Source: Clostridia bacterium
GTDB lineage: Bacteria > Bacillota > Clostridia > Oscillospirales > Acutalibacteraceae
Length of the DNA stretch: 64,000 nt
NCBI GenBank assembly: GCA_017441385.1
Contig: JAFRXY010000064.1
Coordinates: forward strand, 1 to 64,000
Reading direction: 5' to 3'
This document shows positions 1-64,000 of the stretch, one piece after another; positions within the stretch are counted from its first letter, which is position 1, and the number at the start of each line of letters is the position of its first letter. The position numbers were made by a program, and so were the translations under genes. The notes beneath the pieces are model-generated. The model was not told the origin of the DNA. It did no database searches and saw nothing but the letters and a program-made list of their open reading frames with translations.

Positions 1-96
1 ACACTTGTTGAGCAGGTATTGAAAGATGAGTTTGAAGTGGAAAATGCGGTGACGGTAACGGTTCAGAAACAGATTGCTTCTATCCACAGACGATAA
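1..96 (+). CDS. 3' end of an unknown gene (probably prophage)
   Basis: The frame is open from base 1 and ends with TAA at 94-96, giving 31 visible residues that are acidic then basic and end in IASIHRR. No motif is recognisable. Because an endolysin and a holin follow on the same strand, it may be the last residues of a phage tail or baseplate protein, but that is inference from position only. Confidence 0.4.
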   Translation, partial: TLVEQVLKDEFEVENAVTVTVQKQIASIHRR

Positions 97-447
97 GCCA
101 ACTCTCAACCGACTCCCAACCGACAGGATAACAGGTTAACGACCATATATGAGCTTGTTGGATTTTGGGAGATTTTCAAAAATCAACCAAGCTGCAAGTT
201 ACCGGCAAGTTGGGAAAGCGCGGAAAATGGCGGGTTGCGGGGATTTTTGGGGCTTGGCAGAATGCAAAATGCAAGTTAAAATCTGACAAGCTGTGCCGCA
301 AAAGTCTTGCGGCAAGACCCAAAAAACGCTTCTTTTGATTCTTAAACGCTTCATGACGTGTTTGAAACATTTCATGATGCGTTTTTTTATGAAAAATGTC
401 CGATACGCTCACGACGTTAAACTGCGGCGGCTTTTTATTTTCACCGT
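97..447. other. Non-coding gap with hairpins in the prophage remnant
   Basis: No convincing gene is seen on either strand. The stretch holds a GC-rich hairpin near 293-316 (TGCCGCAA / TTGCGGCA) and a terminator at 345-388. The frame of the following LRR fragment has a stop at 418-420, so it cannot extend upstream. Confidence 0.6.
345..388 (+). terminator. Rho-independent terminator
   Basis: Arms AAACGCTTCATGA (345-357) and TCATGATGCGTTT (372-384) pair with one mismatch and are followed by a run of T. It would end transcription coming from the partial gene at the left edge. Confidence 0.75.
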
Positions 448-828
448 TGCAGTAGCCTGACATCAATCACCATTCCGAGTGGCGTGACTAGTATAGATGG
501 TTACACTTTTGCCAATTGTAGCAGTCTGGCATCAATTATAATTCCCGATAGTGTGACTAGTATATTAGAAAGTGCAATTAGAGGGACTAATCTGACATCA
601 ATTACTATTCCTAGAAGGGTAAAAAGTATAAGCTATTATGTATTTAGAGATTGCACGAACTTGACATCAATTATCATGCAACCAACAACCCCGCCGACTA
701 TTAACAATGAAACATTTTCAAGGAACAGCGGGATGTCTATCATCGTACCCAAAGGCACAGGTGACTTATACAAGACAACAGGCAGCTGGACAAGTTATTC
801 GGATTATATTGTTGAAGCGGAGGAGTGA
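448..828 (+). pseudogene. 5'-truncated BspA-like leucine-rich repeat protein
   Basis: About 125 residues carry the LRR_5/BspA pattern (CSSLTSITIP, then CSSLASIIIPDSVTSI, then NLTSITIP, then NLTSIIM), followed by a tail with IIVPKGT and YKTTGSW typical of the C-terminal ends of such proteins. LRR homology starts abruptly around 448, only about 30 bases after an in-frame TAA (418-420), without ATG, ribosome binding site or signal peptide. A GTG at 484 is the first possible start but falls inside a repeat. I read it as the 3' end of a longer LRR gene that lost its front by deletion. BspA-type LRR genes do occur in gut prophages. Its stop (826-828) lies beside the SD of the endolysin gene. Confidence 0.65.
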
Positions 829-836
829 TTTCTACC

Positions 837-1622
837 ATGACCGAAACCGAAATCAGACAGCGGGTTGTCACGACCGCCAAGAAATACATCGGCTGCAAAG
901 AGCAGGACGGCAGTCACAGGCAATTCATCGACCGTTACAATTCCTTTCAGCCCCTTCCGCGCAATCACCGCATGACCTACACCGCCGCATGGTGCGCGAC
1001 CTTCGTGTCCGCCATCGCCATTGAATGCGGGCTGACCGACGTCATCCCGGTGGAATGCGGATGCGGGTACATGATTTCGCGCTACAAGGCGCTCGGACTG
1101 TGGCGCGAGGATGAGAATTACACCCCCAAGGCGGGTGACGTGATTTTCTACGACTGGGACGACGGGAAGGATTTTGCAACTTCCGATGATATAGGCAGCC
1201 CGGAACATGTCGGCATTGTTACCGGCGCGACCTGCGGCATTATCTCCGTCATCGAGGGCAACAAGGCCGACGCGGTCGCCTTCCGCACCGTGCAGTTCAA
1301 CGGGCGATACATTCGCGGCTACGGTTTGCCGGATTATTCCTCAAAAGCGACGGTGGAAGTACAGCCCGCGCCGAAGCCCAAGACCATTCCCAAATGCCCC
1401 TATGCCGAACCGACCAAGGCGCTGCAGCGCGGCTCTTCCTGCAATGGCGTGCGCTGGGTGCAGTGGCATCTCAATCAGACCGGGGAGAAATTGAAGGTGG
1501 ACGGCAGCTTCGGCGCGCTTACGAAAGCGGCTGTTCTCAGATTTCAGAGAACGAAAAAACTGACGCAGGACGGCGTTGTGGGTGCGAAGACAAGAGCAGC
1601 TTTGAAGAAGGCGGTGAGGTGA
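837..1622 (+). CDS. Phage endolysin: CHAP-like amidase/peptidase with C-terminal peptidoglycan-binding domain
   Basis: Encodes 261 residues. The N-terminal half (about 10-165) is a CHAP/NlpC-type domain with the nucleophile in AWCATFVS and a candidate catalytic His in PEHVGIV, followed by an EGN segment. A linker rich in Pro and Lys leads to a PG_binding_1 domain (about 190-261) with VRWVQWHLNQ and DGSFGALTKAAVLRFQ. Such enzymes cut peptide or amide bonds in peptidoglycan to release phage. I chose ATG 837: the SD GGAGGAG lies at 819-825, which rules out the in-frame GTG at 825. No signal peptide is seen, so export would depend on the holin encoded directly downstream (3-base gap). Confidence 0.88.
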   Translation: MTETEIRQRVVTTAKKYIGCKEQDGSHRQFIDRYNSFQPLPRNHRMTYTAAWCATFVSAIAIECGLTDVIPVECGCGYMISRYKALGLWREDENYTPKAGDVIFYDWDDGKDFATSDDIGSPEHVGIVTGATCGIISVIEGNKADAVAFRTVQFNGRYIRGYGLPDYSSKATVEVQPAPKPKTIPKCPYAEPTKALQRGSSCNGVRWVQWHLNQTGEKLKVDGSFGALTKAAVLRFQRTKKLTQDGVVGAKTRAALKKAVR

Positions 1623-1625
1623 AAG

Positions 1626-2060
1626 ATGGGTACTGATTGGGGCAGATTTGCCCGAGCTGTCGGCGGCGGTATCGCTGCTATATGCACGTTTATCTTTGGT
1701 GCTCCGGATGTTTGGCTGATGACGCTGCTGGTGTTCATCGTGATTGATTACATCTCCGGCGTGATCGCCGCATACATTAACAAAGAACTCAATTCTCGCG
1801 TAGGATTCATCGGCATTCTCAAAAAGACTATGTATTTCTTCGTGAAGACTATGTATTTCTTCGTGGTCGCTGTCGCGCACTGCGTGGATGTTGCAACCGG
1901 CGCAGGTGGAGTACTGCAAGGCATAGCAATCGGCGTGCTGATCTCCAACGAGGGCATCTCCATTCTGGAAAACTGCGCCAAGTGCGGCATTCCCATTCCC
2001 GAACAGTTGATTAAGGCACTGGAGCAGATCAAGGGCGAGGATGAGGAAATAGACGAATAA
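1626..2060 (+). CDS. Phage holin (Phage_holin_4_1 / toxin-secretion holin family)
   Basis: Encodes 144 residues with three or four hydrophobic segments and the family signature FIVIDYISGVIAAY, then GFIGILKK and a C-terminal hydrophilic tail ending in an acidic cluster. Holins of this family make the membrane lesion that lets the endolysin reach the wall. The gene follows the lysin at once, the usual lysis cassette order reversed, as is common in clostridial phages. An in-frame 21-bp tandem duplication (1824-1865) inserts seven extra residues (KTMYFFV twice) into a transmembrane helix, which may alter or abolish function. A terminator follows immediately. Confidence 0.88.
   Translation: MGTDWGRFARAVGGGIAAICTFIFGAPDVWLMTLLVFIVIDYISGVIAAYINKELNSRVGFIGILKKTMYFFVKTMYFFVVAVAHCVDVATGAGGVLQGIAIGVLISNEGISILENCAKCGIPIPEQLIKALEQIKGEDEEIDE
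1824..1865 (+). repeat. Perfect 21-bp tandem duplication inside the holin gene
   Basis: The unit AAGACTATGTATTTCTTCGTG starts at 1824 and again at 1845 without a gap. It is a multiple of three and so duplicates KTMYFFV in frame within a membrane helix. Confidence 0.95.
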
Positions 2061-2065
2061 CGAAA

Positions 2066-2118
2066 ACAGGCTCATGCTGCGGATGTTTTTCATCCCGTGC
2101 ATGAGCCTTGTTTTTTAT
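2066..2118 (+). terminator. Terminator after the lysis cassette
   Basis: A long hairpin (AACAGGCTCATGC...GCATGAGCCTTGTT, with inner arms GGATG and CATCC) directly follows the holin stop and is followed by TTTTTTATTTT. Confidence 0.85.
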
Positions 2119-2131
2119 TTTGAACAAGAAA

Positions 2132-2186
2132 ATAAGCGAACCGCCAGCACCAAGTATCCGTTGATATAGGTGATGTGTTCGCTTAT
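2132..2186. other. Inverted repeat between prophage remnant and tRNA
   Basis: ATAAGCGAAC at 2132-2141 is the exact reverse complement of GTTCGCTTAT at 2177-2186, separated by 35 bases. It sits between the lysis terminator and the 3' end of tRNA-Val. It could be a prophage end structure or a weak terminator; no T-run follows on either strand. Confidence 0.45.
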
Positions 2187-2198
2187 CGTATGGTATGG

Positions 2199-2271
2199 TG
2201 GACGTTAACGGAATCGAACCGCTGACAACCTGCACGTCAAGCAGGTGCTCTACCAGCTGAGCTAAACGTCC
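2199..2271 (-). tRNA. tRNA-Val (anticodon GAC)
   Basis: Read on the minus strand it gives a 7-bp acceptor stem (GGACGTT/AACGTCC), D-arm TAGCTCAGCTGGTAGAGC, anticodon arm CCTGC-TTGACGT-GCAGG with anticodon GAC, and T-arm GCGGTTCGATTCCGT. The CCA end is not encoded; the base at 2199 gives discriminator A. A consensus promoter lies upstream at 2311-2339. Its 3' end faces the prophage remnant, the side at which many phages integrate. Confidence 0.95.
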
Positions 2272-2310
2272 GAGAGTTAAATTGTCTGCGCTTTCCTCAA
2301 GCGCTATGTA

Positions 2311-2339
2311 ATTATACTATAGCGCCGCGCGTTTGTCAA
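2311..2339 (-). promoter_or_regulatory. Perfect consensus sigma-A promoter of tRNA-Val
   Basis: On the minus strand TTGACA (2339-2334), a 17-base spacer and TATAAT (2316-2311). The tRNA begins about 40 bases downstream. Confidence 0.9.
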
Positions 2340-2437
2340 GCGTTTTTTTGAATTTTTTTTATTTCACAGCAACTTTTTTCTATTTTCTATTTTTCTATTT
2401 TCTTTTTTCTTTTTTCTTGTACTCTTTAACTCTCTTT

Positions 2438-4519
2438 TCAGTTCATGGCTCTTTCAGTGTCGAACAGGCGGGATACTTCCTCACTGAGTCCGAGATTCTC
2501 TCTCTTTGTCAGATCCGGGTCATCAGACAGAATGTCCTTCGCCGCTTGCTGCGCCGCAGTGAATATCTGCATATCGGTCATCATATCGGCTATCTTCATG
2601 TCGGGAAGCCCGTGCTGGCGGGAGCCGAAGAAGTCGCCGGGGCCGCGCTGCTTCAGGTCTTCGTTGGCAATCACAAATCCGTCGTTGGTGCCGCACATAA
2701 TTCTCAGCCGTGACACAGCTGCGTCGTTTTTTGCGTCGCTGATCAGAATGCAGTAGGACTGAACGCTGCCCCTTCCCACCCTTCCCCTCAGCTGGTGAAG
2801 CTGGGAAAGTCCGAAGCGCTCGGCATTCTCAATGATCATGATCACCGCGTCTGGCACGTTCACGCCCACTTCCACCACCGTCGTGGACACAAGAACGTCA
2901 AGCTCTCCGGCCGCGAAGGCCTGCATGACGGCATCCTTTTCATTGCCCTTCATGCGTCCGTGAAGAAGGCCGATGCGGCAGCCTTTGAGATAGCTTTCGG
3001 AAAGGCTCTCGGCATAGCTCTGCGCCGCCTTCATATCGCCGCTGTTCTCCCCCTCCTCCACCAGAGGGCAGATCACATATCCCTGATACCCGTCGGCAAC
3101 ATGCTTTTTGACGAAATTATATGCCCGTTCCCGCTTGCCGCTGTCCACAAAATAGGTGCTGACGGGGATTCTGCCCTTCGGCATTTCGTCCAGCACCGAG
3201 ATGTCGAGATCCCCATATATAATCAGCGCCAGCGTGCGCGGAATGGGAGTGGCCGACATGACCAGCACATGCGGATTTTTTCCCTTGGCCGCCAGCGCTC
3301 CCCGTTGATTGACACCGAACCGGTGCTGTTCGTCGGTGATGACCAGCCCCAGCGAGGCAAATTCCACCCCGTCGGATAGCAGCGCGTGGGTGCCGATCAG
3401 CACGTCTATCATCCCCAGCGCGGCAAGCTCGCGTGTATTGCGCTTCTGCGCGGCGGTCATGGAGCCGGTGAGCAAACCTACACGAATGCCGCAGGGTTCC
3501 AGCAGTCCGGCAAAGGAACGGAAGTGCTGCTCGGCAAGAATCTCGGTTGGCGCCATCAGCGCGGACTGAATGCCGTTTTTCGCGGCGGTATAGCAGATCG
3601 CGGCGGCAACAGCCGTCTTGCCCGAACCGACGTCGCCTTGCAGCAGACGCGACATAGGCTGTCCCTCCGCGGACATATCCCCTATTGCTTCTGCGGCAGC
3701 ACGTTTCTGGGCGTTGGTCGGCTCGAAGGGCAGCATCTTCCAGAATTCCTCCGAATGATCCTCGGTGATCCTGTGTCCGGCTTCGCCCCTTCTGCGTCCT
3801 TTAAGCCGCAGAAGTCCCAGTTGCAGAATCAGCAATTCCTCAAACACCAGCCTTTCGCGGGCGGTCGCAAGGGTTTCGCTGTCGTCGGGGAAGTGAATCT
3901 GTGTCAGGGCGTAGCGGATGTGACAAAGCCTGTATTTGGCCCTGATGCTCTCCGGAAGGGGATCAGCAAGATCTTCCGGAATCTCCGCAAGCACCTGCTC
4001 CACGACCTTCGCGATCTGGCGGGAGGGAAGTCCCTCGGTGGCGCGGTAGACCGGTACGATGCCGGCACAGTCCCCCGAACGGAACATGGGGGAAGTCATT
4101 TCGGCTCCCTTTGAACCGACAAACAGCTTGCCGCGGAATATATAAACACTGCCCTTGACCAGTAATTGCGGGATATAGGAATTATTAAAGAATGTGACGC
4201 GGAAGCCGTCGCCGGCTTCATCCACCGCCCTCGCGGAATACAGCGTGCGGTTGCCCCGGAGCCTGACGGAATTGACCTGCGACGCGACGGTCGCCCGGAT
4301 GCAGCAGACCTCTCCCCTGTCGGCATTCGCCTTGGCTTCCTCGACGGAAACACATTCGCTCCAATCCTCGTACTCTCTCGGATAATACCGCAAAAGGGCG
4401 TCGGAGGAATCGACGCCCAGCTTTTCAAAAAGCTGCGCACGCTTTTCTCCGACACCCTTGTAGAATTTTAAAGGCTTGGATTCCATTTGCATAAAATCAA
4501 AATCCTTATTGTCGTTCAT
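2438..4519 (-). CDS. recG: ATP-dependent DNA helicase RecG
   Basis: Encodes 693 residues, the usual RecG length. The enzyme reverses stalled replication forks and migrates Holliday junctions in the cytoplasm. Visible are the N-terminal wedge/OB region (about 1-200), Walker A GDVGSGKTAVA, the DEQH motif II, SATPIPRTLAL (motif III), and the second helicase lobe with RGRVGRG (motif VI) and the RecG-specific QRGPGDFFGSRQHG. The start at 4519 has an AGGGTAA SD. The gene follows the FakA-like gene after 12 bases, so they are probably co-transcribed. The same neighbourhood (yloV ... recG) is known in Bacillus subtilis. Confidence 0.96.
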   Translation of the reverse strand: MNDNKDFDFMQMESKPLKFYKGVGEKRAQLFEKLGVDSSDALLRYYPREYEDWSECVSVEEAKANADRGEVCCIRATVASQVNSVRLRGNRTLYSARAVDEAGDGFRVTFFNNSYIPQLLVKGSVYIFRGKLFVGSKGAEMTSPMFRSGDCAGIVPVYRATEGLPSRQIAKVVEQVLAEIPEDLADPLPESIRAKYRLCHIRYALTQIHFPDDSETLATARERLVFEELLILQLGLLRLKGRRRGEAGHRITEDHSEEFWKMLPFEPTNAQKRAAAEAIGDMSAEGQPMSRLLQGDVGSGKTAVAAAICYTAAKNGIQSALMAPTEILAEQHFRSFAGLLEPCGIRVGLLTGSMTAAQKRNTRELAALGMIDVLIGTHALLSDGVEFASLGLVITDEQHRFGVNQRGALAAKGKNPHVLVMSATPIPRTLALIIYGDLDISVLDEMPKGRIPVSTYFVDSGKRERAYNFVKKHVADGYQGYVICPLVEEGENSGDMKAAQSYAESLSESYLKGCRIGLLHGRMKGNEKDAVMQAFAAGELDVLVSTTVVEVGVNVPDAVIMIIENAERFGLSQLHQLRGRVGRGSVQSYCILISDAKNDAAVSRLRIMCGTNDGFVIANEDLKQRGPGDFFGSRQHGLPDMKIADMMTDMQIFTAAQQAAKDILSDDPDLTKRENLGLSEEVSRLFDTERAMN

Positions 4520-4531
4520 GAAATTACCCTG

Positions 4532-6172
4532 TTATTCCACCGAAAGAATGTAGTAATAGACAGGCTGACCGCCGTTGACAAGCGTTACTTCGACATTCTT
4601 TGCGATCTTGGTTTCGATGAACTTGCGGGTCTCCTCCGCCTCGTCGTCGGTCACGCCTTCGCCGTAAATGAGTGTGATGAAGGAAGAATCCTTGGTGACC
4701 ATCTGCTTGGCCAGCTTGGCGATTGCCTTGCTGCGGCTCTTCTCGGTGAAGGTGAGCTTGCCGTTGACCAGACCGAGAATCTCGCCTTCCTTGATCTTCT
4801 TGTCGTTGAATTCGGAATTTCTGGCGGCGTAGGTGATCTGACCGGTGCCGACCTTCTCGGCGGCCTTATACATATCCACCGCGTTCTCGTCGACATTGCT
4901 GTCGGGGTCAAACGCCAGCATGGCGGTAAGACCCTGCGGAATGGTTCTGGTGGGAAGCACTACAACCTTTCTGTCGGCAAGCGGAATAGCCTGCTCGGCT
5001 GCCATGATGATATTCTTGTTGTTGGGGAGAACGAAGACGGTTTCCGCTGCGGTAGCCTGCACGGCTTCGAGAATGTCCTCGGTGGAGGGATTCATGGTCT
5101 GACCGCCCGAAACGACATTCTCACAGCCGAGATCGTGGAAGAGGGATACCAGTCCGTCACCGGCCGCGACAGCCACAAAGCCGATTTCACCCTCGACGGG
5201 ATCGACTCTCACGAACTTCTTGGGAGCGGAAGCGCCGGCATTTTCATGCTGCTTGCGCATGTTCTCGATCTTATTGGAAATCAGGCTGCCGTAGGTAAGA
5301 CCTCTGGTGATGGCGTCGCCCGGCTGATTGGTGTGAACATGTACCTTGATAATTTCCTCATCGTCCACCACCACAACACAGTCGCCGATGGATTCAAGGA
5401 AGGCTCTGAGCTTGGCGGGATCGTTGTCGTTTTCCTTCTCTACGATGAATTCCGTGCAGTAGGTGAAGTTGATGACCTCGTCAAACTGCGCGACGGTGCT
5501 CTTGAATGTATCCACGTCGCCCTGAACGGCGGCGGAATCGGTTGCTTCGCTGGCGGCGATGATGCCGTCGCGGAAAACCGACTGCATGCCGCGAAAGATA
5601 TAGCAAAGACCCTGTCCGCCCGCGTCCACCACGCCGGCTCTCTTCAGAACAGGCAGCAGTTCGGGAGTGGTTTCCAGCGCGTCCTCGGCAGCATTGCAGA
5701 TCTCGTCCCAGACGTAATTGGCGTCGTTGTTGAAGCTTGCCGCCACGCGTCCTCTTTCAGCCGCCACACGGCCGACGGTGAGGATAGTGCCTTCTGTGGG
5801 CTTCATAACCGCTTTGTATGCCGCTTCAACCCCCAGCGTGAGAGCGTTTGCAAGATCAGTGCCGTCGGCTTCGATGACACCCTTCAAGCCCTTGGAAAAG
5901 CCTCTGAAAAGAAGCGAGGTGATAACGCCGGAGTTGCCTCTGGCGCCTCTGAGCAGAGCGGAAGCAGCCTTGCCGGCCACAACGCCCGCGGGTTCATCGT
6001 CGCTCATCTGCATCAGTTCCTTACGGGCGGCCGACATGGTCATGGACATGTTGGTACCGGTATCTCCGTCGGGAACCGGGAAGATGTTAAGCTCATCGAC
6101 TGAACGCTTCTTATTTTCGATCAAATTTGCGCCGGAGATGATAGCGTCGCGCAATACACTGCCTTTAATCAC
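4532..6172 (-). CDS. fakA: DAK2-domain protein, FakA/YloV-like fatty acid kinase subunit
   Basis: Encodes 546 residues. The N-terminal DhaL/DAK2 domain (about 1-200) carries NIFPVPDGDTGTNM, GARGNSGVI and DAGGQGL, which bind ATP and metal. A middle domain and a C-terminal DegV-like region (FITLIYGEGV near the end) complete the YloV architecture. FakA phosphorylates fatty acids delivered by a FakB (DegV) partner, feeding exogenous fatty acids into phospholipid synthesis. I chose GTG 6172 because the SD AGGGAG (6186-6181) lies 8 bases upstream; GTG 6181 overlaps the SD. No Asp23 (YloU) gene is present upstream, although that partner is usual elsewhere. Confidence 0.88.
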   Translation of the reverse strand: MIKGSVLRDAIISGANLIENKKRSVDELNIFPVPDGDTGTNMSMTMSAARKELMQMSDDEPAGVVAGKAASALLRGARGNSGVITSLLFRGFSKGLKGVIEADGTDLANALTLGVEAAYKAVMKPTEGTILTVGRVAAERGRVAASFNNDANYVWDEICNAAEDALETTPELLPVLKRAGVVDAGGQGLCYIFRGMQSVFRDGIIAASEATDSAAVQGDVDTFKSTVAQFDEVINFTYCTEFIVEKENDNDPAKLRAFLESIGDCVVVVDDEEIIKVHVHTNQPGDAITRGLTYGSLISNKIENMRKQHENAGASAPKKFVRVDPVEGEIGFVAVAAGDGLVSLFHDLGCENVVSGGQTMNPSTEDILEAVQATAAETVFVLPNNKNIIMAAEQAIPLADRKVVVLPTRTIPQGLTAMLAFDPDSNVDENAVDMYKAAEKVGTGQITYAARNSEFNDKKIKEGEILGLVNGKLTFTEKSRSKAIAKLAKQMVTKDSSFITLIYGEGVTDDEAEETRKFIETKIAKNVEVTLVNGGQPVYYYILSVE

Positions 6173-6259
6173 AGCAAGCACTCCCTAATATTAAGATTTA
6201 CTGTTATATACCAATCTTTCTGTACAGGCAAAAACCTCAAAAAGATTTTCATCATAAGA

Positions 6260-6288
6260 ATTATAGCACATTTTTATCCGTTTTACAA
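6260..6288 (-). promoter_or_regulatory. Promoter of the fakA-recG unit
   Basis: Minus strand TTGTAA (6288-6283), 17-base spacer, TATAAT (6265-6260), about 85 bases before the chosen start. Both boxes are close to sigma-A consensus. Confidence 0.75.
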
Positions 6289-6347
6289 TGTAATAAGGGC
6301 AATTTTTTAATTAAAACAATAAATATTTTGTTAATTTTATGGTTATG

Positions 6348-7976
6348 TCAGGAAGAAGGCCCTGTTTTTGTCACTTTCCAATGCTGCATTCCGTAAAAAA
6401 GCTGATCTTCGCAGATATTGCCGACTCCCTCTATGGAACGGGCGTAGATGGCCATTCCCATGCGGTAACAGAGCGGAATGAAGGGCAGTTCTCCTTCGAA
6501 TGACGTGATGAATTCCTGAATGCCCCCCAGACCAAGCCGGTAATTGGTGTAGGTTCTCACCGAGTCATACGGCAGCGGGCCGTTGTATAGACCCTGTTCC
6601 GGGGTGAACAGCACGCCGATGTCCATATCGTTCTGAACGGAGTATTCCGCGAGGTAAAGATGGTATTTCCCTTCCGCCGCCCGGTTGATCAGGCCGTTGC
6701 CGGAAATCTCGGTGATATCGACGTTGATGCCCACCTTGGCCAGCTGACTCTTGATGCTCTCGGCAGCCGCCATGTGGCGGGCATTCCTGCGGCAGATCAG
6801 CAGATTGAAGCTGAGCTGCTTACCGCTCTGATCCTCCCGGATGCCGTTGTTGACGATCACATAGCCCGACTGATCCAGCGCGTCCTGCGCAAGGCTGACG
6901 CTGGAACGTCCGTTGCCGGTCTGGTATTGCGCCGCTTCCTTCCAGTTGGGTGTAAAGGGGCCGGTCGCCGCCAGCGCCATGCCTCCGAATCCCGCTGCCG
7001 CCACCTCGTTGGTGCTGATGGCATAACTGATGGCGTGACGGACATTCTCGTCGGATAGGGCGCTGTCGTTGGTGTTGACGCCGAGATAAAGCAGGTGATT
7101 GATATCCACCTTGCGGAAGTTTGCGTTGACGTTCTTCGGGGTGCCGTCCCGCATGTCGGTGTACATATAGGATACGGTGCCGATCTCCACGCTGTGTACA
7201 ATGCTTTCCACCGTCGGAAGTTCTTTGAGCGAAATGGTTTCAATGGACACTCCGTCGGGATTGTACCACTTGTTGTTCTTGATCAGCAGGGTCTTGTCGA
7301 TGGTTTTGCCGTCCTGCAGGGTGGCGAATTTGTAACGGCCGCTCCCTATGTGGGGCATGTTCTTGTCGGCATTGGGGTCATAGTGTACAATCGGGAAGTC
7401 CAGCAGCCGGTAGGAATTGACATGCTCATTCTTCATCATAAAGGTGACGGTCATGCCCCTCACCGAACAGGAAGTCACGTCCTTGAGCTGTTCGTAGTAA
7501 CAGCTTTCCTTGCGCGAGGCAAGAAAATAGGAATAGCTGATATCGTCCGCGGTGAGCGGAGCGCCGTTGGAAAAGACGATGCCGGAGCGGATCTGAACCG
7601 TGATGATGGTGTGATCGACATTGATGGATTTCGCGATGATGTATTCCGTTTCAAAATCCGGGTTGATCTGTATCATGCTGTCATAGAGCAGACAGCAGAT
7701 GTTCTTGGTAAGGGTGGACGTGCAGGTGTAGGGGTTGAAATTGTCGCCCGCCGTGTAGGGCAGGGTCATGTCGGTTTCGGTGATCTTGCTCACGTCCACC
7801 TTGTTCTCCGTGTCAAGAGATGTATGATAGAGCTGGGAACGTCTCTCGTCCGCCTTCTCCCAGTCGTAACCGGAATCGTCACAGCCCGCAAAGGCGCAAA
7901 GCACCGCCGCAGCCGCAAACAGCGCCGCGCAACGTCTGCAAATTCCCGCGACATTCACTCTCCTCATCCCCCTCAT
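6348..7976 (-). CDS. Oligopeptide-type ABC transporter substrate-binding lipoprotein (SBP_bac_5)
   Basis: Encodes 542 residues with a lipoprotein signal peptide ending in the lipobox FAGC (Cys near residue 32). The mature part has the family-5 solute-binding pattern: LTKNICCLLYDSMI near the front, the GIVFSNGAPLTADDISYSY block, and a later segment with VRHAISYAI and ATGPFTP. It would bind peptides or a related ligand outside the membrane. No permease or ATPase gene lies nearby, so the transporter is encoded elsewhere or the protein has a sensory role. Several starts are possible; GTG 7958 has better spacing from GAGGGGG than ATG 7976. It follows ymdB by 14 bases and probably shares its transcript. 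Confidence 0.85.
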   Translation of the reverse strand: MRGMRRVNVAGICRRCAALFAAAAVLCAFAGCDDSGYDWEKADERRSQLYHTSLDTENKVDVSKITETDMTLPYTAGDNFNPYTCTSTLTKNICCLLYDSMIQINPDFETEYIIAKSINVDHTIITVQIRSGIVFSNGAPLTADDISYSYFLASRKESCYYEQLKDVTSCSVRGMTVTFMMKNEHVNSYRLLDFPIVHYDPNADKNMPHIGSGRYKFATLQDGKTIDKTLLIKNNKWYNPDGVSIETISLKELPTVESIVHSVEIGTVSYMYTDMRDGTPKNVNANFRKVDINHLLYLGVNTNDSALSDENVRHAISYAISTNEVAAAGFGGMALAATGPFTPNWKEAAQYQTGNGRSSVSLAQDALDQSGYVIVNNGIREDQSGKQLSFNLLICRRNARHMAAAESIKSQLAKVGINVDITEISGNGLINRAAEGKYHLYLAEYSVQNDMDIGVLFTPEQGLYNGPLPYDSVRTYTNYRLGLGGIQEFITSFEGELPFIPLCYRMGMAIYARSIEGVGNICEDQLFYGMQHWKVTKTGPSS

Positions 7977-7990
7977 CTTTCCGCAAATGA

Positions 7991-8776
7991 TCAGTTTGAA
8001 ATATTGATTCTCTCGACTTCCACCGTCCTGCCGCTCTTCTCGTCGATCACAAAGACAACGGCGTTCATCATGCAGCGCCCTTCGGCGTAGTTCAGCCGCA
8101 CGGGCATTTTCGTCTTCATCTTTTCAATGGCGGCTTCTATATTCACGCCTATCACGGAATTCACCGGCCCGGTCATTCCCACGTCGGTGATGAAGCCGGT
8201 GCCCCCCGGCAGTATCTGCTCGTCGGCGGTCTGCACATGGGTGTGGGTGCCGAACAGGGCGCTGATTCTGCCGTCCAGATAGCAGGCAAGGGCGCGTTTT
8301 TCGGCGGTCGCCTCGGCGTGAAAGTCCATGATGATGATTTTTTCGTCGTATTGCTCCAGCAGCGCGTCCGAAGTGACAAAGGGGCAGTCCAGCACAGGGG
8401 TCATTCCCACGGTGCCCATCATATTGATCACCCGGATGCGCACCCGCCCCAGATCGATCACGTCGCTTCCGGTGCCGGGAGCCTTGTCGGGATAATTGGC
8501 GGGACGTATCACAGGCACATTGCCGCTCTCGTAGATAGGATAGCTCTCCTTGCGCTGAAAGGAATGATTGCCGGTAGTGATCAGATCCACGCCGCAATTC
8601 AGCAGGTAGCTCGCGGAATCGGGCGTAATGCCGTTGGTATCGGCGGAGTTTTCACCGTTGACGATGACAGCGTCAATCTTTTTCAGCTTTCTGATGGCGG
8701 GCAGATGTCTGTGGAGATATTTCATTCCCACTGTGCCTATAACGTCCCCTATGCAAAGAACATTGATCAAATTCAT
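7991..8776 (-). CDS. ymdB: YmdB-family metallophosphoesterase
   Basis: Encodes 261 residues, matching the TIGR00282/YmdB family (about 260-265). Metal ligands are visible in CIGDVIG, VNGENSAD, TGNHSF, DFHAEATAEK and GTHTHVQTADEQ. YmdB of Bacillus is a cytoplasmic 2',3'-cyclic nucleotide phosphodiesterase that affects biofilm and motility decisions. ATG 8776 is chosen because the seven codons upstream lack a ribosome binding site of their own and family members begin at MNLINVLCIGD. It lies between the sugar isomerase gene and the solute-binding lipoprotein gene on the same strand. Confidence 0.93.
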   Translation of the reverse strand: MNLINVLCIGDVIGTVGMKYLHRHLPAIRKLKKIDAVIVNGENSADTNGITPDSASYLLNCGVDLITTGNHSFQRKESYPIYESGNVPVIRPANYPDKAPGTGSDVIDLGRVRIRVINMMGTVGMTPVLDCPFVTSDALLEQYDEKIIIMDFHAEATAEKRALACYLDGRISALFGTHTHVQTADEQILPGGTGFITDVGMTGPVNSVIGVNIEAAIEKMKTKMPVRLNYAEGRCMMNAVVFVIDEKSGRTVEVERINISN

Positions 8777-8813
8777 TATCCACTCTTTCTTTATCAAAAC
8801 GGTGTAACGGAGG

Positions 8814-9641
8814 TTAACGGTTTGTTAATTTTGCATTTTCCGCCTCGCTCAGCTTTTTTCCGAGAGAGCGGAGCGAAAGCCTGATTTCTTCCGCCTCTTT
8901 AAACGCGTCGCTGTAGACCTCTATGTTCCAGCACGCCTTGTCGTCTTCGCCGCTCATGGCGGCTCTCATGGCGGCAAAATCCTCGGTTCCTCTGCCGGGA
9001 AGCAGGCAGTCGTGCTCTCTGTCCCGGTCGCTGATATGGACGTTGCGGATATGTCCGCTCAGCGTCCGCACGAATTCCACAGAATCGAATCCCGCCCGGC
9101 AGGCCTGCTTGTTGTCGAAGGTAAAGAGCGCCTTGTCGCCGAGGTATTCGATGAGCTTGCGGCAGAATGCCGGCGTCTGCGCCGTGTGGGTGTAGACATT
9201 CTCGTGGAGAAGCGTCACACCGTATTCCCTGCCGCATTCAAAGATGGTGTTGTAGCGCTCGATGTATTCGTCCTGAGAAACCATCACCCGGGCTTTTCCT
9301 ATCGTCTGCCCGCCGTGAAAGACAAGGTAGCCGGCGCCGAGCTTGGCCGCCGCGTGGAATAACTGCCTGTACATCTCCAGACCGTCGGCAAATCTCCGCT
9401 CACTGTAATCCGAAAAGAACATCGCCGATTCCAGCGCACTGTAAAAGGGATGCACCGAATGAACCTGTGCGCCGTAGTAACGGAGCATTTTCCGCAATTC
9501 CCTGAGATAGCCGTCGGTAATCTCGGAGAAGGTGCTGAAATGTATTTCAAACCGGTCAATGCCCGCCTCCGCCGCGATTCGGAGAGCCTTTTCGGTTTCC
9601 ATGGGATAAAAGCATGAAGTGGATACGCCTACTGCCGCCAA
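8814..9641 (-). CDS. Sugar phosphate isomerase/epimerase-type TIM-barrel protein (AP_endonuc_2 family)
   Basis: Encodes 275 residues. The xylose-isomerase-like TIM-barrel pattern is visible: RFEIHFSTF near the front, VHSVHPFYSAL, YLVFHGGQ, LLHENVYTH, FTFDNKQACRAG, VRNVHISDRD-like HIRNVHISD, and WNIEVYSD at the end, supplying His/Glu/Asp metal ligands. The substrate cannot be read from sequence. The start is probably TTG 9641: an SD GGGAGG ends 8 bases upstream, whereas the GTG at 9650 sits against the SD. ymdB starts 37 bases downstream, so the pair is likely one transcript. The family also contains endonuclease IV, but the highly conserved zinc cluster of that enzyme is incomplete here. Confidence 0.8.
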   Translation of the reverse strand: MAAVGVSTSCFYPMETEKALRIAAEAGIDRFEIHFSTFSEITDGYLRELRKMLRYYGAQVHSVHPFYSALESAMFFSDYSERRFADGLEMYRQLFHAAAKLGAGYLVFHGGQTIGKARVMVSQDEYIERYNTIFECGREYGVTLLHENVYTHTAQTPAFCRKLIEYLGDKALFTFDNKQACRAGFDSVEFVRTLSGHIRNVHISDRDREHDCLLPGRGTEDFAAMRAAMSGEDDKACWNIEVYSDAFKEAEEIRLSLRSLGKKLSEAENAKLTNR

Positions 9642-9677
9642 ACGACGCACCTCCCTTTTTTACCTGATTTTGATGTA

Positions 9678-9706
9678 TTCACAAAGGAATCCGCATATGA
9701 TAGAAT
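9678..9706 (+). promoter_or_regulatory. Probable promoter of the small membrane protein gene
   Basis: TTCACA (9678-9683), 17-base spacer, TAGAAT (9701-9706); each box has one mismatch to consensus. The gene starts at 9774. Confidence 0.5.
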
Positions 9707-9773
9707 GACAATGCGGTCAGTCATTCCATACAGCCGTTAACGAATATTATAAATCATTCCGGAGGATTAATCA

Positions 9774-10034
9774 ATGACAAATGAAAATTTTTTTGACTTT
9801 TATCTGCATCTGACAGCCGGCGCGAGAAAATACCTCTGCTTTGTCACGGCGGTCTTCCTCATTGCCGGCATCATCTGCGCAGGGCTTTATCTGAATCTGT
9901 TCGGCTTTACCGACAGTGTGAACGCCTACATATTCGCCGGACAGCTTCTGGATTCCATGATCCGCAGCATGACCGCCGCCACCGTTATGACGCTGCTGAT
10001 CGACATGCTTGGCAGGCGGTACGGGGAGGAATGA
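9774..10034 (+). CDS. Small two-span membrane protein of unknown function
   Basis: Encodes 86 residues, preceded by the SD GGAGGA 8 bases upstream. Two hydrophobic segments are seen: residues 20-42 (CFVTAVFLIAGIICAGLYL) and about 57-76, joined by a loop with FGFTDSVNAY; the C-terminus RRYGEE is charged. No enzyme motif is present. It is transcribed divergently from the sugar isomerase/ymdB unit. I do not recognise the family. Confidence 0.75.
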   Translation: MTNENFFDFYLHLTAGARKYLCFVTAVFLIAGIICAGLYLNLFGFTDSVNAYIFAGQLLDSMIRSMTAATVMTLLIDMLGRRYGEE

Positions 10035-10044
10035 AGCATCCTTC

Positions 10045-10090
10045 AAAAAAGCCGTTCGCGCAATCTTCCAAAAGACTGCGCGAACGGCTT
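10045..10090 (-). terminator. Strong terminator, polarity favours the minus strand (carD)
   Basis: Arms AAGCCGTTCGCGCA (10049-10062) and TGCGCGAACGGCTT (10077-10090) match perfectly. On the minus strand the stem is followed by TTTTTT, on the plus strand it is not. It therefore serves carD, from which it is now separated by a 106-bp inverted-repeat element, and may also stop plus-strand transcription weakly. Confidence 0.8.
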
Positions 10091-10111
10091 GATGGATGTC
10101 CCCGATCAACC

Positions 10112-10217
10112 AGGGAAGCGCTGATTAAGTTGATTCCCGCACCGCTCAAACATGCTCTGACGAGCGGGTATCCTCGCGGCGCGCAATCGGCGGCAAGCCT
10201 TTCATCAGCGCATCCCT
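10112..10217. mobile_element. Putative 106-bp MITE-like element at the 3' end of carD
   Basis: Terminal inverted repeats AGGGAAGCGCTGAT (10112-10125) and ATCAGCGCATCCCT (10204-10217) match at 13 of 14 positions. The interior has a second partial inverted repeat (GCTC...GAGC, CCCGC...GCGGG) and no gene. The right end overlaps the carD stop codon TAG (10218-10216). No clear target duplication is seen, so mobility is inferred. Confidence 0.5.
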
Positions 10218-10722
10218 AGGCGGAAAAGCTTATTTTGTTTCTTATGTAATCCTTGACCTCGTCAGGAGCGATATTGAGCACATGCGCAAATTCCAGATTG
10301 ATGATGCGCTCGGCTTCGCGCAGAATACGCTCGTCCGAAGCGTTGAGCTTCTTATGGGCGGCCAGCTGAGCCTTCTGCTTGTTCTTGATGGTGCCCAGAA
10401 GCGCCATGATACCCTGACGGTCGCCGCTTTGCAGGATTCTGTTGAATTTCTCCTTGCGCTGCTTATGGTCGTCCACCCAATAGTCCTCCGAATTCGGGAT
10501 ATTCTCGATGAGCTTGCCGATTTCTTCCTTGGTCAGAAGCGGCTTTGCTCTTTCGAGAAGCATCTGGTTATTCATGGGCAGATACACGATTGAATTGTCC
10601 TTGTTGGTTGATTTAAGTACATAGTAGTCTGTCTTTTTGCCACAAATTACCTTCTGCGTCGTTTCTTCGATAGTGAATACTCCTTCCGTTCCAAAAACCA
10701 CAGTATCGCCTATGTTCAGCAT
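10216..10722 (-). CDS. CarD-like (CarD_CdnL_TRCF) transcription regulator
   Basis: Encodes 168 residues. The N-terminal Tudor-like RNA-polymerase-interacting domain begins GDTVVFGTEGVFTIEE and runs to about residue 60 (YYVLKS, YLPMNN); the helical C-terminal part (70-165) is rich in Lys and Arg and ends with the helix pair LREAERIINLEFAHVLN. CarD/CdnL proteins bind the RNA polymerase beta subunit and stabilise open promoter complexes, notably rRNA promoters. The start at 10722 is preceded by an SD-like AGGTGA. A TATAAT-like box lies at 10798-10793 on the minus strand. The gene is monocistronic, bracketed by two inverted-repeat elements. Confidence 0.88.
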   Translation of the reverse strand: MLNIGDTVVFGTEGVFTIEETTQKVICGKKTDYYVLKSTNKDNSIVYLPMNNQMLLERAKPLLTKEEIGKLIENIPNSEDYWVDDHKQRKEKFNRILQSGDRQGIMALLGTIKNKQKAQLAAHKKLNASDERILREAERIINLEFAHVLNIAPDEVKDYIRNKISFSA

Positions 10723-10879
10723 AATTCAGTTCACCTCGGCTGATTATTTTGGATTCTGTTCCCCAACAACAAATCCAATTTTGAGCAATACTATTATACC
10801 ATTTTCCCGCGAAAAATTACATAGGCTGATTCACCAAACTTTTTGCACGGATAATCGGACTTTTTTGTTTCATCTTTTA

Positions 10880-11043
10880 AGAGCCTGTTTAGAATCTCCA
10901 CGTGTGCGGATGGCGCAGTCAGATTTTTCGCCAGATGCAGCCAAAACCGCAGGCAATACTTTGTGTATTAACGAGGATTTTGGCAAAATATGGCGGAAAG
11001 AGATGCAAGCCAGACGTGCGTGGAGAGATTCTAAACAGGCTCT
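10880..11043. mobile_element. 164-bp MITE with 19-bp perfect terminal inverted repeats
   Basis: AGAGCCTGTTTAGAATCTC at 10880-10898 is the exact reverse complement of 11025-11043. The whole element is a long imperfect palindrome: inner blocks TTTTCGCCAGAT...GCCAAAA...AATAC and their counterparts TTTCCGCCATAT...GCCAAAA...AATAC pair across a loop around GTGTATT. It carries no gene and would be mobilised by a transposase encoded elsewhere. Confidence 0.75.
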
Positions 11044-11062
11044 ATATTTTACAATACGGCAA

Positions 11063-11102
11063 AACGCCCGTTTCGGAGCCATCAGCCCCGGAACGGACGT
11101 TA
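11063..11102 (-). terminator. Terminator of the HD-GYP sensor gene
   Basis: Minus strand arms AACGTCCGTTCCGG and CCGAAACGGGCGTT (two mismatches) with loop around TGAT, followed by TTTTGCC. It lies 35 bases after the stop codon. Confidence 0.65.
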
Positions 11103-11136
11103 TTGTCATTATCGGAATGTCTGTCACAGAGAGGAA

Positions 11137-14100
11137 TTACTTTCCCTGCTCATTCTTTTCCTCTTCCTTCTGCTTCTTATGGATATTGTTGATATCCTCG
11201 GTGGTGCCGCCGCCGAAATCATCGGGGGCGCGGAATTTGCCCTTATCAACCAGCCGGAGGAACGCGTCCACCACGTCGCTCTGCAACTGCGTGCCGCGCA
11301 CTTCCTTGATGATGGAAACCGCCTTTTCGAAATTCATGCGCTTGCGGTAGGGACGGTTGGAATACATGGCGTCGAAGGTGTCGGCCACCGCGATGATCTG
11401 CGCCACACGCGGAATCTCGTCCCCTTTGAGTCCCTTCGGATACCCTCTGCCGTCGGGGCGTTCATGGTGGGAGCCTGCGCCTATGGCAAGCTCCGGCATA
11501 ATGCTGATGCCCTTGAGCGTATCATAACCCAGCGCCGCGTGCGACTTGATGGTCTTGAATTCCTCGTCGGTCAGCTTGCCCGGTTTGTTGAGCACCTCAG
11601 GAGGAATGCCCACCTTGCCTATATCGTGCAGAAGGGCGATATTGTAAAATTCATCCACCGTATCGTCATCATAGCCCAGTTCCTTCGCAAGCATGACGGT
11701 ATATTCCGCCACACGGGCAGAGTGGCCGTTGGTGTACTTATCCTTCATATCAATGACCTTGGAGAAGGCCTCCACGATCTCACGGATCAGCAGCTTCTGC
11801 TCTTTTTCCTTCTGGAGGAACTTTCTGGTCTTGCTGCGGGTGTATGCCATCACCACAATCAGCAGGAAAAGCAGTCCCATGCCGGCGCAGACAAGTCTGA
11901 ACCATGTTTCCTCATACATTGCCTTTTGCTTGACAATGTAGAAAGTAAGCGCTTCATCTTCCTTCAGGGAATCGCCAAGGCTGATATTGAATTGATACTT
12001 CCCGCCGCTGAGGTTGGTGTAGTCGATGGGCGCAAGATCACTGCGCTCTACGGTGGTTTCCTTAGCGTCGAAGCCATCAAGACGGTAGGTGATTTCAGGA
12101 TTGACGAGCGAATAGTTGAAGGCATAGCTGTAGATCGTCAGCTTTCTGGTGGAAGCCGGAACCGTAACCCTGTTGTTTTCGTCAAAGAAGATTCTTGTGC
12201 CGTCCGCTTCCACACACGGAACCGCCAGCTTGACGTTGCTGATGACCTCAAAACTCTTCTCAATATTGACCTTGGAAACGCCTGTGGTGCCAGCAATATA
12301 CAGATCGCCGTCGCTTGTAAGATCGCTGTAGGCGTTGGCGGTGGGTATATCAAACAAACCGTTATCTCTGCTGTAGTGAACGGGATTGATCTCCTCATTC
12401 TGAACCATTTCGTCGGAAGATACAACATATATTCCGTTGCTGCTGAGTATCCAGAGCTGATCCTGACTGTTCTGGTAGAGATCGAAATTATTCGAGTAGG
12501 GGAACTTTTTCACCGTGGTAGCCTGATAGTTTTCATCGAGATAGGCTATCGAATTGCTCGTCACAACCCAATACAGGTTTCTTTTCAAATCCTTCTTGAT
12601 TCGCATAACCACTTCGGAAAACAGTCCGGAATCCAGTCCGATATGAGCCGCGCTTCCGTCCCTTATCACGTAAATGCCGCCGCCGTCGGTGCCCGCGATA
12701 ATATCGCCCCAGAGACCTTCCGCTATTGTGAGGATTTCAGCATTGGCAATTCCGCTGGATTCACCGTAGACATCCGTCACAGTATCGCCGTCAATCACCG
12801 CGACGCCGCCTGTGCAGGCCACCGCGATCTTCCCGTCCTTCATCTCTATTACCGTTCGGACGCGGTCGGAAGGAAGTCCGTCGTCGGTCGAGAATCTTGT
12901 CACCGCACCGTCCTCATAGCGGAGCAGGGCATTCTCTCCGAATGTGGATATCCAAAGCCGGTTCCTGCTGTCGCGGACGATGGATCTGATTCTGCTTCCG
13001 CGGAGCATGTCAATTAAATCGGAGCCGCCGATTTCCCTGCCCGAAGCCGTCACGACCTTTGTCAGCGGCAGTCTGTCAATCGGGCCGAGCTCGCCTATTA
13101 CCGAAAGCCCGCTGCTTTTGCCGCCCACAAAAATCAAACCTTCATACTGACATGTCGCGTTGACAACGGTCTCCGACATGCCGTATTTTTCAAACAATTC
13201 AGAAAACGGATTGGAAACAATCTTCATAACGCCCTGCTTGGAAGAAGCCGCCCAGATATTGCCCTGATAGTCCGCAATCACGCCTTCCACCGAACCGTTC
13301 ACAGGCAGATTCAGCAATCTCGTGGATTTATCTCCCGAAACGATTGAAATGCCATTGTCTGCGCAAACCCAGAGATGATCGTCTATGGCGCTGATGGAAT
13401 TGACATAGTTCAACGGCGAAACGTCAACCGTCTTGACAATTTGCGGTTCCCCGCTGAAGTCAAGGCAGTAAACGTCACTCTGCGCCGTGCCGACATAGGC
13501 TTTTCCCGCATTGTCGGGATCGGGCAGAATCGTGCGTATCTCCGGAATGCCAAGTGAATCGGCGTCATAGAAACCGCTGAGTGCGCCGTCCTTCAGGGTG
13601 AAGATGGCGCCGTCATTTGTGACGCCGTAAATAACACCGTCATTCCCCATCAACATGGTGCGGATATATTCTTTATTGATTCTCTCATCATCGAACTGAC
13701 GAAGTTGATTTTCGCTGTCGATTTTGGCTATGCCTTCTGTTGTGCCAATGAAGACGGTTCCGTCGGTATCCTCTGCAATGGAACGCACGGAAGAAGATTT
13801 TAATCCTGACTGATGGTTGTAGAACACAAGATTGTCCTTTTCCATCATAGCCACGCCATTGTCATTGGTACCGATCCAAAGACGTTCCTTGCTGTCGACA
13901 AAAAGACTGACAACACTGGCTATGCCTGTGGTCGAGTCTATGCGTTCAAAGCTCCTGCCGTCGTAACGGGTAAGGCCGCTGTAGCTGCCTATCCAGATAA
14001 AGCCGTCCCGCGTTTCGACAATCGCGTTGGCCTCTGAGGTGGTAAGACCGTTTGTGTTGTCATAGAGCGCTGCGGAATACCCTTCGCCCTTGCCCGAAGG

Positions 14101-14235
14101 ATCAACGGTTGCCTGCTTTCCCGACGCGGCCATAGCGGTATTGGCCGCGGAAAAACTTCCGGACACCATGGAGGCAAAGAACATCGCCATAGCGACACTG
14201 ATGGAGACGCAAATCTTACATACTTTAGGTAACAA
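11137..14235 (-). CDS. Membrane sensor with beta-propeller repeats, Y_Y_Y domain and HD-GYP output
   Basis: Encodes 1032 residues. A signal peptide/anchor (about 8-36) is followed by a long extracytoplasmic region of Reg_prop two-bladed propeller repeats (for example NGLTTSEANAIVETRDGFIWIGS, LWIGTNDNGV, LWVCADNGI, LWISTFGENALL), a Y_Y_Y-like beta domain with YRLDGFD and YTNLSGGKYQFNI (about 690-770), a transmembrane helix (about 783-803), a short coiled coil, and an HD-GYP domain (about 825-985) with LLHDIGKVGIP and HHERPDGRGYPKGL. HD-GYP domains hydrolyse cyclic-di-GMP. This is the sensor architecture of hybrid two-component systems with phosphodiesterase in place of kinase. Start is TTG 14235 with SD GGGAGAGG. 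Transcribed alone between its own promoter and terminator. Confidence 0.9.
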   Translation of the reverse strand: MLPKVCKICVSISVAMAMFFASMVSGSFSAANTAMAASGKQATVDPSGKGEGYSAALYDNTNGLTTSEANAIVETRDGFIWIGSYSGLTRYDGRSFERIDSTTGIASVVSLFVDSKERLWIGTNDNGVAMMEKDNLVFYNHQSGLKSSSVRSIAEDTDGTVFIGTTEGIAKIDSENQLRQFDDERINKEYIRTMLMGNDGVIYGVTNDGAIFTLKDGALSGFYDADSLGIPEIRTILPDPDNAGKAYVGTAQSDVYCLDFSGEPQIVKTVDVSPLNYVNSISAIDDHLWVCADNGISIVSGDKSTRLLNLPVNGSVEGVIADYQGNIWAASSKQGVMKIVSNPFSELFEKYGMSETVVNATCQYEGLIFVGGKSSGLSVIGELGPIDRLPLTKVVTASGREIGGSDLIDMLRGSRIRSIVRDSRNRLWISTFGENALLRYEDGAVTRFSTDDGLPSDRVRTVIEMKDGKIAVACTGGVAVIDGDTVTDVYGESSGIANAEILTIAEGLWGDIIAGTDGGGIYVIRDGSAAHIGLDSGLFSEVVMRIKKDLKRNLYWVVTSNSIAYLDENYQATTVKKFPYSNNFDLYQNSQDQLWILSSNGIYVVSSDEMVQNEEINPVHYSRDNGLFDIPTANAYSDLTSDGDLYIAGTTGVSKVNIEKSFEVISNVKLAVPCVEADGTRIFFDENNRVTVPASTRKLTIYSYAFNYSLVNPEITYRLDGFDAKETTVERSDLAPIDYTNLSGGKYQFNISLGDSLKEDEALTFYIVKQKAMYEETWFRLVCAGMGLLFLLIVVMAYTRSKTRKFLQKEKEQKLLIREIVEAFSKVIDMKDKYTNGHSARVAEYTVMLAKELGYDDDTVDEFYNIALLHDIGKVGIPPEVLNKPGKLTDEEFKTIKSHAALGYDTLKGISIMPELAIGAGSHHERPDGRGYPKGLKGDEIPRVAQIIAVADTFDAMYSNRPYRKRMNFEKAVSIIKEVRGTQLQSDVVDAFLRLVDKGKFRAPDDFGGGTTEDINNIHKKQKEEEKNEQGK

Positions 14236-14305
14236 AATAACCTCTCCCTTTACAAAGAAAAATCGCGTTTTTTGTTTGATGCCTGAACAGCCATCCTATA
14301 ATTCT

Positions 14306-14335
14306 ATTATATCATACACCTACAAATGATTTCAA
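14306..14335 (-). promoter_or_regulatory. Promoter of the HD-GYP sensor gene
   Basis: Minus strand TTGAAA (14335-14330), 18-base spacer, TATAAT (14311-14306), about 70 bases before the TTG start. Confidence 0.65.
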
Positions 14336-14366
14336 GATTATTTTATTATTTTTTGTCATTTCTATA

Positions 14367-14398
14367 CCATGGATTTATACAACCATGGATTTATACAA
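14367..14398. repeat. 16-bp tandem duplication CCATGGATTTATACAA x2
   Basis: Two perfect adjacent copies at 14367-14382 and 14383-14398, in the spacer between the pilus operon terminator and the HD-GYP promoter. Confidence 0.95.
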
Positions 14399-14436
14399 AA
14401 AAAGCCGCAGGTCACATGTTACTGAGCCTGCAGCGG
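14397..14436 (-). terminator. Probable terminator of the first pilus operon
   Basis: Minus strand CCGCTGCAGG ... CCTGCGG hairpin with a 3-base bulge, followed by seven T. It overlaps the last codons and stop (14414-14412) of the pseudo-sortase gene. Confidence 0.55.
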
Positions 14437-15011
14437 ATAATGACATATTTTGAAGTATTTCTCGATCTGGCAAACAATGTCAGATCGTCTTCGCCTGATG
14501 TGATAGAATCCGTGCTTTCAGCATGATTCACCATCGTGACTTCATACCGGAAGATCCGTCCGTAAAGATCAGTGAAGATGACTGTATGCCCGATTTCAAT
14601 GGTATCCGCGAAGTCAAACTGTCCGTCACGGCTGTCACCGCCGATAATCAGATCGCGGTTGTAAATATTGCCTGCATACGTCATAGGGAAACGGCCGGCA
14701 TTCTTTTCATTCCACCCGGAACCTACCGGCAATGTACGGCCGAATTGCTCTATCTCCAGCAGACCGACAAAATTCTCGCCGCCGATCTCAGCGCTGGGCA
14801 TATCATGGCCGTAATGCGCTTCGGGAAGAGCCCTTTTTTGCGGCGGAATCATGGCATTCATCGCGCTGACAATCTGCTCAGCCGACTGCTTTTTACTTAA
14901 ATCAGCCTTGGCGATCACTATCCCGACCGCACCCGCTAGCAGCAGGACGCCGACCGCGATCGCCAGGCTGTTCAGGATCTTTCTTGTGTCAGATCTGCGT
15001 TTATCAGTCAT
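14412..15011 (-). CDS. Sortase-fold protein lacking catalytic His and Cys (pseudo-sortase)
   Basis: Encodes 199 residues: basic N-terminus, one membrane helix (about 14-34), then a domain collinear with sortase barrels: FVGLLEIEQFGRTLPV resembles the GxIxIPxIxLxLPV strand, DLIIGGDSR the usual VIAGHR, IEIGHTVIFTDLYGRIFRYEV the DxIxLTDxxGxxYxYxV strands, DDLTLFARS the LTLVTC strand and YVIIRC the catalytic-Arg strand. The essential His is Asp116, the nucleophile Cys is Arg162, while Arg173 remains. It cannot work as a transpeptidase in the usual way. It starts at ATG 15011, overlapping the VPKTG pilin stop by 8 bases, so it is translationally coupled and last in the pilus operon. It could bind sorting signals or regulate assembly; that is inference. 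Confidence 0.75.
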   Translation of the reverse strand: MTDKRRSDTRKILNSLAIAVGVLLLAGAVGIVIAKADLSKKQSAEQIVSAMNAMIPPQKRALPEAHYGHDMPSAEIGGENFVGLLEIEQFGRTLPVGSGWNEKNAGRFPMTYAGNIYNRDLIIGGDSRDGQFDFADTIEIGHTVIFTDLYGRIFRYEVTMVNHAESTDSITSGEDDLTLFARSRNTSKYVIIRCRLSNM

Positions 15012-16119
15012 GTGCTCTTCTTCTCGATACGACACCCAGCACGACCAGCATTGCGCCGGAAACGGAGAGCAGCACCACAGGAATCCACGGGAATTCCTCG
15101 CCTGTCTTCGGCACCGGAGAGGGAGGCGGAACAATATGGTATTCCAGAATCCAGCCGTGATCCACGGTCTGAACGGTCAGGGTGTAATGATCAACATCAC
15201 TGCCGATGACATTCCAAACCGTGCCGTCATCCTTGGTCGTCCACTCATAGTGCCAGTTCATATCGGAAGAGATAGTGACATCAGAGGGAACTTCCTCAGC
15301 GGGAGCTGTAGCAGGAATTTCCTCAGCGGGAGCTTCTTCTGTGCCCGAAAGCAGTCTGACTGCGGAATTGAGCGCGGCCATACCGAATGTCAAGGCTCTG
15401 GGTGTGCCTTCGGCAACGCTGCTGACAGAGGTCTTGATGACCTTCACTTCGTCGCCGGTCGGGCCGCCGGTGTGGGAAACATGAGCCACTACGCTGTCCG
15501 GGCGGTAATTTTCATAGCCCTTGTCGTCCCAGACAACATTGATGAAATAGGTGACGTCTTTGTATGTGGGAACAATGATCTCGGATTTCGGATTGGTTTC
15601 AACAGAATAAACCCATTCGCCTTCCTCCACTGTGGGAAGCGTGGCAATGACGCTGGAAAATGTTCTGTCGTCATTTTCGCAGACCAGCACCACCTGAGGA
15701 ATGAAATACCAGCCGGGGGTCAGGCCGCTGAATTCCGCCTTGCAATGATTGGCTCCAAGGGTGAATTCGCCTGCCGCGGCGGGGGAATTGGCTTTGACAA
15801 ACGCATCAAGCGTATCCGCCACAACTTCCCACTGATCGGATGAGTCGAGATTGGACAGATCAAGACCGCAGGAAGCAAACTCATCTGTCAGCACAAAATC
15901 GTAGTCGGAAGTGAGATCGGCGACGCGGTAGAGCTGAATCGCCGTGTCCTCGAAGGTGGTGTCCTCCGCGTTATAAACAACGGTCAGTTTGTTTGTCTTC
16001 GTGGAATCAAAAGCTCCATTCGCCTGATCTGTCGATGCAGCAAACGCTTTGAACGGAACGGTAAACACCATTGCCATTGCCACCAACGAGACCGTTACCA
16101 GAGAAAAAATCTTTTTCAT
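15004..16119 (-). CDS. Minor/basal pilin with VPKTG sorting signal
   Basis: Encodes 371 residues. A Sec signal peptide (1-27, ending AFAA) precedes a beta-rich part of SpaA/Cna-B type with FSGLTPGWYFIPQVVLV and a second part with YFINVVWDDKGYENYRPDSV and HYTLTVQTVDHGW. The C-terminus has a VPKTGEE sorting signal, a hydrophobic helix and an RRRAHD tail. A Ser/Pro/Glu/Ala-rich stretch with APAEEIPATAPAEEVP lies between domains. It begins in an ATGA overlap with the class C sortase gene (16119-16116), implying translational coupling. Position after the sortase and the atypical motif suggest the pilus base subunit linked to the wall, but a side-chain pilin is also possible. Confidence 0.82.
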   Translation of the reverse strand: MKKIFSLVTVSLVAMAMVFTVPFKAFAASTDQANGAFDSTKTNKLTVVYNAEDTTFEDTAIQLYRVADLTSDYDFVLTDEFASCGLDLSNLDSSDQWEVVADTLDAFVKANSPAAAGEFTLGANHCKAEFSGLTPGWYFIPQVVLVCENDDRTFSSVIATLPTVEEGEWVYSVETNPKSEIIVPTYKDVTYFINVVWDDKGYENYRPDSVVAHVSHTGGPTGDEVKVIKTSVSSVAEGTPRALTFGMAALNSAVRLLSGTEEAPAEEIPATAPAEEVPSDVTISSDMNWHYEWTTKDDGTVWNVIGSDVDHYTLTVQTVDHGWILEYHIVPPPSPVPKTGEEFPWIPVVLLSVSGAMLVVLGVVSRRRAHD

Positions 16120-16985
16120 TCCAGTTCGTCCTCCTCTAAGTTTACAAAATTTTTCAGATTGAATTTCTTCTTGACGGGTTTGAAAACTACTATTACAATG
16201 AGCACAAAGATGATCGGCATTGCAACCACGGGCGTGACGATAACGCGGTCCACCAGATACGCGTCCGATGTAATGTAAATCTCTCTGTGTCTGATTGTTT
16301 CGATTCGTGTGCCCTGAACCAGCAGTCTGTGCGTGTTGATGCCGTAGGGGGTACAGGTTACCAGTGTGCAGTAATCCTCACCCTTCACAATCTGCACATC
16401 GCTGATATCGTCAGGAAGCACAATTTTCACCTGAACAACTTCATATGTCAGTTCCTCACCTAAGACATTAATGACGAAGCTGTCGCCCACCTGCATTTTA
16501 TCGAGGTTCGTAAAAAGCTTAGCGTGGGGAAGTCCACGGTGCGCCATGATGACGGAGTGCGTGCTTTCACCGCCAACCGGAAGGCTGGAGCCTTCGAAAT
16601 GCCCGCAGGCTATGTTCAGCACAGCGTCGTCCGCGCCGTGATAGATCGGAATTTCCAGCTGAAGCTTGTCGATGGAAATGTATCCCATAATGCCGTTGCC
16701 GCCTATGTTGCAAGCGGCTTTATACTGTTTGTCGAGTTTCTTGTACTCCCCCAGAGGAAAGGTCAGCTTGGCGAGCTTTTTGTTGTAGGCGTTTGCTTTT
16801 TCCCACTCGGCGGAGTAATCTTCCTCTGACATATCCTTGATCAGTCTCTCATAGTCTACTACAGCCTTTGACTGTACTTTGGAATTCCAGTATTGACTGA
16901 GAGCCGGGTATAACAGCACGGAGAGACCTATGAAAAACACGATCAGCAATATTAATGTGAAGATTCTATTGGTCGTTTGCTTCAT
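16116..16985 (-). CDS. Class C (pilus-polymerising) sortase
   Basis: Encodes 289 residues with N-terminal (about 7-27) and C-terminal (about 246-270) membrane helices, the class C layout. Catalytic residues are present: His in VIMAHRG, Cys in CTLVTCTPYG, Arg in THRLLVQGT. IMGYISIDKLQLEIPIYHG is the substrate-groove strand. It would join pilins by isopeptide bonds between the LPxTG threonine and a pilin lysine. The lid motif DP(F/W/Y) usual upstream of the barrel is not recognisable; TFPLGEY occupies that region. ATG 16985 is chosen for its SD GGGAG; the upstream ATGs lack one. It sits between the major pilin and the VPKTG pilin it probably polymerises. Confidence 0.93.
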   Translation of the reverse strand: MKQTTNRIFTLILLIVFFIGLSVLLYPALSQYWNSKVQSKAVVDYERLIKDMSEEDYSAEWEKANAYNKKLAKLTFPLGEYKKLDKQYKAACNIGGNGIMGYISIDKLQLEIPIYHGADDAVLNIACGHFEGSSLPVGGESTHSVIMAHRGLPHAKLFTNLDKMQVGDSFVINVLGEELTYEVVQVKIVLPDDISDVQIVKGEDYCTLVTCTPYGINTHRLLVQGTRIETIRHREIYITSDAYLVDRVIVTPVVAMPIIFVLIVIVVFKPVKKKFNLKNFVNLEEDELE

Positions 16986-17116
16986 GTGTATCTCCCTGAC
17001 GTTATGCCGCATCATCATTCAAAGAAGCGGGAGGGAAAGCGGGAACGTGCTTTCCCTCTCGTCCAGTGAATTGAATTATGAATTGTCAAATAGTGTCCTT
17101 ACATAGACTCCTGAAA

Positions 17117-18523
17117 TCAGAACTCTTCCTTAGCGATTCTCTTGTTGGTGACCATGAAGACACCGGCAGCGAGAATAGCGAAAATGCCGAATGCGTAGAA
17201 GAGTGTGGTGCCCATAGCGCCTGTTGCAGGAAGAGCGGTACCGGTCTTGTTTTCAACCTCAACAACGGTTGTGTTGTCAGCAGCGACACTGTTGACTGCC
17301 ACATCCTCTGTGAGCTTGTTGTAACCGGCGGGAGCCTCGGTTTCCTTAAGAGCGTAGGCGGCATCGCTGTCAACACCGGTGATCACAATATTGCCGGCAG
17401 CGACTGTTACGAATTCCTCAACACCTGTCTCGCCTGTGTATGCTACACGGTACTCGGTGTCGCTTACCTTGACAAGGCTGACAACCGCGTTGTCCTTGAG
17501 AAGCTGGAAGCTTGCGTCGGCGAGGATTGTCTTGGTTTCACCCTGCTTGAAGAACTTGAAGACTCCAAAAGAGTTGGTCTTCACTGTGACTTCATCTTCA
17601 GCGGTCTGCTTGGAATAGGTCATCTTGACGGCGTTCTTGATGTCGGCGCCTGCAACAGCCTTTGCGTTGACGGTTGCGTCATAGGTGATAACAAGTGTGC
17701 CGTTCTCGTCAAGAGCCTTGACCTTTGCGGCTGCAACGGTGAATGTGATCTTCTGGCCGTCAACAGCAACCTTGACTTCATCTTCCTTGGCAGCGCTGCC
17801 GTCCACCTTGACGGTACCCTCGGTGAAGGTCAGAGCATCGTCCATTGTGTCGACCAGAACGATGGCCTTGTCAGTGCCTTTGCCGTCGGTAACGGTAATC
17901 TGGAAGGAAACAGTGTCGCCGATCTGAGCATACTGGCTGTCCGCCCAGTTGGTGCCGTTGTCAGCAACCTTCTTCTCCACTGTGGGAGCGGTGTTCTTTT
18001 CCTTGATGGTAGCGGTGGGATGTGTGGTATCAATTGCGCAGAGTGCGCCGAGAGTTGTATTTACGAAATAGTAGCCGGGCTCTGTCAGAGCAAGTTCAAG
18101 AGCGCCGTCGGCTGTGCTGTCCTTGGAAGCGGCAGCGGTCATAGCGGTCTTGTCTGCTTTATAGAGAAGGGTGGCAAAAGCCGCAGCGTCGAAAGAATCG
18201 GTCTTCTCGACATTCCATACGCCGGCAGTTGTGGTCTTTGTGAACTTCAGACCGTTTGCTTCGAAAGAAGCGGCAGTCTTGTCATTGGCTGAGGTAACAA
18301 GTGCCCACCACTCACTGCTGTCCGAAATGGTGTATGCATGGGGATCTTCCTCATTGCTGCCCGCATAGGCAACATCAAAGACTTTGTAAGCGGCGTAGGT
18401 CTCGCCCTTTTTGGAGTTGTCTACCGTGATCTTGTATTCATCAGCTGCAAAAGCTGTGAATCCGCTCACTGCAAACGCCATAAGAGCGACGAGCAGAACA
18501 GAGAGAATCTTTTTTGTCTTCAT
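17117..18523 (-). CDS. Major pilin (SpaH/EbpB-like, LPATG anchor)
   Basis: Encodes 468 residues: signal peptide (1-26, ending AFAA), an N-terminal domain with YAAYKVFD, a central isopeptide-type domain beginning at TVEKKVADNGTNW (the Lys pair is the candidate pilin-motif lysine), a third Cna-B-like domain with FGVFKFFKQGETKT and the E-box YALKETEAPAGYN, then LPATGAMG, membrane helix and KRIAKEEF tail. These are the parts of sortase-assembled backbone pilins. ATG 18523 is preferred over ATG 18532 because the AAGGAG SD is too close to the latter. It follows the tip adhesin and precedes the class C sortase, the usual tip-backbone-sortase order. Confidence 0.93.
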   Translation of the reverse strand: MKTKKILSVLLVALMAFAVSGFTAFAADEYKITVDNSKKGETYAAYKVFDVAYAGSNEEDPHAYTISDSSEWWALVTSANDKTAASFEANGLKFTKTTTAGVWNVEKTDSFDAAAFATLLYKADKTAMTAAASKDSTADGALELALTEPGYYFVNTTLGALCAIDTTHPTATIKEKNTAPTVEKKVADNGTNWADSQYAQIGDTVSFQITVTDGKGTDKAIVLVDTMDDALTFTEGTVKVDGSAAKEDEVKVAVDGQKITFTVAAAKVKALDENGTLVITYDATVNAKAVAGADIKNAVKMTYSKQTAEDEVTVKTNSFGVFKFFKQGETKTILADASFQLLKDNAVVSLVKVSDTEYRVAYTGETGVEEFVTVAAGNIVITGVDSDAAYALKETEAPAGYNKLTEDVAVNSVAADNTTVVEVENKTGTALPATGAMGTTLFYAFGIFAILAAGVFMVTNKRIAKEEF

Positions 18524-18603
18524 TTTTTCCATTTCTCCTTTAACTTATGATAAAAATATTGTGAATTAACATTTCGCGCAATCAGCCGAATCAGTATCGT
18601 TCC

Positions 18604-21600
18604 CTAAAATACATTGATCAGACTGCGTTTACGCTTAATGCTCAATCCTATCATAATCGGAGTTGTCATGAGTGACAGACCGACTATAAACCAGTTTTTA
18701 ACTCCGGAACCGCCCGTAGAGGGAAGCTCTATGCCAGAGGTGGAATGCAGATAGAATTCAGGAGAATCATCGCTGAATGAGTGGCTGCTGAGCTTGGGCA
18801 GCTTGCCGTCGGAATGGTTGTCATTGCAGTCAACCCACGCAAAGCGCACGAAATTCGTTATGGACTTGCCGTCAGCACTGATTGCGTCTACATTGACAGC
18901 AACGTCTGTTGCCTTGAACGTATAGTTGTCGTCAATCACGGCAGTATCTTTGAAGAGTACAAAGTGCATCGCGAGTTTGCTGAGGTCGTAAGTCGGCGTG
19001 CCGGATACGGCAGGAGCCCCTGTCCAATCGCCGACGCCGTCCGGCACCCAGTCCGTCTTATCGACGTTGTACTTCATGGCGCATGCGTTGTTATATCTGA
19101 TTCCGAATACCTCGCGCTTATCCTTGAAGGTAATCTCAGGAACCACGACATAGACTTTGGCGCTGACATTGTAACCGCTCCAACTGCCGGCGGGGCTCTT
19201 CTTCCTCATCTGAATCTTGATAGCATGGCTGGCTGTCTCGGTAGATTTAGTGGCTTCTTCGGAATCAATAAAATCGGGAAGCTCAATATTGTATTCGGTA
19301 TTGCCGATGACATAATAGTCTCCGCTCTTTGCAGCGTTTGCCTTGATGAACTCAACATACTTGGCGAGCTTTGTCCAGAGTTCATTGGTCAGTCCTTCAT
19401 TGCTGAAGTAAAGTTCCTCGGCGGTCAGTTTTGTGCCATAGTAAACGGTTTTCTTTGCACCATAGGCTTCACCTGTAAAGGGAACGTCCGTATCAGGCAC
19501 TTCAAATGTGCCGATCTGCTCACCGTTGAGGTAAACGCCGGAATTGTCCTTGTTGGTAGGAACATCATAGCCGCCGATGAAATCTTCTTTCGGCTTGACA
19601 GGAACCTCAATGACAATCTTCTTGCCAGAATGCGCGGTATAGGTTTCGCCTTGCTTGATGGCGCCGCACCAGTTGGCGGAATAATCAAAGCCCTTCACGG
19701 ACATCTTTCCATCGTTAAAGGCGACTTCCGCGTCGAACTCTTTCTTGGTGCTTTCATCAAACACAGGCTCGGTTCCGTTCACCGCATTGCTGTCAACAGT
19801 GTAAACCTTGACATCGCTTTCGTTCGCGCCCTCGGGGAACTCAAAGTAATCGGAAACAGCGTCAATAACGGTGGTGTTTTCCTTCAGCTCGGTATTCTGG
19901 GAACCGCCGGTCTGAACAGCCTCAGCTATTGTTTCAAATGCCTCAATCAAAGCGGAGGCACTGGAAGCCGACATATAGTAACGCGTGTCAACCTGCGAAC
20001 CGCTTGAATTGTAGTTGCTGCTCAGATGATGCATGAAGTAGTTGGCATAAGGAGCGGAAGCACTTTCGCTGCCAAGCGATGAAGGCTCCTCAGACCACGG
20101 TTTGCCCTCGGCAGTAGGCCAAGGTTTACAAATGGTGGGGTCAGTCAGGGAGGAAGCGTTCGCGCCGGCAAAGACACCTATAGTATAGATAGTAGCTTTG
20201 TACGTGGACTTAATAGTTTTTGCTTTCTTCAAAGCATCGTTAGCGTTTGCACTGGAGCATTCCATATCGTCAGCGGTGGAGTAACTACGATTGTACCAGC
20301 CGCCATTATTTGCGTTTCCGGGAACACCGTCTGTGAATACAACAACAAGGCGATTTCTTGTGGAATCACTGTTATTTTTGAAAATATTTTCAGCCATTTC
20401 CATGCCTTCGTTAACGTAGGTCTTACCGCCATGTCCGATTTTTCCACTGGCAGTCAGGGCAGCCTCTCTGTGGTTGCTATTTGTCATATCATAAAACGCG
20501 TTTTGATAATCTGAGGTAGTCAGATTGGTCATTTTCTTTGCCGTTTGCGGTTTGGACGGCAGGAATATGCCAGTGTTGTCAACGTCATGACTCGAAAAAC
20601 CAACGATAGCGACTCTGTGAGCAACGTCGTCTTCTGTTCCTAATTTTTTGTCAGGACCCAAAGCACTTGTTTCAATCGTATTGATAAATCCGTTAACAGC
20701 ATCACGCAGAATACGATACTTCTCTCTATCATTCATTTTATCCTGCATTGAACCCGACTGGTCGAGAACCAGAATGATATCCGTCGCGGCAACAGAAGTA
20801 TGAATCTCAATAGAACCGGAACCCTTTGCGAACGCCTCAAGCGTAATGGTGTAATAACCGTCGGCGTTGGGCGTGTCGGAAACCGTCTTTTTGAGCTGCA
20901 TCGGATTTTCAGACTCGGACTTCACCATCTTGGGGTTCAGAAGACCTGCTCTGCGGATAACGGTCTTGGAATCATACTCCGGCAGATCACAGGCTTCTTC
21001 TCCCATTTCCTCCGCCTGCGTCTCCTCGGTTTCCTCGGCGGCGGTTGTTTCTTCCGTGGTTGCCGTTTCGGAAGGCTCCGTCGCGGTGGTTTCCGTTTCG
21101 CTCGCTTCGGTCACTGTTGTTTCAGCTTCAGAAGTCTGCGCTTGGGTAGCGGTTGTTTCTTCGAGCTTGGTTTCCGCGATGGTTTCCTCGATGGTTGTCT
21201 TGACTTCATCGAAGGCAGAAGCAACGGTGGTCGGATTTTCCGGCTCGATTACCTTTTCTTCCTTCGGCTCTTCCTTGGGGAAGCATGCCTTGGTGTGCTT
21301 GTGTTCTTCCTTACCGCAAATCAGCACAGAGTCGACCCTGTAACATTCATCTGTATGAACGTGGTCAGGATCTGTGTTTTCGCAGACCAGAACAGATCTT
21401 CTCTCGTAGCAATCATTGGTATGAGTATGCTCCTCAATACCGCAGATAGCGTCGGGGCTAGACTCCAGCGTAATTGCCGGCAAAATAAGTGCGTAGGTTG
21501 TGCAAAAGACGGTAATGAATCCGAGCACCGCGACAACCTTCTGCCATGTCTTATACCTGCGGTGGCTGTCGTAGATCTTCTCAATTATCGTCTGAACTTC

Positions 21601-21609
21601 TTTCAGCAT
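18604..21609 (-). CDS. vWA-domain pilus tip adhesin (LPSTG anchor)
   Basis: Encodes 1001 residues. A basic N-terminus and a membrane segment containing TTYALILPAIT (about 25-47) are followed by three C-x(n)-H-x-H-x3-C units (Cys56-His61/63-Cys67, Cys76-His83/85-Cys89, Cys98-His103/105-Cys109), a Thr/Glu-rich linker (about 120-210), and a von Willebrand A domain starting at ATDIILVLDQSGSM with MIDAS residues Asp283, Ser285 and Ser287 and later VVFTDGVPG. Beta domains follow, then LPSTGGSG, a membrane helix and a KRKRS tail. Such proteins cap pili and bind host or glycan ligands. The SD GGGAGG precedes ATG 21609. A pilus signal peptidase is encoded directly upstream. Confidence 0.92.
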   Translation of the reverse strand: MLKEVQTIIEKIYDSHRRYKTWQKVVAVLGFITVFCTTYALILPAITLESSPDAICGIEEHTHTNDCYERRSVLVCENTDPDHVHTDECYRVDSVLICGKEEHKHTKACFPKEEPKEEKVIEPENPTTVASAFDEVKTTIEETIAETKLEETTATQAQTSEAETTVTEASETETTATEPSETATTEETTAAEETEETQAEEMGEEACDLPEYDSKTVIRRAGLLNPKMVKSESENPMQLKKTVSDTPNADGYYTITLEAFAKGSGSIEIHTSVAATDIILVLDQSGSMQDKMNDREKYRILRDAVNGFINTIETSALGPDKKLGTEDDVAHRVAIVGFSSHDVDNTGIFLPSKPQTAKKMTNLTTSDYQNAFYDMTNSNHREAALTASGKIGHGGKTYVNEGMEMAENIFKNNSDSTRNRLVVVFTDGVPGNANNGGWYNRSYSTADDMECSSANANDALKKAKTIKSTYKATIYTIGVFAGANASSLTDPTICKPWPTAEGKPWSEEPSSLGSESASAPYANYFMHHLSSNYNSSGSQVDTRYYMSASSASALIEAFETIAEAVQTGGSQNTELKENTTVIDAVSDYFEFPEGANESDVKVYTVDSNAVNGTEPVFDESTKKEFDAEVAFNDGKMSVKGFDYSANWCGAIKQGETYTAHSGKKIVIEVPVKPKEDFIGGYDVPTNKDNSGVYLNGEQIGTFEVPDTDVPFTGEAYGAKKTVYYGTKLTAEELYFSNEGLTNELWTKLAKYVEFIKANAAKSGDYYVIGNTEYNIELPDFIDSEEATKSTETASHAIKIQMRKKSPAGSWSGYNVSAKVYVVVPEITFKDKREVFGIRYNNACAMKYNVDKTDWVPDGVGDWTGAPAVSGTPTYDLSKLAMHFVLFKDTAVIDDNYTFKATDVAVNVDAISADGKSITNFVRFAWVDCNDNHSDGKLPKLSSHSFSDDSPEFYLHSTSGIELPSTGGSGVKNWFIVGLSLMTTPIMIGLSIKRKRSLINVF

Positions 21610-21669
21610 TATTTTGCCTCCCTTCTTTAAATTTTATTTTTACAAGCTGATATAGCGTATAAAACATAC

Positions 21670-22593
21670 TTATTTCTCCACCCCTATGTGCTTCGGCGGC
21701 CAGACGGTGAAAAGAATCTTTCCCACAATTTCATCCCGCGAAACGCATCCGATGGAGGACGAACGGGAATCGATCGACGTCAGCCGGTGGTCGCCTACCA
21801 TGAAGTAGCTTCCCTCCGGCACACGGAAGGGTAACTCTATATCGCACTCGCCTTTTGCCTTTTCCTTTATATAAGGCTCGTCGATCATCTTTCCGTTGAC
21901 TGAAATATTTCCGTCATCATCAATCATAATGACGTCGAGCGGCTTGCCTATTACCCTCTTGACCAGAATCCGGTTGGAATAATAGAAACTGCATATGTCG
22001 CCGTAATCATAGGAGCTTGTCTTGACAGAAACCACAATGTCGCCCTCGTAAAGGGTCGGCGTCATGGAATTGCCGTATATCTGAAGCACCGGCAGCAGCA
22101 GGGTCGCTATCAATGCGGCCGCGGCTGCGGTGACGATCAGCGCATAAACTGTACTGCGAAGGAGTCCGCTGTATCTGTGTCTGAATTTCTCCCGCCGAAG
22201 TTCGTTTTCGATCGCCTCGGTGGTGAAATCGCCGTCCTCGACCATTTCCGCGACGGATTTCTTCTCCGTCCGGGCTGCGTTTTCTTCCGGAGATTGCTCC
22301 GGCGGCGCTTTGTTGAGCAGCCTGCTCTTCCACGCGCCCGCTTTGTAACGGATGGATCGCATCGGTCTGGAATCCCAGATCCTTGCGGCGCAATGACGTA
22401 TCGCTATGGCGAATTTCGTCTTGGTGAAGGCTTTCCAGCCTTCGGAAATCATGGCGCTGAACGACTTCCAGCCCTTGGCAACCGCGCGGCTGAATGACTT
22501 CCAGCCTGTGGCGCACCGGGCGCTGAAGGAACGCCACGCCTTCTTTGATTTATCTGTGAGACTTTGAAGACCGCTTTTCAATTTTTCTTTCAT
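21670..22593 (-). CDS. lepB: Signal peptidase I with an 11-residue-repeat N-terminal extension
   Basis: Encodes 307 residues, much longer than the usual 170-200. Residues 1-140 are cytoplasmic: Trp20, Trp31, Trp42 and Trp53 recur every 11 residues in units like GWKSFSRAVAK and GWKSFSAMISE, a hendecad pattern, then an acidic linker. One membrane helix (about 150-172) leads to the S26 catalytic domain with Ser in YGNSMTPTL, Lys in VKRVIGKP and box E GDHRLTSIDSR, so the enzyme looks active. It would cut signal peptides of the pilins encoded downstream. The start overlaps the coiled-coil gene by 44 bases, a strong sign of co-expression. The repeats could form an amphipathic membrane-lying helix; that is inference. 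Confidence 0.92.
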   Translation of the reverse strand: MKEKLKSGLQSLTDKSKKAWRSFSARCATGWKSFSRAVAKGWKSFSAMISEGWKAFTKTKFAIAIRHCAARIWDSRPMRSIRYKAGAWKSRLLNKAPPEQSPEENAARTEKKSVAEMVEDGDFTTEAIENELRREKFRHRYSGLLRSTVYALIVTAAAAALIATLLLPVLQIYGNSMTPTLYEGDIVVSVKTSSYDYGDICSFYYSNRILVKRVIGKPLDVIMIDDDGNISVNGKMIDEPYIKEKAKGECDIELPFRVPEGSYFMVGDHRLTSIDSRSSSIGCVSRDEIVGKILFTVWPPKHIGVEK

Positions 22594-23266
22594 GCAAAGC
22601 CTCCATTTGTCTGTCCCAGTCCTTTAAATGCTTCATGCGCTTGATAACCTCGTCGGCATAGAGATTCAGCATCTGATGAACCGCTTTTTTGGTGCGTATC
22701 AGGCTTACGCGAATCTGCCTGTCGGTTCGTTTTCTCTTTTCCGCGCAATCCCTTTCGGTCTGCTCTTTCAGCTGACGGATTTCCTCGAGGTATTCGGCGG
22801 CTGCCTTCCGGTCATGCTCCGCCGCCGCAAGGCTTTCCGCCAGGGCAGCCTCCGCCGGCACTTCATGTCCCGCTTGTACCGCGTCTGTCCAAACCTGTTC
22901 GTCCGGAATCTCGCTGATCTCCTCGGGCATTTCGGCGGGTTCCTCGGGTGCGGGCATTTCGGCGGGCTCTTCGGCGCGCGCTCTCGCGGCTCTTGCTTCC
23001 GCCAGTTCCTTCTCCGCCTGCTCGTGCATGAGCCGGATATTGTCAAGATACTGGTCGGCGGCATTCTGCGCATCGGCAAATATGTTATTGAGAACCAGTG
23101 AAGCCTCAGCGATCGACCCGGCTTCCGAAATATTCAGCTCTTTCCGGGCAAGCTGCTCTTTGGCTTCGTTAAGCTGCCTTTGCAGGCGGTCGATCTTTTT
23201 GCTCTGGGCGAGCAAAACCTCCAGAAGCTCCTGCCGGGTCAGCTTTTTCAGTTCCTTTTCTGTCAA
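22550..23266 (-). CDS. Cytoplasmic coiled-coil protein, first gene of the pilus operon
   Basis: Encodes 238 residues without signal peptide or membrane span. The N-terminus MTEKELKKLTRQELLEVLL is followed by long heptad-type helices (about 20-100 and 145-235) split by a Pro/Glu-rich linker with three EEPAEMP-like units. I chose TTG 23266: an SD GAAGGA lies about 10 bases upstream and the product then starts MTEKELKKL; the GTG at 23275 is too close to the SD. Proteins starting this way are common at the head of clostridial sortase-pilus operons, from memory, but no function is assigned. Overlap with lepB suggests a physical or stoichiometric link to the signal peptidase. Confidence 0.75.
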   Translation of the reverse strand: MTEKELKKLTRQELLEVLLAQSKKIDRLQRQLNEAKEQLARKELNISEAGSIAEASLVLNNIFADAQNAADQYLDNIRLMHEQAEKELAEARAARARAEEPAEMPAPEEPAEMPEEISEIPDEQVWTDAVQAGHEVPAEAALAESLAAAEHDRKAAAEYLEEIRQLKEQTERDCAEKRKRTDRQIRVSLIRTKKAVHQMLNLYADEVIKRMKHLKDWDRQMEALHERKIEKRSSKSHR

Positions 23267-23334
23267 CAGGCACACTTCCTTCGCCGCTGCGTCGTGGGGG
23301 GATTTCTTCCATACTCCCCTTTCATTACATGCTG

Positions 23335-23363
23335 ATTATAGCAAATCCATGCGAATAAGTCAA
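23335..23363 (-). promoter_or_regulatory. Promoter of the seven-gene pilus operon
   Basis: Minus strand TTGACT (23363-23358), 17-base spacer, TATAAT (23340-23335), about 70 bases before the first start. One mismatch to full consensus. A palindrome ATACACAATAAAGTGTAT lies upstream at 23441-23458 and could be an operator. Confidence 0.85.
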
Positions 23364-23531
23364 GTCTCAATTTATGTGATTTGCAAAAAATCATCAATTT
23401 GTTTGTGAATTAGCACTAATTCAAATCCGATTTATTTAGAATACACAATAAAGTGTATGGAAAAATGTCGTATAATAGGATTTTATTCTTTGATTACACC
23501 TTTTGAAAAATCTGCTTTTTTCACTTTTATC

Positions 23532-23573
23532 AAAAAGCAGAACCGATATTCCGGTTTAAGAACATCGGTTCTG
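23532..23573 (-). terminator. Terminator of the SipW/TasA-like operon
   Basis: Arms CAGAACCGAT (23538-23547) and ATCGGTTCTG (23564-23573) match perfectly; on the minus strand the stem is followed by C and TTTTT. It lies 130 bases beyond the last stop codon because the 10-bp repeat array intervenes. Confidence 0.85.
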
Positions 23574-23700
23574 TTTATTACGCTTTATTACGCTTTATTA
23601 CGCTTTATTACGCTTTATTACGCTTTATTACGCTTTATTACGCTTTATTACGCTTTATTACGCTTTATTACGCTTTATTACGCTTTATTACGCTTTATTA
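23574..23700. repeat. 12 perfect copies of a 10-bp tandem repeat in the operon 3' UTR
   Basis: CGCTTTATTA is repeated exactly 12 times from 23581 to 23700 with a partial copy (TTTATTA) at 23574-23580. The array lies between the stop codon of the last gene (23705) and its terminator. It is too short in unit and has no spacers, so it is not a CRISPR array; it is a variable-number type repeat. Confidence 0.97.
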
Positions 23701-23704
23701 CCTG

Positions 23705-24298
23705 TCAGCTTTGCGGCAGCGTAGGGGGATTGACTTCCCATACCTGAAGCACGGCGGAATTGGGTTCGGACTGCACGGTCTGGGCAAGAATTTCCAGTTG
23801 CAGCGTATAGTCGGTGATATCGGGTTCGGGATGATTATTGGTCACCGTGCGGCTGGTAATCAGGGGGGTTGTGCTGCACTGACTGTTGACGGGAATTGTA
23901 TAATAGAAATATTCGCCCGAATGTACCCAGTTATTTCCAAGCACTATCGTGTAATCGGTTCCCAGAACGGGCTGCTTGGCGTAGATTTCCCCTGTGCTGT
24001 TCTTCCACGTGGCAACCACCGCGGCACGGACATAAACCGAATAGCCGTGGTCGGTATTGCCCGTATTATCGGTTCGGGTGTCTCCGACACTGATCGAATA
24101 GTCGGCTGCTACTGTCGGATTTACATAAGGCGAAAGGGCAAATGAATTGCTCACCGGGTCTGTCGTCATTTTCAGGTAGGCGTAAATCGGCCCTACGGAC
24201 AGTACTGCCGTCAATGACATCATCGTCAGCAGTGCGAGGAGCATTGTTCTCAGGTGGCGTGAAATTTTAAATGCTTTCAGCCTGTTTAAAATTTTCAT
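23705..24298 (-). CDS. Secreted protein with SipW-type signal, last gene of its operon
   Basis: Encodes 197 residues. A basic N-terminus and a long hydrophobic stretch (about 18-40) end near VGPIYAYLKMTTDP, resembling signals processed by SipW-type peptidases. The mature part is beta-rich (YSVYVRAAVVATWKN, YFYYTIPV, DYTLQLEILAQTVQ) and has no anchor motif. This is the plan of TasA/camelysin-like matrix proteins, where the residue after SxxAxF/Y starts the mature chain. It starts at ATG 24298 with SD GGAGG and follows the InlB-repeat gene by 21 bases. Function inferred only from family resemblance and neighbours. Confidence 0.7.
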   Translation of the reverse strand: MKILNRLKAFKISRHLRTMLLALLTMMSLTAVLSVGPIYAYLKMTTDPVSNSFALSPYVNPTVAADYSISVGDTRTDNTGNTDHGYSVYVRAAVVATWKNSTGEIYAKQPVLGTDYTIVLGNNWVHSGEYFYYTIPVNSQCSTTPLITSRTVTNNHPEPDITDYTLQLEILAQTVQSEPNSAVLQVWEVNPPTLPQS

Positions 24299-24319
24299 TT
24301 CAACAATACCTCCCTCGTC

Positions 24320-27300
24320 TTAGTTGCCGGTCACGGGGTTGAACAAGGCAATCATGGAGGATTCGCCCAGCCACATGACCGTATTTCTGCTGCTGGTTGC
24401 TATGAATGTGAATTCCTGCCCCACTTCATTGGCCGTAAAGGTGCCGCTGGGATTGTAAGCTGCATCCTTGATCTGATAATTGTATCTGAAATCCCAGTTT
24501 CCGGCTGCCACTGTGTAGGTGCCGAAAGGCAGATGAGCGATAACCGCTTCTTCGCCGGCAGGAACCGCAACCTTCATGCTGAATCCCTGCTCCTGCTCCT
24601 GCTCCTGCTCCTGCGTCTGTACCTGCTCCTGCACTGTGAAGATATTGGCGTTTGCCCCTTCATTCGAGATAGTGAGCTTGACTTCATTCTTGCGCCATGT
24701 GGGATATACAGTAAGGTTGGAGGTAATCACCGTCGCGCCTGTTTCGCCGGAAAATTTGAATTCTGTCGGCGTGCCGTTATTGTCATAGAACCACTTGTCA
24801 AAGGTGTAATCTTTTTTGGTGGGTTCTGTCCAATCATCCGGCTTCGCAACTACGGTATTATCGTCAACATCAGTAATCGAGCGGTGTACGTTCTGCGGAT
24901 TACCCGCTGACAAGCCTTCATCAACAAGGAAAGTAACCGTGTAAATATTTATCCATGTGGCGTAGACCCTCATGTTGCCTGTGACATGGGTGCCATCCGC
25001 GCCGAATGTGAAATCAGTCTCCGTTCCGTTGTTGAGATATACCCATTTTCCGAATCTTGCCGGTTGACCATAATGAAGGGGTGCAGCACCGATATACTTA
25101 GCAATTGTCTTATTGTATTCCACAGAATAAGTTGTAATTAAATTGTTTTCTATACTGGTACGGCTATCATTATAGAATTTAACGGAATAGGTATTGATCG
25201 TCCATTTGGCGTAGACATGGACCTCCGCCGCAGGCATTTTACCGTTCCAGTTCACACTTTGGCTCCATGACGCTGAATTCTCCCAATCCGAGTCGTAATA
25301 CCAACCGCCAAAGGTATAGCCTGTTTTTTCGGGATCGGATATTTTTGCTTGTCTTAGCGTCGTATCGTATTCAACCGACACAGCTTGGGAAGTATTCTCA
25401 TCAATGTGGAAGATCAGATTGTATGAATTGATCGTCCACTTGGCGTAGAGGGTGATATCTGATGTGACCGGGGTCGAACCGAAGGTGAAGGTGTGCTCTG
25501 TACCGCCGTTGTCCCTGTAATACCATGCCGTTCCGTCGCGGGTATAACCTTCCCGGGTGGGCGTCGGCGCCTCAGTTGCGGGAACGGCTGTGCCGGAGGG
25601 GACATTTTCTATTTGCTCAATCTGGGATCCGCCTTCATAATAGAGCACTGTGACGGTGTATTGGGTGACAGCAGGCGCATTCCACTTGGCGTAAATGGTA
25701 ACATTATACATCGGCATTTTATCCGAATCCCATGCGACGGGTTCGCCTGCCTTGGGTCCGTTCTGATAGTACCATCCGGCAAATTCATAACCATCCGATC
25801 TGGTTGGATTCTGACCATAATTTACAAACGAAATGGTCTCGTCGTAATACAATGTGTTACTTGTGGTAGGAACACTTCCTCCGTTGGCGTCATAGGTGAG
25901 GGTATATCTATCTCTGAGATAATAGAACCCTCTTGTATTTCTGTGAGTGTCGTAATGATGGATTGTAAAGCCATCAAATACAACATTGGGATTAAACACG
26001 CTATCATCGGAACTTTTTATCGAATACGCCAATGTGCCGGGAGTCGTTCCGTCAGCGTCCTGTAAATAGTAATTGGCAGTATATTTCTGATTGACGCTTT
26101 GGGTGAAATTCAGATCGTAATCCAGCATATTTGATTCTGTCAGAAAGGAACTGTCAAGCACAGGAGGCGGTGAATAATATTCTTTGAAAGGTTGTCTCGT
26201 TTCTTTGACTCTTTGGAACACATTTTTGCTGGGAAGAGTCGTAAACATACTGTTTTCCGGCCATAGACCGATAAGGCTCTCACCGTATTTCGCGGTAAAG
26301 ACATAGGGGGAAGAACTATTGATTGTATGCGAAACGCCATTGCGATCCAGCAGTACTACATTTGTGGTTTTGTCGCGCAGGAATGTGAACGTATATCTCT
26401 TTCTGCTGAAATACAGACTGAATTCTGAAGCTCCGTCTGCCGCAACCGTACCTGTGGCAGTGCTTAAAGCGGAATTATACTCAAGATACGTGTCAAACGT
26501 CGTTCCCGGAAGATTGGATGAAAGGTCAACCGAATCACCGACATTGGCGTTAATCTGTTCGGTTTTGAAAACCGAGTAACCCGTGTCATTTGCATTTTCT
26601 ACATAATACACCACGGTGTAGGTCGTCTGAGCATCTCCCAGCGGCACCAGCAGCATGCCTCTGAGCGGAAGCGGCTCGCCTTCGCCGTCCTGAGCTTCCT
26701 CTTCGCCGTCCAGCGGTTTGAGGAGCTGTCCTTCTATGCCGTCGCCCTCCTGACCTTCCTCCCCTTGGTCGGCGGCAGGCTGGGTGGGCTGGGTGGAATT
26801 GGTCGCCTCGGTGGTGGAAATTTCCGCCTCGGTGGTGGAAATTTCCGCCTCGGTGGTGGAAATTTCCGCTTCGGTGGTGGGATTTTCCGCTTCGGTGGTG
26901 ATATCTGCCGGCTGGGTGGTGATATCTTCCGGCTGGGTGGTGGCGTCCAGAAGCGAGATGGTCGAAACTGTTTCCCGCGTTGCTTCTGTCTCCTGCGATT
27001 CCGATTCCACGCTTTCCACCTTCGGCAGCACTACCGTCAGCACATCCGAAATCAGCAGGTTGCCCTCCGCGTCGGTTGCCACACAGCGGAAATAGCTTTC
27101 CCGGCTGTCATTGCAATACCTCGCGGCGAGATTCTCTGTGATGGTGACCGACTTGCTGCCCGACAGGGGCACATATCGCTCGCTCTCATACGAATAGACC
27201 TGCCATTGATAGGTCGCGCCTTCTATATCTTCCGCCGTGATCTCAGGATATACCTGCTGATCGGCTGACAGAACCTCGTAAGTTGTAGCGCTAAAGCCTT

Positions 27301-27457
27301 TGAACAGGCTGAAATCGCCGCTTTTGCCCGGATTGGGATCTTCCCTGCCCGCTGCGATGGCCATAAACGGCACTACCAGCAGCAGCAATCCCGCCGCCAT
27401 GATAAAGGAAAGCATCCGCACCGTCAGCTTCTTTTTCAGCTTGGCTATCTTTTTCAA
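24320..27457 (-). CDS. Large secreted protein with InlB-B/Flg_new repeats
   Basis: Encodes 1045 residues. A signal peptide (about 1-38) precedes a region with Ig-like features (ATYQWQVYSYES), a Thr/Glu linker with 7-residue repeats (ISTTEAE), then six or more InlB B-repeats of about 70-80 residues with signatures YTLTYDANGG, FAGWYYQNG and VTIYAKW. A Gln/Glu run (EQEQEQEQ) precedes a final beta domain. No LPxTG or membrane anchor is present; the chain ends PVTGN. Such repeats act as stalks or bind surface partners. TTG 27457 is chosen: SD GGGAG ends 8-9 bases upstream, whereas ATG 27466 abuts it. Attachment may be non-covalent or through the TasA-like proteins encoded nearby. Confidence 0.85.
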   Translation of the reverse strand: MKKIAKLKKKLTVRMLSFIMAAGLLLLVVPFMAIAAGREDPNPGKSGDFSLFKGFSATTYEVLSADQQVYPEITAEDIEGATYQWQVYSYESERYVPLSGSKSVTITENLAARYCNDSRESYFRCVATDAEGNLLISDVLTVVLPKVESVESESQETEATRETVSTISLLDATTQPEDITTQPADITTEAENPTTEAEISTTEAEISTTEAEISTTEATNSTQPTQPAADQGEEGQEGDGIEGQLLKPLDGEEEAQDGEGEPLPLRGMLLVPLGDAQTTYTVVYYVENANDTGYSVFKTEQINANVGDSVDLSSNLPGTTFDTYLEYNSALSTATGTVAADGASEFSLYFSRKRYTFTFLRDKTTNVVLLDRNGVSHTINSSSPYVFTAKYGESLIGLWPENSMFTTLPSKNVFQRVKETRQPFKEYYSPPPVLDSSFLTESNMLDYDLNFTQSVNQKYTANYYLQDADGTTPGTLAYSIKSSDDSVFNPNVVFDGFTIHHYDTHRNTRGFYYLRDRYTLTYDANGGSVPTTSNTLYYDETISFVNYGQNPTRSDGYEFAGWYYQNGPKAGEPVAWDSDKMPMYNVTIYAKWNAPAVTQYTVTVLYYEGGSQIEQIENVPSGTAVPATEAPTPTREGYTRDGTAWYYRDNGGTEHTFTFGSTPVTSDITLYAKWTINSYNLIFHIDENTSQAVSVEYDTTLRQAKISDPEKTGYTFGGWYYDSDWENSASWSQSVNWNGKMPAAEVHVYAKWTINTYSVKFYNDSRTSIENNLITTYSVEYNKTIAKYIGAAPLHYGQPARFGKWVYLNNGTETDFTFGADGTHVTGNMRVYATWINIYTVTFLVDEGLSAGNPQNVHRSITDVDDNTVVAKPDDWTEPTKKDYTFDKWFYDNNGTPTEFKFSGETGATVITSNLTVYPTWRKNEVKLTISNEGANANIFTVQEQVQTQEQEQEQEQGFSMKVAVPAGEEAVIAHLPFGTYTVAAGNWDFRYNYQIKDAAYNPSGTFTANEVGQEFTFIATSSRNTVMWLGESSMIALFNPVTGN
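24587..24635. repeat. Hexanucleotide repeat coding a Gln/Glu run
   Basis: TGCTCC units (five nearly perfect, then degenerate) inside the InlB-repeat gene encode alternating Gln and Glu on the minus strand. Slippage would change length by two residues per unit without frameshift. Confidence 0.85.
26805..26945. repeat. 21-bp tandem repeats coding a Thr/Glu linker
   Basis: Three identical 21-bp units start at 26805, 26826 and 26847; a fourth at 26868 differs slightly and degenerate copies continue to about 26945. They encode ISTTEAE-type heptapeptides on the minus strand. Confidence 0.9.
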
Positions 27458-27551
27458 CTCGATCATCTCCCTTGTGATTATTCCGCGTTATGATTCAGTC
27501 AGATCGTTGTTTCTTCATCAGTCAATTTTCTACACAATAATTTGTCATTCG

Positions 27552-28259
27552 TTAACTGGCCAGCTGAGTATTGTAAATATTATCAGGGGTATCGACCGCC
27601 TGCGCCATGTAGGCGTAGAAAGACAGCGCATTTGTGCTTTCCAATTGACTGGTAACGTCGAAGCTGTTGCTGATTGTGATCTTGTTTCCTTCCAGAATGG
27701 GTACATTGAGGGTACCGCCTTCTGTATTGCTGTCGGAAATGGGTGTTCCGTTCCTGTATACGTACACCGTGCCGCCGTGCTTTCCGTTCACATTAAGCTC
27801 ATTCCAGTCGGAGGTGAGCGAATAGGTGAAGGTGCCGCTCATGCCTGTGCCATCTACCACTTCCACATACAGATAGGCGGGAATGGCGGTCTTGCCGGTC
27901 ACAAGGACGAAGGGATCCTTCGGGATGTCTACCCCCGGCATGAGAATATACCGATTGCCTGTCGTCTCATCCCCTCCCAGCGAATACACGCCGGAATCCT
28001 GCCTTGTCGCGGCGTGTTCCTTGATTGCAAGACCCGCGGCGAGATTGGCGTTGACGGTGATTGTGGCCGGCACCTGTGTGACAGGGCGTCTTTGCTTGTA
28101 ATTCGCGCTGGCGCCGGAAAAGGCGATGGCCGTCATTCCCGCCAGCACGGCTGTCAGGGAAAGCGCCAGTACCGCCATGATGAATAATCCTCCGGACTTT
28201 CTTCTTTCTGTTCTTTCATTTCTTTCTTCTCTTTCTTCTATTTTCTCCATGCCGTTCAA
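27552..28259 (-). CDS. Secreted protein with SipW-type signal
   Basis: Encodes 235 residues. A strongly charged cytoplasmic leader (EKIEEREERNERTERRK) and hydrophobic segment (about 27-46) lead to FSGASANYKQ, similar to the A-x-Y/F cleavage region of SipW substrates. The mature part is beta-rich with VNANLAAGL, YLYVEVVDGTG, GTVYVYRNGTPI and ends ALSFYAYMAQAVD, resembling TasA-like export partners. No anchor is seen. The start is probably TTG 28259 (SD GAGGGGG about 9 bases upstream, overlapping the upstream stop), alternatively ATG 28250. It lies 14 bases after the TQID protein gene, within one transcript. Confidence 0.7.
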   Translation of the reverse strand: MNGMEKIEEREERNERTERRKSGGLFIMAVLALSLTAVLAGMTAIAFSGASANYKQRRPVTQVPATITVNANLAAGLAIKEHAATRQDSGVYSLGGDETTGNRYILMPGVDIPKDPFVLVTGKTAIPAYLYVEVVDGTGMSGTFTYSLTSDWNELNVNGKHGGTVYVYRNGTPISDSNTEGGTLNVPILEGNKITISNSFDVTSQLESTNALSFYAYMAQAVDTPDNIYNTQLAS

Positions 28260-28273
28260 AATGTCTCGCCCCC

Positions 28274-28825
28274 TCAGTCGATCTGTGTGAATGTAACGTA
28301 TGTTTCAAAACCGAAGTTGTCAGAGTATTCTCCTTCGGTTAGCGCTGCCATCTGCGCCTGAGCAAATGCCGGGGCATCTTTGACCTTGATTTCCAAGGTG
28401 CAGCTTTCTGTTCCTCCCGGCGCAAGCTGACCGGCATTTTCCCATTTCATTGTGTCTGTAAAGATGCCTGCGTTCAATCTTGCCGTGAAATACTGTCCCA
28501 TGTTGTTCTTGAAGCTGATTTCAACGGTGTAGCTTACCTTCACTTCGGAAGTATTGGTAATCACAATCTGATAGGTGGTTACATCGCCGGCGGTAACGCT
28601 CTTGATGCTCTGCCGCAAACCTTCTGTGGTATTGCCGTTCGCGTCCACACTGAACACGGCGACTTTCGCGCCTCCTCTGCCCGCGCCCGCCGTCGCATAA
28701 TTGGCAAAAACGCCTGAAATGACGTGGGACGACAGCATGACCGCCATGAGCATGACGGCCAATAGGCGAAATACCGCAACATGCCGCGCTTTTGTTGTTT
28801 GAATCTCTGCATTGCTTTTCCGCAT
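28274..28825 (-). CDS. Small secreted protein with SipW-type signal, C-terminal TQID
   Basis: Encodes 183 residues: hydrophobic signal (about 18-38) ending VISGVFANYATAG, then a beta-sandwich-like body with a partner-type pattern (TYQIVITNTSEVKVSYTVEI) and the end VTFTQID. The same VISGTFANY and TQID elements occur in two other proteins of the operon (30697-31461 and 31523-32317), so these are likely paralogues exported and assembled alike. SD AGGTGA is spaced 7 bases from ATG 28825. It directly follows the SipW-type peptidase gene that probably processes it. A TasA/CalY-like fibre subunit or minor component is the best guess. Confidence 0.75.
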   Translation of the reverse strand: MRKSNAEIQTTKARHVAVFRLLAVMLMAVMLSSHVISGVFANYATAGAGRGGAKVAVFSVDANGNTTEGLRQSIKSVTAGDVTTYQIVITNTSEVKVSYTVEISFKNNMGQYFTARLNAGIFTDTMKWENAGQLAPGGTESCTLEIKVKDAPAFAQAQMAALTEGEYSDNFGFETYVTFTQID

Positions 28826-28886
28826 ATGAATCTCACCTGCTTTGGTTGATTAATTCATGATAAAATGACTCGTCAAGCGAATGTTT

Positions 28887-29501
28887 TCACTCTTCCGAGG
28901 ATTCATTCTTTCCGGAACCGCCGGCATTTTCAGCTTCGGCGGCTGCCTGAAGGCGGCGTATCTCCGCCTTGATGGCTTCCAGCTCCCGGTCGCCTTCGCG
29001 CTTCTCACTGCGGAAGGAAAGTTCCAGCAGCAGCAGCGCAGCGCCGATCACGGTTATCACTCCGTAGGGACTCTGCAAAAAGCCCACCAGAACGCCCGCT
29101 TTCGGCACCTTGCCCACGACCCTGCCCGAAATGTCGGAGAGGGAGACAGGCTCGTCGGGGGCGTTGTTCGCGTCGCCCTGCGTGACCACGGAATTGCCGT
29201 TCTTCGTCACAATCCGGTGGACGACCGATCTTCCCATGCCGCTGTAGACCACGATATCTCCCACTTCATAATCCCCGGCTCTGCGGACGATGATGAGATC
29301 GTCCACGCTCAGCGCAGGTTCCATGCTGCCCGAAAGCACCACGCCCGCGCCGATTCCGAAGGGCATGGCTGGCTGCTGACTGCCGAATGCCGACGCGTTC
29401 AAAAAATAGATGCACAATCCCAGCAGCAAGCCGGCAAATACGATAATCAGCACCCGGAAGGGCGATACTGCGACACGCTTTTTTTCTTGATTATTCTGCA
29501 T
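28887..29501 (-). CDS. sipW: SipW/ER-type signal peptidase I
   Basis: Encodes 204 residues. Membrane helix at about 15-35, then the ER-type catalytic core with Ser59 in LSGSMEPAL and His95 in VVHRIV replacing the bacterial Lys, GDIVVYSGMG and TQGDANNAPDEPV. A second membrane helix (about 148-165) and a charged Glu/Arg/Ala coiled tail follow. In Bacillus, SipW processes TasA and TapA. Here it sits among five candidate substrates. Its ATG shares the A of the upstream TAA (TAATG at 29503-29499), so it is coupled to the IPPTG protein gene. Confidence 0.93.
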   Translation of the reverse strand: MQNNQEKKRVAVSPFRVLIIVFAGLLLGLCIYFLNASAFGSQQPAMPFGIGAGVVLSGSMEPALSVDDLIIVRRAGDYEVGDIVVYSGMGRSVVHRIVTKNGNSVVTQGDANNAPDEPVSLSDISGRVVGKVPKAGVLVGFLQSPYGVITVIGAALLLLELSFRSEKREGDRELEAIKAEIRRLQAAAEAENAGGSGKNESSEE

Positions 29502-30394
29502 TATTCGCTATCCTTGTCATGTTCTTCGTCGTTGTCTTCCGCCGCTATCCTTGCAAGATATTCCTGTGCCGGCGTGAGTCTTTTTCTGTCCTTTGCCAAG
29601 ACCGCAAGGAAGACAAAGAGCGAGAGTATCATCAGCGTCATCCACAGGGTGATATTGAAATCGTCGCCTGTCGGGGGAATTCCGCCGGGGGCGTCGGGAT
29701 TTTCGTCTTCCTCCGCGTAAACGATAAAGCGTATGGTCAGCACCAGATCCTGATCGACGGCCATATTGCCGAGCATGGTGTCAAAAGCGTCGGCCGCTTC
29801 CAGTTCTTCGCCCGAAGCGCTTTCAAAGGGCCAGCGCCAGTCAAGCTTGAAACTGTCCATATAGCCGCCGGAAAGCACGCCCTTGTACTTGAGTCCGTCG
29901 AAAGTGAGCACCGGAACAAAATTCCCTTCCGCGCCGGTCATCCATTTGTTGTCGGGACCTTTCATGCGCCCCAGCACCGGAAGTGTGAGATCGGTTCCCC
30001 TGACAAAAGCCTCCACTCTGAGCGTGTAATCCATCGCTACGCTGCGCATGTTGCGCAGGGTCAGATCATAGCTCCAATCCGAACCGGGGGCAATCAGCTT
30101 GTCGCCGTCGCATGTCTCAACGGCGTATTCTCCTGTTTCGTCATAGGACACTTTGAATATATCCACTTCATCGAGAATGACAACGCCTTTTTCATTCACG
30201 CTTTCCTCCTGCGCCTGACTGCTGACGGAATGATCGTTGTCCCGGTCGATATCAATGTAATTTTTTTGCTCCTTCTTGGTGAAGAATCCCAAACAGCTTG
30301 CCAGAATGGCTGCTGTCAGCAGTCCCAATAAAAGCAGTATCAATAAGATGATAGCCAGCCGCTTCTTTTTGTTGTTCTGATTGTCATTGCTCAT
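29501..30394 (-). CDS. Membrane-anchored surface protein with IPPTG motif
   Basis: Encodes 297 residues. An N-terminal signal-anchor-like helix (about 13-36) is followed by an extracytoplasmic beta-rich domain with YAVETCDGDKLIAPGSDWSY, LRVEAFVRGTDL and FKLDWRWPFE, then PGGIPPTGDD, a hydrophobic helix and an AKDRKR tail. The IPPTG arrangement resembles a sortase signal, although the following residues are acidic. It may anchor the SipW-exported proteins or act as a TapA-like assembly factor, judged only from neighbours. I chose ATG 30394 because GGGAGAG lies upstream; an upstream in-frame extension lacks a ribosome binding site and reads through a Lys/Gln repeat. Confidence 0.75.
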   Translation of the reverse strand: MSNDNQNNKKKRLAIILLILLLLGLLTAAILASCLGFFTKKEQKNYIDIDRDNDHSVSSQAQEESVNEKGVVILDEVDIFKVSYDETGEYAVETCDGDKLIAPGSDWSYDLTLRNMRSVAMDYTLRVEAFVRGTDLTLPVLGRMKGPDNKWMTGAEGNFVPVLTFDGLKYKGVLSGGYMDSFKLDWRWPFESASGEELEAADAFDTMLGNMAVDQDLVLTIRFIVYAEEDENPDAPGGIPPTGDDFNITLWMTLMILSLFVFLAVLAKDRKRLTPAQEYLARIAAEDNDEEHDKDSE

Positions 30395-30696
30395 TGCTCT
30401 CACTCTCCCGATTGAATGGTGCTTTTGCTTTTGCTTTTGCAAACATCGTAAAGCCGTGGAAGACAAACGCCCTTCCGCCGCTTGCGAAAACAAAAGATAT
30501 TCCCGTTCCCTGCCCCTGCTCCTTGTTACAGGAGCAGGGAACGAAATGCCGATTTTATTTGAAAAAAATTGAAAAAATTGAAAAATTAGAATAATTGAAA
30601 ACGTAATTTTGTGGAATATCCCGCACGCCGCGCCGCCTGGGAACGACGTGCGGGAATGAATGGTTCAATTGACTTGATTGACGCTATAAGACGCAA
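30395..30696. other. Gene-free interval with two hairpins inside the SipW/TasA-like cluster
   Basis: Two inverted repeats: TCCCGCACG/CGTGCGGGA (30619-30655) and CCCTGCTCCT/AGGAGCAGGG (30514-30539, extended by GTTCCC/GGGAAC). Between them lies an A-rich stretch that reads as T-rich on the minus strand, so the first could partly terminate transcription after the 30697 gene and the rest could hold a second promoter. No clear -35/-10 pair is seen. Confidence 0.5.
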
Positions 30697-31461
30697 TTAG
30701 TCGATCTGGGTTGCGGTGACACTCAGAGTGTAAGCGATAGTGGTGTGAGCGCCGGTGATGGATGCACCGTTTGCAGCAGCGCCGAGGACGGTGTCCTTCT
30801 TCTGGGTAAGTGTGAAAGTTCCATCAGCATTGGTAGTGCCATTGAATTCCCATGCCCAAGTGAGCATATAGTCAATATCAACGGAAGAACCGGGGGCATA
30901 ATTTCTTGTAAGTGCGTTAAGGGTGGTCTGAACCTGAGTGAGGCTGCCGGCATCGACTACTTTAGTATTAGTCTTTCGATCTGTAAGTGTATACTTTACC
31001 GGATAGTAATCTGCATCACTAAAGGTAAAGGTGCCATCGGGAACAAGAGAACCATTTTCCTCTTTGAACTTGGTGTAATCATCATAGTTTTTACCTTTTT
31101 CAAGATAGACGTCCTGCAATCCTGTCATGCTGACAGCGAGAGAAAATGAAGTTTCAGCTGTGCCATTCACAACAATATGCAGACCCTTGCCTTCTTTTGT
31201 CTGTGTTCCGGGGGCGACAACTTTATCTACAGGATTCGCTTGGGACGAAACAGTAACCGCGTTGTCAGTACCGGTATACTGGTTGTCAAACAGCTCGTCG
31301 CCGGTGACAGCGATCTTAATGCCCCACTTTGCAGTACGAGCCGTACCATTACCCTCACCCTTTGTGACGTAGTTCGCAAAGGTGCCGGAGATGATGCTGG
31401 TGGTGATGAGAGTGAGCGCGAGAAGAATCGCGGCCGCTCTCAGAGACTTATTCTTTTTCAT
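30697..31461 (-). CDS. TasA/CalY-like secreted protein, C-terminal TQID
   Basis: Encodes 254 residues. Signal MKKNKSLRAAAILLALTL followed by IISGTFANYVTKGEG and the TasA-family-like start TARTAKWGIKIAVTG. The body is beta-rich (TEFSFAVSMTG-like SFSLAVSMTG, YYPVKYTLTD, VDIDYMLTWAWEF) and ends SVTATQID. It is a paralogue of the next gene upstream (31523-32317): same signal, same AKWG block, same end. TasA and camelysin-type proteins form extracellular fibres after cleavage by SipW. SD AAGGAG precedes ATG 31461. Confidence 0.82.
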   Translation of the reverse strand: MKKNKSLRAAAILLALTLITTSIISGTFANYVTKGEGNGTARTAKWGIKIAVTGDELFDNQYTGTDNAVTVSSQANPVDKVVAPGTQTKEGKGLHIVVNGTAETSFSLAVSMTGLQDVYLEKGKNYDDYTKFKEENGSLVPDGTFTFSDADYYPVKYTLTDRKTNTKVVDAGSLTQVQTTLNALTRNYAPGSSVDIDYMLTWAWEFNGTTNADGTFTLTQKKDTVLGAAANGASITGAHTTIAYTLSVTATQID

Positions 31462-31522
31462 AATAGATATTTCTCCTTTCGGGAATAAAGGATTATGACT
31501 AATTCAAATGATGATATTCAGA

Positions 31523-32317
31523 TTAGTCGATCTGGGTAACTGTTGCGGTAACGGTCACTTTGATATTGGGAGAGCTAGCGAAATTTGCGGCTTCAGCAGC
31601 AGCGTTGCCGAGAATAGTATCCTTCTCATTGTTACCGTCAAAAGGCCATTCCCAAGAAATAGTCAGGGTATCATTCGCAGTTCCGGTTGTCGCGGACTCA
31701 AGATTTGTATTGGGATCATAAGTCTTTGTATAAGCGGCAATAGCATCCTGAATAGCTTTGATAAGGCCATTATCGCCAGTTGCGGATGAATAATTTGCTC
31801 CATTAATTGTGGTTGTACCGGTAGTTGATTTAACCTTAAAGATCAGCGGGCAGTAGAATGCATCATTCGAATCAACAGGCAATATAGGCAACTCATAGTC
31901 ATCGGGTTCAAAAGCAGGAACCGGCTCGCCAGGAACCGTCCAGTTGTTAAGTTCAATCACAGCAGTGTAGGTCACTGCGACGGATACTTCAGGAGTACCA
32001 GTAATTTTAAAGGCAGCCAAGTCACCCTTTGTACCGGGAGCCACCACATTATCTTGAGTAGAGGACTGAACTGTAATGCCAGTTGATTCTGGAGTACCGG
32101 TATCGGCTCCTTCAGCAGCAGTGTGTCCAATATAGTTCTTAGCAAACATATTGCCTGCTCCCTGGATCACAACTCCCCACTTGGCCACGCGGGCAGAATC
32201 TTCGCCTACTTTGCCCTCAGTGATATACTTCGCGAAGGTGCCGGAGATGATGCATGTGGTCAGAATCGCCAGAACGAGCATAACGGAGGCAATTCTAAGC
32301 ATTCTGTTCTTTTTCAT
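31523..32317 (-). CDS. TasA/CalY-like secreted protein, C-terminal TQID
   Basis: Encodes 264 residues. Signal MKKNRMLRIASVMLVLAIL ends at IISGTFAKYITEGK; the mature chain has ARVAKWGVVIQGAG, a central proline-rich insertion (PGEPVPAFEPDDYELPIL), DTLTISWEWPFDGNNEKDT and the end VTATVTQID. WEWPF and AKWG are shared with its paralogue at 30697-31461. I chose ATG 32317 (SD AGGAGA) instead of an upstream in-frame start at 32458 that would add 47 hydrophilic residues ahead of the signal. It lies between the Pro/Ala/Glu-repeat signal peptidase and its paralogue, which suggests these are the dedicated substrates of that peptidase. Confidence 0.83.
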   Translation of the reverse strand: MKKNRMLRIASVMLVLAILTTCIISGTFAKYITEGKVGEDSARVAKWGVVIQGAGNMFAKNYIGHTAAEGADTGTPESTGITVQSSTQDNVVAPGTKGDLAAFKITGTPEVSVAVTYTAVIELNNWTVPGEPVPAFEPDDYELPILPVDSNDAFYCPLIFKVKSTTGTTTINGANYSSATGDNGLIKAIQDAIAAYTKTYDPNTNLESATTGTANDTLTISWEWPFDGNNEKDTILGNAAAEAANFASSPNIKVTVTATVTQID

Positions 32318-32484
32318 TTTGTTTTTCTCCTTTCGGGTCCGCGACCCATTTGATGTAAAATCGGCATTGGAATCTCTTTTCCGAAACGCGCCCGTTTTCA
32401 AAAACACGCTTCGGAATTGGTTTATATCAGCCCCGACCGGCGGAAAACCCACCGGCACGGAGATGAAATAACAATTTGAGTGAA

Positions 32485-32516
32485 AAGTGGGAAGTGGGAA
32501 GTGGGAAGTGGGAAGT
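32485..32516. repeat. 7-bp tandem repeat AAGTGGG, 4.6 copies
   Basis: Four exact units from 32485 to 32512 and a partial AAGT, located between the stop of the signal peptidase gene (32551) and the next gene start (32317). Confidence 0.95.
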
Positions 32517-32550
32517 TATTTCCGCAAAACCTTCTACCTCCTACCTGTTC

Positions 32551-33666
32551 TCACTTTCCCTGCTTGGCGCGGAGTTCTTCCAGCTCTTTCAGGAGGGCTT
32601 CGGTGTCGGTCTTCTGCTGCTTGTCGTACTTGCGGCGGCGAAGCGCGTCGTAGCCTATGAGCAGCAGGATCGGCAGGGCAATGCACACCACAAGACCGGG
32701 CGTGCTCTGCATGAACATGACAACATGTCCCATGCCGCTCAGTTTGGTGATATAAATGCCGGTGACGTTCTTGCCCGGAACAACGCTCTCGTCAATTGTG
32801 TTGTTGCCGTCGCCCTGCGTGCGGAAGGCGATACCGTCGGAGTCGCTGACGATTTCCACCACACGGTGCGTCACAATGCTGTTCGACTTGGAAGCCGGGT
32901 CAAAGAAGGAGATGACGTCGCCCTTCTTCACCTGAGAGGGGTCGGTCACGACCTTGTCAATGACCAGATCGCCGCTGTTGATGGTGGGCGTCATGGAATC
33001 GGTCAGTACGATAAACGGACAGTAGCCGCCAAAACTCGGCACTTCATCGGCGTTGACATAGCTCTTGACAATCATTGTCAGGTTGGCTATCAATACCGGC
33101 GCCAGTATCACGCAAAGAATGATTCCTATGGTCGTGAGAACCGCGTCCTTTGCGGTCGTCTGCTTCTGAGCCGGCGCTTTTGCCGCTTCTGCGGGTGTTT
33201 TTTCAACCGCTTCTTCCGCTGCTTCGGCAGGGGCTTCCTCCACCGGTTCTTCCGCCGCTTCGGCAGGTGCTTCTTCCGCTGCTTCAACAGGTGCTTCTTC
33301 CACCGGTTCTTCCGCCGCTTCGGCAGGGGCTTCTTCCACCGGTTCTTCCGCCGCTTCGGCAGGGGCTTCTTCCACCGGTTCTTCCGCCGCTTCGGCAGGT
33401 GTTTCTTCCACCGGTTCTTCCGCCGCTTCGGCAGGGGCTTCTTCCACCGGTTCTTCCGCTGCTTCGGCAGGTGCTTCTTCCACCGGTTCTTCCACTGCTT
33501 CGGCAGGTGCTTCTACCGCTTCGGCAGGCGCTTCTGGTGCTTCAACCGGTGCTTCTGCCGCTTCAACAGGCGCTTCTGCCGCTTCAACCGGTGCTTCTGC
33601 CGCTTCGGCAGGCGCTTCTGTTGCGGGAGTTTCGACCTCCGCAGTCAATTCCTTTTCGTCAGCCAT
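32551..33666 (-). CDS. SipW/ER-type signal peptidase I with long Pro-Ala-Glu repeat N-terminus
   Basis: Encodes 371 residues. Residues 1 to about 155 are a repetitive acidic segment built from EAPAEAAEEPVE and EAAEAPVEA units, predicted cytoplasmic. A membrane helix (about 168-190) leads to the ER-type S26 core: catalytic Ser in VLTDSMTPTI, His in IVTHRVVEI, TQGDGNNTIDESVV, then a second helix (about 313-332) and a charged tail with YDKQQKTD and LEELRAKQ. It probably processes the two TasA-like proteins encoded next. SD GGGGAGG and a near-perfect promoter (33744-33772) make it the head of the transcript. The repeat segment has a partner-binding or spacer look, but function is unknown. Confidence 0.88.
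   Translation of the reverse strand: MADEKELTAEVETPATEAPAEAAEAPVEAAEAPVEAAEAPVEAPEAPAEAVEAPAEAVEEPVEEAPAEAAEEPVEEAPAEAAEEPVEETPAEAAEEPVEEAPAEAAEEPVEEAPAEAAEEPVEEAPVEAAEEAPAEAAEEPVEEAPAEAAEEAVEKTPAEAAKAPAQKQTTAKDAVLTTIGIILCVILAPVLIANLTMIVKSYVNADEVPSFGGYCPFIVLTDSMTPTINSGDLVIDKVVTDPSQVKKGDVISFFDPASKSNSIVTHRVVEIVSDSDGIAFRTQGDGNNTIDESVVPGKNVTGIYITKLSGMGHVVMFMQSTPGLVVCIALPILLLIGYDALRRRKYDKQQKTDTEALLKELEELRAKQGK
33220..33630. repeat. Low-complexity Pro/Ala/Glu coding repeats
   Basis: Imperfect 30- and 36-bp units (CCACCGGTTCTTCCGCCGCT followed by TCGGCAGG...) are repeated about six times, then shorter 18-bp-type units. They encode the N-terminus of the signal peptidase on the minus strand; copy number is likely unstable. 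Confidence 0.85.
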
Positions 33667-33982
33667 GGGCCTCCCCTACTTTCTCTTGTTTATGATGATT
33701 CTTGCAGAATATTTCTGCTTTAAGGATATTATACTCCAAGAAAATTATAGCAAAAAAAGCGCGGCATGTCAATCGATTCTTGCTTGAAAAATGCACAAAA
33801 ATAAAATTAGCTTTTGGAAAAGTGTACCATATTTCAGAGCCGTTTTTTGTCGAATTTGCGAGTACGGAAAAAAAGATTGATTTTTAACCGCGCCTATGAT
33901 ATTATATATACTTATATAATGCCTGTAAAATTTGTTCGGCAAATGAGCGCTTTATTCCGCAAAAACGGGAGGAATTTATCGT
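33667..33982. other. Divergent intergenic region between fibre and glycan operons
   Basis: Holds the minus-strand promoter (33744-33772). On the plus side a TATAAT at 33915-33920 and an AT-rich block precede the glycan operon, but no matching -35 box is seen. The SD GGGAGGA for the glycan operon lies at 33968-33974. No gene is supported. Confidence 0.6.
33744..33772 (-). promoter_or_regulatory. Perfect consensus promoter of the SipW/TasA-like operon
   Basis: Minus strand TTGACA (33772-33767), 17-base spacer, TATAAT (33749-33744), about 75 bases ahead of ATG 33666. Confidence 0.9.
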
Positions 33983-34669
33983 ATGGAAGCAAGTGCGGCT
34001 ATCATCAGACTCTATATGAGATTATACGTATTAAAGCATAAAAGCGTCAAATATCAGCGGGGGGTATTATTCAATCCTTCCTGCTCTTTCGAGGGCAACA
34101 ACCTCATTTCCTCCGGCTCAAGCCTGAGAAATGTCAGAATGGGATTCGGTTCCTACGTCAATGCCAACTGTCATCTCGGCAATACCAGCATCGGCCGGTA
34201 TTCCTGTATCGGCCCCTACGTCAGAACCGCTTCGGGCAGGCACCCCACACGCGATTTTGTGTCGGTGCATCCCGCGTTTTATTCCGCGGATCACTGCGTG
34301 GGCTTTTCCTACGTCAGTGAAAACAAGTTTAACGAGATGCATTACGCTATCGATAACGGCAGTGAGAAATTTGCCGTGGACATCGGCAATGACGTCTGGA
34401 TCGGCGCCGGCGTCACGCTGCTGGACGGTGTGAAAATCGGCGACGGCGCTGTCGTGGGCGCCAACAGTCTGGTGATGAATGATGTTGAACCCTACACCAT
34501 CGTCGCGGGAACGCCGGCAAAAACGGTACGCAAAAGGTTCTCCGACGAGGATATTCAATTCCTTTTGCAAACGCAATGGTGGAATCTCGGCGAGGAAACC
34601 ATTCAACAGTACGCCGATTCTTTTGAAAATATCGCGCAATTCAAAGAGCGCTTTCAGGAGAACGTGTGA
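33983..34669 (+). CDS. CatB-like hexapeptide-repeat acyltransferase
   Basis: Encodes 228 residues with left-handed beta-helix hexapeptides (SLRNVRMGFGSYVNANCHLG, TSIGRYSCIGPYV, VDIGNDVWIGAGVTLLDGVKIGDGAVVGA) and the catalytic-type His in SGRHPTRDFVS. This is the xenobiotic/virginiamycin (CatB) acyltransferase family, whose members in glycan clusters acetylate sugar hydroxyls or amines with acetyl-CoA. It is first in the nonulosonic-acid operon, so it may O-acetylate the glycan, or supply the N-acetylation step (LegH role) not otherwise assigned. SD GGGAGGA precedes ATG 33983. Cytoplasmic, no membrane segments. Confidence 0.85.
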   Translation: MEASAAIIRLYMRLYVLKHKSVKYQRGVLFNPSCSFEGNNLISSGSSLRNVRMGFGSYVNANCHLGNTSIGRYSCIGPYVRTASGRHPTRDFVSVHPAFYSADHCVGFSYVSENKFNEMHYAIDNGSEKFAVDIGNDVWIGAGVTLLDGVKIGDGAVVGANSLVMNDVEPYTIVAGTPAKTVRKRFSDEDIQFLLQTQWWNLGEETIQQYADSFENIAQFKERFQENV

Positions 34670-34737
34670 AAAAATTCTTGCTTATCAGAGAAATGAAACT
34701 GTACTTCATTCATTATGTTCGGTAAAGGGTGGTCTTG

Positions 34738-35625
34738 TTGAGCAATATCATAATTCATTCCATGAGGACAATACTTCAATCCATTCCGGTTTTCTTGAAG
34801 GGATCCTGTTACGCCATCCGCACGCTGTGCGCGGGCAGGCGGGACAAATTCACGGAGAAGTCGGAGAAGGACGTGCTTTTCTGCGGTAACGGCCCCAGCC
34901 TTTCACACATTGATCTGAAAAAGGCAAGGGACAAGGGAATGGAAATCGCCTGCGTGAATTTCTTCCCGGCCAATAACGGGGATTTTTTTGAAGTCAGGCC
35001 GCAGTACCTCTTCCTGATGGACGCGGATTTCTTTAAGTACAGAGAAAACGAGCCGGAACCCGACGACGGCTATCTGCAATTCCGGAAACTTTACGACAAT
35101 CTCAAGAAGGTGGACTGGCCGCTGGAAATTATCGTGCGTCAGGGCGACAGACTGCCTATCGAAAACAGCTTTATCAGAGTCACGCCCCTCAGCCGGTATT
35201 CCTTTTACAGCGACAGAGCCACGCGCTTTCTCGACTTCCTGTACCGACACGACCTTGTCATTCTGGGGGCGCAGAATGTGGCGATAGGCGGCTTGTTCTT
35301 CCTGCTGAACCGCACCAAGGGCACGATTTACATGTCCGGCGTTGATATGACCGAATACAAGAATCTGGTCGTCGATGAAGACAACAATGTGTTTATGGTG
35401 ACAAAGCATAATTACGGCACCCTGAAAAGACCCACCAATCATGTGATTCAAAAGGGCGAATTCTACAAACTGCTGGGATATTACCAGCGGATGTTTGAAC
35501 AGTTTTATTATATCGGTCAATATGCCGGTAGAGCGGACAGAAAGATATTCAACCTTGCATTGGAATCGGATGTGGACGTTTTTGAGAAGGTAACGGTAAA
35601 GGATCTGCAAGCCGATGAAACATAA
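34738..35625 (+). CDS. GT42/MptE-like transferase, candidate nonulosonic-acid transferase
   Basis: Encodes about 295 residues. KDVLFCGNGPSLSHIDLKKA (near 38-57) is the nucleotide-binding GNGPSL motif shared by GT42 sialyltransferases (Campylobacter Cst) and MptE/DUF115 proteins; further on are YLFLMDADFF, NVAIGGLFFLLN and the matching IYMSGVDMTEY, similar to the xIYLxGIDFY strand of GT42. Because the operon makes a CMP-activated nine-carbon sugar, transfer of that sugar is the likely role, but an MptE-type protein of other function is possible. Start is uncertain: TTG 34738 has AAAGGG about 8 bases upstream; ATG 34762 is an alternative. It follows the acyltransferase and precedes the flippase. 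Confidence 0.6.
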   Translation: MSNIIIHSMRTILQSIPVFLKGSCYAIRTLCAGRRDKFTEKSEKDVLFCGNGPSLSHIDLKKARDKGMEIACVNFFPANNGDFFEVRPQYLFLMDADFFKYRENEPEPDDGYLQFRKLYDNLKKVDWPLEIIVRQGDRLPIENSFIRVTPLSRYSFYSDRATRFLDFLYRHDLVILGAQNVAIGGLFFLLNRTKGTIYMSGVDMTEYKNLVVDEDNNVFMVTKHNYGTLKRPTNHVIQKGEFYKLLGYYQRMFEQFYYIGQYAGRADRKIFNLALESDVDVFEKVTVKDLQADET

Positions 35626-35662
35626 TGCATTCATTCTCTTTTGAACGGGGTTTAAGACATAG

Positions 35663-37081
35663 ATGGATACGAAAAAAAAGGCATTGAAGTCAGGTCTGTG
35701 GTACACGGCCTCCAATTTTCTGCTCAAGGCGATCGGCTTCATCACGGTTCCGATCTTCACCAGACTGCTCACGAAGGCGGAGTTCGGTCTTTACAACAAC
35801 TTCACATCATGGCTCAGCATACTGAATATTATCATCACCCTGAGTCTGGAGGCATCTCTCATCAGCGCCAGATTCGATTTTGAAGACGATTTTGACGGGT
35901 ATATTCTGTCGATGTTCGGATTGAATTCCGTTTCCTGCGGCGTGTGGTTTGTGATATTCAACCTCTTCGGCAGCCGGATTGCCGCCTTTACCCACGTTGA
36001 CAGAATCTATCTCAACGCTATGCTTGTCTATTTATTCTTCCTCCCGGCCGTCAATTTATTCCAGACCAGAGAGAGATTTCTGTACAAGTACAAAATCTCG
36101 GTTCTGCTCACCGTCGGCATCGCCGTGGCCACGGCGGGTGTTTCGGTATTGCTTGTCTGTTGCTGCGAGGACAGACTTTTCGGAAGAATCATGGGCTCGG
36201 TCATTCCCACCGTGCTTGCGGGCGTCGCAATCGCGGGTTATCTGATTTTCAAAGGGAAACATGTGCGGGTAAGCTACTGGAAATACGCCATTCCGGTCTG
36301 CCTGCCCTATATTCCCCACCTGCTTGCCGGCAGCGTGCTCAACTCGATGGACAGGGTCATGATCGAAAACATCTGCGGCCCGGAAGACACCGCCGTCTAC
36401 AGTCTTGCCTACAACTGCGGCGCGCTGGTGACGCTGCTGATTTCCTCGCTCAATATGGCGGTTGTTCCGTGGCTGGGGGATAACCTGAAAGGCAAAAACT
36501 ACGACACCATCCGGAAATTCTCCAAGACCTATATCGTCATATTCTTCGCCGCCGCCGTCATGATTATGCTGCTGGCCCCCGAAGTGCTGCTGATCATGGG
36601 CGGCAAGGACTATTACGAAGCCAAATACGTCATTACGCCCGTCGCGATGGGCTGCGTATGTCAGTTCCTGTATACCCTGTACGTCAATGTGGAACAGTTC
36701 AACAAAAAGACCGCCGGCATGGCTGTCGCCACCGTGATTGCCGCCGCGATCAATCTGATTCTCAACGCCCTGATGATTCCGGTATTCGGCTATCTGGCAG
36801 CGGCCTACACCACCCTGATCGGTCTGCTGTCCCTCCTGCTGCTGCATATGTTTCTGGTCAGCAGAATCGGCTTCGGCAGTATTTACGACAACCGGTTCGT
36901 ATTAGCCGTCGCGGCATGCGGAATTATCATTATGCTGCTCATCACATGGCTCTACCGCTTCCATCTGGCGAGATACGCCGTCACCGCCCTGTACGTTACA
37001 TTGCTGGCTTCTGTTTCCTACAGAAAACGCAATATGCTTCTGAAGCTGTTCAGGCGTGAAAAGATGCAGGAAAACCAATAA
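35663..37081 (+). CDS. Wzx-type polysaccharide flippase
   Basis: Encodes 472 residues with about 12-14 membrane helices (MATE/MOP superfamily, Polysacc_synt type). The N-terminal SGLWYTASNFLLKAIGFITV and FTRLLTKAEFGLYNNF are the signature of oligosaccharide flippases, and MDRVMIENICGPEDTAVYSLAYN is the second conserved block. It would flip undecaprenyl-linked glycan units across the membrane. No Wzy polymerase is visible in the window. Start ATG 35663 follows the transferase gene by 37 bases. Confidence 0.92.
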   Translation: MDTKKKALKSGLWYTASNFLLKAIGFITVPIFTRLLTKAEFGLYNNFTSWLSILNIIITLSLEASLISARFDFEDDFDGYILSMFGLNSVSCGVWFVIFNLFGSRIAAFTHVDRIYLNAMLVYLFFLPAVNLFQTRERFLYKYKISVLLTVGIAVATAGVSVLLVCCCEDRLFGRIMGSVIPTVLAGVAIAGYLIFKGKHVRVSYWKYAIPVCLPYIPHLLAGSVLNSMDRVMIENICGPEDTAVYSLAYNCGALVTLLISSLNMAVVPWLGDNLKGKNYDTIRKFSKTYIVIFFAAAVMIMLLAPEVLLIMGGKDYYEAKYVITPVAMGCVCQFLYTLYVNVEQFNKKTAGMAVATVIAAAINLILNALMIPVFGYLAAAYTTLIGLLSLLLLHMFLVSRIGFGSIYDNRFVLAVAACGIIIMLLITWLYRFHLARYAVTALYVTLLASVSYRKRNMLLKLFRREKMQENQ

Positions 37082-37102
37082 CGCTTTGCAGGAGGTTCAT
37101 TC

Positions 37103-38323
37103 TTGAGAAACCAAATGTTCAATCTCGATAAATTTATTTCACAATCCATTACCAAGCGTCCCGTATCCATGTTTCTCCCCGATATCGAAGCCCGCCGGGA
37201 CGAGCTGAGCAAGAAGATCCGGGGCAAGTCCGTGCTTGTGGTGGGCGGGGCCGGTTCGATCGGTTCGTCGTTTATCAGGGCGATACTGCCCTTCCGGCCG
37301 GGGGCGCTGGTCGTCGCGGACATCAACGAAAACGCGCTGGCGGAACTCACCCGCGATCTGCGTTCCACCAAGGACATGTTCCTCCCGGAGGATTACATTC
37401 CCTACCCCATGGATTTTGCGTCGCCCGTGTTCCAAAAAATGTTCCGTGCGCGGGGAGGGTTTGATATCGTGGGCAATTTCTCGGCGCATAAGCACGTGCG
37501 CTCGGAAAAGGATATCTATTCCGTCGAAGCCCTGCTCCAGAACAACGTCCTTCACGCCGCGGGGCTGCTCGATCTGCTCAGTGAATTTCCGCCGGAGGAA
37601 TACTTCTGCGTGTCCACCGACAAGGCTGCCAATCCCGTGAATATCATGGGCGCTTCCAAGCGCATCATGGAGGATCTGATATTCAGCTATTCCGACAGGT
37701 TTCCCGTCAAAACCGCGCGGTTTGCCAACGTCGCCTTTTCCAACGGCTCCCTCCCCGCGGGATTCCTTGCCCGGATAGCGAAATTGCAGCCGCTCTGCGC
37801 ACCGACCGACGTCAGAAGATATTTCGTTTCGCCAGAGGAAAGCGGGCAGATCTGCCTGCTCGCCTGCCTGCTCGGAGGAAACCGCGAGATCTTCTTCCCC
37901 AAGCTGGAGGAAGCCGAAATGATGAGCTTCGACGCTATCGGCACGGAACTGCTTCACGCCCACGGATACGAGGTGCTGGAATGCGCTTCCGACGCGGAGG
38001 CCATCGAAATGACGGAACAGCTCAGAAACGGCGGAAGGCTTTACCCTGTGCATTATTCCGTTTCCGACACATCGGGGGAAAAGCCCTTTGAGGAATTCGT
38101 CACCGACACCGAAACCGCCGACAGGGACAGATTCGCGTCCCTCGGCGTCATCACGGGCAAGGAAATGCCCGATAAAGCCGGAGTGCGCCGTCTGTGCGGC
38201 AGGCTGGCTTCCGCTTTTGAAAAGGACAACACCACCAAAGAAGAAATCGTAGCTGTCATCAAGGAGTATCTGCCGAATTTCGAGCATATCGAAACAGGAA
38301 AATCACTCGACAGCAAGATGTGA
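37103..38323 (+). CDS. NDP-sugar 4,6-dehydratase (WbpM/PglF/CapD-like), LegB role
   Basis: Encodes 406 residues. The SDR Rossmann motif GGAGSIGSS (48-56) is followed by VADINENALAELTRDL, FSAHKHV, and the active site STDKAANPVNIMGASK (171-186), where Met182 replaces the usual catalytic Tyr while Lys186 remains, as known for the WbpM/PglF branch. These enzymes make 4-keto-6-deoxy-hexosamine nucleotides, the first step of bacillosamine and legionaminic acid synthesis. The membrane domain of PglF is absent, so the protein is soluble. The extended C-terminus (about 300-406) is typical of the shorter CapD-like relatives. TTG 37103 has SD AGGAGG 7 bases upstream. Confidence 0.88.
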   Translation: MRNQMFNLDKFISQSITKRPVSMFLPDIEARRDELSKKIRGKSVLVVGGAGSIGSSFIRAILPFRPGALVVADINENALAELTRDLRSTKDMFLPEDYIPYPMDFASPVFQKMFRARGGFDIVGNFSAHKHVRSEKDIYSVEALLQNNVLHAAGLLDLLSEFPPEEYFCVSTDKAANPVNIMGASKRIMEDLIFSYSDRFPVKTARFANVAFSNGSLPAGFLARIAKLQPLCAPTDVRRYFVSPEESGQICLLACLLGGNREIFFPKLEEAEMMSFDAIGTELLHAHGYEVLECASDAEAIEMTEQLRNGGRLYPVHYSVSDTSGEKPFEEFVTDTETADRDRFASLGVITGKEMPDKAGVRRLCGRLASAFEKDNTTKEEIVAVIKEYLPNFEHIETGKSLDSKM

Positions 38324-38348
38324 GTTACAGTTGGGAAGGATTATTCAA

Positions 38349-39521
38349 ATGAACTTTATTCCTCTTTCCATTCCGAATTTTGAGGGAAATGAAAAGAAAT
38401 ACGTAAACGACGCGCTGGAACAGGGGTGGGTGTCCACCGCCGGCGCCTATGTCACAAGGCTGGAGCGGGATCTGGCGGCTTTCCTGCACGCCGACAACGT
38501 GGCGGCCTGCCAGAGCGGGACGTCGGCCATTCACCTCTCGCTGACAGAAGCCGGCGTCTGCCCCGGAGATACGGTGATTGTCCCGACACTCACCTTCATT
38601 GCCGCCGTCAACCCGGTCAGGTACCGATTCGCAAAGCCGGTGTTCATCGACTGCGACGACAGCCTTTGCATGGACCCCGTCAAGCTGAGATCGTTCTGCG
38701 AAAACGAATGTGAATTCGCGCAGGGCGTTCTGACCTACCAAGGCAGCAGGGTCAGGGCGGTTATCGCCGTCCATGTTTTCGGCAATATGGCCGACATGGA
38801 ATCCATCATGGATACAGCCGAAAAGTATCACATCGCCGTCATTGAGGATGCCACGGAAGCTCTCGGCACCTATTACACCGCCGGCCGATACGCCGGGAAA
38901 TACGCGGGAACCATCGGTGATTTCGGCGTTTACAGCTTCAACGGCAACAAGATCATCACCACGGGCGGAGGCGGCGCCCTGACCGCCAACCGTCCCGAAA
39001 CCGTCGATCATATGCGCTATCTTTCCACGCAGGCAAAGGACGATCCGCAGTTTTTCATTCACAACGAAATAGGCTACAATTACCGTATGACCAATATGCA
39101 GGCGGCTCTCGGCGTGGCGCAGGTGGAGGAACTGCCGGCATTTATCAGAAGAAAACAAAGCAATTATGAGCTGTACCGGACGCTGTTCGAAGGCTTTGAA
39201 GAAGCGGAACTCATGCCCTTCAGAGAGGGAACCGTGTCGAACAAGTGGTTCTATTCCCTGCTTGTCCATACCGAACGCATCTCGGCTTCCCTGCGGGAGG
39301 TTGTGGAACGGCTCCGGAAGAGCGGCATTCAGACCAGAACCGTCTGGGGGCTGATCAGCGAGCAGAAACCCTATCTGGACGACGACAGGTATCAACTGGA
39401 AAAGGCGCCTTATTACGCGTCAAGGATATTGAATATTCCTTGCAGCACGCAGATAACCCGTGAGGAAATTCAATATGTCGCGGACGAGGTGAAGCGCGTG
39501 CTGAAGGATCTGGCAAAATGA
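38349..39521 (+). CDS. DegT/DnrJ/EryC1 aminotransferase, LegC role
   Basis: Encodes 390 residues of the PLP-dependent sugar aminotransferase family: GWVSTAGAYVTRLERDLA at the front, CQSGTSAIHLSL, VIVPTLTFIAAVNPV, VIEDATEALG and the PLP lysine in GVYSFNGNKIITTGGGGAL, then NYRMTNMQAALGVAQVEEL. It would aminate the 4-keto sugar made by the preceding dehydratase. Start ATG 38349 has SD GGAAGGA (38334-38340); the ATG at 38331 is earlier than the SD. The 3' end overlaps the next gene by four bases (ATGA). Confidence 0.93.
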   Translation: MNFIPLSIPNFEGNEKKYVNDALEQGWVSTAGAYVTRLERDLAAFLHADNVAACQSGTSAIHLSLTEAGVCPGDTVIVPTLTFIAAVNPVRYRFAKPVFIDCDDSLCMDPVKLRSFCENECEFAQGVLTYQGSRVRAVIAVHVFGNMADMESIMDTAEKYHIAVIEDATEALGTYYTAGRYAGKYAGTIGDFGVYSFNGNKIITTGGGGALTANRPETVDHMRYLSTQAKDDPQFFIHNEIGYNYRMTNMQAALGVAQVEELPAFIRRKQSNYELYRTLFEGFEEAELMPFREGTVSNKWFYSLLVHTERISASLREVVERLRKSGIQTRTVWGLISEQKPYLDDDRYQLEKAPYYASRILNIPCSTQITREEIQYVADEVKRVLKDLAK

Positions 39522-40567
39522 TGGATGAGGGAATACAGAAATATATAGTCCGGAGCGACATCTCGCTGGCGCAGGCCATGCAGATCATCGACGTCAACGC
39601 CGGCGGGGTGCTGTTTCTGGTAGATGAAGAAGGCAGGCTGCAATACAGTCTTACCGACGGGGATATGAGGCGATTCCTTCTGGCAGGCGGGCAGATGACC
39701 GCTCCTTCCAGCAAGGCGGCCAATCCCTGCCCGCTCTACGCCCGATCGGTCGAGAAGGCCGCCCAGCGGCGTGACGGAAAGCACTACACGGCTATCCCGA
39801 TTGTGGATGAGCAGGGTGTCGTGATAGACATTTACCTCGGGGAAAACCGCGATGAAGCCATTCACGCCGCGCTGGACGTGCCTGTCGTGATCAATGCCGG
39901 CGGACGCGGAACGCGGCTGGAGCCATTCACCAAGGTGCTGCCCAAGCCGCTCATTCCTGTGGGCGACCTGCCTATCATAGAGATCATTATGCAGCAGTAT
40001 CAGTCATACAGCTGCAATGATTTTCATGTCATCGTGAATTACAAGCGCGACCTGATCAAGGCCTATTTCGCCGACAACGACAGACATTACGATATTGCGT
40101 GGTACGATGAATATATTCCGCTCGGAACCGGCGGAGGATTGAGCCTTCTCCGGGGGAAAATCGACACCACCTTCTTCTTCTCCAACTGCGACAACCTGCT
40201 GCTTGCCAACTACGAGAGAATCCTGGAATTCCACCGGAAAAACAGCAATGTCATCACCATGGTCTGCGCCTGCAAGAATTTCTCCATTCCCTACGGGGTT
40301 GTGGAGATGGGGATCAACGGCAAAATAGACAGAATCAAGGAAAAGCCCATGCTGTCATTCCTGATCAACACGGGCATCTATGTGGTGGAACCGGATGTGC
40401 TGCAAGATATTGCCGACGGCGTGGCCATCGGATTTCCCGACATTGTGGAGCAGCAGCGGCAGAAAGGAAACAAAGTCGCGGTTTTTCCGGTCAGCGAAAG
40501 CGAATGGCTGGATATGGGGCAGCTTTCCGAGCTGGAAAAAATGAGAACACGGCTTTACGGAGAATGA
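39518..40567 (+). CDS. ptmE: PtmE-like sugar-1-phosphate nucleotidyltransferase with CBS domains
   Basis: Encodes 349 residues. Two N-terminal CBS motifs (about 1-115: VLFLVDEEGRLQYSLTDGDMRR and AIPIVDEQGVVIDIYLG) precede a nucleotidyltransferase domain with VVINAGGRGTRLEPFTKVLPKPLIPVGDLP, PLGTGGGL and FFFSNCDNLL. In Campylobacter PtmE makes GDP-glucosamine, directing legionaminic acid synthesis through GDP-linked rather than UDP-linked intermediates. Overlap ATGA with the LegC-like gene shows translational coupling. Its presence with dehydratase, aminotransferase, NeuC-, NeuA- and NeuB-like genes is the main argument for a legionaminic rather than pseudaminic product. Confidence 0.88.
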   Translation: MMDEGIQKYIVRSDISLAQAMQIIDVNAGGVLFLVDEEGRLQYSLTDGDMRRFLLAGGQMTAPSSKAANPCPLYARSVEKAAQRRDGKHYTAIPIVDEQGVVIDIYLGENRDEAIHAALDVPVVINAGGRGTRLEPFTKVLPKPLIPVGDLPIIEIIMQQYQSYSCNDFHVIVNYKRDLIKAYFADNDRHYDIAWYDEYIPLGTGGGLSLLRGKIDTTFFFSNCDNLLLANYERILEFHRKNSNVITMVCACKNFSIPYGVVEMGINGKIDRIKEKPMLSFLINTGIYVVEPDVLQDIADGVAIGFPDIVEQQRQKGNKVAVFPVSESEWLDMGQLSELEKMRTRLYGE

Positions 40568-41640
40568 CAATGGAATTAGGCAGCGAATACAGTCTGTCCT
40601 TCTCGGAACTGACCGTACAGAAGGACAGCATCTTTGAATATGTATCGGAATACGGAACGGTATTCCGGTTCGACAGCGGCAGAAGCGCCCTGAAATACAT
40701 TGCGCTTCACCTGAAGGGCGATGACCAAGTGCTGCTGCCGGAGTTTATCTGCGAATCGGTTGCGGACTGCTTTCCCGCCGAACAAACACGCTATTACAGC
40801 CTGCAACCTGATTTTACCGTCAATACCGACGATCTTGGGAATAAAATCAGCCCGGAGACACGGCTGATATTGGTCATGCATTACTTCGGCGCGGTGCAGC
40901 CGCGGGAGAAGCTCACTGAAATACGGCGTCTGGCGGATCTCCATGATTGCGTCATCGTGGAAGACACCACTCACAGCATTTTTTCTCAAAGCGCCACCAT
41001 CGGCGATTATATGGTTTGCAGTATCCGCAAATGGCTGCCGATTCCGCGGGGCGGCTTGCTTTATTACGCCGGCACGGGAGAGAATCCTCTGGGAACGGCC
41101 CCGCCGCGCTATCCGAAAAGCACCGATAACCGCCGCGCGAACGGAATGGTCCTCAAGGATATGTTTCTCCGTGAAGGACTGCCATACAACGCCGATTACA
41201 GGAGAATATTTGCGGAGAGCGAACATCTGATCGACACACAGACCGACATACGCATGATGTCCGACTTTGCGGAATTCATCGCTTCCTGCGTCAGTACCGG
41301 CCGTCTGAAAAGCAGGCGAAGGAAAAACTACGACAGGTTAAGAGATGCGCTGTCCCGTCACGGACTGCCTCCCGCCCTTTCCTTGGGCGATTGCGAAATT
41401 CCCCTTGTGTTTCCTCTGAGGGTTCCCAACCGTGATGCCTTCCGGTCTTATCTCATGGACAACCGGATTTACTGCGCGGTTCACTGGCCGTTTGACGGAG
41501 TGCAGCCTGACGCCAGAGGGTTCGCCTTGAAAAACGCGGAGGAACTGATTTCACTGCCGATCGATCAGAGATATGACGAAAGGCACATGGAGTATCTTGC
41601 CAAGGTTATTTTACAGTATGAAGGTGATTTGCTATTCTGA
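40564..41640 (+). CDS. Second PLP-dependent DegT-like aminotransferase
   Basis: Encodes 358 residues, more divergent than the LegC-like enzyme. RFDSGRSALKYIAL, VLLPEFICESV, VMHYFGAVQP, VIVEDTTHSIFS and the probable PLP lysine in YMVCSIRKWLPIPRGGLL place it in the DegT fold family. The lysine motif SIRKW differs from the usual SFxxxK pattern. Substrate unknown; it may install an extra amino group on the glycan or act on an amino acid donor for the FemAB-like protein encoded next. ATG 40564 overlaps the previous stop as ATGA. Its own stop overlaps the next start as CTGA. Confidence 0.82.
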   Translation: MTMELGSEYSLSFSELTVQKDSIFEYVSEYGTVFRFDSGRSALKYIALHLKGDDQVLLPEFICESVADCFPAEQTRYYSLQPDFTVNTDDLGNKISPETRLILVMHYFGAVQPREKLTEIRRLADLHDCVIVEDTTHSIFSQSATIGDYMVCSIRKWLPIPRGGLLYYAGTGENPLGTAPPRYPKSTDNRRANGMVLKDMFLREGLPYNADYRRIFAESEHLIDTQTDIRMMSDFAEFIASCVSTGRLKSRRRKNYDRLRDALSRHGLPPALSLGDCEIPLVFPLRVPNRDAFRSYLMDNRIYCAVHWPFDGVQPDARGFALKNAEELISLPIDQRYDERHMEYLAKVILQYEGDLLF

Positions 41641-42686
41641 ATATCATTGACGTTTCTCAGAAGGACATATGGAACAGTACGGTTAAATCCTTCAAAAACT
41701 GGGATATCTACTATCTGCGGGAGTACGCGCTGTCTTTTCAGATTCACGGGGACGGCCTTCCGTTTCTCATCGAATACCGTGACGAATCGTCCCGCTTCTG
41801 TTACGCGGTCATGCTGTCGGACATTGCCGACGACCCCCGGTTCTGCGGAACGCTCCCGCCCGGCCGGTATTTCGACCTGGAAACGCCTTACGGTTACGGA
41901 GGGCCGCTTTCCGACGGTCCCATATCCGAATCCTCCCAACGCCGGTTCATGAATGAATTCGGAGAGTACGCCCGGAGCAAAGGAATTGTTTCTCAGTTTG
42001 TCCGGTTTCACCCTCTGCTGATGAATCATGAAAGCGCGCCCCTCCTTTTTGAAACGCGGTACCTGCACGACACCGTCTGCATCGACACGGCTTCTCCCGA
42101 AATCATCATGAAAAATATGGACAGCAAGAACCGCAATATGGTCAGAAAAGCGCAGAAAAACGGCATTTCCATTGAGCGTGTCCCCGTAGAGGAATACGGC
42201 GCCTTCCTGCCGATCTACCGCGAAACCATGGAAAAAGACAACGCCTCGGGCTATTTTTTCTTCAATGAAGAATATTTCAAGGCGCAGTCGGGACTGAAAG
42301 ACAACGCCTGCATCTTTTACGCCAGAAAAGACGGACAGATCATCGCGGGCGCCATCATGTATTTCAACGACCGATTCATGCATTATCATCTGGCCGGAAC
42401 GGTTACCCGATACAGGCCATTCGCGCCTTCCAACCTGCTGCTCTATGAAGCCGCCTGCCAAGCCGCCGGCATGGGCATTAAGAAATTTCATCTGGGCGGC
42501 GGCATGACCGATAACGACGGCTTGTTCGGATTCAAGAAGCAGTTCAACAAAAACGGCCGGCTTCCCTTCGTCATCGGAAGGACAGTGCTGGACAGCGGAC
42601 AATTCAAGGCGCTGACCCGGCTGAGAAAAAAACTGGATGCCGGGTTTGACGAAAACAATTCCCGTATGATTCCATACCGGGCGTAA
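41637..42686 (+). CDS. FemAB/GNAT-like acyl- or aminoacyltransferase with probable CTG start
   Basis: Encodes about 349 residues. The frame is open from 41628 (a TGA precedes at 41625-41627) and contains no ATG, GTG or TTG before 41811, although the N-terminal residues (NIIDVSQKDIWNSTVKSFKN) look native and the family normally starts near MNIID. CTG 41637 overlaps the upstream TGA as CTGA, parallel to the ATGA overlaps elsewhere in this operon, with AAGGTG 10 bases upstream. The body has the FemAB/GNAT pattern: NRNMVRKAQKNGISIER, CIFYARKDGQIIAGAIMYF, YHLAGTVTRYRPFAPSNLLLYEA and KFHLGGGMTDNDGLFGFKKQF. It probably attaches an acyl or aminoacyl group to a nucleotide sugar or lipid-linked glycan. 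Confidence 0.8.
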   Translation: MNIIDVSQKDIWNSTVKSFKNWDIYYLREYALSFQIHGDGLPFLIEYRDESSRFCYAVMLSDIADDPRFCGTLPPGRYFDLETPYGYGGPLSDGPISESSQRRFMNEFGEYARSKGIVSQFVRFHPLLMNHESAPLLFETRYLHDTVCIDTASPEIIMKNMDSKNRNMVRKAQKNGISIERVPVEEYGAFLPIYRETMEKDNASGYFFFNEEYFKAQSGLKDNACIFYARKDGQIIAGAIMYFNDRFMHYHLAGTVTRYRPFAPSNLLLYEAACQAAGMGIKKFHLGGGMTDNDGLFGFKKQFNKNGRLPFVIGRTVLDSGQFKALTRLRKKLDAGFDENNSRMIPYRA

Positions 42687-42699
42687 GAGAGGTGCTCCC

Positions 42700-43872
42700 A
42701 TGATGCATACAATCTGTGTTGTAACCGGCACACGGGCCGATTACGGGCTGCTCAGGGAACTGCTGTTCCGGCTGAGGGACAACCCTTCCGTTTCGCTCGA
42801 TCTGGTTGTCACCGGCAGTCATCTGAGCGACGCCTTCGGCAACACCCAGAACGAAATCATTGCCGACGGTTTTTCGGGTTTTTCCCGCCTGCCCATTCCC
42901 ATTGAAGACGATTCGGGCAGCGCTGTCGCCGGCGCAACCGGAATCGCCATCTGCAAATTCAGCGAGCACTTCGCCGCCAACAGACCGGAACTGGCCGTGG
43001 TGCTGGGGGACAGATATGAGATTCTCGCGGCGGTGATTGCCGCCAGAATGAACGGCATCGCCGTTGCCCATATTTCCGGGGGGGACGTGACGGAAGGCGC
43101 CATCGACGACGCGATCCGCCACAGTGTGACCAAGATGAGCCAGATTCACTTCCCGGGGTGTGAACAGTCGCGGAAAAGAATCATTCAGATGGGCGAAATG
43201 CCCGACACGGTTTTTAATGTGGGGGAACCGGGGGTGGAAAACTGCCTGAAAACACCCTTTCTCACCCGTCAGGAGCTGGCCCGCAGCATTGCCTTCGACG
43301 GAGTGCTTTCCGATTACTGCATAGTGACGTTTCATCCTGTTACCATGGAAAACAACACCGGCGAAAAACAGGTGACGGAACTGATCAGGGCAATGGACGC
43401 CATTGCCGGCATGAATTACATTATCACCATGGCCAACGCCGACGCCGGCGGAAGAACCATCAACAGCCTGTGGACGGAAGCGGCAAAGACCCGCGGCAAC
43501 TGGCTGGTGGTTTCCTCCCTCGGAGTGCTCCGCTATTTATCCGCCATGCGGTACGCAAAGGCCGTAATAGGCAATTCGTCGAGCGGCATCGTGGAGGCGC
43601 CCGCCATGGGCATTCCCACCGTCAACATAGGCGACAGGCAGAAGGGAAGAATGACCGCCCTCAGCGTCATTTCCTGCCCCCCCGAATACGCCAGCATCAG
43701 GAGCGCCATAGAAACCGCTCTGGACGGGACTTTCCGAGAGAGGGCCGGGAAGGCGGTGTCTCCCTTCGGTGACGGCACCGCTTCGGAAAAAATCGAGAAG
43801 CACATTATGGACTATCTGAACCGGAAGGGCTTTGAGCATCAGAAAAAGCCATTCTATGACATTGCATTTTAA
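42700..43872 (+). CDS. neuC: Hydrolysing UDP/GDP-sugar 2-epimerase (NeuC/LegG-like)
   Basis: Encodes 390 residues. The N-terminus CVVTGTRADYGLLRELLFRL is the NeuC signature; further motifs are GDRYEILAAVIAARMNGIAVAHISGGDVTEGAIDD, HPVTMENN and IGNSSSGIVEAPAMGIPTVNIGDRQKGR. The enzyme releases the nucleotide and inverts C2, giving the mannosamine-type precursor that NeuB condenses with PEP. SD GAGGTG precedes the twin ATG (42700 or 42703). It is 13 bases after the FemAB-like gene. Confidence 0.95.
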   Translation: MMHTICVVTGTRADYGLLRELLFRLRDNPSVSLDLVVTGSHLSDAFGNTQNEIIADGFSGFSRLPIPIEDDSGSAVAGATGIAICKFSEHFAANRPELAVVLGDRYEILAAVIAARMNGIAVAHISGGDVTEGAIDDAIRHSVTKMSQIHFPGCEQSRKRIIQMGEMPDTVFNVGEPGVENCLKTPFLTRQELARSIAFDGVLSDYCIVTFHPVTMENNTGEKQVTELIRAMDAIAGMNYIITMANADAGGRTINSLWTEAAKTRGNWLVVSSLGVLRYLSAMRYAKAVIGNSSSGIVEAPAMGIPTVNIGDRQKGRMTALSVISCPPEYASIRSAIETALDGTFRERAGKAVSPFGDGTASEKIEKHIMDYLNRKGFEHQKKPFYDIAF

Positions 43873-43888
43873 CACGGGTGAATCAAGC

Positions 43889-44602
43889 ATGAAAGAACAA
43901 CGCGGGGCAATTGCCATTATTCCTGCCAGAAGCGGCTCGAAGGGGCTTAAGGACAAAAACATCCGGCCGCTGCGGGGCAAACCGCTGCTCGCCTATTCGG
44001 TGGAAGCCGCCCTTGACGCGGGACTGTTTGATACGGTACACGTTTCGACGGATTCATCGGAATACGCCGCCATCGCGGCGACATACGGCGCGGATGTGCC
44101 TTTCCTGCGGGATCAACGCAACGCGGAGGATGCCTCCTCCACATGGGACGCCGTGAGAGAAGTCCTGCGGAAATACGAAGGCCTTGGAAAGCGGTTTGAC
44201 ATCTGTGTGCTGCTCCAGCCGACGTCGCCGCTGAGAAACGGGAAGGACATTCAGGCGGCTTACCGTCAGTTCACGGACAGTCACGCCGGAAGCCTCACCA
44301 GCGTTACGGCGGTGGAACACCCTGTTCAATGGTGCTTCCGGCTGGACGGCTCACGCTCCATGCGGGAATTTGCTTCATCTCCTTACAAAAACGCCAGAAG
44401 ACAGGATCTGGAGCCCTACTACCGTGAAAACGGCGCCATTTATATCGTCGGCGCAGAAGACATCATGAATCCTGCATTTGATTTTTATTCGGACAGGTGC
44501 GTCGCGTATGTGATGGAACAAAGCAGGAGCATTGATATTGACACGCTGGAAGATTTTTTACTGGCGGAAACAGTCATGAAGCCATGGGAGGAAACGGAAT
44601 GA
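43889..44602 (+). CDS. neuA: CMP-nonulosonic acid synthetase (NeuA/LegF-like)
   Basis: Encodes 237 residues of the cytidylyltransferase family: IPARSGSKGLKDKNIRPLRGKPLLAYSVEAAL, LLQPTSPLRNGKDIQAAYRQF and ENGAIYIVGAEDI. It activates the nine-carbon keto acid with CTP. ATG 43889 is chosen; an upstream in-frame extension to 43832 overlaps neuC and lacks an SD. The stop overlaps the NeuB start (ATGA at 44599-44602). Confidence 0.94.
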   Translation: MKEQRGAIAIIPARSGSKGLKDKNIRPLRGKPLLAYSVEAALDAGLFDTVHVSTDSSEYAAIAATYGADVPFLRDQRNAEDASSTWDAVREVLRKYEGLGKRFDICVLLQPTSPLRNGKDIQAAYRQFTDSHAGSLTSVTAVEHPVQWCFRLDGSRSMREFASSPYKNARRQDLEPYYRENGAIYIVGAEDIMNPAFDFYSDRCVAYVMEQSRSIDIDTLEDFLLAETVMKPWEETE

Positions 44603-45603
44603 ATTACGGAAAATGTCTGATAATAGCGGAGGCCGGCGTGAATCACAACGGCCGGCTTGACCTTGCGATAAGGCTTTGCGACGAGGCAAAGAAGGCGGGC
44701 GCCGATGTGGTAAAATTCCAGACATGGAAAACAGAAGCCCTGCTGACCCGCCATGTGGAACAGGCCGATTATCAGAGCCGCAACACCGGCAGGACGGAAT
44801 CGCAGTTTGACATGATAAAGAAACTGGAGCTTTCCTATGACGACTTCCGGACAATCAGGCGGCACTGCGACGAAATCGGCATTCTCTTCGCCTCCACCGC
44901 CGACGAGCCGGAAAGTCTGGATTTCCTTATCGAACTCGGCATTCCCTTCATCAAGGTGGGTTCGGGCGATATCGGAAACATCTCCTTTCTGCGCTATATC
45001 GGAAGCAAGGGACTTCCCGTGATACTCAGCACCGGAATGAGCACCCTCGCCGACGTGGATATTTCAATCAATGCCCTCAGGCAGGGGGGCGCCGCTGACA
45101 TAACGCTGATGCACTGCACTACCAGTTATCCCTGCCCCCCGCAGGACGTCAATCTCAACGCTATGCTCACGCTGAGAAATGCCTTCCGTCTGCCGGCGGG
45201 GTATTCCGATCACACGGTGGGACGCGACGTCGCCGTTGCCGCCGTCGCGCTGGGAGCCGTCGCCATAGAAAAGCACTTCACGCTGGACCGCGGCATGGAA
45301 GGCCCCGACCACGCGGCGAGCACTTCGCCTGCGGATTTTGCCGAACTGGCCAAGGCTGTCAGAAGGATCGAGCTGAGCATGGGCACCGGCATAAAGGAAC
45401 CGACCGATACTGAGCGCGATATCGCCAAGGTCGTCACCAAAAGGATTGTCGCCAGAACCGCCATCATGCCGGGAGAAGCATTCACCGACAGCAATGTGTG
45501 CGTAAAGCGGAACGACGCCGGCATTCCCGCCCGATACTGGGACGCGGTTCTGGGCAGAACCTCGGACAGATCATATCTCCCCGATGAAGGGATTGTCATT
45601 TGA
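44599..45603 (+). CDS. neuB: N-acylneuraminate/legionaminate synthase (NeuB/LegI-like)
   Basis: Encodes 334 residues. IIAEAGVNHNGRLDLAIRLCDEAKKAGADVVKFQTW is the NeuB signature; IPFIKVGSGDIGN, TLMHCTTSYPCPPQDVNLNAM and YSDHTVG follow, with a C-terminal antifreeze-like SAF domain starting near VKRNDAGIPA. It condenses PEP with a mannosamine-type sugar to give the nonulosonic acid. SD GGGAGG sits inside the end of neuA. It is the last biosynthetic gene; the TIR/LRR genes begin 83 bases further on the same strand. Confidence 0.96.
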   Translation: MNYGKCLIIAEAGVNHNGRLDLAIRLCDEAKKAGADVVKFQTWKTEALLTRHVEQADYQSRNTGRTESQFDMIKKLELSYDDFRTIRRHCDEIGILFASTADEPESLDFLIELGIPFIKVGSGDIGNISFLRYIGSKGLPVILSTGMSTLADVDISINALRQGGAADITLMHCTTSYPCPPQDVNLNAMLTLRNAFRLPAGYSDHTVGRDVAVAAVALGAVAIEKHFTLDRGMEGPDHAASTSPADFAELAKAVRRIELSMGTGIKEPTDTERDIAKVVTKRIVARTAIMPGEAFTDSNVCVKRNDAGIPARYWDAVLGRTSDRSYLPDEGIVI

Positions 45604-45686
45604 AATGACTGCGGTACTGATGAATCAGATATGGGATAATACTTTTTGTATTTTGTATTGTAATATTTCATTTCGGAGGCGGCATT

Positions 45687-47318
45687 ATGAATAAATACAA
45701 CGGCAACGGCAAGCCCTTCGTCTACGTCTGGTTTCCGCCGGAGGAAAAGGACAGGGCGATGGCGATTCTGGAAAAATTCGTCGAAAAAAACGGAAATATA
45801 TCCTTCTGGTGGGCGGACAAACCGCTGAAAAAGCCGGACAACATCATCCGGGCGGCCTTCTCGGTGATTGCTTTTGTGAAGCAGAGCAGTCTCAGTGACA
45901 AGCATTTCAGAAAGGTCATCGACACCGCTGTCCGGAATGAAAAGAAGATTCTTCCCGTCCATCTCGAAGAGATGGAATACAAAACCCCGTGGTCGCGGCT
46001 GGCGCTCGGTTCCAAGCAGGGCATTATCCGCGCCGCATACAAATCCGACGACCAGCTTATCGAAAAAATGACCGGTGCGGAGACTTTTGTGAATATGAAG
46101 GTGACGGCGGGACAGAAGAAAAACCGCCGCCGGCAGCTGGAACGCATTCTCGGCGGACTGACGGCTGTCGCCCTGAGCGTGACGGCGGGTTTATTCCTCA
46201 CCGGCGTGATCGGATTCGACCCCGGCGACTCGGAACAGACGGTCGAGATCGGTGATTTCAGCATTTCCGGCACACAGGCGGAGCTGGACAAGATTACCAC
46301 CCTGTGCATTTATGGCGACAGAGAGCCTACAACTGACTATGTATACAATTATATTGGATTTCGCGATACTAACGACAATTATTCAACCTATTATCTCGAT
46401 CCAAAGCAAATAACAGAAGATACCTACTTTGCTGGAGATCTGGGCATTATAAGACGCGGGAAGATGACCGATCTCAGCGGGCTTCAATACCTGCGCAATC
46501 TTCAGACGCTTGTGCTTGAGGGTCAGAGAATAAGCGATATTTCCCCTATTTTCAAACTGAAAAAATTAAGATTTCTTAGCATGAGATGCAACTTTATTCA
46601 AACCCTTGACGGAATAGAAGCAATGGAGAACCTTGAGGTCGTTAATTTCAGTTACAATAAACTGACAGACGTATCTTCACTGTTCAAATGCCCCAAAATA
46701 CGTGAGATCTGCCTCGCGTTTAATTTTGAATTGTCTGATCTGGGCTGCGACTATGCTCCGAATGTGGCCGATCTCGATATTCCGTTTACAAAAGTGGAGA
46801 AAGCGCCAGTGATAGGTGTGGGCGCGGAAAATGTATGGTTTGTTTCCAACAATACACGCGTGACCGATTTTTCCTGCCTGCGCGCAGTGAAGTCTTTTGA
46901 CTGGCTGGCTGTGGGAGGCAGCGTCAAGTCCAATCTGCTGTCGAACATCAAAGGCAAAGAGATTCACAAGCTCGGCTGGGAAGGCGCTGATATCGAATCC
47001 ATGCAGGAACTCGCTGACAGCGGCATTGTTTTTACAGGGCAAGGATACCTGAATATAAACCACAGTAATTTGAAAAGTCTGGAAGGAATAGAGAATATCA
47101 AAGGCAATATAAAATGGCTTAACTTATTTGAAACTAAACAGCTGACCGATATGTCTCCGATACAAAATCTTCCGAATCTCATTTCTCTAGGATATGACAG
47201 CAGGTTTGAATCCGGCGAATTCAATGTAAAAGAATATTGCGAGACAAACCATATCCGCACTTTTTCAACATACAATTATTACAAATACGATTTTTGGATG
47301 AATGAGCCTCAGGAATAG
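45687..47318 (+). CDS. TIR-like domain, membrane span and leucine-rich repeats (protein 1)
   Basis: Encodes 543 residues. Residues 10-140 look like a degenerate TIR/SEFIR domain (FVYVWFPPEEKDRAMAILEKF, a central helix with VIAFVKQSSLSDKHFRKVIDTAV). A basic stretch KKNRRRQ and a single helix (about 152-175) follow, then an outside region (190-530) with clear internalin-type LRRs: LSGLQYLRNLQTLVLEGQRI, SPIFKLKKLRFLSMRCNFI, IEAMENLEVVNFSYNKLTDV. At the position of the TIR catalytic Glu there is Val77, so NADase activity is unlikely. SD GGAGG precedes ATG 45687. Topology N-in, LRR-out by the positive-inside rule. Function unknown; a surface-sensing role is inferred. Confidence 0.75.
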   Translation: MNKYNGNGKPFVYVWFPPEEKDRAMAILEKFVEKNGNISFWWADKPLKKPDNIIRAAFSVIAFVKQSSLSDKHFRKVIDTAVRNEKKILPVHLEEMEYKTPWSRLALGSKQGIIRAAYKSDDQLIEKMTGAETFVNMKVTAGQKKNRRRQLERILGGLTAVALSVTAGLFLTGVIGFDPGDSEQTVEIGDFSISGTQAELDKITTLCIYGDREPTTDYVYNYIGFRDTNDNYSTYYLDPKQITEDTYFAGDLGIIRRGKMTDLSGLQYLRNLQTLVLEGQRISDISPIFKLKKLRFLSMRCNFIQTLDGIEAMENLEVVNFSYNKLTDVSSLFKCPKIREICLAFNFELSDLGCDYAPNVADLDIPFTKVEKAPVIGVGAENVWFVSNNTRVTDFSCLRAVKSFDWLAVGGSVKSNLLSNIKGKEIHKLGWEGADIESMQELADSGIVFTGQGYLNINHSNLKSLEGIENIKGNIKWLNLFETKQLTDMSPIQNLPNLISLGYDSRFESGEFNVKEYCETNHIRTFSTYNYYKYDFWMNEPQE

Positions 47319-47363
47319 AAACAGTTTATTCTATTGCGATAAGAAAGGAGTTGTTCCCTTACC

Positions 47364-48254
47364 ATGCGATTCAAATTCAAAAGCTACTGCGGTGAGGATG
47401 CATTTTTCTATATTCTCTGCGCGGAAGCGGACAAAGCTGCCGCGGCTGAAATTGCCAACGCCATAGCCGCCGAAGGGTTCCGCGTCACTTATGACGTCGT
47501 CGACTTCAAAGAGAAAAACGAGGTGTCCAACATTGCCGAAAGACTGGAAGGAAGCTCGGCCATGATCCTGCTTCTTTCGGAAAAGGCCTGCGCAAAGCTC
47601 TTTTTCCGCGACTGCATCAACATGGCGGTGGAAAAAAGAATTGTGAACGCCGGCGGAGAAGAACGCCGCGAAGAAAGAAAAGCCCTCTTTGTCTTCCTGA
47701 AAGGCTTTACTCCGTCAGAAGGACTTGCCATACAGCTTGCCAAAAAGCCCACGATGGAATATGAGGATACCGCGGGATTGCTGGACAGGCTCGCCGGAGA
47801 GCAAATGCTCACACAGACGATGAAAGGAAGCGTCGAAGCGGCGGGTTTGCCCTCCTTCGGAAAGCTCCTTTTCACGCTGGCTTCTCTCGCACTCTCGGGA
47901 GGACTTGCTTTCGGAGTCTACACGGCGGTGAAAAGCCGTCTGGACACGCTCACCGTGAGCGGTCTCAACGGCGCGGAATATGTCGATATTTCCAAGCGGG
48001 GAACCGACACACTGTACGATCTGAACGGAATGACAATAGGCACGCTCTATATGCCTGACTGCGGCATCGACGATATTACCGCCGTAGGTGATATCGATGT
48101 ATCCGTCGTGGATATTTCCCATAATTCCGGCATCACTTCGCTGGTGCCTCTGCTGAAATGCGAACATCTGAAAAAAGTCATCATCAGCAAGGATATGGTG
48201 CCTCTGACCAGAGTATTCGACGGCACCGGTATCATCGTTGAGATAGTCCCGTAA
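47364..48254 (+). CDS. TIR-like domain, membrane span and short outside domain (protein 2)
   Basis: Encodes 296 residues. Residues 12-140 have the TIR order: FFYILCAEADKAAAAEIANAIAAEGFRVTYD, SAMILLLSEKACAKLFFRDCINMAV. The usual C-x-x-E is missing (Cys84 stands where Glu is expected). A membrane helix (about 166-188) leads to a short extracytoplasmic part (190-296) with one or two LRR-like turns (VSVVDISHNSGITSLVPLLKCEHLKKVII). SD AAGGAG lies upstream, slightly far (about 13 bases). It is 45 bases after protein 1 and 12 bases before protein 3, all one strand, so the three are probably one transcript. Function unknown. Confidence 0.72.
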   Translation: MRFKFKSYCGEDAFFYILCAEADKAAAAEIANAIAAEGFRVTYDVVDFKEKNEVSNIAERLEGSSAMILLLSEKACAKLFFRDCINMAVEKRIVNAGGEERREERKALFVFLKGFTPSEGLAIQLAKKPTMEYEDTAGLLDRLAGEQMLTQTMKGSVEAAGLPSFGKLLFTLASLALSGGLAFGVYTAVKSRLDTLTVSGLNGAEYVDISKRGTDTLYDLNGMTIGTLYMPDCGIDDITAVGDIDVSVVDISHNSGITSLVPLLKCEHLKKVIISKDMVPLTRVFDGTGIIVEIVP

Positions 48255-48266
48255 GGAGGTATTGCA

Positions 48267-49325
48267 GTGGAAATGTATGAAGGCGACAGAATACCGGCCT
48301 ACGAAGGTAAGGAACCATATGTATTTATCAGCTACAGACACATGAATTCACCGAGGGTCATGCCCGATGTGGAGGCGCTGTATAAAAAGAAGTACCGCGC
48401 ATGGTACGATGAGGGAATCGCTCCCGGCAGTGAATGGCCCGCCAACATCGCCAACCATCTCGAAGCCGCGAAGGCCGTTGTATTCTTTATCTCGGACAGC
48501 TTCATCGGCGCGATCAACTGCGAGAACGAGGTGGAAAACGCGCTCAGATTCGAAAAGCAGCGCAAAGAAAAAGGCAGGGAGTACTCGCTGATTCAGTATT
48601 CCATTGACGGAACCAGACATCCAAAGCTGGAAGGCTATCCGCTTGTCACCAGTACCGAGGAACTTCTTGCCCTGCTGCCGGACAGCTTTATCGGCGACGG
48701 CAGAACCGGATACAGCTCCGAACTGGGAAAAGTCAGACGCGGAAATATCTGGAATATTCTCATCGGATTGGTAATCGCCCTTTCCGCCGCCATGGGACTG
48801 GCTGTTTTCGGATTGCAGAACGGCTATTTCGACAGGTATTTTCCGGGAATACGCTCCAATGTCTCCTATGAAGACCTTGCCTACGATGAGGAAGCCGATA
48901 TGGGCGAGGTAACGGACGCGGAACTGCCGGACATTTCCAACGATTCCGTCAGCGACGAATTCTGGAACCAGATAGGCGTAAAAAATCCCGCGGGTGAATT
49001 GGAATTCCAGAACGAGAATTCCGAATGGATTCTTCGGGACGCGCTGGGAATTCATGACGAACGGCCTCTGAACAATCTCGACGTGTCCTACAACAAGGAT
49101 GTGACGGAACTCCGTTTTTATGATATGAACGATGAAGTGATCGCCATCATTGCGGATTTTCCCTATCTGCGCAGGCTGTATATCTACGGCGGGAGCTTTT
49201 CGACGCTGGAGCCGCTGGCCAGACACATCAACCTTCGCAGAGTATATCTTCCGAGATACCTGCTCGAACAAAATGAAATCACGATTCCCAGTGAAAGAAC
49301 ATTTAAGGTTTATCTTGACGATTGA
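48267..49325 (+). CDS. TIR domain with intact C-x-x-E, membrane span and LRR-like outside domain (protein 3)
   Basis: Encodes 352 residues. Residues 17-140 form a well-kept TIR domain: box 1 YVFISYRHMN, a RAWYDEGIAPGSEW box, AVVFFISDSFIGAINCENEVENAL with Cys85 and Glu88 in C-x-x-E spacing, the position of the NAD-cleaving glutamate. A helix at about 160-182 crosses the membrane; the outside part (190-352) has an acidic linker (EEADMGEVTDAELPDI) and LRR-like turns (NNLDVSYNKDVTELRFYDM, FPYLRRLYIYGGSFSTLEPLARHINLRRVYL). Start is GTG 48267 with SD AAGGAGG 7 bases upstream. A terminator follows the stop. Probable signalling or NADase effector of the three-gene set; inference. Confidence 0.8.
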   Translation: MEMYEGDRIPAYEGKEPYVFISYRHMNSPRVMPDVEALYKKKYRAWYDEGIAPGSEWPANIANHLEAAKAVVFFISDSFIGAINCENEVENALRFEKQRKEKGREYSLIQYSIDGTRHPKLEGYPLVTSTEELLALLPDSFIGDGRTGYSSELGKVRRGNIWNILIGLVIALSAAMGLAVFGLQNGYFDRYFPGIRSNVSYEDLAYDEEADMGEVTDAELPDISNDSVSDEFWNQIGVKNPAGELEFQNENSEWILRDALGIHDERPLNNLDVSYNKDVTELRFYDMNDEVIAIIADFPYLRRLYIYGGSFSTLEPLARHINLRRVYLPRYLLEQNEITIPSERTFKVYLDD

Positions 49326-49361
49326 CGATTGATGATTGCCGACAATCAGTATAAAACATAA

Positions 49362-49404
49362 AAACAACCGGAAATTCCTTTGGCGAACTTCCGGTTGTTT
49401 TTCT
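49362..49404. terminator. Bidirectional terminator between TIR/LRR genes and second pilus locus
   Basis: Arms AACAACCGGAA and TTCCGGTTGTT are perfect; T-runs follow on the plus strand (TTTTTC) and, read backwards, on the minus strand. It lies between convergent units. Confidence 0.88.
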
Positions 49405-49464
49405 ATTTTATGATTTCACTGTCTTCATGCTCCGCGCATCGGAAGACGATTCTTCCTGCCGGCA

Positions 49465-52400
49465 TCAATACGGTCGCTTTTCCCGCTGTCTGCGAAGCGA
49501 AAGGGTTAAAATAAGCGAGGAGCCTGCAATCGCCAACAGCACCAGCGAGACGAGAATGCCTGCCTCCGCGCCGGTCGGAATGACACTGTTGCGCTCATTC
49601 AGGAATTCCACCGTCCTGTCCCGCGTAAGTGTTCCGGCTGCCTGATCGCATGATACACCGTCCATCTTGACGGATACGGTGTAATCGGCGCCGGTGTCTT
49701 CCTCACTGACGGAGAAGGCTGCGCCTGCCGGCAGCTTCTCGAAGAGCGCAACGTCGCCGTGCCGCAGGGAAACCGTTCCCTTGCCTTGGGTAAAGTTGAC
49801 ATTGACAAATTCGGTATCTCCGGATAAATGACGGATTTCAACCGGCACGGTTCCGCTAAGAAGATTGCCCTCCTTATCGGTGACATTCACACTGAAATCA
49901 AAGCTCCGCCACCTGCTGGCCATGCTTCCGGACACCTTTTTCTTAAGTGTCAGAGAATGAAGCTCCATCTGGTTGATAATGAATCCTCCGTTGGTGGCAT
50001 TGCCGCTGTCGGTTCGGTCGGAATGATTGCGGTCGGTATACTGGGTAGTGTATCCGTCAACGGGCTGCTCTTCGATATAATATACCCACGCGGTTCCGTC
50101 CGGCGCATACTTTTCCAATCCGTTTACCGTAAGCTGATAGCGTCCGCCGTTGAGCTTCTGTATTTCACAGTCATTTTCTGCCGTGCTGACAAAGGAACCG
50201 TTTGTAAGGGTGAATCCCCTGTCAAAACTTCCGTCAGGATTGCCGGACTGCGCATGGCTACGTTTGAGATGCAGTGTAATGGATAGGTTCTCCGGCCATG
50301 TATTGCCCGGAGTGTCCTTCCATTGTTTGATCACCGAGAAATCAACGGAGGCAATCTGATTGGCTATCGTTTCGCCGTTGCAGGCAACCGGCGTTTCGCC
50401 CGGATATTCCGCCACATAGGGGAATGTGCAGTCGGATTCGCGGACAAAATAAATCAGAGGAACATCCCTGTCGCTCACGTTATTGAGGTTTTCAAATCTG
50501 ACTTCCCACGTTACCAGATCATCATCTTCCGGAGAAAGATTGACCGCGCTTTCCGCTTCAACGCGCTTTGTCTGCACAGGGACGGCCGAAGCAATGCCGG
50601 CGTCTTCCTCATAAGCAAAGAGCTTGAATTCGGCGTAAGCGTCATCGGGGAACGATTTGGGCCACGTTTTGATAACGGAGAGCGAACCTGTGTTGGTCTT
50701 TTTGTTGACGAGAGTAAAACTGTCATCACTCAGAAGATATTCGGGCTGTTGGGTGGTGTATCCGCGGAAGGAAGTTAATTCCTTCACATAGTACACCGCG
50801 TTCTGATGGGTAACGCTGTCGTACCTGGGCAATCCCGAGAATGTCGCCGTGCCGGCGGTCTTTTCGCCGCTGTTATCAGGCTTGCCGTCCAGCACGATCG
50901 TATTGATCGGCGTATCCAGTATTTCTCCGTTTCCGCCGCCTTCTTCCACCGTTTTGAGCCGGCGGGAGAAGATTTGCAGCTTGACGGTCAGTCCTTCCGG
51001 CCAGTTGATTTCCGTACCGTCGGGTTCCGTCCATTTCTTCCGTACCTTCTTCTCAATGGTTTCGGTGACATAATTGTTGGTCACCGTCACCTTCTTGTCA
51101 TTGGCGTACCACAGATCATCCTCCGTCACGGTGAACTGCATGGGGCTTGTATTGCCGGACGACCTGTCGGTGAATTCATAATGAAGGGTAAAGTGGGTGT
51201 TACTGTGATGCTCCAGAATGGCATCGTTTCCGGTTTCCACCAGCCTGTAATCGCCCGGGGTGAGACCTGTGAAGCGGTAATGACCGGTCAGGGCGGGCTG
51301 CTGCTTGCCGTCCTTGTTTTCCTCCCCCTCGCCCTCCCCGGTTGCGGGAGACGCCGGAATCGGATCAAGAGCAAGGCTGGGGAAGGGAATGTTCCGGTAG
51401 CTGATGACTCCGTTATCACTGTCCGGGTCGGGCACGGTGTAGACAACCCACTGATCGCCGACTTTTTTCTCGAGCGTGAATTTTATACCGTTCAGCTCAT
51501 CGTCCGACAGCACAATATTGCTCTCAATGGTCTTATCCAATTTGAAGCCGATCGACTTGGGGGTATTGCGCACCGTAAGAGTATCTCCGCTGAGGTAGGC
51601 GTAATGGTCTTTGTCATAATTTACCCTGCCGTCGCTGCTGATCTTGAATTTGTAATAGGTATTGCTTGGGGTGTATCCTTCCGGCGCCGAAACCTCGTGG
51701 ATATGATAATAGGTGTCGGTTATCATATCAATGCCGTTATCGATGGAATTGATATTGAGAAGGATTCTGCCGTTTTCATCGGTTGTCCGCTGAATCGGCT
51801 CATGGGTAAAACCGTCGTAGATCGGATTCTTATTCTCGTCAAGCAGCTCAAATACAGCGCCCTTCAGACCTCTCTCCATGTGGTTGGAGCAATATTTGAA
51901 AATGTAGATCTGCGGGATAATGGCGGTTCCGTTTGTGTTAAAGGTCACCTTCACATCATCTTCAACTGCGGCGGAATAGTCGCCTACGGTCACACGGTTG
52001 GAAAAGGCCACCGTTTCCTGCCCCTCCTCCGGCTCGCCGATGATGGTCGCCGTATAGGTGATATGCACATAGGTTTCATCCGGAATCGTATAGGAGCCAA
52101 CATTTCCGCTGAAATCATAGGCCACGAGTTCCTTGGCTTCCGGCGGATTGGTTTCAATCTTGAGGGTGGTGAAGTCAATAGACAGCGACGAGCTGTATTC
52201 GTCGGTGGCAATCATATCCCTGCCTTCATTGAGCTTCATACGGGCGGGATTGAGCTTGATGGAGAATTTGAGACGGGGATGCTGCACCGAGCTGGAAGAA
52301 CCGTCCCTCATGTACTCCTTCGTCACCGGGAAGAGATTGTTCTTCGACCGGTAGGGCGCCGAGGCGTTGACTTCCTTATTGCGGCAGGAAGCGGTATTGG

Positions 52401-55400
52401 TAAAGGTGGTCTGGGAGGTATTCGGATTCTCCTCACGGGCTTCCCGTATGCGGTTTTCCAGTTTGGCAAGCGCCTGAATATCCTTCGGCACAAGGTAATA
52501 TTCCACCACATAGTAATTCTGATGCTCGCCGTTCGCCTTTTTGAAGGTATTCATATTGCGGAAGGTAAAGCGCGCGCCGGTATCGGTTTCCTCCACCAGC
52601 ACATTCGCGTCGCCGATGACACGGCGTTGTTTGCCGGTATCATCCACAAAGATCTGATCGTTGCATTTTTTCTCGCTTGTACTATACACGGGGCCAAGAT
52701 CGCTGCTTGCGGTATTCCATGTAATGTCGCTCTGTCCGGCAAAGGAAGGCTTAATCCAGTTGATCCAACTGATCTTATGGACGCCGTTTGCCGTCTGTTC
52801 CACCGCTGACTGCGCTCCGCCGAAATCGCGCATATCAAAGAGCTTGAACAGATCGGTGTCAAAGGCATCCTCGATCACAAGCGGGTCGTCGGTGGTCACG
52901 CCGTTGACCGCGACGCGGAAACGGTAGACAGGATAGATATTGCCCTCCGCGTCAATGGGATTGTAACTTCCCGCATTGTCCGTCGAGGTGCCGTCCATCA
53001 TAAGCTGCTTGTACACGCTCACCGGCATGGAGGTAAAGTAGCCGCTGTCAAGGGCTGCGTCCGGGCCGGCGCTGAACTCGACGTAGTTATTATGATCAAA
53101 CATGAAGGGACGGTAGGAGCCCCTGAAAGCATTGTAGTCGTCCACGGCATTGGCCCATTCCAGCGGGAAGTGGTTGGTCATCTTCACCACGATTTGACGG
53201 CTTCCGGAACCGTCCTCCGGCTCTTGCAGTCCGGGAGTCTTGTCCGCGTCCTTGTAAAACCGGATGAAGATATTGTTCTTGGGAGAAGGGGTCAGATCGC
53301 TGGACGCTTCAAAATCCGAGAAGACCAGCACGCCGCCCGAAGTGCCGTCCGCTGTTTTTGTAAAGGTTTGGCTGTGCGTCGTGGTCGGCCACGCGGTGCC
53401 CGGAGGGGTATCCTTTTTGTACTCATGCAGTATTTCCACCGTCTCACCGGGCAGCAGACCGATCACTTCAATCGACCGGACGCTCTCCTGATAGTATCTT
53501 CCGGAATAGGTTACGCCGTCCTTTTCATAATCGCTGATCCACATACGCGGCAGAGCGCCTTTTGTATCGCCCTGATAATCCATCATCATCAGGGGTTCGT
53601 CCAGTGCGCTCTCCTTGACGGTAAGATTGTATTGCCATGTCACCTGATCCGACTTGATATTGGTGGGGAATTTGTAGACGCCCACGTTGCCGGGGCCTTT
53701 CGGATGAATCATGACTTCGGCTTTTGTTTCGCCGCATTTGCCGATCACATAATTGTCCACCAGAAAATCCTGATCCTTGCCGGTCAGACTGACAATGGAC
53801 TGGTAGTCGATGGTATAGCGGTACTTATCGTCATCTTCGGGAATATGGTATGTCCACGATTTGGCAGTCGCGGTATCCACTCCGAGATCCTCCCACGGAA
53901 TGAGTCGGGTCGCGCAGACATTTCCGTCCTTGTCGGTGCAGACCACATGAATGCCCTCGCCGTAGTACATGGATTCTTCCATATGCTCCTCGCCCATGTA
54001 GTCGGTGAAGTCGGAACCGGCCAGACTGACGTCCACTTCGCGGTTCATATCGACTTTCCATTCCACAAGTCCGAAACGTCCGTCTTCGGTGGCGATGTTG
54101 CCTTTGCCGGTGCCTTCCTTGACCATATCCGAAAAACGCACGCCCGGCACATAGGCCACTTCCACATTGTCGCTCGGGTCTTCGTCGCCGGTGACGGTCG
54201 CGGTATTGCCTGTTTCCTCCATGGTGGCCTTGCCGCTGACCTGAATCTTGTTGATGTCAACTTCCGAACTGTACTGGATAATCAGTTCGTCCTCATCGTC
54301 CATCTTGGGAATGGAGATTACCATGCGGCCGTCCTCCATCGGATGGAGTACGGGCTTGTATTCATTGTCATCCAAATGACGGTTTTCCGCGAAAAACATA
54401 GTGACATCATCCGGCGCTTTCAGCGCTCTGCCCATCTCATCCGTCAGAAGGAGGTTTTCGGTAGTACCGTCAGAGGTCACGCGGATTTCATACATCATCC
54501 GATAGGGAATGTACGTGACCGATTTCTTTACAATGGCATTGTGGAGGTTTTCCTGTCTGAGCTTGAGTTCCTTGTTGGCGGAAAAAATGAACTTGCCGTT
54601 TTGCAGATCGAGATTGCCGCTCAGATTCAGCGTAAAGGTGGCCACACTGGAACGCCGGAAATAATTGAATTTTTCCTGATCTTCCTGATTCCACCTGATA
54701 TAGAGCTTTGTGCGGGACTCGTCGGTGCGGACAGGGTTATCCTTCAGCACGCCGCCGATGTCCATCGAAATGCTGAGGGAGTAGCCCATTTCATTGAAGT
54801 TTTGAGGCAGAATATACCCCTGCGGCAGCGTATATTCCATTTCCTCAAAATTGGAGAACTGCTTGTCCGGCCGCTCAGTAAAGGTAAGTTCCAGCTCGTA
54901 CAGCTTTTTCGGGCTGACGTAGATGGTTTCTTCCCCCCAGACGTTATCCGCGTTATAGGTTTTGCCGTTGACAGTCAGTTGCACATTTGTATTGAGTTCA
55001 TTCAGATTGGTCGTATAGAGAGAATCCTTGAAGATGACAGAGAGATCCCCTTCGGCATCCGTCAGGGTCACCGGTTCCAGCGTATCAAACGAACGCTTGG
55101 TAGTAATCTTCCAGTCGCCGTTTTCCAGCTTTGTCACGGTGAAAAGCTGATCGGAGCCGGATATGGAAGTCACTCCACTGGCAGCTTCCAGCTTGTTCTC
55201 GTCGGTTGCCAGCCCCAGCTCCTTGAGCAGGTCGGACAGCAGGATCGTTTCGTTCATGGAAGTGGAATGCGTCAGAACGCCGGTTGCCTGCGGCAGGAGC
55301 ATTCTGCCCGGCCCCTGGAACTGCGTGACCGGAATCGTCGCTTCGCCCCTCACCAGAACGTCCATGTCGCTGTATGCATCACCCGCCCAGAATTCATCGG

Positions 55401-55614
55401 TCGTTTCGCCGTCCTCTGCGTCCGTCCCGTCCGTATCCGAGGAGGAGACTTCCTGCTCCGCCGAAGCCAGAAAAATCTGCGGCCTGATTCTTGACGACAG
55501 GACAACCATCAACAAAAGCAGCATTCCGTACAGTACGATGACGGTAAACCTGCCGCTTGTTTTTCCGTTACCTGTTTTCTTTCTGTTTTTTACCTTTGTT
55601 TTGTTATCTGTCAT
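49465..55614 (-). CDS. Giant Cna-B repeat adhesin with IPTG-type anchor (Cpa-like)
   Basis: Encodes 2049 residues: basic N-terminus, membrane/signal helix (about 24-46), a long beta-rich adhesin part, and a C-terminal third of Cna-B/SpaA domains with E-box-like motifs YHIHEVSAPEGYTPS, YRLVETGNDAI, YYVKELTSFRGYTT and YIEEQPVDGYTTQY. It ends SVIPTGAEAG, a hydrophobic helix and an RRQREKRPY tail; IPTGA departs from LPxTG by lacking one residue. Such proteins are tip or ancillary pilins. ATG 55614 with SD GGAGGG is chosen; the upstream ATG 55656 overlaps the sortase gene's end and has no SD. It is the last and largest gene of the second pilus operon. Confidence 0.88.
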   Translation of the reverse strand: MTDNKTKVKNRKKTGNGKTSGRFTVIVLYGMLLLLMVVLSSRIRPQIFLASAEQEVSSSDTDGTDAEDGETTDEFWAGDAYSDMDVLVRGEATIPVTQFQGPGRMLLPQATGVLTHSTSMNETILLSDLLKELGLATDENKLEAASGVTSISGSDQLFTVTKLENGDWKITTKRSFDTLEPVTLTDAEGDLSVIFKDSLYTTNLNELNTNVQLTVNGKTYNADNVWGEETIYVSPKKLYELELTFTERPDKQFSNFEEMEYTLPQGYILPQNFNEMGYSLSISMDIGGVLKDNPVRTDESRTKLYIRWNQEDQEKFNYFRRSSVATFTLNLSGNLDLQNGKFIFSANKELKLRQENLHNAIVKKSVTYIPYRMMYEIRVTSDGTTENLLLTDEMGRALKAPDDVTMFFAENRHLDDNEYKPVLHPMEDGRMVISIPKMDDEDELIIQYSSEVDINKIQVSGKATMEETGNTATVTGDEDPSDNVEVAYVPGVRFSDMVKEGTGKGNIATEDGRFGLVEWKVDMNREVDVSLAGSDFTDYMGEEHMEESMYYGEGIHVVCTDKDGNVCATRLIPWEDLGVDTATAKSWTYHIPEDDDKYRYTIDYQSIVSLTGKDQDFLVDNYVIGKCGETKAEVMIHPKGPGNVGVYKFPTNIKSDQVTWQYNLTVKESALDEPLMMMDYQGDTKGALPRMWISDYEKDGVTYSGRYYQESVRSIEVIGLLPGETVEILHEYKKDTPPGTAWPTTTHSQTFTKTADGTSGGVLVFSDFEASSDLTPSPKNNIFIRFYKDADKTPGLQEPEDGSGSRQIVVKMTNHFPLEWANAVDDYNAFRGSYRPFMFDHNNYVEFSAGPDAALDSGYFTSMPVSVYKQLMMDGTSTDNAGSYNPIDAEGNIYPVYRFRVAVNGVTTDDPLVIEDAFDTDLFKLFDMRDFGGAQSAVEQTANGVHKISWINWIKPSFAGQSDITWNTASSDLGPVYSTSEKKCNDQIFVDDTGKQRRVIGDANVLVEETDTGARFTFRNMNTFKKANGEHQNYYVVEYYLVPKDIQALAKLENRIREAREENPNTSQTTFTNTASCRNKEVNASAPYRSKNNLFPVTKEYMRDGSSSSVQHPRLKFSIKLNPARMKLNEGRDMIATDEYSSSLSIDFTTLKIETNPPEAKELVAYDFSGNVGSYTIPDETYVHITYTATIIGEPEEGQETVAFSNRVTVGDYSAAVEDDVKVTFNTNGTAIIPQIYIFKYCSNHMERGLKGAVFELLDENKNPIYDGFTHEPIQRTTDENGRILLNINSIDNGIDMITDTYYHIHEVSAPEGYTPSNTYYKFKISSDGRVNYDKDHYAYLSGDTLTVRNTPKSIGFKLDKTIESNIVLSDDELNGIKFTLEKKVGDQWVVYTVPDPDSDNGVISYRNIPFPSLALDPIPASPATGEGEGEENKDGKQQPALTGHYRFTGLTPGDYRLVETGNDAILEHHSNTHFTLHYEFTDRSSGNTSPMQFTVTEDDLWYANDKKVTVTNNYVTETIEKKVRKKWTEPDGTEINWPEGLTVKLQIFSRRLKTVEEGGGNGEILDTPINTIVLDGKPDNSGEKTAGTATFSGLPRYDSVTHQNAVYYVKELTSFRGYTTQQPEYLLSDDSFTLVNKKTNTGSLSVIKTWPKSFPDDAYAEFKLFAYEEDAGIASAVPVQTKRVEAESAVNLSPEDDDLVTWEVRFENLNNVSDRDVPLIYFVRESDCTFPYVAEYPGETPVACNGETIANQIASVDFSVIKQWKDTPGNTWPENLSITLHLKRSHAQSGNPDGSFDRGFTLTNGSFVSTAENDCEIQKLNGGRYQLTVNGLEKYAPDGTAWVYYIEEQPVDGYTTQYTDRNHSDRTDSGNATNGGFIINQMELHSLTLKKKVSGSMASRWRSFDFSVNVTDKEGNLLSGTVPVEIRHLSGDTEFVNVNFTQGKGTVSLRHGDVALFEKLPAGAAFSVSEEDTGADYTVSVKMDGVSCDQAAGTLTRDRTVEFLNERNSVIPTGAEAGILVSLVLLAIAGSSLILTLSLRRQREKRPY

Positions 55615-55652
55615 ATTTGTTCCCTCCGCTCCCTGAATAATCTCATCAGTCA

Positions 55653-56360
55653 TCAAGATCCAATAATCTTCGCAAAGACAAGGAGCCTGTCTTCCGAGGA
55701 TGTGTCAGCACAGGTGGTAAGGGCTACCAGCCTTCCTTCCGGCTCGGCAATCAGGACATCCGCGCGGGAAACGATCTGTCCCGCGGCCTTCGCACCGTTA
55801 TCGGGGTCAAAAAAGATCCTGTCCCTGGCGTCGGCACGCATCGCGGCAATGAATTCCAACTGAAGCCTGCGTGCTCCGTCCCGCCCAAGATAAAGCGTGC
55901 CGCGGGAATGGGCACGCAGGTACTTCTCATCGAGAAAGTCGTCCAGCGCGCCGAACATGCGCCCGAACTCAATGTGATGCCCGTAAATCAGCGAATAGCC
56001 GTCGCTGAAATCGGGATTGCAGCGGCTGTCCAGAAAAATGCTTCCCGACATGGAGTAATTCCCGTACGGGTCACGGTTCAGAAAGACATAATTGTCCTCC
56101 CCCTGCATCAGGGGATAATCAATGTTGGTTCCCTCAACGGTCAGCCAGCCGATCTGTTCATCCGTAATCGGCGAAACGCTTGCCGTCTCTGCTTCTCCCG
56201 GTTTGTAGTTCCGAAGGGAGGCGTCAGACGCGTCCGAAAGAATCCACGCACTGTCCCATAGAGAATAGACCGCCAGCAGCACCATGGCGGCAAACACCGC
56301 TATCAGGAATATGTCGTGCAGCCCGTTCAGCATTTTCCAGACTTTTTGCATTCTCTGCAT
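55653..56360 (-). CDS. Class B sortase (pilus-type, SrtB/SrtC1-like)
   Basis: Encodes 235 residues. One N-terminal membrane helix (about 15-37), the groove strand GWLTVEGTNIDYPLMQGEDN, the class B block SIFLDSRCNPDFSDGYSLIYGHH with catalytic His, ALTTCADTS with Cys and EDRLLVFAKI with Arg. Class B sortases usually anchor haem proteins, but in streptococcal FCT loci a class B enzyme polymerises the pilus. The neighbours here (FctA-like pilin, SipA-like protein, Cna-B adhesin) argue for the latter. It lies 27 bases after the FctA-like gene. Confidence 0.93.
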   Translation of the reverse strand: MQRMQKVWKMLNGLHDIFLIAVFAAMVLLAVYSLWDSAWILSDASDASLRNYKPGEAETASVSPITDEQIGWLTVEGTNIDYPLMQGEDNYVFLNRDPYGNYSMSGSIFLDSRCNPDFSDGYSLIYGHHIEFGRMFGALDDFLDEKYLRAHSRGTLYLGRDGARRLQLEFIAAMRADARDRIFFDPDNGAKAAGQIVSRADVLIAEPEGRLVALTTCADTSSEDRLLVFAKIIGS

Positions 56361-56387
56361 ACATCGTTCTCCCCCCGTGCGGCAGGT

Positions 56388-57623
56388 CTACGAACAACGG
56401 CGACGGCGGCGCAGGATGACGACCGCCAGCAATCCCGCCGTTCCAAGCACTCCGAGAAGAACCGGAACGCCCGCCCTGAGCAGCACGCCGGTGGGAATGT
56501 CCGCTTCGCGCAGGTTATGAAAGCTGACAGCGGTATCCTCCGTCAGTTCGGCGTCAGAGGCCGTGTTTCCCTGTGCGGAATCGGGGACATCGCCTGTCAC
56601 AACGCAGGACGGAGTGTAGTCTTCCTCCGTCTCGGTGACGACATATCCCAGACCTTCGGGAATGCCGCTGATAACAATCCGCTGACCGTGACGCAGATAA
56701 AAGGTTTTGCCTTCTCCGGAAATAAGTTCGGCATAGGTCACGGAACCGCCCACATCATTGGCCTGCTGCATCTGGGCGGAGGTGTAGGCAGTCGCCATAT
56801 TGGTCGCGGGAGAAGCGTCATAACTGCCCGAAACGGCAAATTTCGAATCGCTCTCCAGCGGAACTTCACTGGTTCCCGTCAGCTTCACGGTAAACGCAAA
56901 ATACTGATCGCGGGAGCTTTGGTTGCCTTCCACCGTCTTTTCAACCGCAAGCGCGCTGCTTCGGTAAGCGCGGCTGGTCATTCCGGTGGATTTATGATAA
57001 GTCATATCCTCCCCGGTTTTTCCCGGGGCAACGGCCGCGGTGTGCCAGAACACGACGGGAATGCCGAGGCTGCCGTTGTTGTCTGTGACATAAACATCCA
57101 GATAGCGGACGGGATTGCCGTCCCGTTTCAGAGTGCGTTCAGCGGGAACCTCCTCGGTCAGTACATAGCGGTAGACCCCCACATCGGTAAACGAAACTCC
57201 GCTGAGATCGACCGTCAATGTCTTTTTGACGTATTTTTCATCCTCATTATCTGTTGTGTCGAAATGTACCCCGTCCCCCGCCGGAGCGGATGCTTCATTG
57301 ACGGCGGTATCGGACGGGCTGAATCGCACCGTCGCCGAACCGTCTGAATTGACGGTCACGCCCGTTCCTTCTTTGAAGGCAATCCCCGCAGGGCCCGAAA
57401 CAACTTCCAAAGTCCTGTCCGTTCCCGCCATTGCGCTTCCCGGAGCAACGGTAAATCTGAAAGAAGCGTCGGGAACAGGCGTATCCCGTCCCATGACAAG
57501 AAACTCATCCAATGACACTTCACCGCCATGAATGGCGGTATAACCGGAATCTGCCGACACAGCAGGCGCAAAACAAACGATCCCGACAAGCAGCAAAACC
57601 AGCGGGGAAAGTACTCTCTTCAT
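56388..57623 (-). CDS. FctA/Spy0128-like major pilin with IPTG-type anchor
   Basis: Encodes 411 residues: signal peptide (1-25, ending VSA), a first FctA-type domain ending in GVYRYVLTEEVPAERTLKRDGNPVRYLDVYV, a second domain beginning LAVEKTVEGNQSSRDQYFAFTVKLTG with KTFYLRHGQRIVISGIPEGLGYVVTETEEDY, then READIPTGVLL, a hydrophobic helix and an RRRRRCS tail. Both domains have the layout of intramolecular isopeptide-bonded pilin domains; the Lys in VEKTVEG and Glu in VTETEED are the expected bond partners. ATG 57623 with SD GGAGG is preferred over ATG 57638. It is followed by the class B sortase that would polymerise it. Confidence 0.87.
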   Translation of the reverse strand: MKRVLSPLVLLLVGIVCFAPAVSADSGYTAIHGGEVSLDEFLVMGRDTPVPDASFRFTVAPGSAMAGTDRTLEVVSGPAGIAFKEGTGVTVNSDGSATVRFSPSDTAVNEASAPAGDGVHFDTTDNEDEKYVKKTLTVDLSGVSFTDVGVYRYVLTEEVPAERTLKRDGNPVRYLDVYVTDNNGSLGIPVVFWHTAAVAPGKTGEDMTYHKSTGMTSRAYRSSALAVEKTVEGNQSSRDQYFAFTVKLTGTSEVPLESDSKFAVSGSYDASPATNMATAYTSAQMQQANDVGGSVTYAELISGEGKTFYLRHGQRIVISGIPEGLGYVVTETEEDYTPSCVVTGDVPDSAQGNTASDAELTEDTAVSFHNLREADIPTGVLLRAGVPVLLGVLGTAGLLAVVILRRRRRCS

Positions 57624-57681
57624 AACAGCAACCTCCATTTTCCATAGAATCTCATCGGCACCAATCCGATTATCAAACCGT

Positions 57682-58233
57682 TCAGAATCCCCTGCGCCGC
57701 ATGAGAAACACCACCGGCCCTTCGCAGTCGGTCAGCGGAATGCTTTCCCATGTGCGGCTGTCGGAAAGATCGGCACGGTTGTCGTTCAGCACGAAAACGC
57801 AGCCTTCCGGCACCCTGCATTCAAAATCCCTGGACAGACCGGCGTCATACCCCGCGCTGTCAGGCTGCCGGAAACTGTCGCACAACACAGCGGCGGGCGT
57901 TATTTCCACATGCTCTCCCCCCAACGCAAACACACGTCCGACAGAGAGGACGCCGCCGTGACGGTAGACAACCAGATCGCCGCGCTCCGGAGCGGAAAGC
58001 CGGAAGGAAACAAACAGATCCCCGTCTTTGATCATAGGCGCCCCCGCCTGCGAATGACAGATATGCACGCCAATGACAAAGGTAAACACCACCCAGAACG
58101 CCAGTGCCGTTGCCGCCGTCCGGATGAGAAACTCCGCCCCGGGCCTGCCAAGCCACGCAGGAAGGTGAATCCGGAATGTATTTTTTTGACGCAGCTCCGG
58201 AGAAATCGCGGGCTTGTCCGTCTTTTCCGACAT
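57682..58233 (-). CDS. SipA-like signal peptidase homologue without catalytic residues
   Basis: Encodes 183 residues: one membrane helix (about 36-58), then the S26 fold with APMIKDGDLFVSFRL, RGDLVVYRHGG, VGRVFALGGEHVEI and the late box LNDNRADLSDSRTW. The catalytic Ser position (SMxPT) is Ala63 and the Lys position (VKRV) is Gly99, so it cannot cleave signal peptides. SipA of the Streptococcus pyogenes FCT locus is likewise catalytically dead and acts as an assembly chaperone. ATG 58233 has SD GGAGG. It lies between FctB-like and FctA-like pilin genes, the same company as in streptococci. Confidence 0.88.
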   Translation of the reverse strand: MSEKTDKPAISPELRQKNTFRIHLPAWLGRPGAEFLIRTAATALAFWVVFTFVIGVHICHSQAGAPMIKDGDLFVSFRLSAPERGDLVVYRHGGVLSVGRVFALGGEHVEITPAAVLCDSFRQPDSAGYDAGLSRDFECRVPEGCVFVLNDNRADLSDSRTWESIPLTDCEGPVVFLMRRRGF

Positions 58234-58238
58234 CAGGT

Positions 58239-59003
58239 TCAAGCCTCCTCCTGCTCCTTTGCGCGTCTGCGGAACTGACGGAAATACACCGACAGAATAA
58301 GCAGGCACGAGCCGATCATGGCCCCCGCAGCCGGAAGCATCCAATTCCCTTCGCCTGTTCCGGGCGCGTGATCGTCGGTCTTGCCGTCCTGAGAGGACGT
58401 TGTGCCGTCGCCGGCAGTGTCATTCCCGTCCGGGGAGGATCCTGTGCCGTTACCCGAATCGTCGGAGGCGGGATTATATGTACCGTAACGATTGCGGAAC
58501 ACAATCATACTCCTCCCGAAGCCCGGTTCCGAGCCGCCTTCGATTTCATTACTGTCGTCGCCGCCGCTTTTCAGCTGGGAGCCGTTTTGATAAATGACAA
58601 CCGTATTGTAAAGGCTTCCGTCATCGCGTGCAATGACCACCACTTTTATCGTGTACACATTCTCATCAGCGTGGATATTATCATCAGAATCATCTTTTTT
58701 CCGTATACTCATCGTATAAGTATAGGTACCGGGTTGATCGAATGTGATTTTTTCAACGGTATAGGGTCCGCTGGGTTCCGTCTCTATTGTGGAGCTGTCG
58801 GGAAGAGGCGCCTTTCCTATGGCTTTAATCTCCACTTCGAAAGCAGTGTCCTTCGGAATTTCATTGCTGACGTCCTCTACGCTGAAAGGTATTTCCACCC
58901 AGCAGGGCTGATACGTTGCGGCCGCGGCCTCCATTCCGCCGAACATCATCAGACTGAACGACACAAAAAGAACCGTCAGCGTACGAATTACCTTCCGTTT
59001 CAT
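58239..59003 (-). CDS. FctB-like minor (base) pilin
   Basis: Encodes 254 residues: signal peptide (1-27, ending AAAA), one FctA/FctB-type beta domain with WVEIPFSVEDVSNEIPKDTAFEVEIKAIGKAPLP, EKITFDQPGTYTYTMSI and YTIKVVVIARDDGSLYNTVVIY, a Ser/Gly/Asp/Thr linker, then HAPGTGEGNW, a hydrophobic helix and RRRAKEQEEA. PGTGE appears to serve as the sorting motif; LPxTG is absent. FctB is the wall-linked base of FCT pili. ATG 59003 has SD GGGGGAGG; the ATG at 59057 lies ahead of the SD. First gene after the operon promoter. A truncated copy of its front half lies at 62982-63222. Confidence 0.83.
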   Translation of the reverse strand: MKRKVIRTLTVLFVSFSLMMFGGMEAAAATYQPCWVEIPFSVEDVSNEIPKDTAFEVEIKAIGKAPLPDSSTIETEPSGPYTVEKITFDQPGTYTYTMSIRKKDDSDDNIHADENVYTIKVVVIARDDGSLYNTVVIYQNGSQLKSGGDDSNEIEGGSEPGFGRSMIVFRNRYGTYNPASDDSGNGTGSSPDGNDTAGDGTTSSQDGKTDDHAPGTGEGNWMLPAAGAMIGSCLLILSVYFRQFRRRAKEQEEA

Positions 59004-59160
59004 AAAAATAACCTCCCCCATGCATTTGGGATTCAACACAAGCACAAGCACATGCATCTTGGAATTGGAATCAGTTGCCGATTTGACGCATTTTGCACAA
59101 TTTGAGCATAAAATGAAGATGAGATTCTATATATATTTCATCAAATATCCATCATACTTT

Positions 59161-59189
59161 ATTGTACCATTTTTACGATTATTTGTCAA
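59161..59189 (-). promoter_or_regulatory. Promoter of the FCT-like pilus operon
   Basis: Minus strand TTGACA (59189-59184), 17-base spacer, TACAAT (59166-59161). Confidence 0.85.
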
Positions 59190-59233
59190 CTCTTTGATTG
59201 GATTCTGCTATATTATTTTGCAAGAATCATTGC

Positions 59234-59276
59234 AAAAAAAACAGCAGGCGAATTGTTTTTATGGCAATCCCCTGCT
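59234..59276 (-). terminator. Terminator of the LytTR/DUF3021 unit
   Basis: Minus strand AGCAGGGGATTG...CAATTCGCCTGCT hairpin followed by G and TTTTTTTT. Confidence 0.85.
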
Positions 59277-59408
59277 ATATATTTCTTTTTCTGTCGGATT
59301 TTATAACGTCTTCTGTGATTTTGGCTGTTGCAAAGGAGCAGGTGAATCAGGGATGGACTGATCAAGCCTTTCATCAACGCATGTAAGCCATTGAGAAGCA
59401 TATCACAA

Positions 59409-59840
59409 TTACATTTTTTTGGAATATTCCACAAGGGCGTCATTGAGATCGTCGCAGAATTTTTTGTCCTGCATATACATGACCGCGCCGACCGCAGTGA
59501 AAATGGAGAAAATCATCAGCGCCATGATCGTGAAGGTCATGATGGAATTCACCATGCCCAAAAAGTAACCGGCGGTCAGCAGGCAGATTTCCAGAATGAT
59601 CAGCTCCGCGAGGTTGTAGAGGAAGTAGCCCAGTCCCCTGACCTTCATAAAGAAGAAATCCAGCAGCAGCGGCAGACAGCCGAGCGCACCGAACACCGGC
59701 GGCACAAAGAGCGTCGCCATGCCGATATCCCTGTTTCCGTAGATCAGAATGCCCGAAACAGCCATTCCTATGGTAATCAAGGTTACAATCATAAAATAAT
59801 TGGGTATTACCTTTTTCATAAAATATTCCTTAAAGCGCAT
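59409..59840 (-). CDS. DUF3021-like four-helix membrane protein
   Basis: Encodes 143 residues with four hydrophobic helices (about 15-35, 42-62, 75-96, 103-124) and a charged tail DDLNDALVEYSKKM. DUF3021 proteins are usually encoded immediately downstream of a LytTR regulator, as here, and the pair forms a small LytTR regulatory system in which the membrane protein restrains the regulator. It overlaps the LytTR gene by 11 bases, so translation is coupled. Confidence 0.85.
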   Translation of the reverse strand: MRFKEYFMKKVIPNYFMIVTLITIGMAVSGILIYGNRDIGMATLFVPPVFGALGCLPLLLDFFFMKVRGLGYFLYNLAELIILEICLLTAGYFLGMVNSIMTFTIMALMIFSIFTAVGAVMYMQDKKFCDDLNDALVEYSKKM

Positions 59841-60285
59841 TGATCTTGCCTCCCAGCAGAATTTTTTTGAGATCGGCGGCGTATTGCCGCGAAATAATCA
59901 CCCGTTCACCGTTACAGAGTTCCGCTTCAAATTTCCGTCCCGGCGAAGGTGAAATGCTTACGATTTTATTCAGATGCACCAGAACCGACTTGGAAATCCG
60001 GGCAAAGCCCTTGTCCGAGAGCCTGTCCTCATATTCATAGAGCCGGCCCCGCACGTCGGCGACGTCGTTTTCGGTGTAGGCGAAGACCTTTTCGTCCACG
60101 GCCTCGAAATACAGAATGTCCGACAGCGGCAGAATGACCGATTTTCCGTCGGTGACGCCGGAAATATTGTCCCCGACGCTTTCGGCGTGATCGCGCAGGT
60201 TGATGATCTCCTGCGTCACTTCACAGCAGTCGATGGTGACCAACTCATCGGCTTTATCGGTTATCTGATGAATGACTGTTTTCAT
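59830..60285 (-). CDS. LytTR-family DNA-binding regulator
   Basis: Encodes 151 residues. The LytTR domain spans about 45-148 with ILPLSDILYFEAVDEKVFAYT, YEYEDRLSDKGFARISKSVLVHLNKIVSISPSPGRKFEAEL and ERVIISRQYAADLKKIL. No receiver domain is present, so activity is probably set by the DUF3021-like partner. SD AAGGAG precedes ATG 60285. An 18-bp perfect palindrome lies upstream at 60339-60356 and may be bound by it. It sits just upstream of the second pilus operon, though separated by a terminator. Confidence 0.93.
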   Translation of the reverse strand: MKTVIHQITDKADELVTIDCCEVTQEIINLRDHAESVGDNISGVTDGKSVILPLSDILYFEAVDEKVFAYTENDVADVRGRLYEYEDRLSDKGFARISKSVLVHLNKIVSISPSPGRKFEAELCNGERVIISRQYAADLKKILLGGKINAL

Positions 60286-60338
60286 TGAAAAGGCTCCTTA
60301 TCGCACGCGCGGGCACGTGCTGAATGAATGATGAATCA

Positions 60339-60356
60339 GCTGACGCCGGCGTCAGC
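60339..60356. promoter_or_regulatory. 18-bp perfect palindrome upstream of the LytTR gene
   Basis: GCTGACGCCGGCGTCAGC reads the same on both strands and lies 54 bases before the LytTR start. A further inverted pair GCACG/CGTGC lies at 60303-60319. Either an operator or a hairpin in the leader. Confidence 0.45.
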
Positions 60357-60386
60357 GGGAAGAATGAAAAGCGAATAACGTCGGAT

Positions 60387-60435
60387 GGCGCATCCGCGCC
60401 TTGGAATTTTTTATATTCCAGCGCGAATGCGCTCC
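60387..60435. repeat. Long GC-rich hairpin between hydrolase and LytTR genes
   Basis: Arms 60387-60407 and 60415-60435 pair over about 18 positions (GGCGCATCCGCGCC..TGGAAT against ATTCCAGCGCGAATGCGC). No T-run follows on either strand. It resembles a repetitive extragenic palindrome rather than a classical terminator. Confidence 0.6.
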
Positions 60436-60497
60436 TTTATTATTCATTTTTCATTTTTAAGTCTTAAGTCTTCAGTTAGCGAACGAATGTGAGCGCA

Positions 60498-61817
60498 TTA
60501 ATAGACGTCCTTGATATGGGGAATGTAGTCACCGTCGTTCTTGAGATAGCAGTCGAACCATTCGCGCACGCAGCTGTTGGTGATTTCGATGGCTTCGCGG
60601 GCGTCGCGGTCGCCTGTGCCGAGCATGTCGGCGAGGAAGGGAGAGAAGACCGGCAGATCGGTGAAGTTCATGTGGCCGGTGCCTTCGATGACGGCGTTTT
60701 TGCCGATCTTGGCGTGCTCAACAGTGTAGAAATTGACATAGACGTGACCGTCTTCCTCCGTGTACTTGACGCTGTTGTCATAGTGATCCATGGCAATCAT
60801 GTTGAGGAGCGGCTTCTGGTATTCGTCCTGGTTGAAGGTATACACGCCGTTCTCCACGCCGGTATACATGCCGAGGAAGGTGCCGTCCAGCACGACCACC
60901 GCGTCGATTTCCTCGCGGATTCTGCCCAGCTCCACGGCTGTGGCGCCGCCCATGGAATGACCGTAGGCGCCGATGTGCTCGAGGTCGATCTTCCGGAAGA
61001 ATTCATCCTTGCCGTCCGCGCAGTTCTTGATAATGGTGTCGAGAATGAAATTCGCGTCGCCCATGCGGACTTCCATCCACTTCTTTGTAAGCTGATATTC
61101 GTCCTCGATGGCGTACTGACCGTTGGTGGCGTCCACCGCTTCCTGAATAAAGCCGGTGTTGACGATCTTGGTGGTGCCGTCGGCTTCTTTGGTGAAGAAG
61201 GCGTGATAGGTGTGGCTGATGCTGGCGACGATATAACCGTTGGAAACAAGCTCCGCGTAGGAGGAATAGTTGGACTTCTCAAAGCCGAACGCGCCGTGGG
61301 AGAAGATGACCAGCGGGCATTTCTCGGCGGCTTGCTCGGGATAGTAGAAGGTGACGGTCACGTTGCGCTTGCTGCCGGAATCGTCGAGGGTTTCGACGCG
61401 GCTTTCGTCCGTCCATGTATAGACCTTGCGGCCGATGTCGGTGTACTGACCGGTGGTGGCGATGTCTTTATAAGGCGGGAAAATCAGCAGCGGCACGATG
61501 GCGAAGAGCCAGAGGAAGCTCTTGAGAATGGTTCTGCCGATGACCTTGCCCTTGCTGAATTTCGCTTCATCCTTCTTGCGAAGGTACTTGACAAGTCCGA
61601 AGGTACCGAAGACGATGAAGATGAACATCAGTACAAAGAGGATGAACCACTGGAACATCATCGAGTGCGGGGAGAGAAGATAGTAGAGCGCGATGGCCGC
61701 CGCCTGTGCGAGGCACCAGATGCGTGCTTCCAGACGGGAGCGGCTTTTCCTGACGAAGCAGTAAACGAGAAGGGCGATTTCCGAGAGAATGGCGAGTCCT
61801 AAGAATGCTTTGACCAT
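60498..61817 (-). CDS. Membrane-anchored alpha/beta hydrolase (PAF-acetylhydrolase-like)
   Basis: Encodes 439 residues. Three N-terminal hydrophobic helices (about 3-20, 32-50, 54-77) and a fourth near 92-112 precede an alpha/beta hydrolase domain: CPLVIFSHGAFG (oxyanion strand), the nucleophile elbow GHSMGG, VVVLDGTFLG and a late His in EGTGHMNF. The arrangement resembles platelet-activating-factor acetylhydrolases and related esterases. Substrate unknown; the catalytic part probably faces outside. SD CAGGAGG precedes ATG 61817, and a promoter lies about 90 bases upstream. Monocistronic. Confidence 0.85.
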   Translation of the reverse strand: MVKAFLGLAILSEIALLVYCFVRKSRSRLEARIWCLAQAAAIALYYLLSPHSMMFQWFILFVLMFIFIVFGTFGLVKYLRKKDEAKFSKGKVIGRTILKSFLWLFAIVPLLIFPPYKDIATTGQYTDIGRKVYTWTDESRVETLDDSGSKRNVTVTFYYPEQAAEKCPLVIFSHGAFGFEKSNYSSYAELVSNGYIVASISHTYHAFFTKEADGTTKIVNTGFIQEAVDATNGQYAIEDEYQLTKKWMEVRMGDANFILDTIIKNCADGKDEFFRKIDLEHIGAYGHSMGGATAVELGRIREEIDAVVVLDGTFLGMYTGVENGVYTFNQDEYQKPLLNMIAMDHYDNSVKYTEEDGHVYVNFYTVEHAKIGKNAVIEGTGHMNFTDLPVFSPFLADMLGTGDRDAREAIEITNSCVREWFDCYLKNDGDYIPHIKDVY

Positions 61818-61905
61818 GATGAATACCTCCTGAATTTGGATAAGAAAAATGGGAATAGTGAGCTGTCCTTTTTGTTGATTTGTCTTAACCGGTTTCGATG
61901 GTTTT

Positions 61906-61933
61906 ATTATATCAAATCATTTTTGAATTGCAA
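61906..61933 (-). promoter_or_regulatory. Promoter of the hydrolase gene
   Basis: Minus strand TTGCAA (61933-61928), 16-base spacer, TATAAT (61911-61906). Confidence 0.65.
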
Positions 61934-62054
61934 TACGTCCAAGGATAACCTGCCGTTTGCGCCGGTAAGTTGACAGCTTTCTGCTTTCAGCGCGATATTT
62001 CACCGAAATGCAAAAGGTGGGAGGTATATAAACTAAAGGAATAGTAAAACGCGA

Positions 62055-62222
62055 TTAGATTGTGATTGCCCCGGATGAACCGGACATTTTTCTGTATTCA
62101 CTCGGCGTACAGCCGTATTTTCTTGAAAACAGTTTGGTGAAATAGCTCGAATGTTGTAAAAGATGACCTCGGAAGAATCGTGCATTACCTGTATATGAAT
62201 CACCGATTATCCCCCTTCTGAT
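62055..62222 (-). pseudogene. AraC-family regulator remnant (C-terminal HTH only)
   Basis: Minus strand frame ending TAA at 62057-62055 reads HSSYFTKLFSRKYGCTPSEYRK, the hallmark of the second AraC helix-turn-helix, followed by a short tail. The residues upstream (about 20) do not form a normal first HTH and no start codon with SD is seen, so the gene has lost its front. It probably once regulated the divergent acetyltransferase gene or the hydrolase. Confidence 0.8.
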
Positions 62223-62317
62223 ACGATTATTATAATAATCCGCTACTTTTTTGCTAGAAATCCTTGCCTTGTTATATTATAATAATATATTATAAACATA
62301 ACAAGGGAGAGAATTTC

Positions 62318-62971
62318 ATGATGAACAACATCGAAAGACGCGACAGAGGTATGGCTTACATTTCGGACGACAGCGTCATGGAGCAGCAGAAGAAGGCGCG
62401 TATGCTTACACAGCGGCTCAACACCATGGACAGAAGCGATTTCAAAGGGCTTGGAGAAGTGGTGAAGGAACTTCTGGGCAGGTCGGACGGCGCTTGGATT
62501 AACCCGCCCTTCTACTGCGATTACGGCTTCAATATCGAGGTGGGGAGAAATTTCTTCGCCAATTACAACTGCACCATGCTCGATGTGGCAAAAATCACCA
62601 TCGGTGACAACTGCTTCATGGCGCCCAATGTGGCGATCTACACGGCGGGACATCCCATTCACCCCGACAGCCGGAATTCCATGTACGAATACGGCATTCC
62701 CGTCACCATCGGCGACAACGTGTGGATCGGCGGCAATGTCGTGATCTGCCCCGGCGTGACCGTCGGCAGCAACTGCGTCATCGGCGCGGGCAGCGTGGTC
62801 ACAAAGGATATTCCCGACTGGTCGATCGCCGCGGGAAACCCCTGCAAGGTCATCAGAAAAATCACCGACGAGGACAAACGCTTTTATTACAAAAACCTTC
62901 CTTTCGACGACAAAGCATGGGAAGACATCACCAGCGGCGAACAGGCCAAGGCCCTCGGCAATTCGCTCTAA
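62318..62971 (+). CDS. Maltose/galactoside O-acetyltransferase-type enzyme
   Basis: Encodes 217 residues. N-terminal Mac domain (about 1-70) then hexapeptide repeats: INPPFYCDYGFNIEVGRNFFANYNCTMLD, ITIGDNCFMAPNVAIYTAGHPIHP with the catalytic His in GHP, VTIGDNVWIGGNVVICPGVTVGSNCVIGAGSVVTKDIPDW and the end AGNPCKVIR. Such enzymes transfer acetyl from acetyl-CoA to sugar hydroxyls in the cytoplasm. ATG 62318 has SD AAGGGAGAG. The stop is followed at once by AAGAGCCTGTTT, the same 12 bases found at the tip of the 10880-11043 element. Confidence 0.92.
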   Translation: MMNNIERRDRGMAYISDDSVMEQQKKARMLTQRLNTMDRSDFKGLGEVVKELLGRSDGAWINPPFYCDYGFNIEVGRNFFANYNCTMLDVAKITIGDNCFMAPNVAIYTAGHPIHPDSRNSMYEYGIPVTIGDNVWIGGNVVICPGVTVGSNCVIGAGSVVTKDIPDWSIAAGNPCKVIRKITDEDKRFYYKNLPFDDKAWEDITSGEQAKALGNSL

Positions 62972-62981
62972 GAGCCTGTTT

Positions 62982-63269
62982 TTGTGCTCGATTAGCTGGA
63001 ATAGCTTGGCTTTCGCCGAAAGTCCGGCTTACAGGGCGGTTTTTTCGGTAAAGATGATTGACGCGGACGACAAGATTCCCCACAACACTAAATTTGAACT
63101 GGTGATAGAAGCTCAGAACCGCCACTATCCGCTCCCGGTTCCCAACAGGATTTCAGTGGATAAGAGCGGAACCTTCTATTTTGATCCGGTGGAATTTACG
63201 GAACCCGGCAATTATACAGGAGAATGCCTATGGCGGCTCTTTCACTTGTCAGGTCTTCCACGGAAGTGA
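62982..63269 (+). pseudogene. Truncated FctB-like pilin remnant
   Basis: From about 63000 the frame reads LAFAESPAYRAVFSVKMIDADDKIPHNTKFELVIEAQNRHYPLP, then PVEFTEPGNYTG, which parallels the mature start of the FctB-like pilin at 58239-59003 (EIPFSVEDVSNEIPKDTAFEVEIKA, then ITFDQPGTYTY). LAFA/ES looks like the end of a signal peptide. The signal peptide front, the second half, linker and anchor are all missing; after about 63222 the frame runs into unrelated sequence and stops at 63267-63269. No SD or convincing start exists. Confidence 0.7.
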
Positions 63270-63507
63270 CCGCGTTCCGCGACGTATCAAAATACGGGTC
63301 GGGAGCGCTCACAATCGCGTACACGCTGAATCCAAAGGCGTAGAAGCAGATCTTCCTCCAGAAGGACGTTTATTCCAGCCCTCTTCGCATAACAATCTTC
63401 CGGAATTTCTTAGAATATGAAATAAGCATTTCAATCGAAGATTGGTATATAATCACAATGGTCGCGTCGCATGCATCAAACAAAAAAATTGCTTTTGCAG
63501 ACAATAG
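63223..63507. other. Degenerate region after the pilin remnant
   Basis: Around 63228-63347 both strands carry plausible short coding frames (plus: MPMAALSLVRSSTEVTAF to a stop at 63345-63347; minus: FGFSVYAIVSAPDPYF). Neither has a full gene structure. I read it as remnants left by rearrangement; identity unknown. Confidence 0.35.
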
Positions 63508-63574
63508 CAAACAGCCCCTCCTCCTTGACGATACCGCATCGCGGTGCCGCCAATTCGGAAGGGGCTGTTTGTTA
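63508..63574 (-). terminator. Large hairpin terminator after the edge surface-protein gene
   Basis: AAACAGCCCCT (near 63509-63519) pairs with AGGGGCTGTTT (63560-63570), with an inner small hairpin ACCGC-ATC-GCGGT. T-rich bases follow on both strands. It lies about 75 bases past the stop of the gene at 63650. Confidence 0.65.
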
Positions 63575-63649
63575 GTTCTAAGGTTCTGTAACAGCAACGA
63601 AAGGATTATGTCACTATTATTGTGTTACAATACTCTTTCGCTTTTGGAA

Positions 63650-64000
63650 TCAGTTTGCCGTTTTCCTGCCGCGAACATACTGCTTCATGAGTACAAAGCC
63701 AATCGTCAGCACGGCAAGCAATGCCATGTTAAGCGCCAGCATCATAGGCATATCGCTTTCGCCCGTGCCGGGGGAAGGAATGATGTTGCCGTTACTGTCC
63801 GTCCAGATGGCGTAGAGTGTCACGTCGCTTTCCGGCATGGTGAAGGATTCTGCAACCTGGAAGCCTCTGCCGCTGCCGTCCTTCCTGGTGTTCCATTCCT
63901 TGAAGGTGCAGTTGGTTCTCACCAAATCGTTCTTGTCCTTGACCGTAACGGGGTCACCGCCCTTGTACTTGTTCGTGTCGGTGGGAGTGGTACCCGTGCC
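63650..64000 (-). CDS. 3' end of an InlB-repeat surface protein with SPGTGES anchor (partial)
   Basis: 116 residues are visible and the frame is open to the window edge, so the start lies beyond it. The sequence has the end of a Listeria-Bacteroides/Flg_new repeat (TFKEWNTRKDGSGRGF, SFTMPESDVTLYAIWT), then IIPSPGTGESDMP, a hydrophobic helix and a KQYVRGRKTAN tail. PGTGE matches the sorting motif of the FctB-like pilin (58239-59003), suggesting the same anchoring sortase. Probably a wall-anchored adhesin. Confidence 0.85.
   Translation of the reverse strand, partial: GTGTTPTDTNKYKGGDPVTVKDKNDLVRTNCTFKEWNTRKDGSGRGFQVAESFTMPESDVTLYAIWTDSNGNIIPSPGTGESDMPMMLALNMALLAVLTIGFVLMKQYVRGRKTAN

Follow-up and report, generated by a model that had tools for sequence, protein, structure and literature searches.

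The gene at positions 14412-15011 (-) of the 64,000-nucleotide stretch analysed here (the window) encodes a sortase-like protein from which, judged by alignment, all three catalytic residues of a sortase are absent. Sortases are enzymes that attach surface proteins to the cell wall. The protein, here called the pseudo-sortase, is the product of the last gene of a pilus operon and has orthologues with the same losses in about 30 species, which together make up a pseudoenzyme branch of the sortases. From the genomic comparison we infer a role in pilus assembly or anchoring, most probably directed at the base pilin encoded by the adjoining gene.

The gene, its operon and the predicted fold

The open reading frame of 199 codons is intact from ATG to stop, and its first 8 bp overlap the end of the base pilin gene, stop codon included, exactly as in the original prediction, which had also described the gene as intact. 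On the - strand the gene set begins with a signal peptidase-like gene (21670-22593), homologues of which are found in most related loci, and continues with a VWA-domain tip pilin carrying the signal LPSTGGSG (18604-21609), the major (shaft) pilin with LPATGAMGT (17117-18532), a class C, or pilus-polymerising, sortase of 300 residues with intact catalytic residues (16116-17018; NF033745, E=2e-79), the base pilin of 371 residues (15004-16119) and the pseudo-sortase. A terminator hairpin (14404-14434, -; -17.7 kcal/mol, z -3.66) covers the last pseudo-sortase codons including the stop and is followed by U7. Hairpin and U7 terminate the operon, and the pseudo-sortase gene closes it, as had been predicted. 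The open reading frame on the + strand at 14523-14900 is antisense to the pseudo-sortase gene and was taken as spurious. Between the terminator and the next gene, which encodes a two-component-propeller/HD-domain protein (11137-14235), lies a strong promoter-like site (14306-14335, -; TTGAAA-18-TATAAT, 11/12, with TG before the -10 element).

The base pilin is modelled with two CnaB-like domains and ends in VPKTGEE (15094-15114, -), a transmembrane (TM) segment and RRR; this sorting signal is of the general xPxTG[DE] type and not of the LPQTGxxWWPVP type. Its model matches sortase-dependent pilins, including the basal pilins PilB and EbpB and the minor pilin GBS52, at low TM-scores, and the predicted structure supports the view that the neighbour of the pseudo-sortase is a pilin.

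In the pseudo-sortase an N-terminal membrane helix (residues about 9-35) and a linker helix precede the sortase beta-barrel. By sequence the protein is recognisable only as a distant member of the sortase superfamily, with Pfam PF04203 (Sortase) matching at E=3e-4 and 20.9 bits, below the curated cut-off of 26.6. Searching PDB sequences by phmmer with the single protein gave no match, and a 26-row profile of the dead clade (the pseudo-sortase and its orthologues) matched sortases weakly, at a best E of 0.005; the fold assignment therefore rests on structure comparison together with the family alignment. The AlphaFold2 model, built from nine related sequences, has a mean pLDDT of 77.8, with a barrel domain at about 85-92 behind one membrane helix, and its best 50 Foldseek matches in the PDB are all sortases (E 5.5e-8, probability 1.00). 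The model thus has the eight-stranded beta-barrel of sortases, in line with the sortase fold originally claimed, and not an unrelated fold.

As an enzyme the protein belongs to no sortase class, because the catalytic residues on which such an assignment depends are lacking. The class C model NF033745 gave no match to the window's pseudo-sortase at E<=1, with weak matches in 4 of the 26 dead-clade members, and the class D models (NF033746 or NF058671) reached 22 bits against a cut-off of 140. With class C sortases it shares the barrel and the pilus operon, but it has neither the catalytic residues nor a C-terminal TM segment, and an intact class C enzyme is already encoded elsewhere in the operon. 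The pseudo-sortase does fall within a family of base-pilin sortases: its gene comes last in the operon, behind those of the class C sortase and the base pilin, and the protein is monophyletic with the active members.

Lost catalytic residues in a conserved clade

The catalytic columns were read from an alignment of 26 dead proteins, 42 active relatives (active sisters) and two class C sortases. His, Cys and Arg are each present in 42/42 active sisters, while 0/26 dead proteins have any of them. The catalytic His column of the window protein is occupied by D126 (codon 14634-14636, -), within GGDSR at residues 124-128, the Cys column by R182 (14466-14468, -), within TLFAR at residues 178-182, and the Arg column by Y189 (14445-14447, -). 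The original prediction was right on the absence of His and Cys and wrong on the numbering, having called the replacing residues Asp116 and Arg162. Its further claim of a retained catalytic Arg is rejected, since the aligned column is Y189; the Arg that was meant is R193, the Arg of 'IIRC', which occupies a separate position and is kept in 41/42 active relatives.

Within the dead clade the His column contains S in 14, T in 4 and A in 2 of the 26 proteins and single residues in the rest, the Cys column R (15), K (8), Q, P and I (one each; R/K 23/26), and the Arg column Y in all except one, which has F. Of the columns newly conserved in the clade, Q131 is invariant (26/26) where 38/42 active relatives have His, and D148 (26/26), F134 (23/26) and Y189 complete the set. 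Residues of the former peptide site are altered, TCT to A[RK]x and Arg to Tyr, with HNY lost. Together these columns show the predicted inactivity to be conserved throughout the clade. The consistent R/K182, Y189, Q131 and D148 could form a new site, and the barrel might then have become a different enzyme; we give this very little credence, as there is no invariant Ser, Thr, Cys or Lys nucleophile (Ser occupies the His column in only 14/26, and Q, P or I can occur at 182) and the invariant residues look structural or binding. One protein of the active group (L017:1468-2106, +, genome G038) has Tyr in place of His only, within AGYNY, with Cys and Arg intact, and adjoins a LPQTGQLWSPIP pilin. 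This is possibly a single independent loss, and otherwise no intermediates between active and dead proteins were seen.

Dead orthologues lacking all three residues amount to at least 32 distinct copies from about 30 species and span nine family codes (f1, f10, f16, f19, f20, f39, f40, f77 and f99). They adjoin PxTG pilins, and none has a Cys or His elsewhere in the fold. A genus-level alignment search gave eight related loci, all of them in assemblies from uncultured Clostridia/Ruminococcus, and several of these assemblies carry RUG isolate names. In a tree computed with the catalytic columns removed and rooted on class C sortases, the dead proteins (26/26) form one group (100/100, 100% bootstraps) on a stem of 1.55, nested among active sortases; additional dead members were found in the class outside the order. 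Pairwise dN/dS of the dead gene within the genus is about 0.11-0.30, compared with 0.04-0.08 for the class C sortase and 0.14-0.35 for the base pilin, several of the dS values in this comparison being near saturation. By these estimates the dead sortase is kept under purifying selection, consistent with the earlier claim of a pseudo-sortase retained in a pilus operon.

These values also bear on the reading of the gene as a decaying relic or a sequencing or assembly artefact, which we find barely conceivable. A dead-clade copy in genome G551 (L112:2998-3759, -) is frameshifted past the middle of the barrel, by decay or assembly error, and an active fused paralogue in the window's genome has shrunk to a fragment of 68-87 aa, both as such a reading would have it. 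A frame or assembly error behind the dead gene is nevertheless rejected because orthologues share the losses, and decay by the dN/dS values and the number of intact copies; the preserved translational overlap, the single clade with its long shared stem and the specific new conserved residues argue in the same direction, and for the clade as a whole the reading is refuted. Genome G891 has six family matches, of which four are nearly full length, and this suggests that it contains several pilus loci.

Operon slot and base-pilin signal

In 40 genomic contexts a class C sortase gene is followed by the base pilin gene and then by either an active or a dead sortase gene, the order being alike in both groups. 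Active sisters share with the pseudo-sortase the fold, the length, the N-terminal TM segment and the place in the operon behind class C sortase and base pilin, as well as the motifs LPV, W, GS, FTD..G, YxV, LTLF and RC. They differ from it in having the catalytic His, Cys and Arg and in the signal of the partner pilin, which is LPQTGxxWWPVP instead of xPxTG[DE]. Short pilus sortases beside LPQTGxxWWPVP base pilins occur for example in L018, L021, L026, L072 and L085. The active sisters score far below the NCBIfam cut-offs for classes C, D, E and GN, and two of five tested exceed the general sortase cut-off (TIGR01076); by these scores they look like an unnamed sortase class.

Base pilins in the dead slot have TG[DE] in 27/29 cases (VPKTGEE, PPKTGDT, PPHTGDS and others; 26/28 by script, plus L012 by eye). 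Beside active or fused sortases an acidic residue follows TG in 1/58 and a non-acidic one in 57/58, and WP or YP comes after TG in 52/58, typically as LPQTGQLWWPVP (LPQTGxxWWPVP type). The signal is associated with dead or active status at a Fisher p=1e-18, a value that is not corrected for phylogeny and is to be read as one event: since the dead group is one clade, the signal swap and the loss of catalysis represent roughly one evolutionary event, not 29. The correlation also holds in loci beyond the order. In L179 an active sortase follows a base pilin with IPQTGDN, so TGD by itself is no mark of inactivity. Four assignments differ from the automatic reading, namely L020 and L070 (both active), in which the regular expression caught a spurious upstream TG and the true signals are LPQTG-type, and L012 and L159, which the crude status expression left unassigned and which are dead by alignment or reading. 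In L020 and L022 (genomes G127 and G219) an extra ORF of about 108 aa, just upstream of the active sortase, separates it from the LPQTG base pilin; this ORF ends REEWYWPIPV or REGSWWPIPV followed by a TM segment, contains no TG, and resembles the tail of a truncated pilin in which the WWPVP part is kept.

Nine genomes of the window's genus have a second locus in which a single ORF runs from a CnaB-like pilin through a repeat linker, LPQTG[MV]LWWPVP and a membrane segment into an active sortase domain (L023 and L048-L055; for example L050:1444-3360, -), joining a substrate to its presumed sortase. The nine fusions form one clade in the tree. The fusion of pilin and sortase ties the family to the base pilin, as synteny does, directly for its active members and not for the dead ones. 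At the second pilus locus of the window's genome (G000, contig C63, L126:6479-7517, -) the class C sortase is kept and the active fused sortase is reduced to a C-terminal remnant (TCT...RVTVRC), the fragment mentioned above.

Searches at the chosen thresholds gave no active sister in most dead-carrying genomes outside the genus, and pairing with one is therefore an unlikely role for the dead protein; as a subunit of an active sister it is rejected on the same ground. Those genomes that have only the dead form do still have a class C sortase, and where the context of a dead-clade locus is readable, the class C gene is almost always just upstream. The pseudo-sortase might regulate the class C enzyme, by competing at the membrane for the sorting signals of pilins or by capping them; pilus length would be limited in this way and anchoring left untouched. 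A dead barrel could bind a sorting peptide and leave it uncleaved. We regard this as possible though unlikely: the clearest co-variation is with the base-pilin signal, active sisters that are fused are fused to the base pilin, and with the former peptide-site residues changed, enzyme-like peptide binding is not assured.

Anchoring of the base pilin and proposed role

Anchored proteins were sampled genome-wide with TIGR01167, counting only matches with a C-terminal TG, TM segment and basic tail, as weak matches also occur in control genomes. Other anchored proteins in the window's genome end in DTPATGES, SPGTGES, SPTTGES, APGTGEG and the like. Over this genome, other dead-carrying genomes and active ones, non-pilus anchors mostly have [TSPIV]PxTG[DE], and tip and shaft pilins mostly LPxTG[GA]. 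The base pilin of the dead operon thus shares the general type of signal. It could be anchored by a general sortase, as in pilus 2a of GBS, where the base pilin is anchored by the housekeeping sortase A (PMC3186789).

Three class B-type sortases are found in the window's genome (in L003, in L004 and at 55653-56360, -, in the window), of which the last, reading GHH...LTTC...R, is a candidate to anchor proteins with xPxTG[DE], the base pilin among them. Apart from the dead gene, genomes G348, G349 and G300 contain just two sortases, one of class C and one other, and in G348 and G300 the other reads as class B-type (GHN...LSTC). The class B sortase SrtB of Clostridioides difficile cleaves (S/P)PxTG (PMC5118464), and the motif type of its substrates (PMC5118464, PMC4155245) matches that of the dead-slot base pilins and the general anchors. 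SrtB is an active class B enzyme, and in the window's genome that role would be filled by other genes and not by the pseudo-sortase.

Three dead-slot base pilins (L058, L062 and L069) have lost or displaced the TG (L062 has none) and keep the TM segment and basic tail; these may not be sortase substrates at all. They fit a reading in which base pilins are not attached to peptidoglycan and the pseudo-sortase, together with the pilin TM segment, holds the pilus base non-covalently in the membrane. We consider membrane retention of this kind quite improbable, since 27/29 dead-slot base pilins have a proper xPxTG[DE] signal like the other anchored proteins of those genomes, and class B-type sortases are present.

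The explanation that we prefer, and to which we assign somewhat better than an even chance, is that a former base-pilin anchoring sortase was kept as a non-catalytic base-pilin factor after anchoring had passed to a class B-type sortase. The ancestor would have been a small active sortase dedicated to a pilus base pilin with LPQTGxxWWPVP. In one clade all three catalytic residues were replaced together, and the base pilin in the slot carries xPxTG[DE]. The task of anchoring it to the wall would have been taken over by the general sortase of class B type on which the other xPxTG[DE] proteins depend. The old enzyme may then have remained in the membrane in a non-catalytic role, as a binding partner of the base pilin and perhaps also of the class C sortase. 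It would let the base pilin in as terminal subunit and present it for anchoring, a role comparable to that of SipA in streptococcal pili. SipA, of the FCT pilus operons of Streptococcus pyogenes, is a non-catalytic signal peptidase homologue needed for polymerisation (PMC4049620). Like the pseudo-sortase it is a homologue of an enzyme in a pilus operon, has its catalytic residues replaced and is kept by selection, and it has been proposed to be a peptide-binding assembly factor, which resembles the role suggested here. It differs in having the signal peptidase fold and not that of a sortase, and a need in polymerisation has been shown for SipA, whereas the role of the pseudo-sortase is deduced from genes.

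In the open-access papers searched, the only inactive or pseudo-sortase was an engineered Cys-to-Ala mutant, and no conserved dead sortase was found. Pseudoenzymes are well known among kinases and proteases. We hold it about evenly balanced whether this is the first genuine pseudo-sortase family, in which catalysis was lost once, at the stem of the switch in substrate signal, and whose members now act by binding, putting the base pilin in place and bringing pilus growth to a close. To our knowledge the ending of sortase-built pilus growth is a step still poorly understood, and an active and a dead protein in one slot, with matched pilin signals and a fusion, allow the choice of the last pilin and the ending of growth to be asked about directly. 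If the proposal is true, recognition and catalysis would here be uncoupled in pili built by sortases. When annotation goes by 'sortase domain', dead proteins are also counted as anchoring enzymes.

A second surface cluster in the window (27552-30493, -) contains a signal peptidase (28887-29501) and two small secreted proteins of SipW/TasA-like appearance, and the protein encoded at 29501-30493 in this cluster ends in IPPTGDD and a TM segment.
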